Shown here: positions 1 through 64,000 of the stretch, one piece after another
Layout of the letters: every line of letters starts with the position of its first letter
How positions within the stretch are numbered: the first letter of the stretch is position 1
From: Branchiostoma floridae
Lineage: Eukaryota > Chordata > Leptocardii > Amphioxiformes > Branchiostomatidae
Direction: 5' to 3'
Assembly: GCF_000003815.2 (NCBI RefSeq)
Contig: NC_049995.1
Span: 834,284-898,283 of the forward strand
DNA: 64,000 nt
Notes under the pieces: generated by a model
Databases searched by the model: none
What the model was told of the DNA's origin: nothing
Seen by the model: the letters and a program-made list of their open reading frames with translations, nothing else
Position numbers and translations under genes: made by a program

Positions 1-1456
1 AGGGGGGGGGGGGGGGTCACTACAATCAATCGAGCAATATCTATTGCGCAACAATTGTACGGATACAATGTATGGCAAGTTCGTTATCACCAAGACTACA
101 AGCATAACGTTACCTAAGACAAGTTCAGAAACTTTCAATTTACTTGATATGTCACTCCCTGATGCAACTTCCTTGTAAATAGGCCAACATATCTCTACTG
201 CTTTTCTAAAAAGGAACCGTATTGACACAAGCACTTGATGTTAACTCTGTATCGTGTACCACTATATTCTAGTAATACCTGCTTCCCATGAATTGAACCA
301 CTCAGCTAAAGTGGCAAAGCGATTAGTCATTTTTACATAGAACCTTTTATCACTGTTATGTATATAGAACTACATAGATATTAGTTTTGATGTTCTGTTC
401 ATGTAATACACCCGAACCAGCCATACATTGTATCCGTACAACTGTCACATGGTCACATTCGTAGGTCGTCGTAAGATGTTGATGTTGTAAAATTTTCACG
501 AAGGCTGTGACAGAAACCAACCACCAACGAGAATGCAAGACAGACCCCCCCCCCCCCAAAAAAAATCAAGACTTTTGCAGGACACATGCACGAATAGCTC
601 AAGACTCGTATGACGATCGTACTACCTATGTGACCAGAGTCTTAGTTTTGCGTATACAGATAGAGACACGTGTCACTGAGATACAGCCATCCGCGTTTTC
701 CCTCGGGTATTCCCTCGTGACGTCACAATTGCCATGCTGTTTGTCTAGCAACGTATTCCCTGCCAAACTTACTCTCCAAGCAGAGGTTAGGCTCCGGCTT
801 TTTTTAACGTTATTTTAGTCGTTTTTATCGGGCTTTTTATTTTGTATTTTATCTTGCTGTGTCAAAACCTAACTTTGGGTGGCGTACTTCAAGAAAAATG
901 ACAAAATAGAAAGCCCGATAAAAACGACTTAAAACGGTTAAAAAAACAGCCGGAGACTGGCCTCTGCTTGGAGAGTATGCCAAACGGTCAGTACTGAAAT
1001 GTGAATAAAAGTAAGGGTCTGTTGAGTCGACTATACGGATGACATCCATAGCAGTCTAAAAATGATACGGGCGTACCAAAAAATAATGGCAAAAATGTCT
1101 TCATCATGAATTCCAAGTGGTTATTATACATACCCTGTCACATTTGGCGAAAGTCAAAATCGGACGACGATTCTGCGGCAATCGCCCAAGCCTCGCTTAT
1201 AATGACAACTTTTTTTTGCACAACAATTTTACAAGGTACAAAGTATGGCTTATATGTGACAGGGACGGTTTTTAGGTGAAAATAGGCGCAGCCCTCTGTC
1301 GATCTTGAATATGGCCGATCTTCCATCGATACGCCCGAAGATCGTGGATAATATGACAGGCCGGTAGTAAGACGGGTGATATAAAGGCCTCACTCTTGTC
1401 TATTACCGACACCTAGTAGTACAGAGAATTACTGCAGCTCGTGTTTCCCTCCCCAG
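1..1456. other. Intron/upstream DNA of the coiled-coil gene
   Basis: No exon is supported here. It starts with a G homopolymer at 1-16. Around 35-75 and 1205-1250 there are diverged copies of a motif (caacaattgtacatggtac type) that also occurs near 6720, where it looks like the 3' end of a minus-strand LINE. A foldback element lies at 769-977. Bases 1133-1263 are bounded by an 11-base inverted repeat (ccctgtcacat / atgtgacaggg), a weaker candidate element. The open frames in this stretch look like chance. Confidence 0.5.
769..977. mobile_element. hAT-like foldback MITE (CTCCAAGCAGAGG family, copy 1)
   Basis: The ends are inverted copies of tactctccaagcagagg, and the inner arms also pair (the ggctccggc region with the gccggagac region). 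The element is flanked on both sides by the same 8 bases, tgccaaac (761-768 and 978-985). An 8-base duplication is typical of hAT transposons. It has no coding capacity, so it is non-autonomous. Related copies lie at 45090-45223 and near 48582-48790. Confidence 0.8.
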
Positions 1457-1644
1457 GTGCGGTGTCTGGAGGCTGAGCTCGCCCAGCACAGAGAGGCGGC
1501 GCTGAGTGCCCAGGATGAGGTCAGTGATGAGGAGTACCAGCGGCTGGAGGCGCAGACGGAGCTGGAGGAAGTCAGGGGGCAGATGGAAGCCGCCAAGCGG
1601 AAAGCAACGGAACTTCAAGTCGCAGTTGACGCCAGGGAAACGCT
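1457..1644 (+). CDS. Coiled-coil protein, internal exon A
   Basis: The exon follows a clear acceptor (ctccccag) and ends at a gtaagg donor. It is 188 bases, phase 0 in and 2 bases over. It encodes a charged heptad-like segment (CLEAELAQHREAALSAQDEV, then EELEEVRGQMEAAKRKATEL-type sequence) rich in E, Q, A, K and L, typical of a long alpha-helical coiled coil. GC content is far above the flanking introns. Its last two bases join in frame to the exon at 2217. The start of the gene is left of the window. I do not recognise the family. Similar texture occurs in golgins, centrosomal and cytoskeletal linkers. Confidence 0.8.
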
Positions 1645-2216
1645 GTAAGGGTGTGATTTCATATGCCATGATCTTTTAACATTTCAACATTTTTCTTATT
1701 ACCTTCATGAAAAATTGATTTTATTATTGGCAGCGTTTTTCTGTTGGGGAACAAGATAACTCAAGATCGGCTGAATGAATGAAAGTTTTTTTTATATTTG
1801 GTTTGTCGGTAGGTTGTGAAAAATATAATATTCTCCTTTGGGCCCCCTGGCAGCTTTCGTATGCATTGTAGTAAAATTCTGGTTTAGATATTCAGGAAAG
1901 CTGCAGTCATGATTTTGGGGATGGTAGATACATGTAGCTTGCAAAGGGAAGAAGTGGTTTATACGTTTGGGCCCAAGAAGCTTGTACTGGAACTGCAGCT
2001 GCAATTTTGTTAAAATCTGATGAGGATGACTAAGAAAATAATTGTTTTTATATTACTTTTTAATTTCAAGGTTACATCCGTTTCATATCATTTGTATAAT
2101 ACACTGTATGAAAATAGAATGATTTTTCGGGTATTTCACTGCCGTGTTAATGTCACATTAGTTCTCAGTGTCTTGGTAGTAGATGTTAAACTGAAGAGTA
2201 ATCTGTCCATCCACAG

Positions 2217-2382
2217 CTGTGCAGAGCTGCACAAGAAACTGAACCAGCTCCAGGCGGACCTGAAGAAGCGAGACCAGGAGACGCAGCGCCGCTTCCTGGA
2301 GATGTACGAGAAGGGGCGAGCCGCCGAGCAGTTCGAGCAGAGTGAGAACCTGCTGTGTGATGCCATGACAGCACCTGCACAG
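2217..2382 (+). CDS. Coiled-coil protein, internal exon B
   Basis: The acceptor is atccacag and the exon is 166 bases, completing the split codon of the previous exon and ending phase 0 at CACCTGCACAG/GTGAGAAC. It encodes CAELHKKLNQLQADLKKRDQ and a further helical stretch (RRFLEMYEKGRAAEQFEQSE) ending in ATM-TAPAQ-type small residues. The last 15 exon bases plus the donor are the founder of the 28-base minisatellite that begins immediately downstream, so many copies of this donor follow. Reading on past the first donor reaches an in-frame TGA in the second repeat copy, so the first donor is the productive one. Confidence 0.8.
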
Positions 2383-2815
2383 GTGAGAACAGGGGCACAG
2401 CACCTGCACAGGTGAGAACAGGGGCACAGCACCTGCACAGGTGAGAACAGGGTACAGCACCTGCACAGTTGAGAACAGGGGAACAGCACCTGCACAGGTG
2501 AGAACAGGGTACAGCACCTGCACAGGTGAGAACAGGGTACAGCACCTGCACAGGTGAGAACAGGGGTACAGCACCTGCACAGGTGAGAACAGGGTACAGC
2601 ACCTGCACAGGTGAGAACAGGGGAACAGCACCTGCACAGGTGAGAACAGGGTACAGCACCTGCACAGCTGAGGACAGGGGAATAGCACCTGAACAGGTGA
2701 GAACAAGGGAACAGCACCTGCACAGGTAAGAACAGGGCACCTGGACAGTTGAGAACAGGGGTTATAGCACCTGCACAGGGGAGAACAGGGGAACAGCACC
2801 TGGTCAGGTAGTAAA
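2368..2815. repeat. 28-base minisatellite derived from an exon end and splice donor
   Basis: About fifteen head-to-tail copies of a roughly 28-base unit containing CACCTGCACAG/GTGAGAAC, starting inside exon B. Units differ by single substitutions and 1-2 base indels (for example ttgagaac or ctgagg in place of gtgagaac), and decay toward the right end. Open frames across it on both strands are a product of the repeat and do not encode a protein. Confidence 0.95.
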
Positions 2816-3130
2816 CGGAACAGCACCAGCACAAGTAAGAAACGTTTACAGCACCTTGACAAGTGAGAACAAAGGGTACAGCACCTTGACAAGTGAGAAC
2901 AAAGGGTACAGCACCTTGACTCCTACGAAATGGGGTACAGCACCTGGGCAGGTAAGAACTAGGGTATAGCACCTGGGCAGGTAAGAACTAGGGTATAGCA
3001 CCTGGGCAGGTAAGAACTAGGGTATAGCACCTGGGCAGGTAAGAACTAGGGTATAGCACCTGGGTAGGTAAGAACTAGGGTATAGCACCTGGGCAGGTAA
3101 GAACTAGGGTATAGCACCTGGGCAACTGAA
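2816..3130. repeat. Second, related minisatellite block
   Basis: After a diverged transition (2816-2930), a clean array of about seven 28-29-base units runs to about 3125. Each unit carries cacctgggcaggtaagaac, which again contains a donor-like CAG/GTAAG. The unit is a homologue of the upstream 28-mer, so the two blocks are one array that evolved two unit types. Confidence 0.93.
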
Positions 3131-3376
3131 CGGGAAACTGTAGAGTGGTACTACCAGGATCCCTTCTGCTTCCTCCTTATCTTACTCTTGTTACCAACTT
3201 CCCTATCAAGAACTCTATCAAAAATGTTTTTTCTTTAGGCAAACGCCTCGTTTCTATTCACATCAGTACTGCAATCTTGACTTTTTAGTGCCTATTTTCA
3301 AAGTAGTCAGCTCATGCCTGCTGTCCTTTGACTCAGATCTATGCTTGCCTTTTCTTCTCTTCTCTCTTCTCTCTAG

Positions 3377-3460
3377 GCGGGGCCTGCCAAGCCACGCCCA
3401 CAGCGCGCCCCCTCCCCCCGCCCCGCCCGGCGCCAGCATTCCTCCCTGCCACACGGACAA
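3377..3460 (+). CDS. Coiled-coil protein, basic Pro-rich exon C
   Basis: The exon lies between a strong polypyrimidine acceptor (tcttctctctag) and a gtgagt donor. It is 84 bases, phase 0 to phase 0, so it could be skipped without a frameshift. It encodes a low-complexity basic, proline-rich linker (AGPAKPRPQRAPSPRPARRQ, then HSSLPHGQ) with very high GC. This breaks the coiled coil between exons B and D and may be a flexible linker or phosphorylation-rich region. Function not known. Confidence 0.7.
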
Positions 3461-3706
3461 GTGAGTGGTCAAGAATGGACGTCTCCTGACAACTATATCT
3501 TTGTTAATAATAGGCAGAACAATTATTTTGAAGCATATTTATAGATTAAAGCAAGGAAATTATTCACTAGTCCTCAATTTAGGCACAATCACCATAGGTA
3601 AAATAGAAAACACCATGGATTAAATTTGTATCGTTCAAAATGTGTTTTAATGCTTTTGATATTACGTTGCAGCCCAGCAGTTCTCTTTGTCCAATGCCCT
3701 AAATAG

Positions 3707-3808
3707 TAGCCTGGGTACCATCCGATTTCTACCGGGGTTCCTTTCACTCGTGTTTTTTAGTCGGCGAGTGTATGGAGCCCCGGTAGAAATCGGCTGGTAC
3801 CCAGGCTA
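3707..3808. mobile_element. Short hAT-like foldback MITE (TAGCCTGGGTACC family)
   Basis: A 102-base hairpin element with near-perfect arms (tagcctgggtacc at the left, ggtacccaggcta at the right, pairing continuing through the gatttctaccgg region). It is bounded by an exact 8-base duplication, ctaaatag, at 3699-3706 and 3809-3816. It is too small to code for anything. Confidence 0.88.
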
Positions 3809-4129
3809 CTAAATAGGGGATACATGACGTGCTTAAGTCAAGTCATGACGTTGTAGGAATCATGAAGGTGTCCAGTAAGAATGTCAAATACTAATGGACG
3901 CTTCAGTTATATACAGAATTAATATTGTTACCTGGCAACACTGTAAATTTATCTATTTTCCGAGTTTCACAGGACTTTTTTTTAACAGCAGAAGGAGAAA
4001 GAGGCCTTCTGAGGTTGAAGAAATTCCATAATACACTAATATGTAGTAATGATATGGAATTGTGGTGTCATTGTTTTCTGGGGAGGGGGGTGACTGCTGA
4101 AAAACACCACAAATATTTAAATATTCACA

Positions 4130-4858
4130 ATATAGGATATATGAGAATTCTTGTACACAACCAGGTTAAGCTTACTATAGTTTCGGTGTCTATCAGACAC
4201 CTTCCTCAGAGCTTCTGACTGGAGTTCTGCTTCTCGTATGTAGCCTTCGTTGTAACAATCTTACGAAAATTCCGATTCGCCTCTCCTGGAGTGAAGCGCG
4301 TCCTACTTTTTGATGCGTATTGTTCCTCGACATATTGCGCTCAGCTATGGTGTCAGTATAACTTGGGTACGATTCGCAGGCCTCGCGTAGCCTATAACAA
4401 TGCTCTTAGGATTGTGTTAGGTTATCGTACGAGTGATAGTGCCAGCCAAATGTTTGTGACACATGGGATTGATACTTTTGAAGCTAGAAGGAGAAAACTA
4501 ACGCATGCATTTTTACAACGCATCGCCACACCTAAAAACAACATTATCTCCTGGTTATTCCACTCAGATGCTTTCCTCCATAGCAAATTCTGGACACACT
4601 GTGAATCTTGTTTACAAAAGCCCGGCTAATTCAACTTTTTTATTGTACTCAAAGTGTATGTGTATTATTGTATTGTATGTTTTTATATATATTATGTATT
4701 GGATATGGGCCAAGAGCCTGAAATAAAGTTGAAATGAAAAAAAATGTATGTAGCAGATGTAGGTGGCGCTTTTAGACGGACACCAAAACGTCTGATAGAC
4801 ATCGAAACGTAAGCAAGTAAGTTTAACCTGGTAGTGTACATGAATTCTCAGTATATTC
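4130..4858. mobile_element. Long inverted-repeat element with a LINE tail inside
   Basis: Bases 4130-4201 and 4787-4858 are inverted copies over about 70 bases (shared core accaggttaa, then gtttcg-tgtctatcagac). The left arm continues with accttcctcagagc. Most of the interior (4291-4744) is the 3' end of an unrelated LINE, so this is either a nested insertion or a composite. The arm motif with cttcctc-gagc-ttctgactgg recurs in the element at 36315-36975. Confidence 0.75.
4250..4744 (+). pseudogene. LINE reverse-transcriptase C-terminus and 3' tail (truncated)
   Basis: The open frame from about 4291 to 4629 resembles the region downstream of the catalytic domain in non-LTR reverse transcriptases: VLLFDAYCSSTYCAQLWC, then an RRPRVAYNNALRIVLGY-type stretch, then RRRKLTHAFLQRI. 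It ends in a short AT-rich 3' UTR with an aataaa at about 4721 and an A-run at 4736-4744. The element is heavily 5'-truncated, with no catalytic motif, so it is dead. It lies inside the inverted-repeat element at 4130-4858. Confidence 0.7.
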
Positions 4859-4920
4859 TACCCACCTGATGAAATTATTTTCGGAAATATTTAGTATGTT
4901 TGTTGTCATTTTTCGCTCAG

Positions 4921-5040
4921 GTGAACGTGAACGCCCTCCTGCGGCGGATCAAACAGCTGGAGGAACAGCTGATCCAGGCACGTGGTGACCAGCGCAGTGA
5001 GAGCTACAGGAAAGGGGAGAAGGCCGAGTCTGATGTACAG
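4921..5040 (+). CDS. Coiled-coil protein, internal exon D
   Basis: The acceptor is tttttcgctcag and the donor is gtgggt. The exon is 120 bases, phase 0 to phase 0. It encodes VNVNALLRRIKQLEEQLIQA followed by a polar stretch (RGDQRSESYRKGEKAESDVQ). The first half is a classic heptad coiled coil (L-L-I-L-L spacing) and the second half is charged. It joins in frame to exon E at 7010. Confidence 0.8.
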
Positions 5041-5116
5041 GTGGGTGGGGTTATCAACTGGCAAGACGGTCTTATGGGGAGGGTTGTTCACTTGAAACAT
5101 AAATGGTTCAAATCGC

Positions 5117-5464
5117 CATCCTCCTACGCACGGTCCCCAACGGCTAGCTGACTCAGCCTATCTCATGGCCTTACTTTCAGTTCCTCGTCGCCTTATAAAT
5201 ATTAATGAGCTTACCCTTATATGGGCAGTCAGCCGTTGGGGATCGGGCGTAGGAGGATTGTGCTATGTAAGACGTAACATGATTGGCTGATAGCTTCCCA
5301 GCGGCCTTAGCGACACAGCTTTCGACAACAAAAAGCCCAAGAAAAGCCTATTCTCTGATTCGTTGACAGCTGGTTTGTGGCGACAATCATGATAACCGCT
5401 GGTAGGCATCTAGATAGCAGGGCCCATAGGCTAATGCCGTTGGGGACCGGGCGTTAGGAGGATG
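5117..5464. mobile_element. hAT-like MITE (CATCCTCCTA ends)
   Basis: A 348-base element with inverted ends (catcctcctacgc / gcgttaggaggatg, pairing on through the gtccccaacggc region). It is flanked by an exact 8-base duplication, caaatcgc, at 5109-5116 and 5465-5472. A second inward copy of the right end sits at about 5228-5260, suggesting internal duplication or a nested partial copy. Confidence 0.85.
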
Positions 5465-5489
5465 CAAATCGCTAGCGGACCCATTTGTT

Positions 5490-5796
5490 GTGTTGTTTTG
5501 GTTTGGTTGGTTTGGTACAGATATCCATTATTGATTGATATGTCACTATTCTTCCTGGAGTCCGAGTGATTTGTAGAGAATCACCAACTCTAGATGGAAA
5601 GATTTGTACCATCGCACACCGCACCATCGCACGGGTGGTGAGTTCTTTAACGTGCGTGGGACCTTAGTATAACGTAAGATGAGGAAAGCCGTGTAAAGTG
5701 CCTTCCTCAAGGGCACAAGATCAGTGACATGGCAGGATTCGAACTCGAGACCTCTCAGTCCTGGGCCAAACACGCTGCCACTGCGCCACGTGATCT
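5490..5796 (-). mobile_element. tRNA-derived SINE
   Basis: On the minus strand the element starts near 5796 with a tRNA-like head: an A-box-like tggcgcagtggcagcgtg and a B-box-like ggtctcgagttcgaatcc in the right order and spacing. A tRNA-unrelated body follows (including cttgaggaaggcactttaca) and then a tail with repeated aaacc/aacca units near 5490-5520. The head does not fold into a full cloverleaf with intact stems, so it is a SINE and not a working tRNA gene. Confidence 0.7.
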
Positions 5797-6130
5797 TTCA
5801 AGAGAATTAGCATTTTTCAGATGAGACGTAAAGCTGGAGGCCCTATGTTTGGTTTGAGCCACAAGTCAAGCATGTTAAGGAGCGCTAGCCAAGCACACTT
5901 TTCGAAAAGAGAATGCATCCTTCTTTGCGTACATCAATCCCTAAAGCCAAAACTTGTACTTACTGCACAACTTACTGTATTATGCCCATTTAAAGGTGGT
6001 TTAATGGAAATGCGAAGCAAACAAGTAGAATGAATTCTGGTTTGAATGTTAAATGTCGCACAGCATGGTGGGTTTGAATGTCACATGCCTTCAGTCGTTA
6101 GTTTGACATACGTGTATGTTTTACTTGCAA

Positions 6131-6440
6131 GTTGTAAGGGCACTTCTTAAGTAAGGGCACGTCTCGAGATAGGGCACGTCTCAACTTAGGACACATAATT
6201 TTGGGCGCATCTTAAGTTAGGGTACGTCTGAGGTTAGGGCACATCTTCAGAAAAGGGCATGTCTTAAATTAGGGCATGTCTCAATTTAAAATAATCTAGG
6301 GTATGTCTTACGTTAAGGCACATCTCAAGTTAGGACACATGTTATGTTAGGGTATGTCTTAAGTTCAATGCACATCCTAAGCTAAGGCACTTTTATGTTA
6401 AGGCACATGCACGCTGATGCACGTCTCAAGCTACATGTAA
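6131..6440. repeat. Degenerate tandem repeat (about 20-22 bases)
   Basis: Imperfect head-to-tail units of the type agggcacgtctcaagtt run through this stretch about fourteen times with many substitutions. No open frame or known element is visible in it. Confidence 0.75.
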
Positions 6441-6681
6441 AGGTGGACTCTCACTGCACTTGCGTCAAGCTTGCGTCACTGCGGGGTTCGTTCACTGCGT
6501 CACTGTTTTGTTACTTTCTCCGATTTTTATGATTTAGATATTACATAATACACAAAGTATGACTTAGAAGACGACAAAATACACAAAAAGTAAGAAAATT
6601 CTTTATCACTGAAATTCCTTGAGTATCTTTCGAACTCCACAGTGACGCAAACTTGACACAAGTGCAGTGAGAGTGCGCCTT
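6441..6681. mobile_element. Palindromic MITE (ACTCTCACTGCACTTG ends)
   Basis: The ends are inverted copies over about 40 bases: ggactctcactgcacttgcg, then aagcttgcgtcactg at the left; cagtgacgcaaactt, then aagtgcagtgagagtgcg at the right. The interior is AT-rich and non-coding. I did not find a convincing target duplication. Confidence 0.8.
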
Positions 6682-6704
6682 AAGTTAAGGCGTCCGTTGT
6701 TTTA

Positions 6705-6900
6705 TGATATAGAAGAACTTTATTGCACGACAATTGTACATGGTACAAAGTATGGCAACAACTATTACATCAAGTGCAAAATAGAGGTATAGGATAAAGA
6801 TTAACATCATATATACACAAAATACAATAAGGGCTAACATGCATAATTCATTCATACAGCATCATAATGTAGTAGGCTAATCATTAACTTCGGTATTTTT
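6705..6900 (-). mobile_element. LINE 3' tail (minus strand)
   Basis: Read on the minus strand this ends in gccatactttgtaccatg, then caattgtcgtgcaataaag, resembling a LINE 3' UTR with its polyadenylation signal. Related fragments occur near 35-75 and 1205-1250. No reverse transcriptase sequence remains. Confidence 0.45.
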
Positions 6901-7009
6901 TCTAATACCAAAGCAGTCCTTGATGTATTTGCCTATTTTTGCATTATTGGAGTTCTGACATTTAAATGAAATGTATTGACTCAGAAGTGTGTTTGTCTCC
7001 CGTCCCCAG

Positions 7010-7156
7010 GTGAAACTACGTGTGCTGCGGGACGCGGTGTTCTACTATCTGGTTGAGCGGGAGCGCGAGCAGAACCTGCAGATGATTCTGGAAATCTGTA
7101 ATTATAACGACAAACAGAAGAAGATGATCATCAAGACTCTCAAACAGAAAGATTGA
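7010..7156 (+). CDS. Coiled-coil protein, last coding exon E
   Basis: The acceptor is ccgtccccag. The exon is phase 0 in and runs 49 codons including a TGA stop at 7154-7156. It encodes VKLRVLRDAVFYYLVERERE, then QNLQMILEICNYNDKQKKM and a basic end (IIKTLKQKD). The pattern of an aromatic helix (FYYL), a short linker and a second helix at the extreme C-terminus after a long coiled coil is reminiscent of the GRIP/GRAB-type ends of golgins that bind small GTPases. This is a resemblance of layout only, and I do not claim the domain. The GTG codons at the exon starts are splice-junction codons, not initiation codons. Confidence 0.8.
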   Translation: MKLRVLRDAVFYYLVEREREQNLQMILEICNYNDKQKKMIIKTLKQKD

Positions 7157-8100
7157 TCTAGGCTGTAGTTTCAGGATAGCCTGCTAGGGGGCACTGTAGC
7201 TTGAATCATCAACTGATTTTTAAAAAGAATAGGATATGTTACCTTTTCTGATGATGCCAGGTCGCATTAATGGGCCAAAAATGTCTGAAACAACATACGT
7301 GTAACTGCATAGGTTTAGCTAAGATGTTTATTACATGACTTTGTCACTTTATGACCCCAGCGAATCTCCTTTCTTGCTCGTACTTCTTCCGGAACGCACT
7401 AGAATTTGTAATCACACAATGTTTGTGCCATAAGAGATAAGAAATGGCAGACATATGGAAAACCTACATGTTCAGTCCATTGTCATTGACAAAAATTGTG
7501 TACAATGATGAATACAAAGTACCGTCTTGTATTGCTAAAGCATACAATTTCCTGAAAAGCTGAGTTGCGATGTTAAAGGTGTTCCCAATCTTGAGAACAC
7601 TTCAGAGAACTGTACAAAGTGAGAATCAGTGTGAAATACTCGATAGGGTGGTTTGTAGAAGTGAATTCTCAAGATAAGGTGCAACTTACCACGCCACAGA
7701 GAGGAAGTAAGGAAGGTTTGCCTTCGTATCAGCTATGTGAGACTGATGCAATGGGACCCTTGTATAGGGTAATGTACATTTGTAGACACAATTTTCGTGG
7801 GACAACGAATTTTGGCCATGTGACAATGCAGTCACACAAAAGCAACAGGTATGGCACGAATAATCGAATAAGGTGGGCATTTCTAGCTTGTGCAGCAAGA
7901 ATTGCAGCCCGGGCATGGCAAGACTTTCCAGTGGGAACATCTAGCACGTATAGCAAGGAAGGGGTTTCATGCATATGGGAGTGCCTTTCGTCAGGTATAG
8001 TGTCTTTACCTCTAGACTTTCCATTACGCAAATATCTGTAGTTGTTTTGGTGTGGAGTTTCAATAAAGCTTATCAAATAAATATTCATAGTGTTGACTTT
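7157..8100 (+). other. 3' UTR of the coiled-coil gene with polyadenylation signal
   Basis: No further exon is supported after the TGA. An aataaa at 8062-8067, followed by another at about 8077, precedes a T-rich stretch at 8097-8110. That fits a 3' end near 8085-8100 and a 3' UTR of about 0.9 kb. The open frames of 84-140 codons here on both strands lack any family resemblance or exon-like composition. Confidence 0.55.
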
Positions 8101-9280
8101 TGTTTTCCTTGAAATGACAGTTTATATAATGACAATGTTGTTTTGATTGTATGGATGACATCCGGTCGCGCATCGATCAATTTTCGTCAGTTTTAAAAAG
8201 AAAAGTTTTTGACCATACTGTAAATCATGCAAAATTGCTACAAAACGAGTATTACTAAATGTAATGGTAAAATTACAAAATATCAGAAAACGGATGTAAA
8301 TGTTGTAAAATAATGCCAAAGACAATTTCAAAGGCAAAAAAGACGATGTAAAAAACCAAATTCAGTATACCAGTTTAAAGTTTACTTGCTGAACATTTTG
8401 ATTTCATATATATGAAGGGAACTCTTTCAGGGCTAACTGTCAAATCAATGTAATCAAACCAACATGGTCTCAGAGTAAATAGTTATTGAGAACTGTTATT
8501 AACAGACAATGTTTTCATATCTTTTCTTGATTGTCACGGTAGTGGGTACCATTTATCATTCAATGTACCCCCTGCATTTTGATTTTGTTATTGTCTATAG
8601 CTCTAGTCCTGAATAAAACAGAGATAGAGGTGGTGATGGTCTATAAAAACATCAGCAAACAATGTCTTAAAACGTTCTATCAGCATTTACATAATACAAT
8701 TTTGCAAACTTGATGATATTCTTAATTAAGATTGAGAGTGATATTGCAAGAAAGCCACTTTCAGTACTGCAGTCTGATATATCCGGTATAACTTAGGGTT
8801 TTATTGCAATACAAAGACAGTCAGTCAGGTTAAAACATATAAATATACATCCAGAGTTGCACTCAGAGATCCTCTCACTATAACACAATGTTGTCTGGTA
8901 TTGCCAGGACTTGCCAGCCTAGCTAAAGTCTGCTTACATATTGCTTGCACAGATTGAAGAGAAAATTTGGAGTCAAAGTGCATTTTGTAGTGCCTGGTTT
9001 ACACTCAGAACATGTACACATGGACCTGCGCTGGACCAAATGCACAAATGGGTCTCTTCAGAAATGACAACAAATTCTTCTTGTCAGTTGGAAGACATTA
9101 AGAAGATTTTCCAAACTAAGAACATCCATGTACATGGTTCATTAACACAGTTAATTCCTGAAGGCATACGATGTCATGTAGTAGGCGCACAAATATACAC
9201 TTTACATCTGGATTCTTCAACGTTATACAATTCCTTGCACATAAAATATGTAGAAAAAGCTTGTCTGTGTACCTAATTGG
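8101..9280. other. Intergenic AT-rich DNA
   Basis: This lies between the 3' ends of two convergent genes. I see no exon, RNA gene or clear repeat structure here. The open frame at 8941-9276 has no recognisable motif. Confidence 0.5.
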
Positions 9281-9509
9281 TAACGCTAGTATACCTTTAT
9301 CTGCGGGGTAACCTATATCCGTTGTATAAAGAAAGATGTATTTAGGGAATTTGATTCAACAAATGGTGGTTTCAAATTGCAATATTTGAAAGTATTGTAC
9401 ATCTACTAGTAATGTGAGACCACCGTTCGTCGACTGGATATCCCTGAATACTCTGTTTTGAAAACAACGGGTAAAGGTAACCCCACGGATAAAGGTGAAC
9501 TAGCATTAC
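9281..9509. mobile_element. TAACGCTAGTTCACC MITE, copy 1
   Basis: A palindromic element of about 229 bases. The left arm carries taacgctagt, acctttat, gcggggtaacctatatccg. The right arm is the inverse, ending in ggataaaggtgaactagc. The middle carries two inverted ggtttcaaa-type blocks. It is non-coding. Eight further copies lie in the window. Confidence 0.88.
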
Positions 9510-11474
9510 ATGTACCTAACACTGCTGTTCATCAACCATCAACTTTGAAATGATCAAGGTCGAAATGCCATGAAGGTAGTCTGCTAAGAGCTGCATTTCA
9601 TAATATACAATGTAGTGCAAAACCATTGCACATTCTTGATAATACTGCAAATGTGTCACATTCATTCCTGTACATACCCAGTATATGCCTGGGTTTTGCT
9701 ACATCATCAAAGCTGTACAGTGTCCAAAACACAGACTTTGTTACTTTATAAACAACAGCTATAATCATGGCAAACAACACTGGGTTCATGTTTTGTTCTT
9801 AAATGACAGCTGGGTAAGAAAGACACATATAACATGGATGACATCCTCTGGGAACCCCAAAACTGACCCCAACATGCGAATAGAAAAAAAAAAGTTGTCT
9901 TCATATTGTGAAATCTTTACCATACATATAGGGTATGGTATTACAATTTTCTTTGTTCTTACAAGCAGATCTTTGGAATTCTACTACCCTTTTTTCAATT
10001 ATATACATATATTATACTACAGGAGACAGTATAATTCCGGACAAATACTCTAATTCCAGAAAACCTCAATAATTTCAAAATAGATTGATAAGATGAATTA
10101 ACATTTGTATGTATGATATACTTGTATCATTTAGGATAGTGAATACGTAGGTTGCAATTAGATGTCTCTACAAGAAATGTCTGCAGAATTCTGGCTCAGG
10201 GTCCCAGAATTACCTACAAATATCAATTCAGCTGGTTAATCTATTTTGAAATAAATTAATGTTTTCCGGAATTAAAGTGTTCATCCGGAATTACTGTCGC
10301 CTCTTATATATATATATAAATATGTTTTGTATGATTTAAAGTGTGATCACTTCTTTTGAAATGGAGGTGAGGATGTCATTCATATATCAATGGAAGCAAC
10401 ATGGCCTAACAACTGAACTGTAAAACACCGCCCAGTGGTTGTTACACCTTGTAACTATTTAACATTTTACTGTCTTAGAAAAATCTTGCAGGTGGTATCA
10501 TTTTACAAAATTTAATGACATGATACATATAATATATTAATGGCAGTGTGTAATCACCAAGATACTGAAACTATAGTATACATGATTGCTCTGTGTGTGT
10601 GCGAGACCTGGGTTTGCCACAGTACATTAGAACTGTACTGTGAACGACACCCACATTCTAAGTGTGTATCAACAGTTACTGTTGTTACATAATCCCAGTG
10701 TTAAAGATCCAGCATGTAACATTTTCTGTGTGCTGTGTGTGAAAACACCCAGGTTTATATCTACATTGTCAACAGCACAAAGAGTACAACACCCAGCTAG
10801 GGCATACATAGTTTCGGTCATTGAATACTGTACACATGACAACAGGAGTCCAAGAAAACTCCAGGTAGGCCCTATCATGTAAACACTGCAGGAGGAAAAA
10901 CCCAGCTTTTCCAACAAAATAATGTTAGTATTAACCCTTGTTTGCAGCGTGGAACACAGTTCAATGATAAAAAACGTATATGACATGCATTTGTATATGT
11001 TAAATTCACTTTACTGTCTCTGCGTGTGACGAACATTAAACGTACAACAAGGTTTGACAATGACTGGAAAATTGCAGCATTTCCTTAGAGTAATTCCAGA
11101 TTAAAAAACAAAAACGGAAAATCCACTCAACTAGTATTACTAGGAGTAAGTGGGTACAATGTACCTCACTGGGCTAGACGTATGTGCGAAAAATTACTGC
11201 GGCAACTTTACAAATTTTACACCAATTTTCCCTGGCAGTCGCACTGTCGTGTGATGCACAGGTACAATACAGACCACACCCTAACCCTAACCCTCAGGTA
11301 CAGTTAGCCTGGGTGTTGGGTTGATTAGAGTAGTGGGCTGAGTTGACTGGGCCACATTGGTAAAAGGATGAGTTGCTGAAATACATCCTGATTAAACCAC
11401 ATGACTGCAAATGTACCTACACTGACTAACACCTCTGACACAGAGAGCTGCCACAGAAGACTTCAGCTGGAACA
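9510..11474. other. Intergenic AT-rich DNA
   Basis: No supported gene. It includes a (ta)n run at 10302-10320 and a short ccctaaccctaaccct tract at 11278-11293, too short to be called a telomeric relic with confidence. Several short open frames look like chance. Confidence 0.45.
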
Positions 11475-11482
11475 GTCGTGTA

Positions 11483-11897
11483 TAGGGCTGGGTATCGGTA
11501 CAGCATACCAGTACAAAACCGTTTATTCTTATTGGACCGGTCCAGAAAAACCGGACCTGGAAAAATTAGGTGGACCGGATGTTGGACCTATTAGAAAATT
11601 AACAGATTATCTGATTTTAATAGGCATTCACACGTTTTGGTGCTTGCAGGTGGAAGAGTGAAGTAGAGAAGGTTTCATAGTCATTTCTACCAAGTTTTAC
11701 AGTCAACCGTACATGTGCAGTCAGCGTTGCTGGATTTTAAAACGCCAGTTTGAGTCGAATACTCCACCAAACAGATTTCTTTGTAGTGAAATGGACCATT
11801 GGTATGAGTCATATTGAATCAGGTCTGGACCTGGACCTGATCCTCTGGACCTAAACCGGACCTGGACCTGAATTTTCTGTACCGGTACCCACCCTTA
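11483..11897. mobile_element. hAT-like element with GGACC-rich interior
   Basis: A 415-base element with inverted ends tagggctgggtatcggtac / gtaccggtacccaccctta. It is flanked by an exact 8-base duplication, gtcgtgta, at 11475-11482 and 11898-11905. The interior has degenerate ggacctggacc repeats near 11820-11880. It lies in what is probably the distal 3' UTR or downstream flank of the KCNQ gene. Confidence 0.85.
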
Positions 11898-12292
11898 GTC
11901 GTGTACAGAATACCTCAGACTCTACAGAACTGTACTATAGCTGGAACACAGACCAGGCAGGCCGACAGCCAAACACACACTCCTAGCTGCTACAGGCTTT
12001 CCTCCTGCTTCTCTCAGGACGTCCTCTTGTGCTCCGCTTACTCTGCCATCATTGTAAGGTTCTCAATAACGTGTGTACGTTGGCAAGTCTTTTTTCAGCA
12101 AAGACTGTCCTTAGTTTTGTAGAATTCAACCTTAATTAGATGAGCGTTCTTGCACAGAGACATCCATCCAAGTTGACAGAAACAGCTGAACTGTTGTGAG
12201 TGCTATAATGCTGCTAGAATGCAGTGATATCTTTATATTTTCCTCCACCAAAGTGGAAAATCTCTATACTTACATTATAAGACAATTCTGTG

Positions 12293-12298
12293 TTTAAT
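12293..12298 (-). terminator. Candidate polyadenylation signal for KCNQ
   Basis: On the minus strand this reads ATTAAA, 82 bases past the KCNQ stop codon. ATTAAA is the commonest variant signal. A canonical AATAAA lies further on at 11522-11527, inside the hAT-like element. Which one is used cannot be decided from sequence. Confidence 0.3.
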
Positions 12299-12379
12299 AA
12301 TAAAATGATGACAATACCTCCTTCACTCGCTATGTTACAACGTGATGTTCGACAGTAAGTTCTATTGGCAAATTCTCTC

Positions 12380-12853
12380 CTATACGATATCTGTTTCCCT
12401 TCCCAGCATCCTCAGACTGGAGTCACTGTCTGAGGAGAGTTTCGCTCTCCCGTTCCCCGTCTGGTGACCGTTCCCCGCCGTTTCCTCGCCAGTTTCCACA
12501 CAGTCCTGCGCTTCTTTCCCGTCCTGTTGACAGGAGGTAGTCTCCGCGGCATCACCTTCGGAAGGATCGCTTTCCGAGATAACCGTCGCAGATTGGCGCG
12601 GTAAAGCACGTGTGCGTCCGCTCTGTGGGGCTTGCTGCAGTTCTACGCAGTCTTTACTCCTGGTACTGTCAGGTATCAGGCTGATTTGGTTACTATGGCA
12701 AGCAGTGTTTGCTCCATCACCATGGACACTTGGGTCAGAGTTCGCTTTGTTACCATGGTCACCAATTTCTTTATCACCATGGGAACCAGGGTCAGGTGGT
12801 TTTTGATGCATCAAGTTGATGAGTACATCCAACTTCTGGTCAATGTTGTGGAC
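12380..12853 (-). CDS. KCNQ: KCNQ exon 15: helix D end and C-terminal tail
   Basis: The acceptor is ttctctgtag and the exon is 474 bases in phase 0, ending in a TAG at 12382-12380. It opens with VHNIDQKLDVLINLMHQ, the second half of the helix D coiled coil that follows RLEKQ from the previous exon and drives subunit assembly. About 140 residues of polar, low-complexity tail follow (G, H, D, N, S, E, T rich), with no PDZ-type end that I can recognise (ends ETDIV). The tail is not conserved with vertebrate KCNQ. Plus-strand open frames here are shadows. Confidence 0.9.
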   Translation of the reverse strand, partial: VHNIDQKLDVLINLMHQKPPDPGSHGDKEIGDHGNKANSDPSVHGDGANTACHSNQISLIPDSTRSKDCVELQQAPQSGRTRALPRQSATVISESDPSEGDAAETTSCQQDGKEAQDCVETGEETAGNGHQTGNGRAKLSSDSDSSLRMLGRETDIV

Positions 12854-13257
12854 CTACAGAGAAGCAGATAAAAACATCACGTTAAACTTCATACCTAAAT
12901 CATCCCAAAGACACTGGTGGACACAGATTGTACCAAAGATAGAAAGTAACCTCAAACCAGTGTAGCTCAAATGAACTCAATGAAATCATATTGAAGGGGA
13001 GCTAATCTTCTACTAGTCATTACAGAGAAGACAGATGCTATGCACCGTATTTACTGGAATGTGGTTCACAGCTTAACCTCCCATCCTACCACTGCCCCTA
13101 GCTAAGATCTTTGCCCCTTTTAGTAGCATGAAAATAAGGTGAGTAACATAACAGAAATCTGCCACCACAAGCACTTGGTGCAGAGGTAGGGGACAATACC
13201 ACTGGACCTAATGAACACTAAAATGGTTCAATAATGTTGTACAAATTGAATTCATAC

Positions 13258-13369
13258 CTGTTTTTCCAATCTGATAACTCGATTCTGCAAGGGCATCTTG
13301 GGGTCGTTGGCATACTTGTCCTTGGCGTGTCCAGGAGAACGAGAAGAGGACCCTAATATCTCATCCAAC
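13258..13369 (-). CDS. KCNQ: KCNQ exon 14: linker to helix D
   Basis: The exon is 112 bases between a ttccttag acceptor and a gtatga donor. It completes the split arginine codon (AG|G) of exon 13 and ends phase 0. It encodes LDEILGSSSRSPGHAKDKYA, then NDPKMPLQNRVIRLEKQ. RLEKQ begins the helix D coiled coil (VERQ/VEKQ in vertebrate KCNQ). Confidence 0.9.
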
Positions 13370-13764
13370 CTAAGGAAACACAAGACAGTGTACATGTAGT
13401 TCAGGGCCATACTAGTCCAATACAGTTGGTTGGAATATATGTGTAATAATTTGGCTTATATATATATATAGTTGCTAATACAATTTATTGGGGATTCAGA
13501 AAAAAATATCTGCAGAACCAGAACAGTTGATTCTCCTTTTGAGTAACTTATGAACAAAGCGGCACATAACTGGATAACAAAGCTCATAGTAAATAACAAA
13601 GTTTTTTTATTCAAGATGGATGATTTGGTGACATTCTGTGACCTTTTCCAGGTCAGTTTTGACTGGTTTACATTGCACTGCAGCCACCAAAATGTTGGTG
13701 CTGAATGAAACATTTGGCTGTGTAAAAAGAACTTGGTTAATATCCAGAGACTTAATATCAACCT

Positions 13765-14068
13765 GCGGCTAGTGGCAGTGGCAGGCTATATGGGCATGTT
13801 CGGGCATGACACACCCGCCATACACGAGTCGGGTAGGAGGAACCCTTGCATCCTTGGTCGGAAGTCCTCCTAGGAGACGGAAACTCCAAACAACAAACCT
13901 GCATCTGCTGGGGCCGTCTTACATCATGTTGCATGCAGTTCTTGCCCCTGTAGGACTAGTGCGCCAGTAGACGAGAGGGTGGAGAAGGGAGTGCACACCC
14001 CTCCTTCTCCTTAAAAAGTCACGTGTAGGCCAGGCAGACGAGTCGCCTAACTCACCCTGTCTGCCTAC
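13765..14068. repeat. GC-rich repeat-like block, unidentified
   Basis: The composition is clearly richer in GC than the neighbouring intron. Sections such as gggcatgttcgggcatgaca and gtctgcctac with a partial inverse gtaggccaggcagac suggest part of a dispersed element. No frame or family could be assigned. Confidence 0.35.
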
Positions 14069-14181
14069 CATTGTCTTCCGAGACAGATGGATGCCAACTA
14101 TTCATCACATAACCTTTCACATGACTTGTGTGGAAAATTCTCACAAACAAATGAGGAAGAAAACAAATAAACTGGTCTGAC

Positions 14182-14313
14182 CTGCTCTGTAGGTGTTTGA
14201 CCCTGGCCAGCAGGTCAACGTGCCCAGCAGAGTACTGTTCTATCACATCTTTCACATCGTACGGCCTCAACGCTTCTCGAAACTTCCGCCTAGCAACAAA
14301 ATACTTGATTTTT
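14182..14313 (-). CDS. KCNQ: KCNQ exon 13: helix B end and helix C
   Basis: The exon is 132 bases, with acceptor gtctttttcag and donor gtcaga. It encodes [20 protein letters not shown], then [20 protein letters not shown] and LQSR. This is the most conserved KCNQ C-terminal block: the calmodulin-binding helix B, the RPYDV-DVIEQYS-GH signature and the start of helix C used for tetramer assembly. It joins to exon 12 through AG|A (Arg) and to exon 14 through AG|G (Arg). Confidence 0.95.
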
Positions 14314-14429
14314 CTGAAAAAGACAAATTGAGATTTGGATTCAGGGTAAGTCGGTTGGTTTACAAAGAGTGAGCGCTGGTCATAACATAAATCTAGCATG
14401 ATTGTGTTAACTTTAGGCTATTAGCATGT

Positions 14430-15030
14430 TTTAAAATATAGAATGAAGACCTTTATTGTACAGTTTTGCCCAACTGAGCTAGGTACTGGTCACAACAAGT
14501 CAAAACATATATACATATCACAAATCACAAATCTTGTCTAATACAGAAGTTTGGCTTCTTCTTGCTTCTTGGTGAAAATGTAGGACTGTATGGGTTTAGC
14601 TATGGTTGGTTTGTCAAAACGCATGAGAAATATAAACTTGTCAGTGCTACTCATGTGTCTAAAATGAGGGAATCTACTTTCTATGTAATTAAATAGAATA
14701 TTTCTATCATTGACATACATATCACAATCAACAGTGAAGTGCACTTCATCTTCTACCATGTTTGAGGTACAAAATTGGTGTCTCTTTGTTCTAGAGGAGT
14801 GCGGTTGTGCCTTCCTGATTCAATTCGCAGTTTGTGGCAACTGATTCTTAGTTTAGCAATGGTAGTTCTGTGCCGAACGTTTGTAATTTTCAAATACTGA
14901 TCTTCATTGTATGTGGACTTCAGTAGTCTGTACGTTCGGAGTTCGTTTTTTGCACTTAAACCTAATATAATGACTTGAGCTTCCTGAGTGAATGTTTTAG
15001 GTAGGGTCCGCCTTGCGTACTGCATAAGTC
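14430..15030 (-). pseudogene. LINE C-terminal fragment (minus strand)
   Basis: Two overlapping frames (15025-14753 and 14759-14538) together resemble the C-terminal end of a LINE polyprotein: an ELRTYRLLKSTYN stretch, then AKLRISCHKLRIESGRHNRT, then a shifted frame with VEDEVHFTVDCDMYVNDRN. The shift near 14755 breaks the protein. The 3' end reads acaataaaggtcttcattct, a typical LINE tail with a polyadenylation signal. It lies in the intron between KCNQ exons 13 and 12, in the same orientation as the gene. Confidence 0.6.
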
Positions 15031-15864
15031 ATGATGTATCTACTTTCTTGCATGTCCTGCATGTTTCACATTTAGTGCCCAGTGCATCTACCTGTAGCTT
15101 ACTGCATGTTGTTCACTGGGGTACATCTTTTATTGTATTGCATGTTATGCACTGTACATGATATGCTGTACAATAGAGTGCTTCTTTTTTATATTGCAAA
15201 TTGTTTGACACTTGAGGTTTATGGCATGTAAATGAGTACCTAGCTTTATAGTTATATCCTCTTGGATGGGGTGTGCATGTTAGGTCGAAGATGCCACTTT
15301 TAGCGTTAATGTCAAGCTGCGCCTCTGACATGTTTAAGAACCCATGCACTGCACTAGTGCACTTGTCAAAAAAGAATTAGTAAACCATGTAAACCATAAA
15401 ACATGTAAAGGTGTTATGATCAAACATAGCAATCCAGTCTAAGGCAGCTTGTACTTCCTGTTTAAATACAGTGAACTCCAGTTATTTGGATTTCTGCTTC
15501 TTGGATAATTCGGGTTATTGCATAGAATTGGGAAATCCAAAACCATTGGCCATTCATTCTATTGTATAAGGCTTTGCAGAATTGGATAACCCACTTTCTC
15601 AAACTTCGGGTTTTTGGATAGGATTACGTCAAATTATAGCGAATAAAATGCGAAAATATACACTAAAACTCACAAAATGAGGCCAAAATTAACCAAAAAC
15701 TGTATGTATGAAGGCATAAAATCATGAAAAGAACCGTAAGATAGGTTGATTCCACCAAAAATCTTGCCAATGCCGCTGTGGTAGTGTGCGAACATTGGTT
15801 AGTGTCTTGGATACAATGTGTATATTGCCTTTAAGGCTATGGAAAACGAACAAAGATGGCTTAC
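15031..15864. other. Intron DNA with repeat-like stretches
   Basis: Bases 15050-15180 are rich in degenerate gcatgt/tgcatg words. Bases 15465-15620 (gaactccagttatttggatt, gaattggataaccca) resemble the ends of pogo/Tigger-type elements, seen here only as a fragment. No exon is supported. Confidence 0.3.
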
Positions 15865-15937
15865 CTTATTGCACGGATGGCGTTTTTGTGTGCTGGAGAC
15901 AGGCGAGCCAGGCCCCAGGGCTGGTGATACTCCTCCT
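15865..15937 (-). CDS. KCNQ: KCNQ exon 12: entry to helix B
   Basis: The exon is 73 bases, with acceptor gatgccctgtcag and donor gtaagc. In the frame that matches exon 13 it reads EEYHQPWGLARLSPAHKNAI and then RAI-R at the junction. [18 protein letters not shown] across the junction aligns with the helix B region of KCNQ1 (RATIKVIRRMQYFVAKK). The first two bases, AG, need a preceding base. The A left by exon 10 gives AAG (Lys). The T left by candidate exon 11 would give TAG. Confidence 0.85.
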
Positions 15938-16135
15938 CTGACAGGGCATCTGAACAACCAAGTAATACAGAAACTGAACCCAAACAGTCACAACACAAAA
16001 TAAAACAGAAGGAAAGGTGCAACGGAATCGAAATAATACAGGAGAGAAAGATCAGGACTTTGTTAGTACCGTATGATGATGAACAAGGTTAAAGGAAATG
16101 GGTTAATATGGGGATAGCAACAGCCTGAATGTATA

Positions 16136-16356
16136 TAACGCTAGTTCACCTTTATTTGCGGGGTAACCTATATCCGTTATTTAAAAAAAATGGGTATTTG
16201 CGGATATTTGAAGTCGACGGACGGTAGTTTCAAACTACAATATTTTGAACATATTACAACTTGAAACCACTGTTCATCCAGTTGATATCCCTTAATAACG
16301 TGTTGGTAAACTCAACGAATATAGATTACCCTGTGGATAAAGGTAACCTAGCGTTA
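16136..16356. mobile_element. TAACGCTAGTTCACC MITE, copy 2
   Basis: About 221 bases, same palindromic layout as the other copies. Left arm taacgctagttcaccttta, right arm ggataaaggtaacctagcgt, with ggtttcaaac and tttgaaacc-type inverted blocks in the middle. It is intronic. Confidence 0.88.
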
Positions 16357-17507
16357 CAATAACATGGGATCAGTAAGATGAAGACAAGTTGGTGGACTTT
16401 TTTCTGACAGGTGCTTTAACATTTGATTTAGTATTTTATGTGATTATTATCATCAAAATGATCACATTGCTGATGATTAATACACCATGTAGCAGGAGAT
16501 AGACCTAACAGTTCATACTAAGCATGGTGGTAAAAGGCTGCAATCCATAGGATATGACTGTCAAAGCTGGGAAAGCTGCACAAGTAGCGAGAGTCTGACT
16601 CTCTACCAGACTCCATATGCTGCCGAAAAACAGCAGAATTTGGCCGAATAGACTGAAAAATACGTATGCTAGAGGTTTTATAGCTGGACATATATAGGAA
16701 TTAAGTTTGTTGGCATAAATTTCAACAAAAGAACTAAAATTCCTATTGCAAACTGTATTCCTACAATGGACTAACTCCTGAGGCATATTGTTCTGTCTGT
16801 AATGTTTCTAGCAGCCTATAGTGTCTGGTAGAGAATTTAGTAGTGGCTGCTAATGAGTGGCAACAATGACTCCTATTAATAATAAGTGAGTGGCAACAAG
16901 TCAGCAAATCTGTAAAGAAAACAGTTCTTGGCATGCATGGTCTGGGCTGCCATGCTGGACACCTATGAGAAGAGGAAGAGTTAGTAGATTGAGCTGAGTT
17001 AAAAAAGGCAGGTATTGCATCAACCAGAGTTACAAGGAGAATGAGAGTAGAAAAAGTCAGTCTATCACCCCTTTAATAATAACTCCCACAACTGAAGAAA
17101 GTCACAATGGGAAGCTGTATGTGGACTCAAGATACTAGTTCTAGTCACAATTGGAAAAATGGGCCCACAAGGTTATACATGGTCTTTTTTTCGCTTTCTT
17201 TGGTGACTCCTATGTGCCTCTGTGGGACAGCCATGCTATTTCGGGGCACGCCTGGGCCCGCAAATTCTAACTGTACAGTTAAAATCAACATAGAAACTGG
17301 CAAGAAATAGATGGCACAACCTGATTGTGATTAAACACTGAGAGGTACCTCCCGTTATCCGACAGTCAACTGGGACAAATTTGAGACTTCAGAGCCTGGC
17401 CAGAGCTAATGTTACATGTATAACCACCATGCATCAGTAAATGTGACTGTAAGTTTCAATTCAACATTATTTCCCTTATTCCCAATGTGCTTCTGTAAGC
17501 TTCATGT
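16357..17507. other. Intron DNA, nothing recognised
   Basis: No exon, RNA gene or clear element is visible between the MITE and the repeat that starts near 17508. Short open frames on both strands have no exon-like features. Confidence 0.4.
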
Positions 17508-17790
17508 TATACGAACATGCTCTCCTATCTAAAATAGAAGCAGATGAACAGTAGTGTGAACATGCTCTCCTACATGTACTAGTGAAGATGTAGTGTAACT
17601 GTGAGCATGCTTTCCTACTTTTATGTACCCTACTAAAAACTTTAAGATACAGTCATGTAGTAAAGGGAACATAGTAGTGAAGATGCAGTGAGAACATGCT
17701 CTTCAACACAGAGTAGATGCAGTGTGAACAAGCTCTCAAATTTGGAATACAACGTAGTGAAACCATGCTGTCTCATATACGGTCAATGAA
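17508..17790. repeat. Degenerate tandem repeat (about 50-60 bases)
   Basis: The words gaacatgctctcctac and agtgaagatg-agtg recur about five times at irregular spacing with many changes (17515, 17560, 17605, 17690, 17728). This looks like an old tandem array inside the KCNQ intron. Confidence 0.55.
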
Positions 17791-17961
17791 GAGTGAATTT
17801 TACCTGAAAGTGTAAATATAAAGTATAAATAGTAGCTACATGTATAGTATAAAGAGTGCTGCGATGGATGTACAGTTAACTCCCATTGTTGAAAACAGAT
17901 GTAAGACTGTGAGGTAGTCAGTATGGAGATGGTTCACACCGACTCATGCTGTATAACTTAC

Positions 17962-18045
17962 ACCCAGCCATGTCCTCCACAGTATATCTGACACGATATT
18001 TGTCCCGCAGACCACTTTTGTCTGATCCTGGCGACTCGTAAGATG
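17962..18045 (-). CDS. KCNQ: KCNQ candidate cassette exon 11 (possible poison exon)
   Basis: The exon has a good acceptor (cctccccttgtag) and a strong donor (GGGT/GTAAGT). It is 84 bases, a multiple of three, and starts in the phase left by exon 10. It is open in that frame: SYESPGSDKSGLRDKYRVRY, then TVEDMAG. However, its final T joins the AG that opens exon 12 and makes TAG at the junction. The alternative donor two bases earlier shifts the frame. It could be a regulated exon that truncates the channel before helices B-D, a mutated exon, or not an exon at all. Confidence 0.4.
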
Positions 18046-19044
18046 CTACAAGGGGAGGACAAGGCACTGGTTAGGGTACAGTTAATTACATTAAGGACAT
18101 GAAGCTGTTAGTATACTGCTCTCTCATTCAATATACGGTTTATCTCTGTTGTTCTCTATGGTTAGGCATGCTAACATTGTATTACATGTTATACAGAAAC
18201 ATTCACAAAAAGTTTGGATGGAAAACATTGCTTTGATCAATAATATCATTTTTATCACTTCATAAGGTGTACGGTGTTGAGTATCATTGGAAATTCATTT
18301 ACCGTTCTTTTTAATGATATCATCATGTTTGTTATTAATATTATCCTACATCACCCTACATTCAAGGGTCTAAGACTCCAATTAACTGTAAGTGTATGAC
18401 ATCCAAAACAACAGTGCTGACAACACAAAGAAAACACAGCATCTGATGTTACAGGAATTTCTAAAGATTCTTTGGGTGCACCCATGGTGCTCACTGCATG
18501 AAAGTATGGTCGTTTGAGGTTACAAATGAGGTATCATTTTAATGCACAATCTATATACAAGCCTTTTTAATGATGTACAAATTATGCTAATCAGTACAAA
18601 ACAACAGACAAGGGGAATTTTAGCACAGAGATATTACCAACAAAATCAAGTTTCCCAACTTTCTGTGTCAACACCTGTACAGAACGCAAGAATCAAAATA
18701 GGTGAGCTATATGTAAGTAGTAGACTTGCAGTCGTTCAACAGTGGTAAGTCAGGCAGCACACATGATGACATCATCCAGGCTAGCACATGGTTGTCTCTA
18801 GTTTGGGTATTCACTAATCTAGACAACAAACCTACTATAAACTTATTGTCAACCTGAGAAAGAAATTATCAATTTAACAATAACACATAGTGTACGATTA
18901 TTGCTAGGATGATAAAGTTCCTTGATGTGAGTTAGACTGCAGTTAAAGTTCTGTTGTAGTTAGAAAGTAGAGGGTTGTTAGTAAAGTGGTCATTATTGTC
19001 TGTTAGGTTGTGGTTGGTTAGTCTGCTGCTGGACCAAGACTTAC

Positions 19045-19119
19045 TCATGACAGCGTTGACCGTTTCTCTCCATCGGACCCCTGCCGGCTTTTTCCCCGAC
19101 AAAGGCTTGCCTGAGTCCG
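19045..19119 (-). CDS. KCNQ: KCNQ exon 10: linker between helices A and B
   Basis: The exon is 75 bases (phase 1 to phase 1), with acceptor cactttctttag and donor A/GTAAGT. It encodes DSGKPLSGKKPAGVRWRETV, then NAVM. This region of KCNQ is a variable, often alternatively spliced cytoplasmic linker, so family conservation cannot confirm it. The splice sites, open frame and phase match with both neighbours support it. Confidence 0.7.
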   Translation of the reverse strand, partial: RTQASLCRGKSRQGSDGEKRSTLS

Positions 19120-19350
19120 CTAAAGAAAGTGATATGATTGAGTTAGAGGAAAAACACCAGGACTCCCTATTACAGTACATATGATGAAGAAACCATGAGT
19201 GATGTTGAGAAGCATTATTCCTTATCACCAGTGTGTTACATTATAGGTGCAAGGCTCCAAAGTAGACAGTACACCCTTGTTGGTATATTGGTGTTACTCA
19301 AAAGGCCACATGAAGACTAGTTTAGACTGGTTAGACTGGCAGACATCATC

Positions 19351-19567
19351 TAACGCTAGTTCACCTTTATCCATAGGGTAACCTTTATCTGTCGTTTTTA
19401 AGAACAATGCATTTAGGGAAATGAAGCTGACAGATGGTGGCTTCAAACTGCAATATTTTAAAAATAGTACAATTTGAACCTACCGTCCATCGACTTAATA
19501 TCCCTGGATACCCTGTATCAATACAACGGATATAGCTTACCACGCGGATAAAGGTGAACTAATGGTA
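19351..19567. mobile_element. TAACGCTAGTTCACC MITE, copy 3
   Basis: About 217 bases. It has intact left arm taacgctagttcaccttta and right arm gcggataaaggtgaact, with a degraded final end (aatggta instead of agcgtta). Confidence 0.87.
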
Positions 19568-19796
19568 CATGTGGCTTGAGCACTTAACAATACATTCCTG
19601 TGCCCCATTACCTCTTACTGCTGTGTCTTCTTCCTAAGTATTGCCACATGTACATTTGTAAGTAGAAACTTATTAATTGTTACATGCCCACATCACACAT
19701 CAACCCTATCTACTAAATAAATGGACGTGTAAGGCTTTGTCAATCGGACATCACATGATTCAGTCATACCCTATCATTAAAAAATACTTAGTAATA

Positions 19797-20308
19797 ACTT
19801 TCTGTCAGTACTATTAAGGCTCTCAGTACTAGCCTTGGTACAGAGGCACAGGTAAAAACCAACCTCTGTCCCCATGTTACAGTTCAACCAATACGACCAA
19901 GGTTTATGTCACTAGTCTTGGTACATATCTATGGGTAACGTTAGTTCACCTTTATCCGTAGGGTAACCTATATCCGTTGTATATAAAAATATGGTATTTG
20001 GGGGCCGTTAAGTTGATGGAAGGTACTTTTACATTGCAATATTTTGAAAATGTTGACATTTGAAACCCACGTCGTTGACCTGACATCTCTAAATACCCAG
20101 TTTTTTAAAACAACGAATCTAAGTTACCCCACGGATTAAGGTGAACTAGCGTTACAAGTGAACTTCAGTCATATGCTATAGCAACCAGTACTACTGAGTC
20201 TTGTATCTCTGACCTTGGTACTGAAGTACATGTACAAGTCAACTACAGCTAGAGTAGCCAGTACTACTGAGGCTCTCAGTATTAGCCTTGGTACTAATTT
20301 TAATTTAC
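19797..20308. repeat. Degenerate flank of the 80-base minisatellite
   Basis: Blocks with gtactattaaggctctcagt, gtactactgaggctctcagt and ccttggtac words are diverged relatives of the unit in the array that follows. A MITE (19936-20154) has been inserted into them, so the array is older than that insertion. Confidence 0.6.
19936..20154. mobile_element. TAACGCTAGTTCACC MITE, copy 4
   Basis: About 219 bases, left end taacgttagttcaccttta, right end gattaaggtgaactagcgt. It is inserted in the degenerate edge of the minisatellite. Confidence 0.87.
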
Positions 20309-21267
20309 CAGTACTACTGAGGCCTGTAGCCCTGCCCGTAGTACCGAACTGTGGGTACACATCTATTGCAGTCCCCTTGCCATTGTACCAGTACTACTGA
20401 GGCCTGTAGCCCTGCCCTTGGTACTGAACTATGGGTACACATCTATTGCAGTCCCCATGCTATTGTACCAGTACTACTGAGGCCTGTAGCCCTGTCCTTG
20501 GTACTGAACTATGGGTACACATCTATTGCAGTCCCCATGCTATTGTACCAGTACTACTGAGGCCTGTAGCCCTGCCCTTGTTACTGAACTATGGGTACAC
20601 ATCTATTGCAGTCCCCATGCCATTGTACCAGTACTACTGAGGCCTGTAGCCCTGTCCTTGGTACTGAACTATGGGTACACATCTATTGCAGTCCCCATGC
20701 CATTGTACCAGTACTACTGAGGCCTGTAGCCCTGCCCTTGCTACTGAACTATGGGTACACATCTATTGCAGTCCCCATGCTAATGTACCAGTACTACTGA
20801 GGCCTGTAGCCCTGCCCTTGGTACTGAACTATGGGTACACATCTATTGCAGTCCCCATGACATTGTACCAGTACTACTGAGGCCTGTAACCCTGTCCTTG
20901 GTACTGAACTATGGGTACACATCTATTGCAGTCCCCATGACATTGTACCAGTACTACTGAGGCCTGTAGGCCTGTCCTTGGTACTGAACTATGGGTACAC
21001 ATCTATTGCAGTCCCCATGCCGTACCAGTACTACTGAGGCCTGTAGGCCTGTCCTTGGTACTGAACTATGGGTACACATCTATTGCAGTCCCCATGCCGT
21101 ACCAGTACTACTGAGGCCTGTAGCCCTGCCCTTGGTACTGAACTATGGGTACACATCTATTGCAGTCCCCATGCCATTGTACCAGTACTACTGAGGCCTG
21201 TAGGCCTGTCCTTGGTACTGTCCTTGGTACTGAACTATGGGTACACATCTATTGCAGTCCCCATGCC
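20309..21267. repeat. 80-base minisatellite, left block (about 12 units)
   Basis: Near-identical units of 80 bases start with ccagtactactgaggcctgt and contain ggtactgaactatgggtaca and catctattgcagtccccatg. Two or three units near 21000-21110 are a 77-base variant lacking three bases (atgccgtacc for atgccattgtacc). Because 80 is not a multiple of three, the array gives staggered 69-codon open frames that are not genes. The array lies in the intron between KCNQ exons 10 and 9. Confidence 0.97.
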
Positions 21268-22897
21268 ATCATAAATGCCTCCATACAGACAAGTGAATTT
21301 CCAGAGGATTGGAAGAAAGCTAGACTGTCACCCATACACAAGGCTGGTGACAGAGACGCTCCCAACAACTACTGACCCATCAGCATCCTGCCTGCCGTCT
21401 CCAAAATCCTGGAAAGAGCTGCACACACACAGCTCTATGACTACCTGACAACCAACAACGTGCTCTCACAAGTTCAATCCGGCTTCAGACCTGGGCACTC
21501 AACACATACGGCTGTACACTTGCTCACTGAGAAGTGGTACAAGGCCATGAACGACGGTGAACTGACTGGAGCAGTGTTCATTGACCTGTCCAAGGCCTTT
21601 GATACACTCGATCACTCCATCCTTCTCCAGAAGATGTCCAGATATGGCATACAGGGCCATGCTCTTGACTGGTTCCAGTCATATCTCACTGGAAGGAAAC
21701 ACTGTACTTCAATCAATGAAGCAACTTCCGAATTGTACCAAGTAAGTACGGGGTACTCAGGGATCTATACTAGGACCCCTGCTGTTCATCATCTATGTCA
21801 ACGATATGCCAGAATGCCTCCAGTTTTGTGACATCTCCATGTATGCTGATGATACGGTAATCCACTACAGTAGCAAGGACCTCACGAACATTGAGAACAA
21901 ACTTCAAAATGACCTTCTACGGCTGTCCAAATGGTTTGCTGCATACTCTTTATCAATGAATAGTAGCAAGTGTAAATGCATGTGGATTGGAACATCCAAG
22001 AGACTGGCAAGCATCAACTATCCTAACTTGGCTGTCAATGGCGTCAACATCAAAACATGTGACAAATACACCTACCTGGGCGTTGTGATCGACTGTCAGC
22101 TAAAGTGGAAGGACCAGGTAAAAGCCGTCCTCGGGAAACTGAAACGATCATTATTTATGATGAAACACATCAGCCCCTTCATCTCAACAGCAGCACTCCG
22201 TACCCTGTATAACGCCATCTTCTTACCACACATCACATATGCCTGCACAGCATGGGAAGCTGCCCCAGACCAAGACTTACAAAAGATTCAAAGGATGCAG
22301 AACAGGGCTGGAAAACTGATACTGAACGCTCCATACAGGACACCAACAACTGAAGTTCTCTCCCAGCTAGGCTGGAAAGACATTAAAGCGACACACCAGT
22401 ACAGCAATGCCGTGCTAGTCTACAAGGCCCTAAACAGCAAACTACCACCCTACATGCGTCAGATGTTTGTGTACTGCAGGGACCAGAGTACACGGACAAC
22501 CAGACAAAGCACAAGTAGTCAATTGGTTGTCCCAAAACCGAATCGAGAGACCTTCAGAAGATCAATAGCCTACCGTGGCCCCTATGTCTGGAACAACCTA
22601 CCACCAGACACACGTACGGCTCCAAATCTGACCAGCTTTAAGAGACTCTTGAAGTAAAAGTAATTGACCAAAACGAACGGACACGGACTATGAACACTGA
22701 GCCATCTGCACCACTATATGTTTTGTACAATGTATGTGTAGTGATATAGGTTGATGAATCTAATAGTACTCAATGTAATCTGTATCTGTATTATATTTTA
22801 TATGACCCTGACCTCCCTCATGACCTCAATGAAAAGCGGCCTGCTGGCCGATTTGAGCTTCTCATGAATAAACAAAGGTTCAAACAAACAAACAAAT
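21268..22897 (+). pseudogene. 5'-truncated LINE (jockey/CR1-like reverse transcriptase)
   Basis: It starts mid reverse-transcriptase domain and runs to a 3' UTR with a short acaaacaaacaaa tail. Recognisable blocks: FPEDWKKARLSPIHKAGDRD; QSGFRPGHSTHTAVHLL; FIDLSKAFDTLDHSILL; the catalytic YADDT at about 21842-21856; then the thumb and C-terminal region (YTYLGVVIDCQLKWKDQV; RMQNRAGKLILNAPYRTP; RSIAYRGPYVWNNLPPDT) up to a stop at 22656. A TGA follows PNNY near 21373, and a frame change occurs near 21750-21800, so it is dead. The element sits inside the minisatellite, with atgccat on both sides as a probable target duplication. Confidence 0.9.
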
Positions 22898-23770
22898 GCC
22901 ATTGTACCAGTTCTACTGAGGCATGTAGGCCTATCCTTGGTACTGAACTATGGGTACACATCTATTGCAGTCCCCATGCCGTACCAGTACTACTGAGGCC
23001 TGTAGGCCTATCCTTGGTACTGAACTATGGGTACACATCTATTGCAGTCCCCATGCCGTACCAGTACTACTGAGGCCTGTAGGCCTATCCTTGGTACTGA
23101 ACTATGGGTACACATCTATTGCAGTCCCCATGCCATTGTACCAGTACAACTGAGACCTGTAGCCCTGCCCTTGGTACTGAACTATGGGTACACATCTATT
23201 GCAGTCCCCATGCCATTGTACCAGTACTACTGAGGCCTCTAGCCCTGTCCTTGGTACTGAACTATGGGTACACATCTATTGCAGTCCCCATGCCATTGTA
23301 CCAGTACAACTGAGACCTGTAGCCCTGCCCTTGTTACTGAACTATGGGTACACATCTATTGCAGTCCCCATGCCATTGTACCAGTACTACTGAGGCCTCT
23401 AGCCCTGTCCTTGGTACTGAACTATGGGTACACATCTATTGCAGTCCCCATGCCATTGTACCAGTACTACTGAGGCCTCTAGCCCTGTCCTTGGTACTGA
23501 ACTATGGGTACACATCTGTTGCAGTCCCCATGCTATTGTACCAGCACTATTGAGGCCTGTAGCCCTGCCCTTGGTACTGTACTGTGGGTACACATCTATT
23601 GCAGTCCCCATGCTCATGTACCAGTATTAATGAGGCCTGTAGACCTGTCCTTAGTACAGAACTATGGGTACATATCTGTTGCAGTCCCAATGCTATTGTA
23701 CCAGTACTACTGAGGCTCAAAGCCCTGCCCTTGGTACTGAACTACAGGTTCATAACAACCACAGTCCCCA
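22898..23770. repeat. 80-base minisatellite, right block (about 11 units)
   Basis: The array continues past the LINE with the same unit, including 77-base variants directly beside the insertion (22979-23140). Units become diverged toward 23770, where the array fades about 90 bases before the splice donor of KCNQ exon 9. Confidence 0.96.
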
Positions 23771-23855
23771 TGTTATAATAACTACAGTAACTACTTCTAA
23801 GGACTATTGTCCTGACCATGGTACTGTACTACAGGTACAAGCAGGCTGTACTTAC

Positions 23856-23972
23856 CCACAGACATCTGTCTGCCTGTACTGCCCGAGCTCTCAGCGCTGA
23901 CCTGAGTAGTGAACTGTTGGTCCACACCGTCTCCTACCTCCAGACCCTGGAGCCTGCTGACTGTGGGGCGCG
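23856..23972 (-). CDS. KCNQ: KCNQ exon 9: cytoplasmic linker after helix A
   Basis: The exon is 117 bases, phase 1 to phase 1, with acceptor ctactccatccctcag and donor GTGG/GTAAGT. It encodes RPTVSRLQGLEVGDGVDQQF, then TTQVSAESSGSTGRQMSV, a Ser/Thr/Gln-rich polar linker. No family signature is present, as expected for this variable region. Phase agrees with exons 8 and 10, and GC content is above the surroundings. Confidence 0.75.
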
Positions 23973-24403
23973 CTGAGGGATGGAGTAGTGAAAAACATGA
24001 CAGTTTGATTCCATGTATAAACCACAGCGACTTTCAGTATTTTCAGTCAGCCGACTTCCCTAAGGAAAGTATCTTCTGGTATGTTTAACTGTTGGCTGAT
24101 AAGTTCAGGAAAAGAACTGGGCATTTTTATTTCCTTTGAAGGCAAAATTTACATTTCAGCATTTTTGTGAATTTCTTGATACTTTAGTCCCAGCCATCAC
24201 AGATGTTAGTGATTCTCTCCTCCCCTTCATCCCCTCATCAACCTTCCTCTGGCCAGCTGTCCATGGCCTTTACCACACTACTTTCAGAAAGGGGGTGCTG
24301 AACTACAATGCTACAGTATTAGGACCCCAATAGCTAACCACATACCAAATATCATACAAATCCATCAAAAGGATCTTTCGTTAAAGGAAGCAACACATGA
24401 TAA

Positions 24404-24777
24404 GCCAACGCAATTTTATTTGTTGTTTCTTGGATTTTTTTTCAAGAAAAAAATGTGTCAGTGAGTCAGAAAAAAAAAACTTTTCTAAAATTCGGGGTTA
24501 GAATAGATTGAGATCAGGAAAACCTTAACTGTCAACATTTAGGGGGTCCCTGGTAGCAAAGTCCAAAGTTTGAAAAAAAATGATAAACGTACCATCCAAA
24601 ACAGGCACGTACAGCTACTAGAATTTGAGGCCCATAGTTAATTTGAGAAAGGAGAGGCAGTGAAAACTTGTAAACACGAGGTGTGGCCATCAATTTAAAA
24701 GGTTTTTTTTTTTTTTTTTTCAAATCGGAAAAAAACGGTCGGGAAATCCGAGAAACAACAAATAAAATTGGTGTGGC
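24404..24777. mobile_element. Palindromic MITE (GCCA-ACGCAATTTTATTTG ends)
   Basis: Bases 24404-24437 (gcaattttatttgttgtttc core) and 24744-24777 (gaaacaacaaataaaattgg core) are inverted copies over about 34 bases. The interior is AT-rich with an A/T homopolymer at 24702-24720. It is non-coding and intronic. Confidence 0.8.
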
Positions 24778-25116
24778 CTAACCAGAAACCATGACGCTCT
24801 TGAAATCATTACGTCACAGCCTAGATCCAGTAGCAACAGCTGCCTCTTCGCACTGATGCGCGTCAAGTCCATCTGATTTCAATGTTATTGCTACAAGTAT
24901 GCTCTGGAACAGCTACGGTCAAGTACCAGACCACGTGCACGAGTCTAAATCCTTCCTGCCTTGTGATTTTATGTACTGGATTGTTGTTCTTTTTAAATGT
25001 ATTGTCTAATTGTCTGTTCTTATGGGCCTTGGTGCCTGACAATAAACTATTGAGAAACAATACCCCTGTAGGAGGTAAGCCCCCTCTTGGAGGTAACAGT
25101 GACTGTTGTGTCTGAC

Positions 25117-25270
25117 CTAGAGGACTGCTGGTGCTGAACCGTGACAGTTGGGATTTGAATGATTTCTTCTTCGCTGCCGCGTCCTTCCTGTCGGGCACCG
25201 CTCGCAGGTGGGGCAGCCAGGTCGCAATGGAGCGAGAGTTTTTATCCCCAGCATAACACCTCCACAAGCA
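25117..25270 (-). CDS. KCNQ: KCNQ exon 8: end of helix A (IQ motif) and linker
   Basis: The exon is 154 bases, with acceptor ttctctacatttcag and donor CTAG/GTCAGA. It encodes CLWRCYAGDKNSRSIATWLP, then HLRAVPDRKDAAAKKKSFKS and QLSRFSTSSPL. Together with ...PAAALIQ from exon 7 it forms the IQ-type calmodulin site on helix A (IQxxWRxYA in vertebrate KCNQ). The basic KKKSFKS stretch is like the polybasic segment of KCNQ1 in the same place. Confidence 0.92.
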
Positions 25271-25828
25271 CTGAAATGTAGAGAACATGTGGTGGTGCTG
25301 CAATGGTGCAGGTAACACTGAGAATTACCTGCACCAGACAGATTTTACCTGCACCTTCTCAATTAGGAAGTATGGATCATACTAAAATTGTTCAGGAACA
25401 ACTGCTTTTTTTCTTCTTTTATATCTTATAGGTGGTAACATTCAATGCAGCTAATAACAATCCACATACACCTGCATCATAGGACATATATGTATAAAAC
25501 CCAGTACATGGACCAGTGCAGGCTAGGTGCAGGTAGACACCAGAAATACCTGCACAGCTCCAATGTTACCTTCACTAGCCTGGATATGCAGGTGGTCTTT
25601 CGAGCCCTGAGATTGCAAGTAGAGCAATGTGCCGTCGCTGCTTCACATGTTTTCTGCCAAGCACACCGGGCTATCCCTACTCTTCTAGATTAAGTGCATT
25701 CAGTTTAGGGCTGTCTCCAGCTTTACATTTTTCTCCATCCCACTCATTGTTTTGGAGCCAATGCTGTTGTTTTCTCTGTGAAACCTACCATTTTAAGCTT
25801 ATGAAAATACATTTTTCAACAGTCACTA
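25271..25828. other. Intron DNA, nothing recognised
   Basis: Between exon 8 and the 1.5-kb inverted-repeat element. Words of the type acctgcac recur at 25320-25360 and 25460-25560, but no array or element is clear. Confidence 0.4.
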
Positions 25829-27343
25829 AGGGACCGTACGGCATTTAGCGAGGGGGGAGGGCCGGTCGCCGGGGGGGAGGGCCAAGCAAAAAAATATTTT
25901 GCCAGGGGGAGGGCCTAGCAAATTTTTTTTACTTGGGGGGAGGGCCAAGCAAAAAAAATAGCTTGGTCTGCCAGCAAAATATGTCCCTTAAAATCCAAGA
26001 AACGGCGCTTCAGAGGGTCAAGATTTCAAAATTTTTCTGGACCTCTGCAAGGGATCGCCCGAGGTTGGCGCTCGGGATACAGTGAAAATGCGAAAGGGAG
26101 GGGGCGGGGCTTATGCATGACGCCCTCGAAAACCTTCTTCACGTACAGAAATGTTATTAAACTCTAGATTAGTCTGCCAGCAAAATTTACCCGTCTTATT
26201 GCCCTCAAAATGTAAGAAATGGCGTTCAGAGCTCGAGGGTAAATATTTGAAAATTTCCCTGGATCTCTTTTGACGTGACCGGCCTCGATCGCGCCTTTGA
26301 TGACCGACATCGTGATAATGTGTTTGGGGGGGATTTAATTTTGTATTTCTAAATTGAAATGCTATTAAAGTTAGCTTTGTTTGTCAGCAAAAGATCTCCT
26401 CAAACTGAAGGAAATAGCTTTTAAGAGGGTCAAGATTTCAAAATTCTCCCGGACCTACCTTGCGATTATTTGTGCCTTTGGCACCGAACATGGTGTTCGG
26501 AACGTCGTTCTCAAAAACTTGAAACCCTCGTATTTTATCTTTTTTTTCATAGAAATGTCATCTAACCAGCAAATTTTCCCATAAAAAAGCAATGCAGGAA
26601 ATCGTGGCAAAAAAAGCGTGGCATTCCTAAAAGGTCTCACGCCCGCCGCCGGCTAGAGAGAGGCGACCGGTCTTACCCCGCCGTGGGAAAATCAGCGTCA
26701 CGCGTCGGCGCCCCCCTCCCCACTACAGTTTTGGAAGTCGAATCGTGCTGTCGTTTTGGTTTTCATTTTTTTCCCCCGATTTACCGTAAGTTATTACCAC
26801 CACAGAACCAAGAAAAAGTCCAAAATATTGAAAATAGTTTCCGTCAAGCCGCTCAGGCCCGCGAGCTTGCAATACGTTATATTAGGGAGCGGGGCGCGCG
26901 CCGCTTCGTGGCGCAAATCTACTAGAAATCCAGGTACAAATGCTTTTAAGGTGATGTTTTGATATCAAAACAATGAAATAGCTTCTATAAAGCAAATATT
27001 TATGCCTCTATGAAGCAGATATTTATCCCTCTATTAAGCAGATATTTTGAGCCATTCTGTTTTCCTTTTTTTACAAGGGGTGAGAGATCTGCTTCTCGAT
27101 GAAAATCATGAAAAAGTATGACGCAAAGCACATTTCCAAATGCGGGAGAGCAGTGTTTTATTGGCGTCTTGAATATTTTTTTTCAAAGTTGATAGGAGGG
27201 GGGAGGGCCAAGCAAAAATATTTTGTCCTGAGGGGAGGGCCTAGCAAAAAAAAATTTACTTGGGGGGAGGGCCATGCAAAAATTTTTTGACCCGACCCTC
27301 TGGCGACCGGCCCTCCCCCCTCACTAAACGCCGTACGGTCCCT
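25829..27343. mobile_element. 1.5-kb G-rich terminal-inverted-repeat element
   Basis: The ends are long inverted repeats: agggaccgtacggcatttag, then gaggggggagggccggtcgc at the left; the right end is the inverse (accggccctcccccctcact, then aaacgccgtacggtccct). Next to each end are blocks with ggggggagggccaagcaaaa separated by poly-A, again in inverted order. The middle (26000-27000) carries near-repeats such as gtctgccagcaaaat and no intact protein frame. It is most likely a non-autonomous DNA transposon in the intron between KCNQ exons 8 and 7. Confidence 0.8.
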
Positions 27344-28060
27344 AACGGATCGGGTAAATTATTTTTCCACCCAGACACGAACCAGATAATATTTTGGGTT
27401 ATCACACAGACTTCTATTTGTATCACACAGGCTTGCATAGAAAAATCTGAACCTGCTGTGTGTTCACCAAGTGTACCTCTATTGGTAATTTGAATTCTGG
27501 ATTTGAGCCATAGAATTGATGTTACTTTTTTCTTTCGAGGACCAAATCTTTTCAGCTTCTGGTGCATTTCACATTGAAATTTGTGGGTTTTTTTGTGGGA
27601 AAGTATGACGTAAATAAAATGCAATACGATGTATTCCACATCTACCTCGGAGTCCGTTCCTGCCCTCCCAAAGGTTGGATCACCCTCCTGTCTTCGCGGA
27701 ATCCTACCTGCATGTGGTTTAGCTAGGACCTTGGGTGATACAGAATACACCATGCTGTATTCTAAAATTGGCTATATGGTAAAACCTGTTTATGTCATAC
27801 CTGTGACTCGAAAAGGTTCGATACGGGTGTTCCGGACCGGGCCATAACTTCCGTATCGCACAGGCTTGAAAGGCGTATCACACAGGCTCCATTCGAATAA
27901 ATCGAACTTTTTCGAGCGGGCCGAGTGTGGCGCCATCGAAAGTTTGATTACCTGATTTGGATATTGGAACATTACTGTTTCGGCCGTCGGGCGATCCAAC
28001 CCGCGGTCGGGCTGGGACCTCGGGTGATACGGAATACACCGTGTTGTATTCTATATAGAC
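27344..28060. repeat. Dispersed repeat with internal duplication
   Basis: The region from about 27715 to 27770 (gaccttgggtgatacagaat, acaccatgctgtattct) is repeated in diverged form at about 28015-28058 (gacctcgggtgatacggaat, acaccgtgttgtattct). The word gtatcacacaggct occurs three times (27419, 27856, 27872 region). The second copy ends only a few bases from the splice donor of KCNQ exon 7. A related fragment lies near 41440-41490. Confidence 0.55.
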
Positions 28061-28065
28061 AGTAC

Positions 28066-28161
28066 CTGTATCAGTGCTGCGGCGGGGTGCCTTCTCCGTG
28101 CAAAGTGTTTCTGTCGGGCCTGCTCTTGTACCTTCAGGGCGAATCCAGATCCCAGAATGCC
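28066..28161 (-). CDS. KCNQ: KCNQ exon 7: end of S6 and helix A
   Basis: The exon is 96 bases, phase 0 to phase 0, with acceptor cttactgttgcag and donor gtactg. It encodes [20 protein letters not shown], then [12 protein letters not shown]. This is the KCNQ signature directly after the S6 PAG hinge. It leads into calmodulin-binding helix A and contains the basic cluster after S6 thought to contact PIP2 in the family. The length equals the 96 bases I recall for the matching vertebrate exon. It is too short to stand out as an open frame, but it is unmistakable by sequence. Confidence 0.96.
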
Positions 28162-29303
28162 CTGCAACAGTAAGGGTCATAGAGAGTCAAGACTGGGCAG
28201 CTATGGTGACTTCAAAGTGGTCATACTGGTCAGTTCATACTGCTTCTGCACCAATAATACCAGGCTTGGTCAGAGAAAGGCCATGCTTGTTAATGTTAGC
28301 AAAGTCTATCATGTCCCAAGTTTTCCGCAAAAAAAGAAAAAGTATGCACATAACAAAAGCTCAGACCAAAGCTTCATACACAGGAAACTTGATCGTACCA
28401 ATTGTTTGTAAGAAGGAAATAGTCCAAAAGGTAACAAAAACATCAGCCATAATTCCAAGAGGTATCCAATGTCCATCGCATTAACAAAAAACAGTAAATT
28501 TTTAGACATCATCTAAAAATATTCACATGTAGCATCAGTGATCACACTTGACATCCAGGTGTTGAAAACATTCTTGGGAAAGCCTTAGTAACCATGCATT
28601 TGAAGATGACGTGCATTTTGGCAGTGTGTTTACTTATTAGGATAGCATGCAACGAGGAAAAATTGGCATTATGCTCCTTTCTATATTGACAATTACAACG
28701 TATTGCAGCAAACGATATGGAAAACATGTAACGGTACATGTATGTTTGCCAAAACTAGTTACAAATAAATCTGTGTCATGACTTAAAATTTAAGCTTTAC
28801 TAAATTTTCATCAATGAATTGATCAAAGAAAGTTTCTTCTTCATTGTACTTCAGTCTACAGATTTGTGCTCCGTGTATTTTCATCTTGGAAATGATGCCA
28901 GCCCATTGTCAAGATAGGATACATTTCCCAAAGCAGCATTCTGGAAGTGAATACCATGTTTCTAATGCATTCATTCATGCATTGTTATGGAAGGGGTACC
29001 ACAACCATGCATCGATGTGACAAAATGTATTCTCGAATCGTGTGTGCACAGCCGCAGCAGTTTAGTGTCCATTCCTTAACAAATCAAGATCATGCCTTGC
29101 ACTCCTATAGCAGCATCTAACCCTCTAAGGATTCCTGCATTCCAAAAATGCCCTTCTCATGACATCATCAACCATTCCAGGGTCATCCCAAGCATCCAAG
29201 AACTGTACTTCACCATCCACATGCTGACTGACCAATCATTGCCAGTTTTACTTCTGACCCCATGCTGATCGACCAATCCTCAGGCTTAAGCCTTATGACT
29301 TAC
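28162..29303. other. Intron DNA, nothing recognised
   Basis: The intron between exon 7 and the downstream pore exon 6A. I see no exon or clear transposable element. Confidence 0.4.
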
Positions 29304-29414
29304 AGCCGGAAGGGCAAAAAAGGAAATTCCACACAGCCCAAACACAACAGTCAGCAACTTTCCCTGCCAACTGTCTGGTGTGGCGTCGCCGTAACCAACC
29401 GTTGTCATGGTTAT
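29304..29414 (-). CDS. KCNQ: KCNQ pore exon 6A (selectivity filter and S6)
   Basis: The exon is 111 bases, phase 0 to phase 0, with acceptor ctctgttctacag and donor gtaagt. It encodes [20 protein letters not shown], then [17 protein letters not shown]: the filter TVGYGD followed by S6 up to the PA of the PAG hinge, which exon 7 completes. Vertebrate KCNQ filters read TIGYGD, so Ile is Val here, as in Kv1-4 channels. S6 keeps the canonical SFFALPA. A homologous exon of the same length and phase lies 339 bases upstream in the gene. Confidence 0.95.
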
Positions 29415-29753
29415 CTGTAGAACAGAGATCGGATAGAATGGTGAGGTCAACATCCTGTAGGAAGGGTCGGAGTGCGGGATATCGGGAGGGCAGCTACCAT
29501 CATGGTAACCTTTGGCAACCTTGGGCAAGACTACATGAGCTTTCATGGATACATCCAACAAATTTGGAGTATGAAACATAGTTTTTGAAGATTCCCTGCA
29601 TTGTTAAAAGCCTTTCTAGCTCATGATTCAATTTATATTTCAAAGTTTACACCTTCTAAGCTTCATGTAGTTTTGTGTCAATATTGGTGATCCTGCCCAA
29701 GGTTGCGCCCCCCTCCCCAACCCACACACCTACCCTGCACTGTCATTACTTAC

Positions 29754-29864
29754 AGCAGGAAGCATGAAGAAGGAAATACCAAGCAGCGAGAACCCGACCG
29801 CAACCAGCTTCCCCAACCAGGTGTCCGGGGTGGCGTCACCGTAGCCTACAGTTAACAGCGTGAT
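29754..29864 (-). CDS. KCNQ: KCNQ pore exon 6B (alternative selectivity filter and S6)
   Basis: The exon is 111 bases, phase 0 to phase 0, with acceptor gttttgtctgcgcacag-type (cag before ATCACG) and donor gtaagt. It encodes [20 protein letters not shown], then [17 protein letters not shown]. Compared with 6A it has Leu for the first Thr of TTVGYG, TWLGKL for SWQGKL, and Met for Ala in SFFALPA. That Ala corresponds to KCNQ1 A341, a known long-QT hotspot. Including both exons would keep frame but duplicate the filter and S6, so the two are presumably mutually exclusive. Confidence 0.95.
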
Positions 29865-29998
29865 CTGTGCGCAGACAAAACACGCTGGAGTTAGTGGCAT
29901 GCTGGGGGTTTCAGCAAGCAAAGTTAGGCGCTCCAGTTGACATTACAACAGTCAAGCTAATTACTCTAGTCTCCTTTTGTCTTCATTAATGAAGAGAC

Positions 29999-30342
29999 CA
30001 GGGCTCTAGCCAGCTCAATTTTTTTTTTCCATCAACCAATTCCCATTGTCGCGAAAACACTATTCCGGGAGTTAGAGAAACTGAACTGAGACCTTGAAAA
30101 CCCGGTTTTTAATGAGATTATTGTAATGCAAAAGGATGCCGACACACGTTGTCAACAATCATAACAATAGCAAAACAAACAGTGTGTGGCTTTTACGGCC
30201 GTGGACGGCTTCCCCAAGCCGCCTGTAGCTTCCACCAAGAATTTTTGTCCGTCAAGGTTGACGGATTGGTTCTAAAATTTTTCCATCACATGCAGCAAAT
30301 TTCCGTCAATTGACGGAAAAACGGATGCTGGCTAGAGCCCTG
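29999..30342. mobile_element. hAT-like MITE (CAGGGCTCTAGCCAGC ends)
   Basis: A 344-base element with perfect inverted ends cagggctctagccagc / gctggctagagccctg. It is flanked by the exact 8-base duplication gaagagac (29991-29998 and 30343-30350). The interior carries ttgacgg and ccgtcaa palindromic words. It lies in the intron just upstream of pore exon 6B. A relative with cagggttgtagccagc ends is at 56264-56498. Confidence 0.92.
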
Positions 30343-30350
30343 GAAGAGAC

Positions 30351-31102
30351 TGACTCTTGTCTTTCACTAGTCTGATGAACATGCTTTACATGGGTTACGA
30401 AAAAAAGGCTACTCTGCTGAATTAAAAGCTTGATGTGTTATGGAACAATCAATAAGAAACAATATACAACTGATACTGTAACTGTTACAACTGAATTTTG
30501 TTAAACTCTACTGTGTGTTATAACACTACTAATCTTTTTCTTCACATGCCTGTTGTAAAATATCTCGAGTTTGATTACAGTTTTGGTTATTTGGGGTCAT
30601 TTTACATTTGTCTTTACAATACATGCTGAGCTTGTCACGACGCATGTCAGATTGCAAATGGAGGCAAAAGAATTCTGTCAAAAATGGTATAATCAGTGCT
30701 GCGTACCTGTACACTGGACCAGAATTGAACTTGTAAAAACATTAGGGTTAAGTTTAAAAAATAATGTTATGTCGGTAAAAAACTATTTCTTGCTAATTGC
30801 TTACAAGTTACATGCTCCTTTATGTTCTAAACCATAACTGGGCTATGGGGAGTTGTTTGAATTAGACATTTGCAAAGGAGCGCACTTGAACAAATTCATT
30901 TTTTTTGCACCACAAAAGACAGTAACTTTGCAATGTTTACCCATGCCTGGCGAGTCAGTGTTATAGCAATAATTTGTTGTGAACAGGCTCGGTCCCGTGA
31001 GATAACTAACTCACTCAATCACTCATAACCCACTAATCTAAAGTTGCTTTCTTGGCTACAAAACTCAATTTTAGGAACATTAGAACTTGTATGAAAACTC
31101 AC
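30351..31102. other. Intron DNA, nothing recognised
   Basis: AT-rich intron between the MITE and exon 5. Short open frames only. Confidence 0.4.
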
Positions 31103-31231
31103 CACTCCCCAGTAAAGCGCTTTTGCAAAATTGCCAAAGTCCTCAGGATTTTCATCCTTCTCAATGAGGTAGAGAGAAAAGGAGGCAAATATGAGTGCCA
31201 GGAAACCGATGTATGCCGTGGTCAGAAGTTC
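31103..31231 (-). CDS. KCNQ: KCNQ exon 5: S5 and pore helix
   Basis: The exon is 129 bases, phase 0 to phase 0, with acceptor ttttttgtcttttcag and donor GTG/GTGAGT. It encodes ELLTTAYIGFLALIFASFSL, then YLIEKDENPEDFGNFAKALY and WGV. This is S5 and the start of the pore helix (ADALWWGV in vertebrates), followed directly by ITMTT or ITLLT from either pore exon. The S5-pore turret is four residues shorter than in KCNQ1 by my alignment. Confidence 0.96.
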
Positions 31232-31282
31232 CTGAAAAGACAAAAAAATCACAGTAAGATACACTTCTATAGATTTCTTTAA

Positions 31283-31500
31283 ATAAATAAAGACAGTCAA
31301 ACCTGTAAAAGCGGCCACCTTTGCACTGGTCCCTTGGATGATTCCCATTGAACTAAGCATTAAGAAATAGCAATTAAGAAATAGTTTATTTATAGCGGCC
31401 ACCTGTACAACGTGGCCACGGCTACACGATTTCTGGTCCCATAGATACAGAAATACTGCCGACTGCAACCATACGGTGGCCGTTTGCCACCCTACAAAAA
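31283..31500. repeat. Dispersed repeat (GCGGCCACC words)
   Basis: The words aaagcggccacctttgcac, tagcggccacctgtacaac and acggtggccg recur, as in a family common in marine invertebrate introns. A related stretch with gtgaccacct words lies near 52890-53020. Boundaries are not clear. Confidence 0.35.
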
Positions 31501-31989
31501 CACATTTTCATTAATTTCATGTCTGACCCGTAACTTTCAGGACAGAATTTTTGTTCATGAAAAATTTTCGTCTGCAGGATGGAATGGATCAATGGGTCCT
31601 GGAGACAGATTAAGATTCACAATGGCTTATGTGAGCAACTGTGCAAATTCTTCTACATGCAGAGGTTTGATCCCTAAAGCTCAGACTTACAGTTACACAA
31701 CTGTGATGTCATTCAACTCCAAAGTTGCCACTTATATGTACTTACAGCATAAAATGTAGTAATGGTCTGCAACAATTAGCAATATTCACCAGTATACCCT
31801 TACCATATAGCATATATTCTGTCTACATCCATCCCACGTAATGTTGTAGCCCCATTTATACCAGGATTTATTAATAAGGAATCGCCCAGGGCACGGGACC
31901 CTATTCCACGCCTGGGTGAATCCTGATTTACATGGTTTATGTGATCAAACTGGAGCAGTTTCATGGCGCCCCCTCAAAGATCCACTTAC

Positions 31990-32165
31990 CTGTCTATGTG
32001 CCCAGACCACGGACCCCAGCAGTTTCCAGGTCCCCCCTCTCCTGTCCATGCGAACCATTCGCAGGATCTGCAGGAACCGCAGCCCTCGTAACGCAGAAGC
32101 CGCAAACACATTGCCATGGGAACCCAAACTCAAAACTACGACAGATGCAACTATGACCACCAGAT
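31990..32165 (-). CDS. KCNQ: KCNQ exon 4: S3, S4 voltage sensor and S4-S5 linker
   Basis: The exon is 176 bases, completing the split Asp codon (G|AT) of exon 3 and ending phase 0 at HRQ. It encodes [20 protein letters not shown] (S3), then [20 protein letters not shown] (S4 with R-x-x-R-x-x-Q-x-x-R spacing) and [18 protein letters not shown] (S4-S5 linker). The Gln in the third charge position is typical of KCNQ. 176 equals the sum of the 79- and 97-base exons I recall for KCNQ1, so an intron present in vertebrates is absent here. Confidence 0.96.
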
Positions 32166-34639
32166 CTGAAATCATATATGTTAAAGAATGTTTTACATCA
32201 TTAGCAATATCTCCACATAATGATTGTGATGGTGCAATAATGCTCACAAAGACTCAGTATGGGATGGGAGAAAAAAGGAAATTGAGGTTCATTAACATGC
32301 ATTGGCATAATACTGGTAGTAAGACTTATACCGGTAGATTAAAAATACTGGAACTTAAAGAGATCTACACATGCAACAATAGTTATTTCTGAGCTGTGCA
32401 CACTTCAGACATCTAGGTGTCCAATACATCATTTACAAAGCATCGATAACAATGTATTCGAAGACAGCAAGGCCAAAAGTTTTCAGTATCTTTTTCGGGG
32501 TAGGCAGCTCGTCGTGGGACGAACACACTGTCACATTCATTGCCAAATTTATAGATCATAATTACACATGCTCACGGCACAAGACGAACATGATTCAACA
32601 ACAATCTTGAATTTCTGTTGGTGACCTACAACTCATGTAAAAGTGTGAAGAACCGTTGCATAATAGCCCGGATCTACGACTGAATGGGCAAAATTGAACG
32701 TACGCAGCCATTTTCCCGCCATTTTTATATCTACGCTAGCAGTGAAGTGTTGCGTCATAGCGGTTGTGACGGACAGAAGTTAACTGAAAATTCTTGACAG
32801 TATACGTCCTATTTCTCATGACATTTTGTATGCTCATGCAGGTTTATGTTTTATGCATTTACTGACAGAAAAGAAAGGAACATCAGAGGATGTATAAATA
32901 TACATGGCGGCAGTTAATTGTGCCGTGTTTCTTCCTACCGGTATTTTTTACCCCCTCCCAACCACGCGCCCGTTCGCCGTGTAATTCCGCGGCGTGTTAC
33001 AATTACAATATTACGCTTTTAGCAGGACAAGAGTGGCAGAAAAGTTACACAGAAGAAGTGGCAAGGGTAACCTATAACAGCAACATGTACCTGGAGAAAA
33101 TGATGCGTTGACAATGTGTCAAATCAGTATGGCTAGAGAAATCGTCGTAAACGTACCGGTATTATGATAATAGATGTTACACTTTTTATTGTGGTAAATT
33201 TGCTTAAAATACCAATACAATTGCAAGCCTTTTAAGGTACTTTAGAAGACTGTGGAGATACCTGGCAGACAGTATCTCACAGCTTCAATTCTATAAAAAT
33301 GGTTGGGCTGAGAAAACAGAGAAACAGACTGAAGCATCATTCCATCATTGCCATTGATTTGATTATTATTTATATGAAAGACATCCATGCGCGCATGAAC
33401 TTTCGGCCGTTCCAACAACAACAAAAGTTTTTGACCACACTTCTGAAGGCCCTTCCCAATTCTCTCTCTCGTGGACTGGTCTTACGGCTTAGGCGAACAA
33501 TAGTACATCCCAGTCACCTGTTACCTGATGGTATTTCCCTGACACTATAGGTTAACACATTATTGGGAAGTGCAAAAAATGACACTGTGGTTTGTCCGTA
33601 AACATAATTTCATAAAACCGAAAAGACGAAAACTGCTCCCCTCCCCAGTCTTTTTCGGACATGCAAGATTCTCTTTCACATGATTAAGCAGATGCAACCT
33701 TTAAGTATCTTTTCAGGACTGTTTCTATCGTATTGCCTTCATTTTTTGTCCCATTTAAAAAAAGGAAAGCTGTCGGTGGAGGAGGGTAGCAGATCCCCTT
33801 TACGACAAATTGTGAAGAATGTCATGAAACTTAGGGTGCTACCCTTCAGTCATATGTTTAGAAACACCTAGTATTCTATCATTTAGATATGCATACGCTC
33901 ATTCAGTTGGTTTTAATGCTGACACAAGAAATTGTTTTCCTTCTCTTTCAGTCTCCGATTGCAGATTTCTTCACAGCACATACCAGAGCCGTGTTAAAGC
34001 CAAAGCGTATATATCATTGAAATACGCCATCAATGGCATCAAGTAGATAATAAAAGTCTAGACCGCAGCAGAATGAGAGTAGCACCATTTGAAAGAGCAG
34101 ATTACGAACTTACTGACAACCGGTAAAATTTTATTTTTAGAGGGTAAAAGTCCACTGGAAAGGATTCAACGTTCTTTAATTGTGAAAATAGAAATAAAAA
34201 TTTTATGTTTTTCTGGTTGTCTCTGGTTATTTTGATGTGATCCTCATGTTTATTGATGAGCACCGGCGAATCACCTAGATACTTTTTCCTGACGATATTC
34301 CTATTACACGCCAAGACACAGCTTTTGTCAGAAGCATTTGTTTCAGGACCTGGTGTTTTTTTTCGGACTGGTCCAAGAACAAAAAATGGGTTTGTACCAA
34401 TAGGATGTATTGTCCCTACTCCTTAGATTGTTGGCATACAAACTGTACCATACTATGTGCATTTAATCCTATGTTCAACCTTCCTGACCACTTAGGTTTC
34501 ATATTGAAGGCAACTTCTTTTGTACCAAACTTATTTATTAATGCGCTTGCATCAGTTTTCCCAGAAGAAGTTTTTCCAGAGTTCCCAGATGATGTCATCC
34601 TTAATATAATCAAACCAACATCTTTATTTTGACCTCTGA
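32166..34639. other. Intron DNA between exons 4 and 3
   Basis: No exon or firmly identified element is seen. It includes GC-richer stretches near 32930-33000. The open frame at 34405-34632 has no assigned family and may belong to the LINE whose tail follows. Confidence 0.4.
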
Positions 34640-34803
34640 CCTCTGCTTATCATTTTACGCTAAATTATCTGCATTTGTTGTTGAGTTGTTTTTCATTTCA
34701 TGTATTTCATTTTTATCTTATTATGTATGTATGACTCCAGGAAGAGTAATGTCATGATAATGTACACTAATGGAGATCGTAATAAAACAAACAAACAAAC
34801 AAA
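34640..34803 (+). mobile_element. LINE 3' tail ending in (ACAA)n at a KCNQ splice donor
   Basis: A plus-strand LINE-like 3' UTR: atgtatgtatgactccagga, agagtaatgtcatgataatg, aatggagatcgtaataaa, then aacaaacaaacaaacaaac, a tail typical of CR1-like elements. On the minus strand this tail reads gtttgtttgtttgttt and begins exactly at the first intron base after KCNQ exon 3. The 5' limit of the element is not defined. Confidence 0.6.
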
Positions 34804-34804
34804 C

Positions 34805-34931
34805 CTATGATCACAAATGGCCTCCTGGCAAAGCGTAACCGTCCGCGCCATGTCTGGTAGCGACTACGACAGCCTGCAGCCCACATCCGCAAAATGTACT
34901 CCATCCCAAACACAATCACGATGATGATTTC
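34805..34931 (-). CDS. KCNQ: KCNQ exon 3: S2 and S2-S3 linker
   Basis: The exon is 127 bases, phase 0 in and one base over, with acceptor atgtttcag. It encodes EIIIVIVFGMEYILRMWAAG, then CRSRYQTWRGRLRFARRPFV and II plus the first base of Asp. It carries S2 with its conserved Glu in FGMEY and the AAGCRSRY and RGRLRFARRP blocks of KCNQ. The length equals vertebrate KCNQ1 exon 3 as I recall it. The donor is the unusual ATAG/GTTTGT, supplied by the adjacent LINE tail. Confidence 0.95.
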
Positions 34932-35979
34932 CTGAAACATACCACACAACATTAATTACACAAAAGAGGCCAAATAGACCTTACAGACAGAAACATAATA
35001 GGTTGTTCTAAGATCATTTACATCTCATGCAGATTGTACATTGTATCTACTGTACAGAAAAGTAGAGTGCAAACATGCGAGGAGAGACTTTTTGTCTCAG
35101 AAATAAAACTTTGCTGCAAAGATTTTCAGTCACAGTCAAGTCACCGTCCGTTAAGCCACGTGATCTACAAAATTTATTAGGAAATTTCCAAACAGAAACC
35201 GATTATTAATAACAAGGAAGGCAATTGCAACAGGTTAATGTTCAGAAGGAATATTTTGAATGAAAGATTAGGATTGGCTCTACACATATTGTATGACTGT
35301 GTATATAGTTCTGGGTAGATTGGCTGTTTGTCAATTTCTAGGTGAGGTTTAGGTGCCAGGGTACAACTACATGTAAGAAGCAACATACACATACAATGTA
35401 CAAGTCTCATAACTGCTGTCATGCAAACATCAATGGGATGCACATGTGTTGTTTTTCATCTTAACACATCTGAGTTGAAAGTTAGGGGTGACACTGGGGA
35501 CAATCCTGTCATGCAGATGGAAGGAAAGGTGACAATATTTGGCATGCCTAATGTTATACCGGGGTACAGCAGTACATTGGAGTTCATTCCCAGTTTTTGT
35601 CAGAAGAAAACCCAACAGGTCACAGTTGCCCAACAGTGCCTGGTTTGTTGCTACTGACGGTAGTGCGGCCGCAAGAGGGCAGCCAGAGAGCAACAACAAC
35701 TTACAGAAATTACCACAATCCGATTGACCCTGCCGGGGGTACAGACCTTTGCCAGAGTAGAGAGAACGTTAATAGAAGAAATCATTTCACATCCTACAGA
35801 TATCAGAATACTTTCGGACTGACATGAGTGTCCCCATGCAATATTTCACTTCATATTCAACTAGTACAAACATTATTATTATATGATGTATATATATTGT
35901 ACATTTTAATAAACACAGCTGGTTTAAAGATGGTATGTAGTTAATATGCTCATGATAAACCTACTGCCGATGGTAGACT
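34932..35979. other. Intron DNA, nothing recognised
   Basis: Between exon 3 and MITE copy 5. Overlapping open frames at 35421-35827 have no recognisable motif. Confidence 0.4.
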
Positions 35980-36249
35980 TAACGCTGGTTCACCTTTATC
36001 CGAGGGTGACCTATATCCGCGGTTTGTAAAAAAAAGGGTATTTAAGGATATGAAGTCACTGGACGGTGGTTTCAAATTGGAACATAATTTGAAAATAGTG
36101 CAAATTTGAAACCGCAGTCCGCAGACTTGATTCTCCTAAATGTGCTGTTTTTAAAGACAATGGGTAAAGGTCACCCTGCGGATCATCATCATCGTTCGGC
36201 TGCAGCGCAGGCGACTGCAAGCCTTGCGGATAAAGGTGAACTAACGTTA
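35980..36249. mobile_element. TAACGCTAGTTCACC MITE, copy 5 (with an internal insert)
   Basis: The standard ends are present (taacgctggttcaccttta; ggataaaggtgaactaacgt). At about 36183-36222 an extra stretch, catcatcatcgttcggctgc then agcgcaggcgactgcaag, separates two copies of the tgcggat word, making this copy about 270 bases. Confidence 0.85.
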
Positions 36250-36314
36250 CAGTCATGTATTAACCTGAAATATCAACCATGAATAGTTTCCTAAGGTTAG
36301 TACGTCACTGAATA

Positions 36315-36975
36315 AAGAGACTACTCTTTTTATACAACCACAGTTTTCATTTTGTGACCATCTGTCACCTTCCTCCGAGCAATTCTGACTGGTCACATTG
36401 AAACAACCAGAGATTCGAACCTGGCAGCCGAACACGGGCAGTCGGATCACAAATCCAACATGCAAACCACAACGCCAAAAGCTCAGAGCTGTTGGCGTGG
36501 TCAGCTTGGCAGCGCTTGAACCCCACTGTTACCCTACTCCCCCTTTTCTTTTTAAAATTCGGCCCGAATCTCCGAGTTTGATATCCCTGTGTGGCACATT
36601 TCTAGCCTGTTAGTGTTACTCACAGGGCCGGCATGGGGACCAGTGAAACAACCAGAGGGGCGAGTAGAACAGAAAGAAACAACATCCCGACTCTTGGAAT
36701 TCCAACCCACGCCAAACCTGGGCAGTCAGATCACAAAAAAGCTCAGAGCTGTTGGCATGGTCAGTTTGGCAGCGCTTGAACCCCACTATTACAACATTTG
36801 GGATCGCATTGTAAAAAAACACAATCACTGTTACAGTATCTAAATGTAAATTTATACACTTGTGGCCACATCTGTAAGCTGTAGTGAAATGTGAACCAGT
36901 CAGAATTGCTCTGAGGAAGATGACTAAAAAGTCAGTGAAAACAAAGCTGTGGTTGTGTAAAAAAGGGTCTCTTTT
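36315..36975. mobile_element. Long inverted-repeat element with duplicated interior
   Basis: The ends are inverted over about 85 bases (ttatacaaccacag, ccttcctccgagcaattctg, actggtcacatt at the left; the inverse gtgaaccagtcagaattgct, ctgaggaagatgact, ctgtggttgtgtaa at the right). Inside, two diverged copies of one block (about 36395-36535 and 36640-36795) share gaaacaaccagag, aaagctcagagctgttggc and ggcagcgcttgaaccccact. The cttcctc-gagc-ttctgactgg motif is also in the element at 4130-4858. Confidence 0.75.
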
Positions 36976-37053
36976 GAAATTACTAAATCAATTTTCTGTC
37001 CTTTGACACTTAAACAATCATCAGTATGAATACTAGTCCTCTTATATTGTATA

Positions 37054-37270
37054 TAACGCTAGTTCACTTTTATCCGTGGGGTAACCTATATCCATTGTTT
37101 TTAAAAGCAGGATGTTCATTATGGATATCATGTCGACCATCAATGGTTTCAAGTGTAATATTTTCAAAATATAATTTTCAGTTAGAAAACACCGCCCGTT
37201 TACTTGATATCCTAAAATAACCTGCTTTCATAAACAATGACACAGGTTACCCCGCGGATAACTAGTGTTA
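37054..37270. mobile_element. TAACGCTAGTTCACC MITE, copy 6
   Basis: About 217 bases. The left end taacgctagttcactttta is intact. The right end has lost part of the aaaggtgaa segment (gcggataactagtgtta). Confidence 0.85.
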
Positions 37271-39500
37271 GACCTAAATTGCAGCATATTGAAAAAAATA
37301 AAAGATTTATTACTAAGTTTAATAAAAATGCCTGATGAATTGTTATGTATGTAAAGCAGTGCATGCAATGAAAAACAAAAACAGCTGTTGCAAATCATTG
37401 CTAACGTCACAACCATTATTACATCCAGTATATTTTCAAAAGACCAAGCATCACACACAGTAAGATTACATGCAATTCATGCATCACCTCATAGGGGGCA
37501 GTGCTGATGATCGCATCAACTTTCAAACCATGTAGTACTACATATTCCACTGCAAAGCTTGACTGGGACCTAAAATTGCACACACTAACTACAAAACATG
37601 CAAACACTTGCTTTTCATGCCAGGTTTGGTTCTAAACTATATATAACGATTGCAAACATTAGGATGACATCATTCTCTTACACAGAGCTGTAGCCTACAC
37701 AATTTTTACAAATTACCTTGGAGAGGCTCTACTAAACCGGGCTGTGGTTTCCACTTTTGTCATGGCCTCTAGCCAGCCATCAGCCAATCAGAGAAATACT
37801 AAAATGTTTTCCATTAGTCAAGCCGATTCTCTGAATGGCTGTCTGTCCATGGACAGGCTCAGCTTAACTGGGGTTTCTACCTTTGTCATGATGGCCTCTT
37901 GAGCAAGCTGTCAGCCAATCAGAGATTGCCAGATTAATTTCCTTAAGGCCCAATCTATACACAGTTTTTGCCGATATCTGTGGAGATGTCGGGAGGGATC
38001 TGGAACGTTAATTGGCCGCGGGACACCCGTGGCACTTGCAGTCATAAACACTGCTATGTAGCCTAATGAGCCCGCGTTGTATGTTAATGAGCTCTCCCGA
38101 AGTCGGGACACATCTACACGCACGTGGAAGCTGTCGGAGACCCCTGCTGAGCTATTGGTAAGGTATCGTACTAATGGTCCGGACCTTTCGGGAGAAATTT
38201 TCCCGATATCTTTATGGCGATATTGCAGTTCCATCTATAGTAGACGCTGAAAAAAAGCTTTTGGCGAGAGGTTGTAGGCTCTCTGATATCGGGAAAAACT
38301 GTGTCTAGATCACGCCTTAGTCTGATTGGCTGACAGCTGCATAGAGGCAATGCCAACATCATGGAGGAAATGCCAAACAAAAGAAAACCTCAGCCAAGTT
38401 TACCAGAGCCTACCTGGTACATTATTGTTCATGTATAAGGTTGCAGACACAGCTATGCGTAGGAGAATGGGATGGTATCACACTGCATGGATCACAAAAC
38501 TACTAAATCTACTTTGCTGTTCACATTTGGACCGCAAATGAAACAGTTCTCAGCACATGATGGGCCCCACACTGCCTTTCAGTCCTACAGCCAGCTTAAA
38601 CACCATGGTACATGTATGTCACTCTGCATCACTGGGAGCAGCGGTGCATTATGGGAATCTGCTGTGCATCGTGGGAAGTCTTTGCGCATTCAGAGCTCAC
38701 ACGGCACGAGACACACTCAACACGATACTCACCATCACATACAGCGCCTGATTGGGTAATTTGTCCTGTTCTTCTGTTTTGGGACAGTTGTGTTGGGAAT
38801 TGTCAGTCGCATTGGTGCCATTTTCACACTATTGACACAGCATAAATATGATACTCAGTTGGTGGATGATCCATGCAGTAATGTTACATACAGAACTGCA
38901 AACTCACTCATCATATAAATGGACACTTATATTAATGATAGAATTATGATATTTTCACATAAGTTATGTAAATTAGGCCTTTATTTGCATAGTCTAATAC
39001 TTGATTTCAGTAGTAATCTGCCTACACTACTATAATATACATGTTTCATGTATTGAATTCTTAGTATTGAAAGCACTGTTAGAGTAATTTTCCTCATTAA
39101 TTATGCAAATTAAGCTCTGATTTGCATTACTACAAACACACTTCTTTCAAAGCTAACCAGCATATCAAAATCATGAAAATCTCTCTTCCCTTTTTTGAGC
39201 CTTCCTGTTTGAAAGTTTTAAACAAAAACCCTGCAGGTCCAAAATTCAAAACGTACAAAATCTGTCTGACACCAAACAATCGAGACAATAACATCAATAA
39301 ACAGGACATTCTGCTGCAATAACAAAGGAATACTGCCAGAGGGTCCATAATCAAACTTGATCTCCGTTTTCAACAATCTACCCACAAACCAAATATCCGG
39401 CGTGCTTAATTGTTATATTATGTAGGACAGTAACACTTTCTATTGGTATTGTGAGTCTAACATAATACCATAGTAACTATTCTTCCATTCTTCTATCTCA
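37271..39500. other. Intron DNA, nothing firm
   Basis: No exon is supported. Two similar stretches near 37735-37800 and 37865-37925 (atggcctct, agccaatcagagaa/agccaatcagagat) suggest a diverged repeat. Bases 37940-38310 carry scattered cgatatc/gatatcg inverted words (gccgatatctgtggagatgt near 37970 and the inverse near 38200-38300), which may be another degraded foldback. Confidence 0.35.
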
Positions 39501-39505
39501 GCATG

Positions 39506-39621
39506 TTTGACATGCAAGTGACACTAACTTACACTATGAATGATTGTATGCATAATAATGTCATTATTATGCATACAATCATTCATTTTTTTTAATAGTG
39601 TAAGTTAGTGACTTTGACATG
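39506..39621. repeat. Long hairpin with a perfect 23-base palindrome core
   Basis: Bases 39538-39560 and 39562-39584 are exact inverse copies of 23 bases around a single T (core tgattgtatgcataataatg). Pairing then continues after an A-rich bulge through taacttacacta / tagtgtaagtta and out to tgacatg. The full arm is about 55 bases. It is probably a young foldback element. It could form a stem if transcribed with the KCNQ intron. Confidence 0.85.
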
Positions 39622-40942
39622 TTCGACCATTTTTTCTAATTAGACGTACTAGACATAATTATTAATTTGTTCTGCCAGTCAATTCTAATTGATGGCCATA
39701 TAGTCATAGAGACTGAATAGTCTTTGTATACTTGTATAGTATTGTTATCAGGGATGTCTAACCTTCATAAACATGTATCCTTAGCTTTTTTTTAGTTATA
39801 CTGGTCAATCACTCAATGCAATACAACACAATACAAAAACACAAACACAGACACACAGACACAAGTACACCTACAACATTAAGGAGGTAACTGCATCCAT
39901 GAGACACAAGTTATACATTAATCATCAGCTACAAGAACATGTACCAATAAATTTCTAATTAAAGGTTAAAGAGAATATATTCAGAATGACATAAAAATGT
40001 CAGACAAAGTGCAGAGTGTAGTACTATATACTTCACAGTTCATGCCACAAAAAGTGATATAATTTCATGACAACATTACAGCATTCCATGCATGTTCTGT
40101 GTCATCCCTGTATACACAGTAAGTAAACACCAAGTACAAGTAAGGCCATGTTCATTGAATTATCATTTTTAGGATGACATTCTCTGGGACACCAAAACTG
40201 ATGCGTGTGAATAAAAAAGAGTGTTTGTCAAAAAAAATGTTTCCTTCATTTTAATTTTGAGATTTACATGGTCTGGAAGGTTGAACATATGACTGTGTGG
40301 AGTACGATATACCAAAGAATAGATGACAGACCTTCATCTATGTTCTTTTACATTTTCTTTGACCTTGCAATAAAATTTGGCATTCTATGACACTATCCGT
40401 TTTCTCATAATTTTTTTTTTGCAATTTTCAGCATGTATCTGCTTATTTCTGTAGCTGCTTTAAGTAATATTATAATAGAACAATGGAATGCTAGAAAACT
40501 TTAAATTTGGAAATGGATTTTGGAAACTGGTGTGTGCACAGAATCTGATGTCATCCATAACATAAAATAAACATGGCCTTATTATAGCAAACATATCATT
40601 CCTTTTAAATAATAAATTAGTATAATACTCAATGCTCCAACGTAGTTAAATTAAAGTCTGTCTGTCTGTCTGTTGGTGTCATTCTAAGTACAATGGCCCA
40701 TTTTGCCATGTTGCTGGCATTTCTATATTTAGGAGATTGAATGCACATTTTCACCAAACACATCATAGTATTACGCACAATGCCATACCAAATCATACCA
40801 TACCAAATGATATCATACCACAGTTATTATTCAGAATAATCCTACACTACATACATAATTGTATATCACCACACACATGCAAATCAGCAAACTGAACATG
40901 TCATAAGAACTTGACTTTTATGAATATGAGAAGTATACTCAC
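39622..40942. other. Intron DNA, nothing recognised
   Basis: AT-rich intron between the hairpin and exon 2. Short simple repeats such as gtctgtctgtctgt near 40656 and ataccaaatcataccatacc near 40785 are present. No exon seen. Confidence 0.4.
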
Positions 40943-41033
40943 CATGATAAACAGCACATGATTGGACGTATCTTCATAGTCATCTATGGTACAGAAGACA
41001 CTCAGCACCAGACATAGGAACACCAGTAGGAAA
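40943..41033 (-). CDS. KCNQ: KCNQ exon 2: S1 and S1-S2 loop
   Basis: The exon is 91 bases, one base in (completing AT|T, Ile) and phase 0 out, with acceptor cctcttctgttccag and donor ATG/GTGAGT. It encodes FLLVFLCLVLSVFCTIDDYE, then DTSNHVLFIM. This is S1 and the S1-S2 loop, matching FLLVFSCLVLSVFSTI in KCNQ2. The length is the same as KCNQ1 exon 2 as I recall it. It can follow either exon 1a or exon 1b in the same frame. Confidence 0.95.
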
Positions 41034-41065
41034 CTGGAACAGAAGAGGTGAAACTTAGTCAGAAA

Positions 41066-41290
41066 TAACGCTAGTTCACCTTTTTCCGTGGGGTAACCTA
41101 TATCCGTTGTTTCGCAAAACAGTGTATTTAGGCACATCAATTCGACGGGTGGTAGTTTTAAACTGCAATGTATTGAGAATATTGAAATTTTAAACCAACG
41201 CTCGTCAACGTGATATCCCCAAATACCCTGTTTTCAAAAGCAACGGATATACATGTAGGTTACCCAACAGATAAAGGTGAACTAGCATTA
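41066..41290. mobile_element. TAACGCTAGTTCACC MITE, copy 7, next to exon 2
   Basis: About 225 bases with both ends present (taacgctagttcacctttt; gataaaggtgaactagcatt). Its left end lies 32 bases from the exon 2 acceptor, just upstream of a ctgac branch-point-like word. Confidence 0.88.
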
Positions 41291-42931
41291 CAGACGTTAT
41301 GTGGAACAGTCAAATTTCCCAAAGTATCATACACAGAGGAATCATAACACCTTCAAGTTGGCTGTGATAACATTTGATATGGGTGACAGATTAGTATTTT
41401 ACATGTCATACCTGGGCCTTTATAATATTCAATATGCCAGGTGTTCCGAACCGGGCGATAACTTGGGTTATCAGTGTCACATGAGGTTTAACTGTTACCA
41501 CACCGGCTTCCTTAAAAAATTCCAATGCACTTGGCATGCCCAGAATGTGCCACTGTAGAAATTTCTGATTAAAGACTCGATTCAAGATTCAATTAATTTT
41601 GCTACATTCAAAACCTGTGTAGTAACATAAAAAGTGGACTTGAACACCAAAATTGAACATTACCTTGGCCAAGCTTAATGTATGACAACAAAATGTATTC
41701 AGTCTTACAGTAAGCTAAATAATATGTTGGGTATATTGATATTGTTGGAGTTTTGTAGCAACAGAAAGTATTGTGATGTAGTGCATGGTTCATGTATGAT
41801 TTTGTGTTCTACAGTTGTGTTGGGTTAGCGGGGAGGGGGGCAGGTGTAACACACATGGCCTGCCCTGAGTGTTGGAGAATGTCAAATATGTTTTGACCCC
41901 CTGAGCCACAATTGGGGCTTTCAGCATGGCACAAGTGCTGAGGAAACACTCCTGACTTTATCACAACTTATCACTAAGTCATGGTTAATATGCTTATCTG
42001 CCCAACTGTCAGCACAGCTGGCCCAATCATAACTACTCTGCATGCTTGGTTCAGCAAAACTTTCATATATGGAAGTTGTATGTGGATTGTTTTGAAGCTA
42101 CAAATGTATTAAAGATAGACTTATAATCTGCTATTAATAATATTATAGTTAATTTGGCCATCTCGTGGAAGTAAGAGTAGCAATCAATGGTTCAAATACA
42201 TTATTATCTAGTAAGCCTTTTTAAAATGTGTTGGAACAATTCTGGATGTCGGAAGTGTGTATGTCTTGGAAATAATTGTTGCTGCACTAGTACCATCTCC
42301 TTAAAGTCATCGTTTTACTTTATTTGGAGGTATTATGGTAGAGGATGTTAGATGCACTGGGGCACAAAAACTATAAAAAATTAGGTTCCCCCCCAAAAAA
42401 TTGGGTGAAAAACATTAGGAATGGGTACCGGTACAGACACTTCAGGTAGTGCAGTTGCACTTTGCTTATCATCAATTACTTGTTGAAAAATATGAAAAAT
42501 CAAATATGAAAAATGATGATATGTCACTCCAAACTGTCCTTCAAATTACATGTGATGTTAACAGAGTTACAGTACGCAACTTCATGCCGATACCATTATC
42601 AGGCCAACTTTTTACTCTACTAGTACATTAAATCTCACAATAGAAGGGCCAAGACCACCCTTCCATACCATCTAATTGGTTGTTTGCTACCTTGCTATTA
42701 CCATTATGCTAAAACATAAACCTGGCTAGAACCCTGTAACTTTACACAAAGAGAAGGCATTATAAATATCTTAAGTCACTCTGTGAAGAATGGTCACTTC
42801 AAGTGATGTATGGATTATGCAATTAGGCTGGAGGCTTCTGCTTCAAATGTCATGATCTATTAGTATTACTGTCACATGTCTACAATGTATGTCTTGACAT
42901 CAATAAAGGTTAGACATCCAGGTAATAAGAT
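41291..42931. other. Intron DNA, mostly unrecognised
   Basis: Bases 41440-41490 resemble part of the repeat near 27830 (ggtgttccgaaccgggcgat). Near 42423 a half end, atgggtaccggtacag, resembles the end of the element at 11483-11897. No exon is supported. Confidence 0.35.
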
Positions 42932-43284
42932 AAGCCAAAAAGCTGTTACTGTAAATGCATTTAAGTTCGCGGGGATTTAATTTCGCGGTAGCGGGAAAAG
43001 GGACTTTTCGCGGTGGATTTAATTTCGCGATAGCACCATGCATTGTAGTATGTTAATGCCCAGGAAAAATGTTCGCGGTGGTTTTAAATTTGCGGTGAAA
43101 TGACCGACGCGAAAACCGCGAACATAAATCCACAGCGAACATTCTGCATTTACAGTACTCAAGCAACTGGATATGGTTTTGGAAACGGTCTGTATGTGTC
43201 ACTGACCAAAGATGGTGGATGCTATCTGAAACGTCTGACCGTTTCCAAAATCATCCAGTTGCTTGAGTAACTGCTTTTTGGCTT
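42932..43284. mobile_element. Foldback element split by a second MITE
   Basis: The outer ends aagccaaaaagc-gttact are inverted, and the inner arms tcaagcaactgga-ggttttggaaacggtc pair with gaccgtttccaaaatcatcc, then agttgcttga. The left arm is interrupted at 42948-43156 by the complete CGCGG-type MITE, so the outer element was present first. Confidence 0.75.
42948..43156. mobile_element. ACTGTAAATGCATTTAAGTTCGCGG MITE, copy 1
   Basis: About 209 bases, palindromic: actgtaaatgcatttaagtt, cgcggggatttaatttcgcg at the left; ccgcgaacataaatccac, then tgcatttacagt at the right. A second copy lies at 50396-50601. Confidence 0.9.
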
Positions 43285-45081
43285 GTGTCTTCGTTGACAT
43301 ATTGATATTTTGCAAAGTGTGTGCTGGTCCAGTTTCTTAGGCCATACTATATATTTAGATCCTTTCGAAACACCAAAACTCATCCGTTATATTCCAATCA
43401 ACATAGGCTTAGTATTAGAATAACTTTACACCACAAACAAAACAGTACAGCCGATCTTTTATTTGATGACGTATGAAAGTTTGTAAACAGTTTCTGGTGA
43501 TTAACTGTCAGTACAAATTGGTTGACATTTCAATGATTTCAGCATGAATGGAATGACATACATAGGTTAAAGGTGTCCTTCCTGCAGGGTGTATTCTTTT
43601 GAATCATCAGGACCTTAGGCTGATCCACTTACACATCACTGATCAACAATCAATGAGCTAACGTGCTACAAATCATCACAATCTGTCAACCCCATCTCCA
43701 GATGTTTCTTTTCAAAGTTCAAAGCAAATTTTTGCCTCTGCAGTTCCAAGCAAGCCGCTAGGGGGTCCAAACCTACATGTACACTGTACATGTACTATAA
43801 TTGTAGGGAAAAATTTGCAAATTGCAAGTTAAAACTTTGACAGTCCCCAAAACTGTCCCAACTGTCATCAGTTATCAGTGTTTCTAGAGATGCGCACAGC
43901 TGGAGGTGACACCTGTCCTTGTGGACTGATGCAGGTGGTGTAGCTGTTGTTATAAATCATATCACCATGACGGCAGGTGTCTCAGAAAAACAATAAGCAG
44001 TCATTGTTCATTGTTTATTTAAAGCTATCACAACAGGTACTTTGTGTGTGTGGAAGATAAAATCTAAGCTTAGCACTTTACTAACTTAAGCTCCTGGCTT
44101 ATCTAATTTACCTATTTAGGCCCAGGACTTTGAAATGCCATATCCATGCATCCCATTTGACAGTTGTTATAGAGAGCAAAGCTCTAATAAAATTAGGAAT
44201 TTCACAGTGAAAAAGAAATACTTTGGGGAGTCATAGGACAGACATTCATTCACCTGTTAATTGTATCATTATAACTACAGCCAGTATGTACCCATCTTAG
44301 TTAGGATGCTGTTCTGACTTTGTCAAACACTTGACTCCCATTTTCCCTTCCCTCCAAAAGATGGTTCATTTCAGAGCTTGTTGACTACCTAATGATTTTT
44401 GTCTGTCACGGTTGACGTTGAGATGTTTGAAATTTCTGTTTGTCCCAAACAGTAAAATGCTGTCCAGTAAAAACAGTGGGCTCCTTGCTACATGTTAATT
44501 CATTGTTATTCAGTAACAGTTGCTGAAAATCTTACCTTGAGTTATTTGCACCTTGAATGAAAATACCAAACGTTAAGAAAAATATACCTCGAGCACAATC
44601 ATATGACAAAGTTTCTAAATACCAATAACTATTATTATTGATAATGTTCTAGAAGGACCACTAGTGTGCCATGATGTTTAAGAGATTTAATATATAATAA
44701 TCCACATCTTCTAAATTTAGACATTCTTTTTGTTTTGATATGAGATTTGTGGAATTCCATTGCCAGTCTCAGAGCAAAGCTGGCATATGATAATGATGAT
44801 AACGACATCATTCCAGACCGCGATCAGATTTAACATGGTTTACAATTAAGGATGGCTTCGTTATCTATCACACAGTATCTGGAAGGGGAGGACTTTCACA
44901 ACAACAGCTACAATAATCCAAAATATGTTTCTGCAACTCACAATGAGTTAGGATTCTATAAACAGCACACATACAGCGCTCATTGCATGATTATGTGTAG
45001 TTCAAACCTTGCTAAGAAACAGTGGTTACACACGGCTGCTGTTAAACTTCAAGTGTCTATTACAGTATTAGACTTACTGCT
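43285..45081. other. Intron DNA, nothing recognised
   Basis: AT-rich intron. The words acatgtacactgtacatgta near 43780 form a small palindrome. The frame at 44852-45172 runs into a foldback element and is not supported as a gene. Confidence 0.4.
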
Positions 45082-45089
45082 TCCACTTC

Positions 45090-45223
45090 TACTCTCCAAG
45101 CAGAGGTTGAGTCGCGTAGATATAGTAGTCGGAAAAACTACACCGGCGCTCCTCTTACGAGCGCCGGCGTAATTTTTCCGACTACTACTATATCAACGCG
45201 ACTCAACCTTTGCTTGGAGAGTA
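45090..45223. mobile_element. hAT-like foldback MITE (CTCCAAGCAGAGG family, copy 2)
   Basis: A 134-base near-perfect hairpin: tactctccaagcagaggttg, gtagtcggaaaaa, gccggcgctcc at the left and the inverse at the right. It is flanked by exact 8-base duplications tccacttc (45082-45089 and 45224-45231). The high arm identity suggests a recent insertion. Confidence 0.92.
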
Positions 45224-45231
45224 TCCACTTC

Positions 45232-45986
45232 CACTTTCCAGCATAAGATCTAGAGCAATTATTATAGGAGACAAGGCAGTATACACTTTATTTGTGAATA
45301 GAGACGAAAGGGGGTATAAACTTACTAATAAATAGCCGAATGAATGTTTGGGACCGCATTCTTCCCACTATATCACAAAGTGGTAAGGATGATTAAGGTA
45401 TCAAGTTCACAAACATTCCATGTCAAGCAATTACATCACGATACAATAGGTTAAATTTGGATTGCACTGACTCTGTCTAGTTCACATCGCACCGATAATA
45501 TTTTGTTTCATTCTGTACTGATGAAGACGACAGATAGTCACCGAAACGTCTATGGAAGAATTAAAAGAAGGTTGTGAAACGAAAAAGACTTTGTTTGACT
45601 TTACTTGTGTTTTTCCATTTTACTTTTCAGTGTAGGTTTGTCTAAGCCTTGCGTCAAATCGTTGGTCAATATCTTAAGTTTAACTGGGGTACGTACTTTG
45701 ACCTTACACTAAAACAAGTTACAAGCCGGAGTGGCAGCAGAGGTCAGTTTAAAATGAGATTGAATGACTATTGACTGAATTCGAAAGTACAAAGAGCAAG
45801 TCAGATTGTCATAGGACTCACACTACTGCTTACTAAACAATCCTTCTGTCATCCCTTAAATGTATAAATGAGGTAACAGTTAGAAACAAGTCTGCATTGT
45901 CAACCTTGTAAAATCTAGTCGAGTTAGTGTTAAAGTTAGTGATATTGTTGACAGTTTGAAAATGAAATCTGCAGTTGGTTACTCAC
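45232..45986. other. Intron DNA, repeat fragment
   Basis: Near 45515-45555 the words gatgaagacgacagatagtc, accgaaacgtct resemble the arm motif of the elements at 4130 and 36315 (gatagacatcgaaacgt), probably a solo end. No exon seen. Confidence 0.35.
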
Positions 45987-46714
45987 ATGACCACCAGATA
46001 CACCTTGCTCAGTAGCTGCTTCTGTGGCACCTCAAAAAAGTTGAAGATCTGTGTCTTGATGTAAAGTGTGCGTCTGTTCTTGTTGGAGTGATACACGTGG
46101 GGGATAGGCTTACCCAGGAGAGTCATACGGGGCGGGCCGCCCGGCCCTTCTGCGTCTAGCATTCCGCGACGCCGTAGTTGGGTTTCCGGGACATCCACTT
46201 TTACGTTGTTACATAGATGGACATCGTCCGTCAGTCCACTGTCAGCGAACACTTGGTCAGAACTGTGACTGCCGATGGAAACAACATCTTCAACAGCCTG
46301 AGGGCCCTTCACAGCCAACAAGGTGTCGTAACCGGGAGGGGGGCTGCCTGGAGAGGCTCTGCTCTCCACTCGGTCCACTCTCTCACTGACCATGTCCTCC
46401 ATGGATATGGTCTCAGCAGAATTGGATGTCTCCTGAGAGACGCTATCCTCCCAGTTCACCCTCTTGCCTGCCATGGTCACAGTTATATCAGGGATAGGCG
46501 CGGCACTGGTAGCGGATTGCACTTTCCTGGCCTTCCTTTTGCGTTTGCCTCTCAGAAACCAGACCTTGCTGGGGATATTTTCTTTCCAGCAGTGCGCTCC
46601 AGTTGGTTTTGGAGTTGGAGCTAGGTCCTCCCAGTCAGAGCTAGTTTTGACTGCTTCTCTCCCGGTCAGCAGGTTTGACCACTCCTCCTGGTCGCAGGGA
46701 GTCCTGGTAGAGTC
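45987..46714 (-). CDS. KCNQ: KCNQ exon 1a: N-terminal domain and pre-S1 (alternative)
   Basis: The exon is 728 bases, with acceptor tgtggtgttttgcag and donor CAT/GTGAGT, phase 0 in and two bases over. It encodes about 190 residues of polar N-terminal domain (basic block RGKRKRKARKV; Ser/Glu/Asp-rich stretches), then PRMTLLGKPIPHVYHSNKNR and YIKTQIFNFFEVP leading into S1. The end is homologous to exon 1b (PRMSLLGKPI; VYNFLERP), but the conserved ERP-GW pre-S1 signature has decayed to EVP. There is no ATG at its 5' end, so an upstream exon, or the internal ATG at MAGKRVNW, supplies the start. Confidence 0.88.
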
Positions 46715-48310
46715 CTGCAAAACACCACAGCGGTGAGGACTAGTCAGACTGGCATGGGGGTGTCAATCACACACAAGCCTGGCTAGTTACTATATGTACA
46801 AACTGTCAATCACTCATACTTGGTCAGAAGCCAAAGAAGGCTTCTCATACCTACACCTGGAGCAAGAAGAACTTGCCTGGGACCAATATGTTATGTCAAG
46901 ATGTAGAGACACTTTGCTATGTTGACAAAGTTACTAGTACTAAGTGTAAAAAGGTCACATACCATGGGCCTTAACCCTTCATCTTCCCAACTTCTAATCT
47001 ATACTGACCACAAATATCTGGAAACGCAAACAAAATCTGTGAACATACAAGCGCACACACACACACAGACATACACACACTTACACACTTACACACACAC
47101 ACACACACACACATAGACACAACCTTACCTTCTTCAGAATAATCAATCAATGGAATGTAATTCAATTTTGAACATTACTTATTCACTCACTGTACTGTAG
47201 ATTCATTTATTTTTGAAGGGATTTTAAAGGTACCAGGGAAAGGGGGGTTTAATTTCACGCTTCAAGTTTTCATTAAAATGATTCTGTAATACAGTTACTG
47301 CAGTAATATGATAGAAAATGATTTTATATTGGGCTCTATAGGTTACCACAAGAACTACAAATGAAATAAAACCACCTTTAACATTTTAAGACTTACAGTA
47401 CAGTGTGCTCATATAGAGATAAAGCTTTCTGGCATGTAGCAGGTCTAATATTAATGTGTTATCTTAAATGTAGTTCAGATAGGGTCTGGGCTGGATCTGC
47501 TTGACACAGTAATAGTTCTGGCTTCTAAAACTGGTTTCAGGGACAATGTCAGCTAAAAGCATTTTAAACTAGAATAGAATCTATTTTCTTGCATGTTCAT
47601 GCAAAAAAAATTTCTTGTATGTTCACGCAAAAAAATATGGAGCTGTATACCTAAATACCTGTACCGTATCTTAAAATTGTTTAGGTACAGGTCCGGACCT
47701 AAACATCTGTGCACAAAATGTACAGCTGTATCTGTATCTGTATCTACATAGCCAGTATAACTTCCGTTAGGCATAACAGACCACTTTAATTTGCATGTAC
47801 ACGGCATGGCAGCAGCTGGTTTTATTACACCGAACGACCTGTCACACCTTACTTTTGTACATCTATCTATGTAAGCGTTCTTTACCTTAGGCTGTAAACA
47901 AACTAAATCACTATTGAACACCATTTTTGAGACTTCAGATAACTTAACTCCAAATCACAGATAACAATTGTGATAATTGTGCAACTAAGAATTAAGAAAA
48001 CTTTGTTTTGAGGTTCATATATCTAATCCTTATACAAAGATGACAATTTCTCACTAAAGAAGACAGATGGCTACATTTATAACTTACAGATGATTGATCA
48101 TACTTGTTTGGGTACAGGTTAAGGTCTACTCCTTAACTTGTGTACCTGAGTGTACATGTACCTAAAATTTCTTTAGGTACACAGCTCTAACAGCCAAGGT
48201 TGCACAACTAGCAGGTTACTACATTGTATTAGCCTTGGCAGAGAATAATTCTATCCATTCTGTCTTTGAGACACTAGAAGATTTCTTCAGCAAACTTGTT
48301 TAGTAATGTA
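46715..48310. other. Intron DNA with a microsatellite
   Basis: A (ca)n-type microsatellite lies at about 47056-47112. Near 47690 the palindromic ggtacaggtccggacctaaa and related ggtaca words recur (also 48110-48185), perhaps degraded relatives of the GGACC element at 11483. No exon is supported. Confidence 0.4.
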
Positions 48311-48500
48311 TAATGCTAGTTCGCTGTCTTTAAACATGGTATTTTAGGGATGTCCAGTTGTCAGACTGTGGTTTCAAATTCGTAATATTTTCAAATTATG
48401 CAGTTTGAAACCGTCGTCCGTCAACCTGATCCTTAGACACCCTGTCGTTATGACCAACGGATATAGGTTATCGCGTGAATAAAGGTGAACTTAAGCATTA
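48311..48500. mobile_element. TAACGCTAGTTCACC MITE, copy 8 (deleted)
   Basis: About 190 bases. The left end is shortened (taatgctagttcgctgtctt, missing the cctttatccg-gggtaacctat part). The right part keeps aacggatataggtta and aaaggtgaact. Confidence 0.8.
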
Positions 48501-48581
48501 CATTTTGATATCTAGCTACAATAATATTATTGTATATATATATCACAAAGTACAATGTACATGCTCAGGGAGTAGACTAGA

Positions 48582-48791
48582 GTTACACACCAAGGATTCA
48601 CCAAGGTTTGGCTCTGTCTGTACTTTTGGATGTTTTCCTAAAAATTCAGGCATTTTTGCCAGGCGTTCTATTCTATCAGGTTTTGCAAAGCCTAATGCAT
48701 GTTTGGAAAACCTGACAAAATAGAAAGCCGAACAGAAATGCCTAAAATAGTCCAAAACCAGCCGAAGCCTAACAACTCCTTGGAGAGTGTA
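48582..48791. mobile_element. CTCCAAGCAGAGG-family foldback, copy 3 (diverged)
   Basis: The right end, aacaactccttggagagtgt, preceded by aaaatagaaagccgaacaga, matches the right half layout of copy 1 (tagaaagcccgataaaaac). The left end is poorly preserved (accaaggattcaccaagg). No clean target duplication is visible. Confidence 0.55.
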
Positions 48792-49284
48792 AACATATAA
48801 TTCCCATGCACATGTCTAGAATAAGTAATTACCAAGCATTGACAACCTTCCAATTCGACATTCTACAATTGCTGTAACTTTGAATAAATTTCAAATAGTC
48901 AACATACTGTTTAACACACCTTTCCTGGATACTCTTGCCTTGATTTCAAAGCAGTGTATAAAAAGTTCCTCTACTCCTTTAGAATCAAACCACAATCGCT
49001 ATACTTTGACACCTGTAGATCTCACCCATAAAACTCAACCCTGGGCTTTTCCTGCTATGGTTGTCTTTCAGTGGGCTGAACTGTTTCTACTGTAAATCTT
49101 AAAATTTTTGTAGTAGTCTTATTTTCTCAACTTATGTGGTGAAATCAGCACTGCAAAATCATGTTGTTGGTATACTTCAGAATAGAATATTTCAAGCGTG
49201 AACTCAAAATACAGCAAAAAAAATAATTGCTTTCCACTCCTATCCCATAAATAAGTAATGCACAAATAAATGAGTTTACCGTAC
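48792..49284. other. Intron DNA, nothing recognised
   Basis: AT-rich sequence with no exon or repeat that I can identify. Confidence 0.4.
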
Positions 49285-49370
49285 CTTCATATGCATTGAG
49301 CTGGGCATGCTCACACCCCTGAGGGTATCCTCCCCAAACCTGTTGTACAACCACTGCACCCCTACTGGCC
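49285..49370 (-). CDS. KCNQ: Candidate KCNQ 5' exon upstream of exon 1a
   Basis: GC-richer block between an acceptor-like gaggttttctcag and a donor gaag/gtacgg. One frame is open throughout and ends phase 0, matching exon 1a. It contains an ATG at 49308-49306 giving MPSSMHMK, followed in exon 1a by DSTRTPCDQEEW. It could therefore be the start-codon exon for the 1a transcript, or an internal exon (PVGVQWLYNRFGEDTLRGVS before it). There is no family conservation to help, so this is tentative. Confidence 0.35.
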
Positions 49371-50395
49371 CTGAGAAAACCTCCACTACTGTTCTCATTC
49401 AAGCCACTCCAGGATTGAACACTGAAGTACTGTGACAGTCACGATCTGACACAAATTTAAGACAGCACAGAAACTAGTTTATAGCCTAGACAGGAAAAGT
49501 CTTATCAGATCTCAAACCTGTCGGACCAGTTCTCAAGATTTGTCTCCTGCTGGATTACTTTCTTGGAATCTGTGACTGTACAACAATGGTGACAAGATAA
49601 CCATCTCTACCTGAGCATTATTAGGCAGTTAAAAGTGCAAAATATTCTGGATGAGTCAATCTATATGATATTGACATCTCCAGCACCATATTACCACATG
49701 TACGTCATTATTTCATACTTTGAGCGACTGAAAAATGTCACAAAAACATTAGCTACCCAAGGGATCTGCAAATTACTGGAACCAAAAATTTCATTATGAC
49801 GTCAAATTCTGTTCTATGAGTGTCAACATGGAATGAAATAGAGTTGCTTTTTATTATTATGTAGAAAGGTGAAAAAAGTTAAAGCTCTATAGCCCAAGTC
49901 AGACTGATATTGCTTAGGTTGTTTTTCTCAAGACCTGCATAATGTACTAAGCTTTGCAAAACAGGATATATCAAATTCAGAGTTATTAAGCAGTTGCAGG
50001 TGAAAATTTTGTGAGTGACAAGGTAAAGTTCTTGAAATGTGTCAGACTTTGTAAGGCAGAAAAATGTGAACTGATGATATAATACTGCAATTACCTGAAT
50101 TTTTTGTTTGAAATTGAAAAAACACCTCACTTTTAAGTCCCTTGGGAATATGTTAAGTTGCATATTCTGAACATTTCAAAACCACTGAAAGGCTATTATA
50201 TAGAGGAACATGGAAACATTACTAATGTAGGAATTTGCAAAATATAACAATTAAGGCTTTTCTCCATTCTATGAGATTCATTTCTTTTCTCAAGAAAGTG
50301 AAAGCTTCGACCTTTTTTGTGCCTGAAATCTTCACACTGAAAAATCACATGGAAATCACATGAAATATTGACAGAATGAGACTTAAGTACCCTAG
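49371..50395. other. Intron DNA, nothing recognised
   Basis: AT-rich intron with short chance frames only. Confidence 0.4.
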
Positions 50396-50601
50396 ACTGT
50401 AAATGCATTTAAGTTCGTAGGGATTTAATTTCGCGGTAGCGGAAAAGGACTTTTTGCGTTGGTTTTAATTTTGCGGTAACACCATAGACAGCAGTCTGAT
50501 ATCATAGTAGAAAAAAGTTCGCGTTGGTTTTAAGTTCGCGGTGAAGTGGTCACCCAAAAACCGCGAACATTAATCCCCCGCAAACATTTCTGCATTTACA
50601 G
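50396..50601. mobile_element. ACTGTAAATGCATTTAAGTTCGCGG MITE, copy 2
   Basis: About 206 bases with the same palindromic ends as the copy at 42948 (actgtaaatgcatttaagtt; tgcatttacag) and the same order of cgcggtagcgg and ccgcgaacatt blocks. Confidence 0.9.
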
Positions 50602-51299
50602 CAATGCCTTTAATTCCATTTTGTGTCATTGGTTTTAAGCTTAACCTGTTAAAACTGCAAAAAAGTTTTTTACTCCCTTGGTAATCAGCTAATGTTTATA
50701 TCTTTAACACACATTGTATCTCTTTTGACTCAGAGCTCTTGACAAATCCTCACAAATACTGAAATAGGGTATTACTAAGACATTTCACAAAATTCCTTGG
50801 CATCTGCAGTGCAGCTGCTATATATTGTGAAACAAAACATGAAGTATGTTTTCTATTTTGTCTGCGCAGAACCCCAACATTTCCACATGTGGCTCAGTAT
50901 GCGGCCTTCCTGGACATCAAACACAAATGAAAACTCCAGACAAACCAAGATCAAAGTTTGGTCCGATCATTTCTTGGCTAATCCTCCTGAGAAAGTTTGC
51001 GATGGCTTCCTGTCTAGATGATGATTTCTATCACAGAAAAAAACGAGTTACATACCACTGAAAAATCAGGACTATAGCATGTTGATGGATAAGAACACCA
51101 GATATAAAAACTAGAAATCCTGCTGCAGTACAGTAGAAAGCCACTAGGGGGGCCCATTGTCAAACTTGACTTTGATCCAGTCATTGCTAAGATGCTTTCC
51201 TTCTTATTAAGTTTCTACCAAAGATCATTCTCCTTGGAGTTCTGCATGCTGCAAATAGACACATCAACTGCACTCGAAACATAACGGTTTTACCTTCTG
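50602..51299. other. Intron DNA, nothing recognised
   Basis: No exon is supported. gccactaggggggcccattg near 51141 belongs to the word set of the repeat that follows. Confidence 0.35.
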
Positions 51300-52040
51300 T
51301 GGCCCACTTCGCAAGTTGAAGTTATTCTCTTCGCCAATGGCGATAGAGTATGTTTTTGTCGACTTGGGTCTGTATGTAGGTCAACAGCATATAACTCGAG
51401 AAATTGTGGATGGAACTTTGTGATTTTTGGTAGGTGTGTAGCGGTTGTCGAAAGGAATGCCAAGTTCGAAAACGGTTTACCTGGCGTTTTCCTACGGTAC
51501 TGCAGCGAGCTTGGTATGTTTTTTGCAGTTTGTTTTGGGCAGCATAAGTCAAAATCTAGCTGGGCGATTTTCAAGAAACTTGGTAGGTGTGTAGCGGTTT
51601 TGGAGAGGAAGGTCAAGTGCGAAAATGGTTTACCTGGCTCTCACCTACGGCGCTGTAGCGGGATTTGTATGTAAGTGCGTTTGTCTGTAAGCAAGATAAC
51701 TCGAGAACCCTTGAATGGATCCTGATGATATTTGGTAGGTGGGTGGGGGTCAAGAAAACGAAGGTCAAGTTCGATAATGGGCCCCCTAGTGACTGCCTAA
51801 GGTACTGCAGCAAAACTTTTATTTTTGACACTTCGTGTTTTGGATATGCTGTGGTCATGATTTTTGAGTGGTAGATAGCCCTTGGGGCAGAGAGTAAGTG
51901 CTGTGAGTTTGGACCCCCTAGCGGCTTTTTGGGAACTGCAGGCACCGATTTCCTTTCAAACTTTGAACGAGAATAACTCGAGAACGTGTTGACGGATCAT
52001 CAGGATTTTTTGGTATGTAGATAGAATGAGTACTTAAAAT
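51300..52040. repeat. Diverged tandem repeat of about 150-170 bases
   Basis: At least four monomers share the order: ataactcgagaac, a gatggat-ctgatgatattt word, ttggtaggtgtgtagcggt, gtcaagt-cgaaaatgg, ccc-ctagcggc/cctggc, then ggtactgcagc. They sit near 51400, 51570, 51730 and 51960. A related monomer lies at 53880-54000. Overlapping open frames on both strands come from the repeat. Confidence 0.65.
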
Positions 52041-52304
52041 AATAATCTACATGGAAAGATGCATTTAATTGTAATCAGTGGCCAATTAACAGAAATAAAC
52101 TGTTTTGTATATACATGTATCTCACTTGACCTATATCTATGGACACATCTGTTTGACAGATGTTTTTGCTGGAGGAAACACTGACAAGCCGTGAGCTGGA
52201 CACTGAAAAGCTTGAAATTCTGATTGACCAGGGGTGCTATCAGGTCATCTTGTACAATCAGGTCTTGTTTTGGTAGCATTTGTGGGGTTTGGGGGTAGGT
52301 ACTA

Positions 52305-52398
52305 TTTAGTAATACATGAATAAGACCTTAAAGTCTTAAATAAAGGCATGATTTAGTAATACATGAATAAGACCTTAAAGTCTTGAATAAAGGCATGA
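52305..52398. repeat. 47-base tandem duplication
   Basis: Two copies differing at one position (52305-52351 and 52352-52398), each with tttagtaatacatgaataag, then accttaaagtctt and aaataaaggcatga-type ends. Confidence 0.9.
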
Positions 52399-53071
52399 TT
52401 ATTTGGCGAAGAGATGGGTTCGTTGAACTCTAGTTCAGGACTATCTTTGTTGGCATGGCAATAGCTTTTTTCCTGTTATTATAAAAGGAGGAATTTAATG
52501 GTCATAAGAAGGTTTTAACCTGACATCATATCCCCCACGGCGGATTTAAAAAAAAAACAAGGAACCCAGTCAATTGATTCTAAATCTCCTGCAATTTTGT
52601 TGTTTTTGCTCCTTTCAAGGTAGGCAACAAAGGAAAGAAAACACAACTGACCTACATGCAAGTACAAGTACCTGGCTGGATGTAGTACATATCTTCTAAT
52701 TTAAGATTTTAGGTAATCTAAGATTTGTTTGTCATGTTAAACATGCAGTATAACTGACTAGTGTATAAAAACCATGCAACATACTGTTTTATCTACAGAC
52801 TTGTCAACAAATAATTTGGAGTGATTTCTCAATTATACTATTCATTCTAAAAAAAATCTCACAATGCAAAGAATTTACTATATTCAAACCTCTAGAAGTG
52901 ACCACCTCTACATAAACATGACCTGACTAATGTGGCCACTTTTTACTTGTCCTTCAATCACTTTACAAGTTTTATCTATAGTGACCACCTGTCCCTTTAA
53001 GTGGTCTTCTTGGGAAGTTTTGTAACTACAAAAAGGTATTACCAAAACTTAACACGGATCATTCTGTATTT

Positions 53072-53284
53072 GCTTGCAATACGAGCGATAGCGATGATGT
53101 CACAGTGACGCAGTGGTAGGCAAAAAGCAGGTGTTTGGCAAACGATTGATTTACATATCAACCGGTAATTTGATCTGCTTATCTAAATGTTAATTTTCAA
53201 TCCAATCTGCTGACGTCCTGGTATAGGCACCAACCGCCGAATACCCCAGATATAAACAACAACAGCGATCGCTCGTATTGTTGC
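53072..53284. mobile_element. Palindromic MITE (CAATACGAGCGAT ends)
   Basis: The ends ttgcaatacgagcgat-gcg and cgc-atcgctcgtattgttgc are inverted over about 20 bases, and the element is about 213 bases long. It is non-coding. No clear target duplication was found. Confidence 0.65.
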
Positions 53285-53803
53285 CTTTCTGTTGCCCCTT
53301 CTGGCATCTCACTCCTATAACCTTTAGTATTTTATCTCCAGGCTGTCAGCAGCCTCCAACCTTAATCTAACAAACATAGCAGGCGCTTAAGAAAATATCC
53401 AGATTAGGTCTAAATAAAGTACTCATCAAAAATAGAAAGGGTGGTCCTTAACGTTATCTCTTCCATCCTGTCTTATCTTTCCCTTCTTGTCAACACCATC
53501 TGACCAACTGGTCTGGACTGGCTCACCACAAGGAACAGGCCCCAGCACCTTAGTACAGTTCACCAAGGGGACACATGTATATACATTTGTATCATGACAA
53601 GTACATTTTTGTATCTTCTAAATTCTGGGACTTAATTCCTCAAAGAGTGAAAGGACAGGCCCTCATTTAACCTGTAAAGTCTTGGGCAAAAAGGTTATGG
53701 TTGCAGGGCTACGTGTCTGTTTGTGTGTCTGTATGAATTATTATTTGTTTGACTTAGACTTAGACTATTTACCTCCACAAAAAGTGGGGGTGTAGTTTTT
53801 GGT

Positions 53804-53846
<43 letters not shown>

Positions 53847-55643
53847 TGTCTGTCTGTGTTTCCACATACTTGTGTTCACAACTCCAGAACCTCTGGATGG
53901 ATTGTACTGATATTTGATATGTGGGTTGAGTAGGTGTTGGAAAGACAAAGATCAGGTGGATTTTGAACCCCGTAGTGTGTGACCTTGGTACTGCAGCAGA
54001 ACCTTGATTTTTTTGTGTCTTCTGACCTGGACATGCGATGGTCTTGATTTGTTGGTGGCAGATAGCCTGTAATGTAAGGACGAAGTGATGTATATCTGCA
54101 GGGGCATTCCGGTCAAAATCTTCTAAGGAGCATAAGGAGCATAATGGACCTGGTCCTCACAAGGTGAGTCCTCACAAATTTAGTTTTAAGCTTTGTTGGG
54201 ATCCCCCCATGTAGGTCCCCATTATGGTCATATCTCTAGATCTGTCTTGCCAAATTTGGTCAGTCCAATGAGATGTGACATTACATGTATATCTTCTAAT
54301 AATTATAACATTAACATTCATTGAGACTGGTTACATTGGGAACTGTACATCTAATAACAACTATTTAATCGGTTTATAAACTGAAATTGGCCATTAGCTT
54401 GAAAGAACTGTAGACATAGAAGTAATTTCTACTCGCATTCAGGAATCCAACCAATAAGAGACGTCAAGACCGTCACTAAAACTTCTACGAAAATTCTAGT
54501 GTAAAGCATGGTTAACCGCTTATAATTATTATTCACAATTTTCAAGCTGGGCTAATTATGGTCCTCTAATGCCAGGAGAGGTACTAGTACCTTCCTCAAG
54601 GAAATTCCCTAAAGGACCTCAGGCCACATTGAAAATCATAAATCAGCGCTCCACAAAAGATAAGCTACCCTGCAAAGAAGGCTAATCCTGAAAGGCCCTA
54701 AAAGGAAATCATCCCTGCTATTTCTGGAATGAACCATTCTACAAGCCCAAAGAGGGGTCAGGATACTCATCAATTACAAGTACACCATTTAGGTCTTCAG
54801 ACATAACGGATACACACGTACATAGCACACTAATGCCTGAGCTTCTGTGGAATGCCCTGGGTATCATGCACAGTAAAAACTACCAAGAGACTGATCCAGC
54901 AGACTTAGGGCCATTACATTTACAGAACTTGCATACCACAAGCAGGCATTGTAATTTATATGTACAAGTATAGTATTAACCAATTACAAGGATAAGCTGT
55001 TAATTTCAGTGGTCTAAGTCTACAGTCCAAGCTTTTGGCCAGGCTGCTTCTGTGTGGTCCTACTACTACTGCTAGTACAGTTCTACATAATAGGAAGGGT
55101 GAACTATAAGTATAACAGTTACTCTGTTGTTATCTTGTCCGACAAATCTTGAGGTCACTATTCATGAATTTGTAATTTGCAGTAGATTTCACAAGTGCCA
55201 AGAGGGCACACAATATTTTACAAATCTCAAAAAGACTTTGTTCAGAAGTCCTTCATCTTTGAAAAATTACCCGGGGAAAACAGAAGAAAGCACCAGAACA
55301 TGGGAATTTCATAAAATTCAAAACATGTTGAAAATTGGGAGAAGTGGTGCATATTCTATTCAGTTTTATAAATTTCATTCTACGTTACAGTCCTATACAC
55401 TACAGATTTGTTTTGTGTTTGCCTCAAATCAGTGTTGCATATCTTTATCAGGGTGCATAGTATTACTTTAATCAAGGATATACAGCAAAAGATTCATGAC
55501 AAATGTATGTACTGAGAAAACAACACTTCTACCAAGAACTATACATGTAACGTTATAACTTGTTCAAGGAAACACTGAAGCACTTGTAAACATTACCCAC
55601 TTCAGGCCCATGAAACAAGTATTAGATATACCAAAGGGCCCCG
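53285..55643. other. Intron DNA with a microsatellite
   Basis: A (tg)n run lies at about 53808-53840, followed at 53880-54000 by one monomer of the repeat seen at 51300-52040. Otherwise nothing is recognised up to the gap. The frame at 55127-55471 has no family resemblance. Confidence 0.4.
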
Positions 55644-55979
55644 NNNNNNNNNNNNNNNNNNNNNNNNNNNNNNNNNNNNNNNNNNNNNNNNNNNNNNNNN
55701 NNNNNNNNNNNNNNNNNNNNNNNNNNNNNNNNNNNNNNNNNNNNNNNNNNNNNNNNNNNNNNNNNNNNNNNNNNNNNNNNNNNNNNNNNNNNNNNNNNNN
55801 NNNNNNNNNNNNNNNNNNNNNNNNNNNNNNNNNNNNNNNNNNNNNNNNNNNNNNNNNNNNNNNNNNNNNNNNNNNNNNNNNNNNNNNNNNNNNNNNNNNN
55901 NNNNNNNNNNNNNNNNNNNNNNNNNNNNNNNNNNNNNNNNNNNNNNNNNNNNNNNNNNNNNNNNNNNNNNNNNNNNNNN
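55644..55979. other. Assembly gap (336 N)
   Basis: A run of N. Any exon or repeat inside it is unknown. Predicted frames across it are meaningless. Confidence 1.
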
Positions 55980-56061
55980 TTTGAGGTTCAAGTATCTAGA
56001 TCCTCAAACAAAGATGACAATTTCCCATTTCAAAAAGACAGTTGATTTTATGACTTACAGA
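55980..56061. repeat. Dispersed repeat matching 48006-48090
   Basis: Both stretches share, in order, ttgaggttca, tatcta, caaagatgacaatttc, aagacag, tatgacttacaga/tataacttacaga, with about one change in five. The gap interrupts the left side of this copy. Confidence 0.6.
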
Positions 56062-56525
56062 CAACGCTAGTTCACCATTATTCGCGAGGAAACCTATATC
56101 CGTTTTACTTGCAAACAGGGAATTTAGGGATATCAAGTCTATGGACAGTGGTTCCAAATTGCATTTCTGTTAGGTATTGAAGTTTGAAACCACTGTCCGT
56201 CGACTTGATATCCCTAAATACCCTAGTCTTGAAAAAACGGATAAAGTTTAAATACCCCGCTAGCAGGGTTGTAGCCAGCACCCGTCCTTCCGTCCTTTGA
56301 CAGAATTTTGCAGCTGGGGACGGAAAAAAATTTGCCCATTCCGTCCTCTGTGAGCAAAATTTAACCCTCAAAATGCAGGAAATAGCATTTCATCATTTCA
56401 ACATTTTCCTTGGGAGCATGAACATCCCCCATCCCCCCTAGGAAAGCTGCAACAAAGCCGAGGGGACGGAAAATGAATTCTGGCTGGCTACAACCCTGCC
56501 CGCTAGTAAAGGTGAAGTAGCGTTA
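56062..56525. mobile_element. TAACGCTAGTTCACC MITE, copy 9 (interrupted)
   Basis: The left end acaacgctagttcacc and right end agtaaaggtgaagtagcgtt are present. The right arm is split by the hAT-like MITE at 56264-56498 within the sequence cccgctag. Confidence 0.85.
56264..56498. mobile_element. hAT-like MITE (CAGGGTTGTAGCCAGC ends) nested in another MITE
   Basis: A 235-base element with perfect inverted ends cagggttgtagccagc / ctggctacaaccctg. It is flanked by the exact 8-base duplication cccgctag (56256-56263 and 56499-56506). It shares end design and gacggaa/ccgtcc words with the element at 29999-30342. Confidence 0.92.
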
Positions 56526-59500
56526 ATTGATCAAACTTCTTTAGCTACTAACAGGTAAAGGTTGAAGGTTCATACCTAAAACACAGCTCTAATCTATATA
56601 TATTTGTTAGTTTGTTTAGCTGGACTATATATATTTGTTAGTTTACTGACGCTGTGTCAATATCGAACCTTTGTTATCTGTCACAGGAAACTGGCCAATT
56701 GTTTGATCCTGCTAGGACAAATATGTGCTAGGTGATTAGGGACATTTGACAAAATGATACCGTAAATTTAGTTTCTTTTACAGAATTTTGTGCTGGACGC
56801 TGAGAGTCAGTTTCATAGTGTTTTTCTTTCAGAGTTTGCATTCGACCTCAAACAAAAAATTGAGCACGAAAAATGCAGCGTTAAGAATTTATGGTGCACT
56901 ATGAAAATGATTAAAACCAACTGGAAAAATTTTGCTACAGAATTACAAAATTGAAATATGCATATCCTGAATAATGCTAATATAATCCAAGGAAACAAAT
57001 AAAAATGCATACATGGGGGTACACACTACAGTTGAAATATCATTGGGGGATAAAAGAAGTACAGCATAAAAACGAAGCGTTCAAGTACTTCCAAACAGGA
57101 AAGAATCAGCAGCACCAGCAACATTGTAAATACTCACCATATACCAGCCTCTCTGGAAAGCACTTACATTTACAATGTACATGAAGCTCTGTGGGAAAGA
57201 TACCCAGCTCGGCAGCTGACCACACTACCATGGGTAAACAATGGGGCCCCTGAATATAACTTACAGCTTACAACACACATATATACTACATACTGCATAC
57301 AGTTTCTAACACACTAGCCTGATTTTTTTAAGGCACTTTTCCAAGACTGTGCAGGTTCTGATTCTTCTCTGTCTTACAACATTCACATCCCTCATGTCAC
57401 CATACAATTTAAACAGTTTCTAAGAATAATGTGACAAAACCAATCACCAAGAAAGATCCATTAGTGTGGCACACTTACTTAACAATTAGTGACGTAAATC
57501 AACTTGAAATATTTCAGTTGCCATGGCAATTTTAATGGAAGACACTATTACGTGTATATCAAGTTTCGTCCATTCCCCCACTTTTTTTACTGTTTTTCTC
57601 TGGCACACACTTAAACACTTGTACCAGATTTAGGGTTCCTAGAGGATGTCATCCAAATAATTAAATCAACAAGAGCTTAACATAAATGTGTTTTCAGTAA
57701 GTAAATTTCCCCTACCCCTGTACACACAGTTGTGATGTTCTTATTCACTTTAACTCATGAATGTATGTACTGTTGCAGGCATGAGAAACTGGGTCAGTCC
57801 TAGCTGGTGTTGTCTTACAAAGTTAGCTCTGTACACACAAATTGACAGCAGAACTGTCCCAGTGCAAACCTACCAGACAAAGAATGTGTTCCCAAACACA
57901 CAATTCTGTCCCTTAAAATCAAATCCACATGAGTACTTGGTAGTTTAATACTGTTATTCTTTCTGACATAACAAAGAGATTTCAGATTGTGTTACACCCC
58001 AGCTTTTAATTTGCCACGTCAATGACACTTTTTCCCAACATCTACCAATAAATATGTTGTGATTTCTTCAACACAAGCTAAATCCTGCTAAGCCAACTGC
58101 AGGCGTTTGTAATCTCTAATACAAATACTTTTTTCATACCAGACCACACCAATCATTTTTTAGCAGACTTGTGTCCAAAAAGTTACATTTTTGCGATCAT
58201 TACAATTGTTTTACAGGATGTAGTATTTGACTGATAGGAGTTGGACCTGTCAATATCAACAGTGACATTTATTCTCAGATCATGGCCTTTATATATTGTG
58301 TTATTCATTGTCCCATAATACTGCAACATTCATTCATACTTTCTTGATTCATCCCGTATCAGTGTTTCAAAGTCTGCAACTGAAGCGCCACTGCAGTGCC
58401 AAAGAAATCTGGTAGAGGACCCAAAGTTACATCACTTCTTCCCAAGCACAAGATCCAGCTAATACCCAAAAACCATGTCCATATAGCTGGTCCAGAGTAG
58501 TAGGATCTAGTGTATGAGAAAACTGGAAGTCCTGCAGCAGTCCCATGGATTGCTGCCAGGGGGCCCAAAAGTTTATCAACTCTTCATTAACTCCTAACTT
58601 AGAAGCCTGTTAATTGCACAACAGATTAACGCACACTTCTGTTAACTGCACGGGATCCCGAAATCCCAAACCTATCTGGACCAGCTATATAACTTCGCAT
58701 TATTGCACCAGCCGGATAATTGCACGGAATCCAATGGCAAATAGGCCGTGCAATTAAGCGGCTTCTATTGTATCACAAATATCCAGCCACAACTTCTCCA
58801 GTAACTGTTATGCTATCCACAAATAGATACCATAGACAGTTCTCCATAAACAACCTTCTTAGCTACGGTGACAAGTTCTTCTCTACTGTAACAGCCAGGC
58901 TTACACAGTTACAGACACCTGTACAGACAGGAGCTGTTTGTTTTACCTGCTGCGGTGTTTCACCCCAGTCATGGGTGACCCCTCCTGCACCTGGCTGGTC
59001 TGGTCTGCTGGGGAACATGGTGGGGTGGGGTGGGGGGGACCAAGGGGTACTACAAACTATCTTTCTGACTTTACATATGGAACAGTTTAGAGATCCCTCC
59101 ACAGGGACTCCCCAAAACTCAAAGGCAGCAACCTTTGTACTTCAAACACAAACATGGGACTTTGTAGTTATGTGTGCTCGGGATATACAAGTGTACTGTG
59201 GATCTTAAAATACTTGGTGTGTATTTATTTCATGATGACCTGTCTGCCACAAAACTATTATCTATACAGCCTTTTACAGGGTCACGAACATGCATTTACA
59301 TGGTAACCGTTTTACTATTGTGTACATATGCTATACATATGCTGTAATTATTTCATAGCGCAAAAGTGTAAGAAACGCCAAGCCAAGGAGATTTTATCAA
59401 GCAGAAAACACAAGTGCCAGAGAAAAGCACAAATAGTGGTAAGGAACAAGAAAAAAAAATGTTAATGTTTCTCGGACCATTTGATAATTCTTGATTTCTT

Positions 59501-60275
59501 AACTGTACTTTCAACATCCTATTCAAGGGTGCAGTCAATATAAATGTTGCTATTTCCTCCAATATTACAGCAAATAGACAATTTTGTATACACTGCTCCA
59601 GTAAGGGGGATTCTTCCAACAGAAAATTCCAGCCTACTCATACTTAGCTGCCTTACTCCTGCCAATAGAGAATTTGTGAATCCTAATCTGTCTATAATCA
59701 CAATAGCAGTATTATTCAGCCAATAATAGCATGGCAGTAAACTTCCTTTGTTAATCATAGCAATGCAATCAGCAGTACTGCCAATCAGAGAGTGGCTGTA
59801 TGTCCATCAAATATTTGTTATTTTGTATTTCTTCGTTTGACAAATGTGGGCGGGGCAGTGGAATCGGTCTATTGGTAGCCAAGCGGCTGATTCAATTTTC
59901 CTCAGACTTTGTATTGGCATGTGCATAATCGCTACAGAAGAAGACACAATGGCAAGTTTGTTCATAGCTACATTTTGTTGGTTGTAGTGACAGGAACATG
60001 TGTTCAGATCAACAGTGGGTTGGGACACCTTATAATTAGGGGTGAACGACCTTTCATATTCAATACTGTATATAAAAAAAAACTGCAGTAGGTCAAGTAA
60101 AGAAGCTTTCAATATTATAATAGTATTAGACTGAAGAGTCACTCTTTGGACTTTTGTCATATCCCAAGTTCAGGTCTGTTTTCTTGAATATGCAGTGTCA
60201 TGATCATACAAACACACACACACACACACACGCGCACACAAGACACACACAAAGGTACACACAAACACACAGTCA

Positions 60276-60311
<36 letters not shown>

Positions 60312-62930
60312 CACACACACACATCAGAAACATGCCAAAATGACAATTGGAAAAGGCTTACCCTCGTAATAGTGCAGTTGTTGGGTGATACAGACTGGCA
60401 GGACTCCAACTCAGCTGTTCATGGCTCACAGTTGTTGTTTTCTTACAATCTTTTCCTCAGATACTGAGATAGTGCAGTCTGTTTCACAATGCTGAGTTCA
60501 GTTCCAACTGTGGCAAACTGAGAGTCTTTAGAGTAGAGTAGAGTAGAGTAGACTTCTTCTCCAACAATGTTTCTCCAGAATGAACTCTATCTCAGTATCT
60601 GTCACCTCCCTTCTGTTCCCCCATGTGTCTCCACTTCAGTTGACTTCAGTTAGAAACCTGACTCCAGGGCGGATGGGATGACTGTAGGTCAGTCATGGTG
60701 TACTCAGGGTCAGTTTGAAATGTGATACTGTCAGTCATCACAACACTGGTGGCTGACCACCCATCTCAAACCATCCATCCAGGAGGGACAAGTATGTAGT
60801 TCCAGGTGGCTCCAAAGTTGGAATTCCAGAAACAACTTGCGGAATCAGCTTGTTATTTTTGCAGTGTTTCTACCCAAAGCTTTCTTCAAGTTCTTGCTTC
60901 AGTACTCCAAGGGCTATTCAGTATGCTCAGCGATCCCTAATTCCTTGACAAGCTGTAGATCTTGGCAGATCACCTTTGTTTGAACTTGTTGTTATTGCAC
61001 TTTAGAAATGCTCAGAATATCACATGGACTGCTCCTTGCATTTGCACCTGATATAATGACTTGCACTTGTGTTGCCCTCCGGAAGTTCTACTAACTTCTA
61101 GGAATTGTTTCCAGCTGAGTTATGTAAAAGGCACTTCAAGCTCGGGCAGTTACACTGAAGATGTGTTATGACGCCAATCCTTTTATCCTGGTAATCCTTA
61201 CTTTCCATGGAGACTCAACAGTTACGATTCTTGCGCAAACTGTACATGCTTTTTGAAGTTCCTCGTACTTTTGAACAGTTACTGGCTTCTTGTTCTAGAT
61301 TACTGTATGTGGAGAACTCCTGCATGTGACAACAATACTGAGTAGAACTCTTCAGGGGATTGGAATGTCCTCCCACTAATAAAAAATGAACAACGTCTTG
61401 TTTGTTGTGAAAACAGCCAGTAATAGTATTCTGTAGTTACAGCCAGCCTCGCCTGTTTGTTTCTCTCCTGTACCTCAGCCTGGATAGTTTCTATACTGGC
61501 TGCTCTCTGTCTAACTTGTTCTAATATTTTTCACAGGAATAACATTTGGGAATTTGTAGCCATACACATACCCCTTTAATAGCCCTCAGTCAGAGTAGCA
61601 CACACAGGTAGCTGCAAAACCCCCAGTGTAGCCTCTAGTGTCCCACAATGGTCCTCCCACAACAGCAAGGGATCTCAGAGAAATCAGTCCACAGAGTTTA
61701 CAGTTGGTGCAAAAGAAAACATCAAACGATCAGTAGAACTCTGAGACAGCTAAGACATCACTGGCTGGTCCTCTCACCTTGGGGTTTCTCTCAAGGTCAC
61801 TTTCTTGTTCAGCTAGTTGACTTGCTCTTTGGAGGACAGCTACATTTATAAATCACATGTCAGGTTTCCAACCTTGTGTCTGTAAACACACTGACTCCAT
61901 ACAAGCTTCCCTGCAGACATCCACAATCCTGTCTGTCTGTGGTACAGAAGTTTTCCTTGAGAAAACAAAGTTGATTTTACCCCAGAAACACAGACTCAAA
62001 GACATTTGCCTGTCAGTGAATGTCTGCCCATACAGACCCTGCTGTATGAAGTTGGTTCTGATTACAAACATCTGGGGGAGGATCAGTAGGTAAACAGGTC
62101 TGGTGTCCACTGAAGCGCTCAAGCAGGACAGCTGGGGGAGGATCAGTATGTATACAGGTCAAGTGGTGCATCTCATGATCATTGGACCACCAAGTAAGAA
62201 ATAAGGGGAGGATCAGGATGCACTCAGGTATGGTCATGCTCTCATTGGTAGGAGAGCGGTCAAGCAGGGACAGTTGGGCCTGAATGATGGCTGTCAAGCA
62301 CAACCTGTTACCATGGCAACAAGGGGGTGGGGCTAGGTCAGAAGCATACATATAAGGGAAGTATACCATGAAAAACCTGCAACTCCTACACATACTGTGT
62401 TATGAAGACTTGAGTATTTCAATCGGGAAAACATTGGCTGAGGGTCTGCATGAGGGATCCCAACACTCTTTACAATGATACGGATAACCTCGCACGCTAA
62501 AATGAAGGTAGTCAATTACACAAAATTTGCCTACGAATGGGAGGGGGGGGGGTGTAACAACCTCCCCATGTCAAAACTGTACATGTATACTTTTGAAGAA
62601 TCTAAACACCAATGAAAGTGATTGAGTGAAGGAAATTTTTCATTCTTGATGACAACAGGGATATCTCCAGCTCCCTACTCTTGGAACGGAAATACAAAGA
62701 GAGCCCTCAGGACATGGGCTTAAAACTGAAGGGGTGATGACAGAAGCTGGTACTGGAACACAGCCAGAGATGCAGAGGACAGGTCATCAGCTTGCATGTA
62801 ATGTAGAGGGCATCGACTATTGAATCAGAGCCCCCTAGCACTTCTTGAGAGTGGTGCACACAGGCAGGTAATCACTCTGGTTGCATATTCAGCTCCACGG
62901 ATACAATCTATGTACTAGCTATAGTATACA
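56526..62930. other. Long KCNQ intron, mostly unrecognised
   Basis: A 6.4-kb stretch with no supported exon. A (ca)n microsatellite is at about 60210-60325, a (gagta)n tract at about 60532-60551, and a degraded stretch with ggataattgcacggaatcc near 58710-58770 resembles the fragment at 15465. Words cagctgggggaggatcagta recur at 62070 and 62130. Open frames such as 58720-59208 have no recognisable motif. Confidence 0.4.
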
Positions 62931-62939
62931 TGTATATCC

Positions 62940-63715
62940 AGGGTGGGGATGAATGAACCATATGCAGTCCCCAGGATGGTTGCCTGGTTACCAGACCAAT
63001 CTCAAAAATAACTCTATATATTTTGGAGGTCGGGGTCTGGTATCCAGGCTACCAGGATGGGGACAAATTTGCCATACTGAATCCCCAAGGTGGGGATAAA
63101 CGTACCGCACTGAGTCCTCATGGTGGAAGCCAATTTACTAAACTGTATCCCCAGGGTGGGGACAAATTTACAATACTGAATTCCGAGGGTGGGGATGCAT
63201 GTGCCATACCAAATCCCCAGGTGAGGACAAATGTGCCATACTGAATCCCTGGGATGGAGATAAATCTACCGAGCTGAATCCCCGGGGTGGGGACAAATTT
63301 TAATACTCAATCCCCAGGGTGGGGGCAAATATTTGATACTCAATCCCCAGGGTGGGGACAAATGTGCCAAACTGAGTCCACAGGGTGGAGACAATTGTAC
63401 AATACTGAATCCCAGGGGTGGGGATGACTGTGCCATACTAGATCCCCAGGGTGGGGATGACTGTGCCATACAAAATCCCCAGGGTGGGGATGACTGTGAT
63501 ACTAGATCCCCAGGGTGGGGATGACTGTGATACTAGATCCCCAGGGTGGGGATGACTGTGATACTAGATCCCCAGGGTGGGATGACTGTGCCATACTAGA
63601 TCCCCAGGATGGGGATGACTGTGCCATACCAAATCCCAAGGATGGGGATGACTGTGCCATACCAAATCCCCAGGGTTGGGACAGATGTGCCATGCTGAAT
63701 GCCTGAGCCAGGGGA
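62940..63715. repeat. 30-36-base minisatellite beside KCNQ exon 1b
   Basis: About twenty units centred on atccccagggtggggatgac with variable ends (tgtgccatac or tgtgatac), most regular at 63410-63680 with 30- and 33-base spacing. The left part is older and more diverged. It ends about 110 bases from the donor of exon 1b. Long frames across it are repeat artefacts. Confidence 0.93.
62970..63048. mobile_element. Short foldback MITE inside the minisatellite
   Basis: A hairpin of about 80 bases with ends tgcctggttaccagacc / ggtctggtatccaggcta, a relative of the element at 3707-3808. ccaggatgg occurs on both sides, as expected of an 8-9-base duplication, but the host repeat itself carries that word, so the duplication is not certain. 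Confidence 0.65.
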
Positions 63716-63828
63716 AAGTGGGTAGATACCCAGGGCAGAAGTGTTTGTACAGGTGCATGTGAGTGCATGTGTATACAGTACATGTATAGACACTGGTATA
63801 CATGTATATGTGTGTGCATATTACTCAC

Positions 63829-64000
63829 ATGATGATATGATATGCCAGTGTTTTACACCCTGCCGGTCGCTCCAGGAAATTGTACACCATCATCTGAAAG
63901 TGGCGATACCTCGCCGCCCGCCGCGTGGCACGGTACCCGATGGGTTTCCCGAGCAGGCTCATCCTGGGCAGTGCGTACCTTCCCACAGTTCCCTGTTTCC
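63829..64000 (-). CDS. KCNQ: KCNQ exon 1b: pre-S1 and start of S1 (alternative, cut by window end)
   Basis: The donor is CAT/GTGAGT, the same phase as exon 1a. It encodes YALPRMSLLGKPIGYRATRR, then AARYRHFQMMVYNFLERPAG and CKTLAYHII, joining exon 2 through AT|T. It carries the family pre-S1 signature (YNFLERPxGW in KCNQ1), here with Cys for Trp, so it is the conventional version. An ATG is present at MSLLGKP, but the frame is open to the window edge, so the true start may lie outside. High GC fits a coding exon. Confidence 0.9.

Follow-up and report, generated by a model that had tools for sequence, protein, structure and literature searches.

Among the closest described counterparts of the arrangement reported here is the vertebrate pair KCNQ2/KCNQ3 (Kv7.2/Kv7.3, the M-channel), in which, as in the lancelet gene, two pores differ at the residue preceding the filter Thr. 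This residue carries a hydroxyl group in KCNQ2 and none in KCNQ3. The two vertebrate pores are the products of separate genes, whereas in the lancelet a single gene contains two exons. The alanine at position 315 is described as unique to KCNQ3, and its replacement by Thr or Ser increases current approximately 30-fold (140 versus 14.9 pA/pF in the recordings made for that study) (PMC4687061). The same source speaks of an unstable KCNQ3 pore or “dormant channel” that is stabilised by a hydrophilic residue or by assembly with KCNQ2. The A315T substitution alters neither the maximal open probability nor the apparent affinity for PIP2, and the linker between helices C and D is another cause of small KCNQ3 currents, with an effect of about 2-fold. 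A rise in current of approximately 15-fold is given in PMC3472549, together with A315-I312 and A315-F344 interaction networks.

Tandem duplicated exons that swap the pore region of one gene are likewise found in NALCN (PMC3557258), where the mutually exclusive exons exchange a filter residue (Glu/Lys) and selectivity may change. In contrast, the filter of the lancelet KCNQ gene is constant and it is residues near the gate-filter contacts that differ; alternative filters of the NALCN type are not present at this locus, where the two filters are identical. In PMC3557258, amphioxus NALCN is reported with an EEEE pore only. Fly slowpoke and cacophony, cockroach para and human CACNA1 provide further examples of tandem homologous exons in voltage-gated channels, which are often ancient (PMC9741552); the events described in section 16 of that source concern other channel families, and KCNQ genes are not named in that section. 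Among the titles and abstract openings listed in our literature search, which covered few subscription papers, none dealt with a duplication of the pore exon in KCNQ genes. Tandem exclusive exons are thus already known in channels, and a pair of KCNQ pore exons seems, as far as such a search can indicate, to be without an earlier account.

A lancelet KCNQ gene with two adjacent pore exons

The window, the whole stretch of 64,000 nucleotides analysed here (C17:834284-898283), belongs to an assembly of 513,431,437 bases in 431 contigs, and most of it is spanned by a KCNQ gene on the minus strand. Exons were located by tblastn with a human KCNQ2 sequence and by reading of splice sites (Table 1). 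The mapped exons, which run from the 3' part of exon 1 to exon 7 and further include a helix A-like and a helix C exon, represent a partial model. Helices A and B are the calmodulin-binding segments of KCNQ channels, and of these a putative helix A-like motif is seen in the window gene. Exons 1 and 2 have weak scores singly, but are joined by an in-frame junction. The assembled partial protein contains a six-transmembrane ion-transport domain with a potassium filter, as judged by matches to PF00520 (Ion_trans; 127.8 bits with exon 6A and 117 bits with exon 6B; cut-off 25) and PF07885 (58.7 and 54.3 bits, respectively; cut-off 22.5). It also matches the KCNQ-specific C-terminal domain, PF03520 (KCNQ_channel), above the Pfam cut-off with either pore exon (76.2 bits, covering 46 of 189 profile positions); in the genomic sequence this match lies at C17:848446-848604 (window 14163-14321) and scores 81.6 bits.

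Table 1. Mapped features of the lancelet KCNQ gene (positions are those of the window)
Feature	Position	Strand	Evidence and remarks
Exon 1, 3' part (N-terminus to S1; ...YNFLERPAG...YHII)	63829..63999	minus	tblastn with KCNQ2, E 0.41 (weak alone); reading frame; GTGAGT donor
Exon 2 (S1-S2), 91 nt	40943..41033	minus	tblastn, E 0.37 (weak alone); frame; splice sites
Exon 3 (S2-S3), 127 nt	34805..34931	minus	tblastn; frame; splice sites
Exon 4 (S3-S4), 176 nt	31990..32165	minus	tblastn; frame; splice sites
Exon 5 (S5 to pore helix), 129 nt, phase 0 at end	31103..31231	minus	tblastn; frame; splice sites
Alternative pore exon 6B, 111 nt	29754..29864	minus	tblastn; whole-genome protein search; splice sites; comparison with 6A
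Intron between 6B and 6A, 339 nt	29415..29753	minus	
Alternative pore exon 6A, 111 nt	29304..29414	minus	tblastn; whole-genome protein search; splice sites; comparison with 6B
Exon 7 (end of S6), 96 nt	28066..28161	minus	tblastn; frame; splice sites
C-terminal exon with LWRCYAG motif, putatively helix A-like	25150..25270	minus	only 5' boundary mapped
C-terminal exon with conserved KCNQ_channel (helix C) stretch	14182..14313	minus	tblastn; boundaries by eye

The two pore exons follow one another in the order exon 5, 6B, 6A, exon 7 (5' to 3'), and their location, equal length, phase (0 to 0 in both) and spacing were all as originally predicted. Both are bounded by intact splice sites, with AG at the acceptor and GTAAGT at the donor. 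The reading frame is maintained with 6A or 6B alone and also with both together, which would add 222 nt without a stop codon. The copies differ at 35 of 111 bases (32% nucleotide divergence), with 9, 7 and 19 differences at the first, second and third codon positions, and at 10 of 37 residues rather than the 11-12 first counted. Between positions 28900 and 30300 the sole direct repeat of at least 25 nt is one of 124 nt, comprising the exon plus its splice sites, and tblastn with human KCNQ2 detected no exon 6 sequence in the window beyond these two. The succession of a 111-nt pore exon and a 96-nt exon (111/111/96 in this gene) is repeated in the lancelet KCNQ1 gene on C19 (111 and 96), and these are presumably also the exon sizes in human KCNQ genes.

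Repeats occur elsewhere in the window. At 20306-23744, between mapped KCNQ exons, an open frame with a reverse transcriptase domain (PF00078, 48.4 bits; 21746-22654, plus strand) is flanked by two arrays, of 11.5 and 10.7 copies, whose 80-bp units are almost identical. A 29-bp tandem array of 26 copies (2368-3120) overlaps a 282-residue open frame that has no Pfam match and is probably not a gene.

Relationship to other KCNQ genes

When the whole genome was searched at the protein level with the 6B peptide, 35 matches were obtained at E values up to 1. The top three were 6B, 6A and the exon on C19 (E 9.4e-10), with the fourth at 4.5e-4, and by this search the KCNQ-type pore exons of the genome number three: 6A, 6B and one in KCNQ1. 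Two loci, the window gene and that on C19, exceeded the cut-off in a search with PF03520, and none did so in 14 control genomes. No second KCNQ2-5-like gene was found in either of these genome searches (pore peptide and PF03520). The C19 gene is KCNQ1-like: its pore exon shows 5 differences from human KCNQ1 in 37 residues, the following 96-nt exon matches human KCNQ1 at 31 of 32, and in a tree based on 37 columns this sequence groups with human KCNQ1 (support 97/96). A second pore exon was present neither in the 5,001 bases of this KCNQ1 gene that were read nor among the matches of the whole-genome search. Hill et al. 2008 (PMC2597720) described two KCNQ genes of amphioxus from fragments, one being KCNQ1 and the other KCNQ4/5-like.

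Judged by sequence similarity, the window gene is nearer to KCNQ2-5 than to KCNQ1. Isoform A, compared with the human proteins from S1 to S6, scores 383 bits with KCNQ2, 377 with KCNQ4, 371 with KCNQ5, 353 with KCNQ1 and 333 with KCNQ3; KCNQ2/4/5 thus exceed KCNQ1 by 18-30 bits and KCNQ3 is lowest. When exons 5-7 are considered, all of KCNQ2-5 are above KCNQ1 for isoform B (KCNQ5 162, KCNQ4 161, KCNQ2 151, KCNQ3 144 and KCNQ1 139 bits), and the nearest sequence to isoform A is KCNQ5 (78 of 111 residues). A hallmark of KCNQ2-5 is nevertheless absent: the S5 Trp of the retigabine/GABA site (KCNQ3 W265), which is highly conserved in deuterostomes (PMC5945843), aligns with an Ala in exon 5 of the window gene. 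We therefore refer to the gene as KCNQ2-5-like and not as a full member of this subgroup.

Residue differences between the pore exons

In KCNQ1 numbering (column n of the alignment being residue 307+n), the ten differences between 6A and 6B are located at positions 310, 311, 322, 324, 328, 329, 331, 333, 335 and 341. The original prediction was that splicing would swap both ion selectivity and gating machinery. Residues implicated in gating do differ, but both exons encode the same TVGYGD filter, so selectivity should be the same and a selectivity swap is rejected. Both copies possess Val where the filters of human KCNQ1-5 have Ile, as had been noticed; the filter of lancelet KCNQ1 contains Ile (TIGYGD), unlike that of the window gene.

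The two substitutions singled out at the outset, Leu (6B) versus Thr (6A) before the filter Thr and Met (6B) versus Ala (6A) at the position of KCNQ1 A341, were read correctly. The first of these, column 4, is Thr in 6A and in human KCNQ1, 2, 4 and 5, Ala in human KCNQ3 and Leu in 6B. It corresponds by alignment to KCNQ3 A315, and primers printed in PMC7733659 place A315 at the same column. The second, column 34, is Ala in 6A and in all six other sequences compared, and Met in 6B; it adjoins the Phe of the gate-filter contact (KCNQ1 F340). In KCNQ1, interactions between I337, T311 and F340 are homologous to the gate-filter coupling of KcsA, and F340 contacts V310 (PMC9960071). The long-QT table of PMC7212895 includes T311A, T311I, A341G, A341V and A341E. 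Exon 6B departs from the family at both sites, which is likely to alter gate-filter coupling, and the departures of 6A from the family are mainly in the body of S6.

It is possible to propose a function from these differences. The exon chosen would determine how stable the pore is and how the gate is coupled to the filter, and would leave selectivity unchanged. With Thr and Ala at the key sites, 6A would yield a conducting subunit resembling KCNQ2/4/5, and 6B, with Leu and Met, would yield a KCNQ3-like subunit that is weak alone, depends on a partner and acts mainly in mixed tetramers. This assignment of a conducting KCNQ2-like role to 6A and a partner-dependent KCNQ3-like role to 6B draws on analogy with the vertebrate pair and is tentative. 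We regard as similarly doubtful the suggestion that a single lancelet gene supplies, through its alternative exons, the conducting and the dormant subunit of an M-channel-like pair, with the splice ratio setting the size of the current. It is likewise speculative that lancelets, by duplicating an exon, came to divide these roles between subunits as vertebrates did by duplicating a gene, and at the same position of the pore helix. The likeness to KCNQ3 is imperfect, as residue 315 of KCNQ3 is Ala whereas 6B has Leu, and the effects cited above are those of Ala changed to Thr or Ser, not to Leu. The Met of 6B could offset the Leu. Also weighing against the proposal are the second cause of small KCNQ3 currents mentioned above, the unaltered open probability and PIP2 affinity of A315T, and the Ala of this gene at the S5 Trp site.

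A realistic alternative shares with this proposal the exclusive use of the exons, but supposes that both forms are fully active homomers and that the choice of exon adjusts kinetics, voltage dependence, or sensitivity to drugs or KCNE-type subunits, and does not separate a conducting from a partner-dependent form. The constraint on both copies (see below) and the identity of their filters are consistent with this, as is the location of the Ala/Met site within S338-A341 of KCNQ1, where mutations change the effect of KCNE1 on gating (PMC7212895). It is less readily reconciled with the exchange of Thr for Leu at a site where a non-hydroxyl residue is associated with small KCNQ3 currents.

Age and constraint of the duplicated exons

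The tree on 37 columns places 6A next to 6B with support of 88/91, which is below the starred level of the program, and V6, A11, D14 and V23 are common to both exons and present in none of the six other sequences compared. The simplest reading of these sequences is that the duplication took place in the lancelet line after its split from vertebrates, although gene conversion may be an alternative. The branch leading to 6A is the longer (0.41 versus 0.17 for 6B), and 6A has more differences from KCNQ4 and KCNQ5 (13 and 12, versus 10 and 10 for 6B); on this comparison 6A could be the specialised copy.

Estimates of dN and dS between the exons were 0.21 and 1.97 (NG86), 0.24 and 1.00 (YN00), and 0.21 and 1.79 (ML). 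The high dS (1.0-2.0) and low dN/dS ratio (approximately 0.1-0.25) imply that the pair is old and constrained. When neutral evolution was simulated along a branch of 0.5 substitutions per site, none of the 2,000 runs started from each exon gave 10 or fewer residue changes. With 0.25 substitutions per site this outcome was seen in 6.6% of runs from 6A and 8.0% from 6B, and stop codons, which were tallied separately, appeared in 47% and 43% of all runs, respectively. Most likely, both copies have long been constrained by purifying selection, to judge from pairwise dN/dS and a simple simulation in one species. Low dN/dS at high dS, the lack of stop codons and the intact splice sites of both exons also make it unlikely that one copy, either 6A or 6B, is rarely used or dying, even though the longer branch of 6A, or an acceptor in 6B that by eye is less rich in pyrimidines, might be taken as signs of decay.

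Proposed exclusive use of the pore exons

Adjacent homologous exons of equal length and phase with intact splice sites are a hallmark of mutual exclusion, and in our view 6B and 6A are, with high probability, an old mutually exclusive exon pair in the sole KCNQ2-5-like gene found. Exclusive use is proposed because inclusion of both exons, or of neither, would break the membrane topology despite preserving the frame. It is accordingly very improbable that the two exons are joined in one longer protein: the frame would permit 222 nt without a stop, but the product would have a second filter and an extra membrane helix, and from the topology of KCNQ channels its C-terminal assembly domain would be on the wrong side.

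A recognised exclusion mechanism is common among exons of this type but does not define them. None of the constraints that we considered, a very short intron, a clash of U2 and U12 splice sites, or a frameshift upon double inclusion, was found to enforce exclusion here: simple steric exclusion would call for an intron shorter than 339 nt, both donors are GTAAGT, and 111 is divisible by 3. Competing RNA pairing was also considered and rejected, as the flanking introns did not pair with each other more strongly than shuffled sequences did, the latter matching or exceeding them in 5 of 30, 13 of 30 and 6 of 12 cases. By default, a trans-acting splicing regulator is the likeliest means of enforcing exclusive use of 6A and 6B.

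Lancelets are highly heterozygous, which would lend itself to an assembly or haplotype duplication, but this artefact, which the original prediction had named as a possible refutation, is contradicted by the 32% nucleotide divergence, the confinement of the repeat to the exon plus splice sites and the search of the genome, in which no additional copy was found, and we reject it as having a negligible chance of being correct.

Tandem pore exons elsewhere in the genome

The pattern TVGYGD has 38 matches in the genome, two of which are the window exons; the 36 others were examined. Several of these are not potassium channels, for example the tubulin-like frames at L030 and L031, and four (L013, L017, L033 and one of two in L018) lack a frame of at least 25 codons. 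Two further loci with pairs of pore exons were encountered. At a Slo1-like (BK) locus (L035, C3:26834000-26843900, minus strand), filters at C3:26839476 and 26839716 belong to two tandem pore exons of 171 nt separated by a 69-nt intron. These differ at 30 of 171 bases and 9 of 57 residues (dN 0.09, dS 0.76), and the first copy matches calcium-activated potassium channel subunit alpha-1 among solved structures (83 bits). An SK-like (KCNN) locus (L036, C2:28810000-28818900, plus strand) contains pore exons of 142 nt (L036:3526-3667; TVGYGD) and 139 nt (3723-3861; AVGYGD) with an intron of 55 nt between them; inclusion of both would break the frame, and the first copy matches SK2 among solved structures (159 bits). 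Introns of 69 and 55 nt make simple steric exclusion possible at these loci, in contrast to the 339 nt of the KCNQ gene, and the Slo1-like pair perhaps represents sterically exclusive alternative pores.

A wider filter pattern matched at 88 places, of which 50 had not appeared in the first search, and in a partial survey no further pair was found in the 1.1 kb around 14 of these 50. Kv-type filters are also grouped on C9, with four in C9:4480000-4506700 (27 kb) and two in C9:5870000-5883500 (14 kb), in open frames of 398 to 574 codons; these are probably clusters of intron-poor Kv genes.

Implications for channel diversity in lancelets

If the proposed exclusive pairing of 6A and 6B is correct, a single splice choice would alter gate-filter coupling in the sole KCNQ2-5-like gene found in this invertebrate chordate, and one of the changes would fall at the residue that sets KCNQ3, with its small homomeric currents, apart from the other human KCNQ subunits. 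The possibility that exon duplication provided a parallel solution to the KCNQ2/KCNQ3 partnership would become testable, and the exons would offer a natural pair of pores for studying the weakness of KCNQ3 homomers. The Slo1-like and SK-like pairs suggest that duplication of pore exons has been a recurrent route to potassium channel diversification in the lancelet, which may tune by splicing channels for which vertebrates use extra genes.
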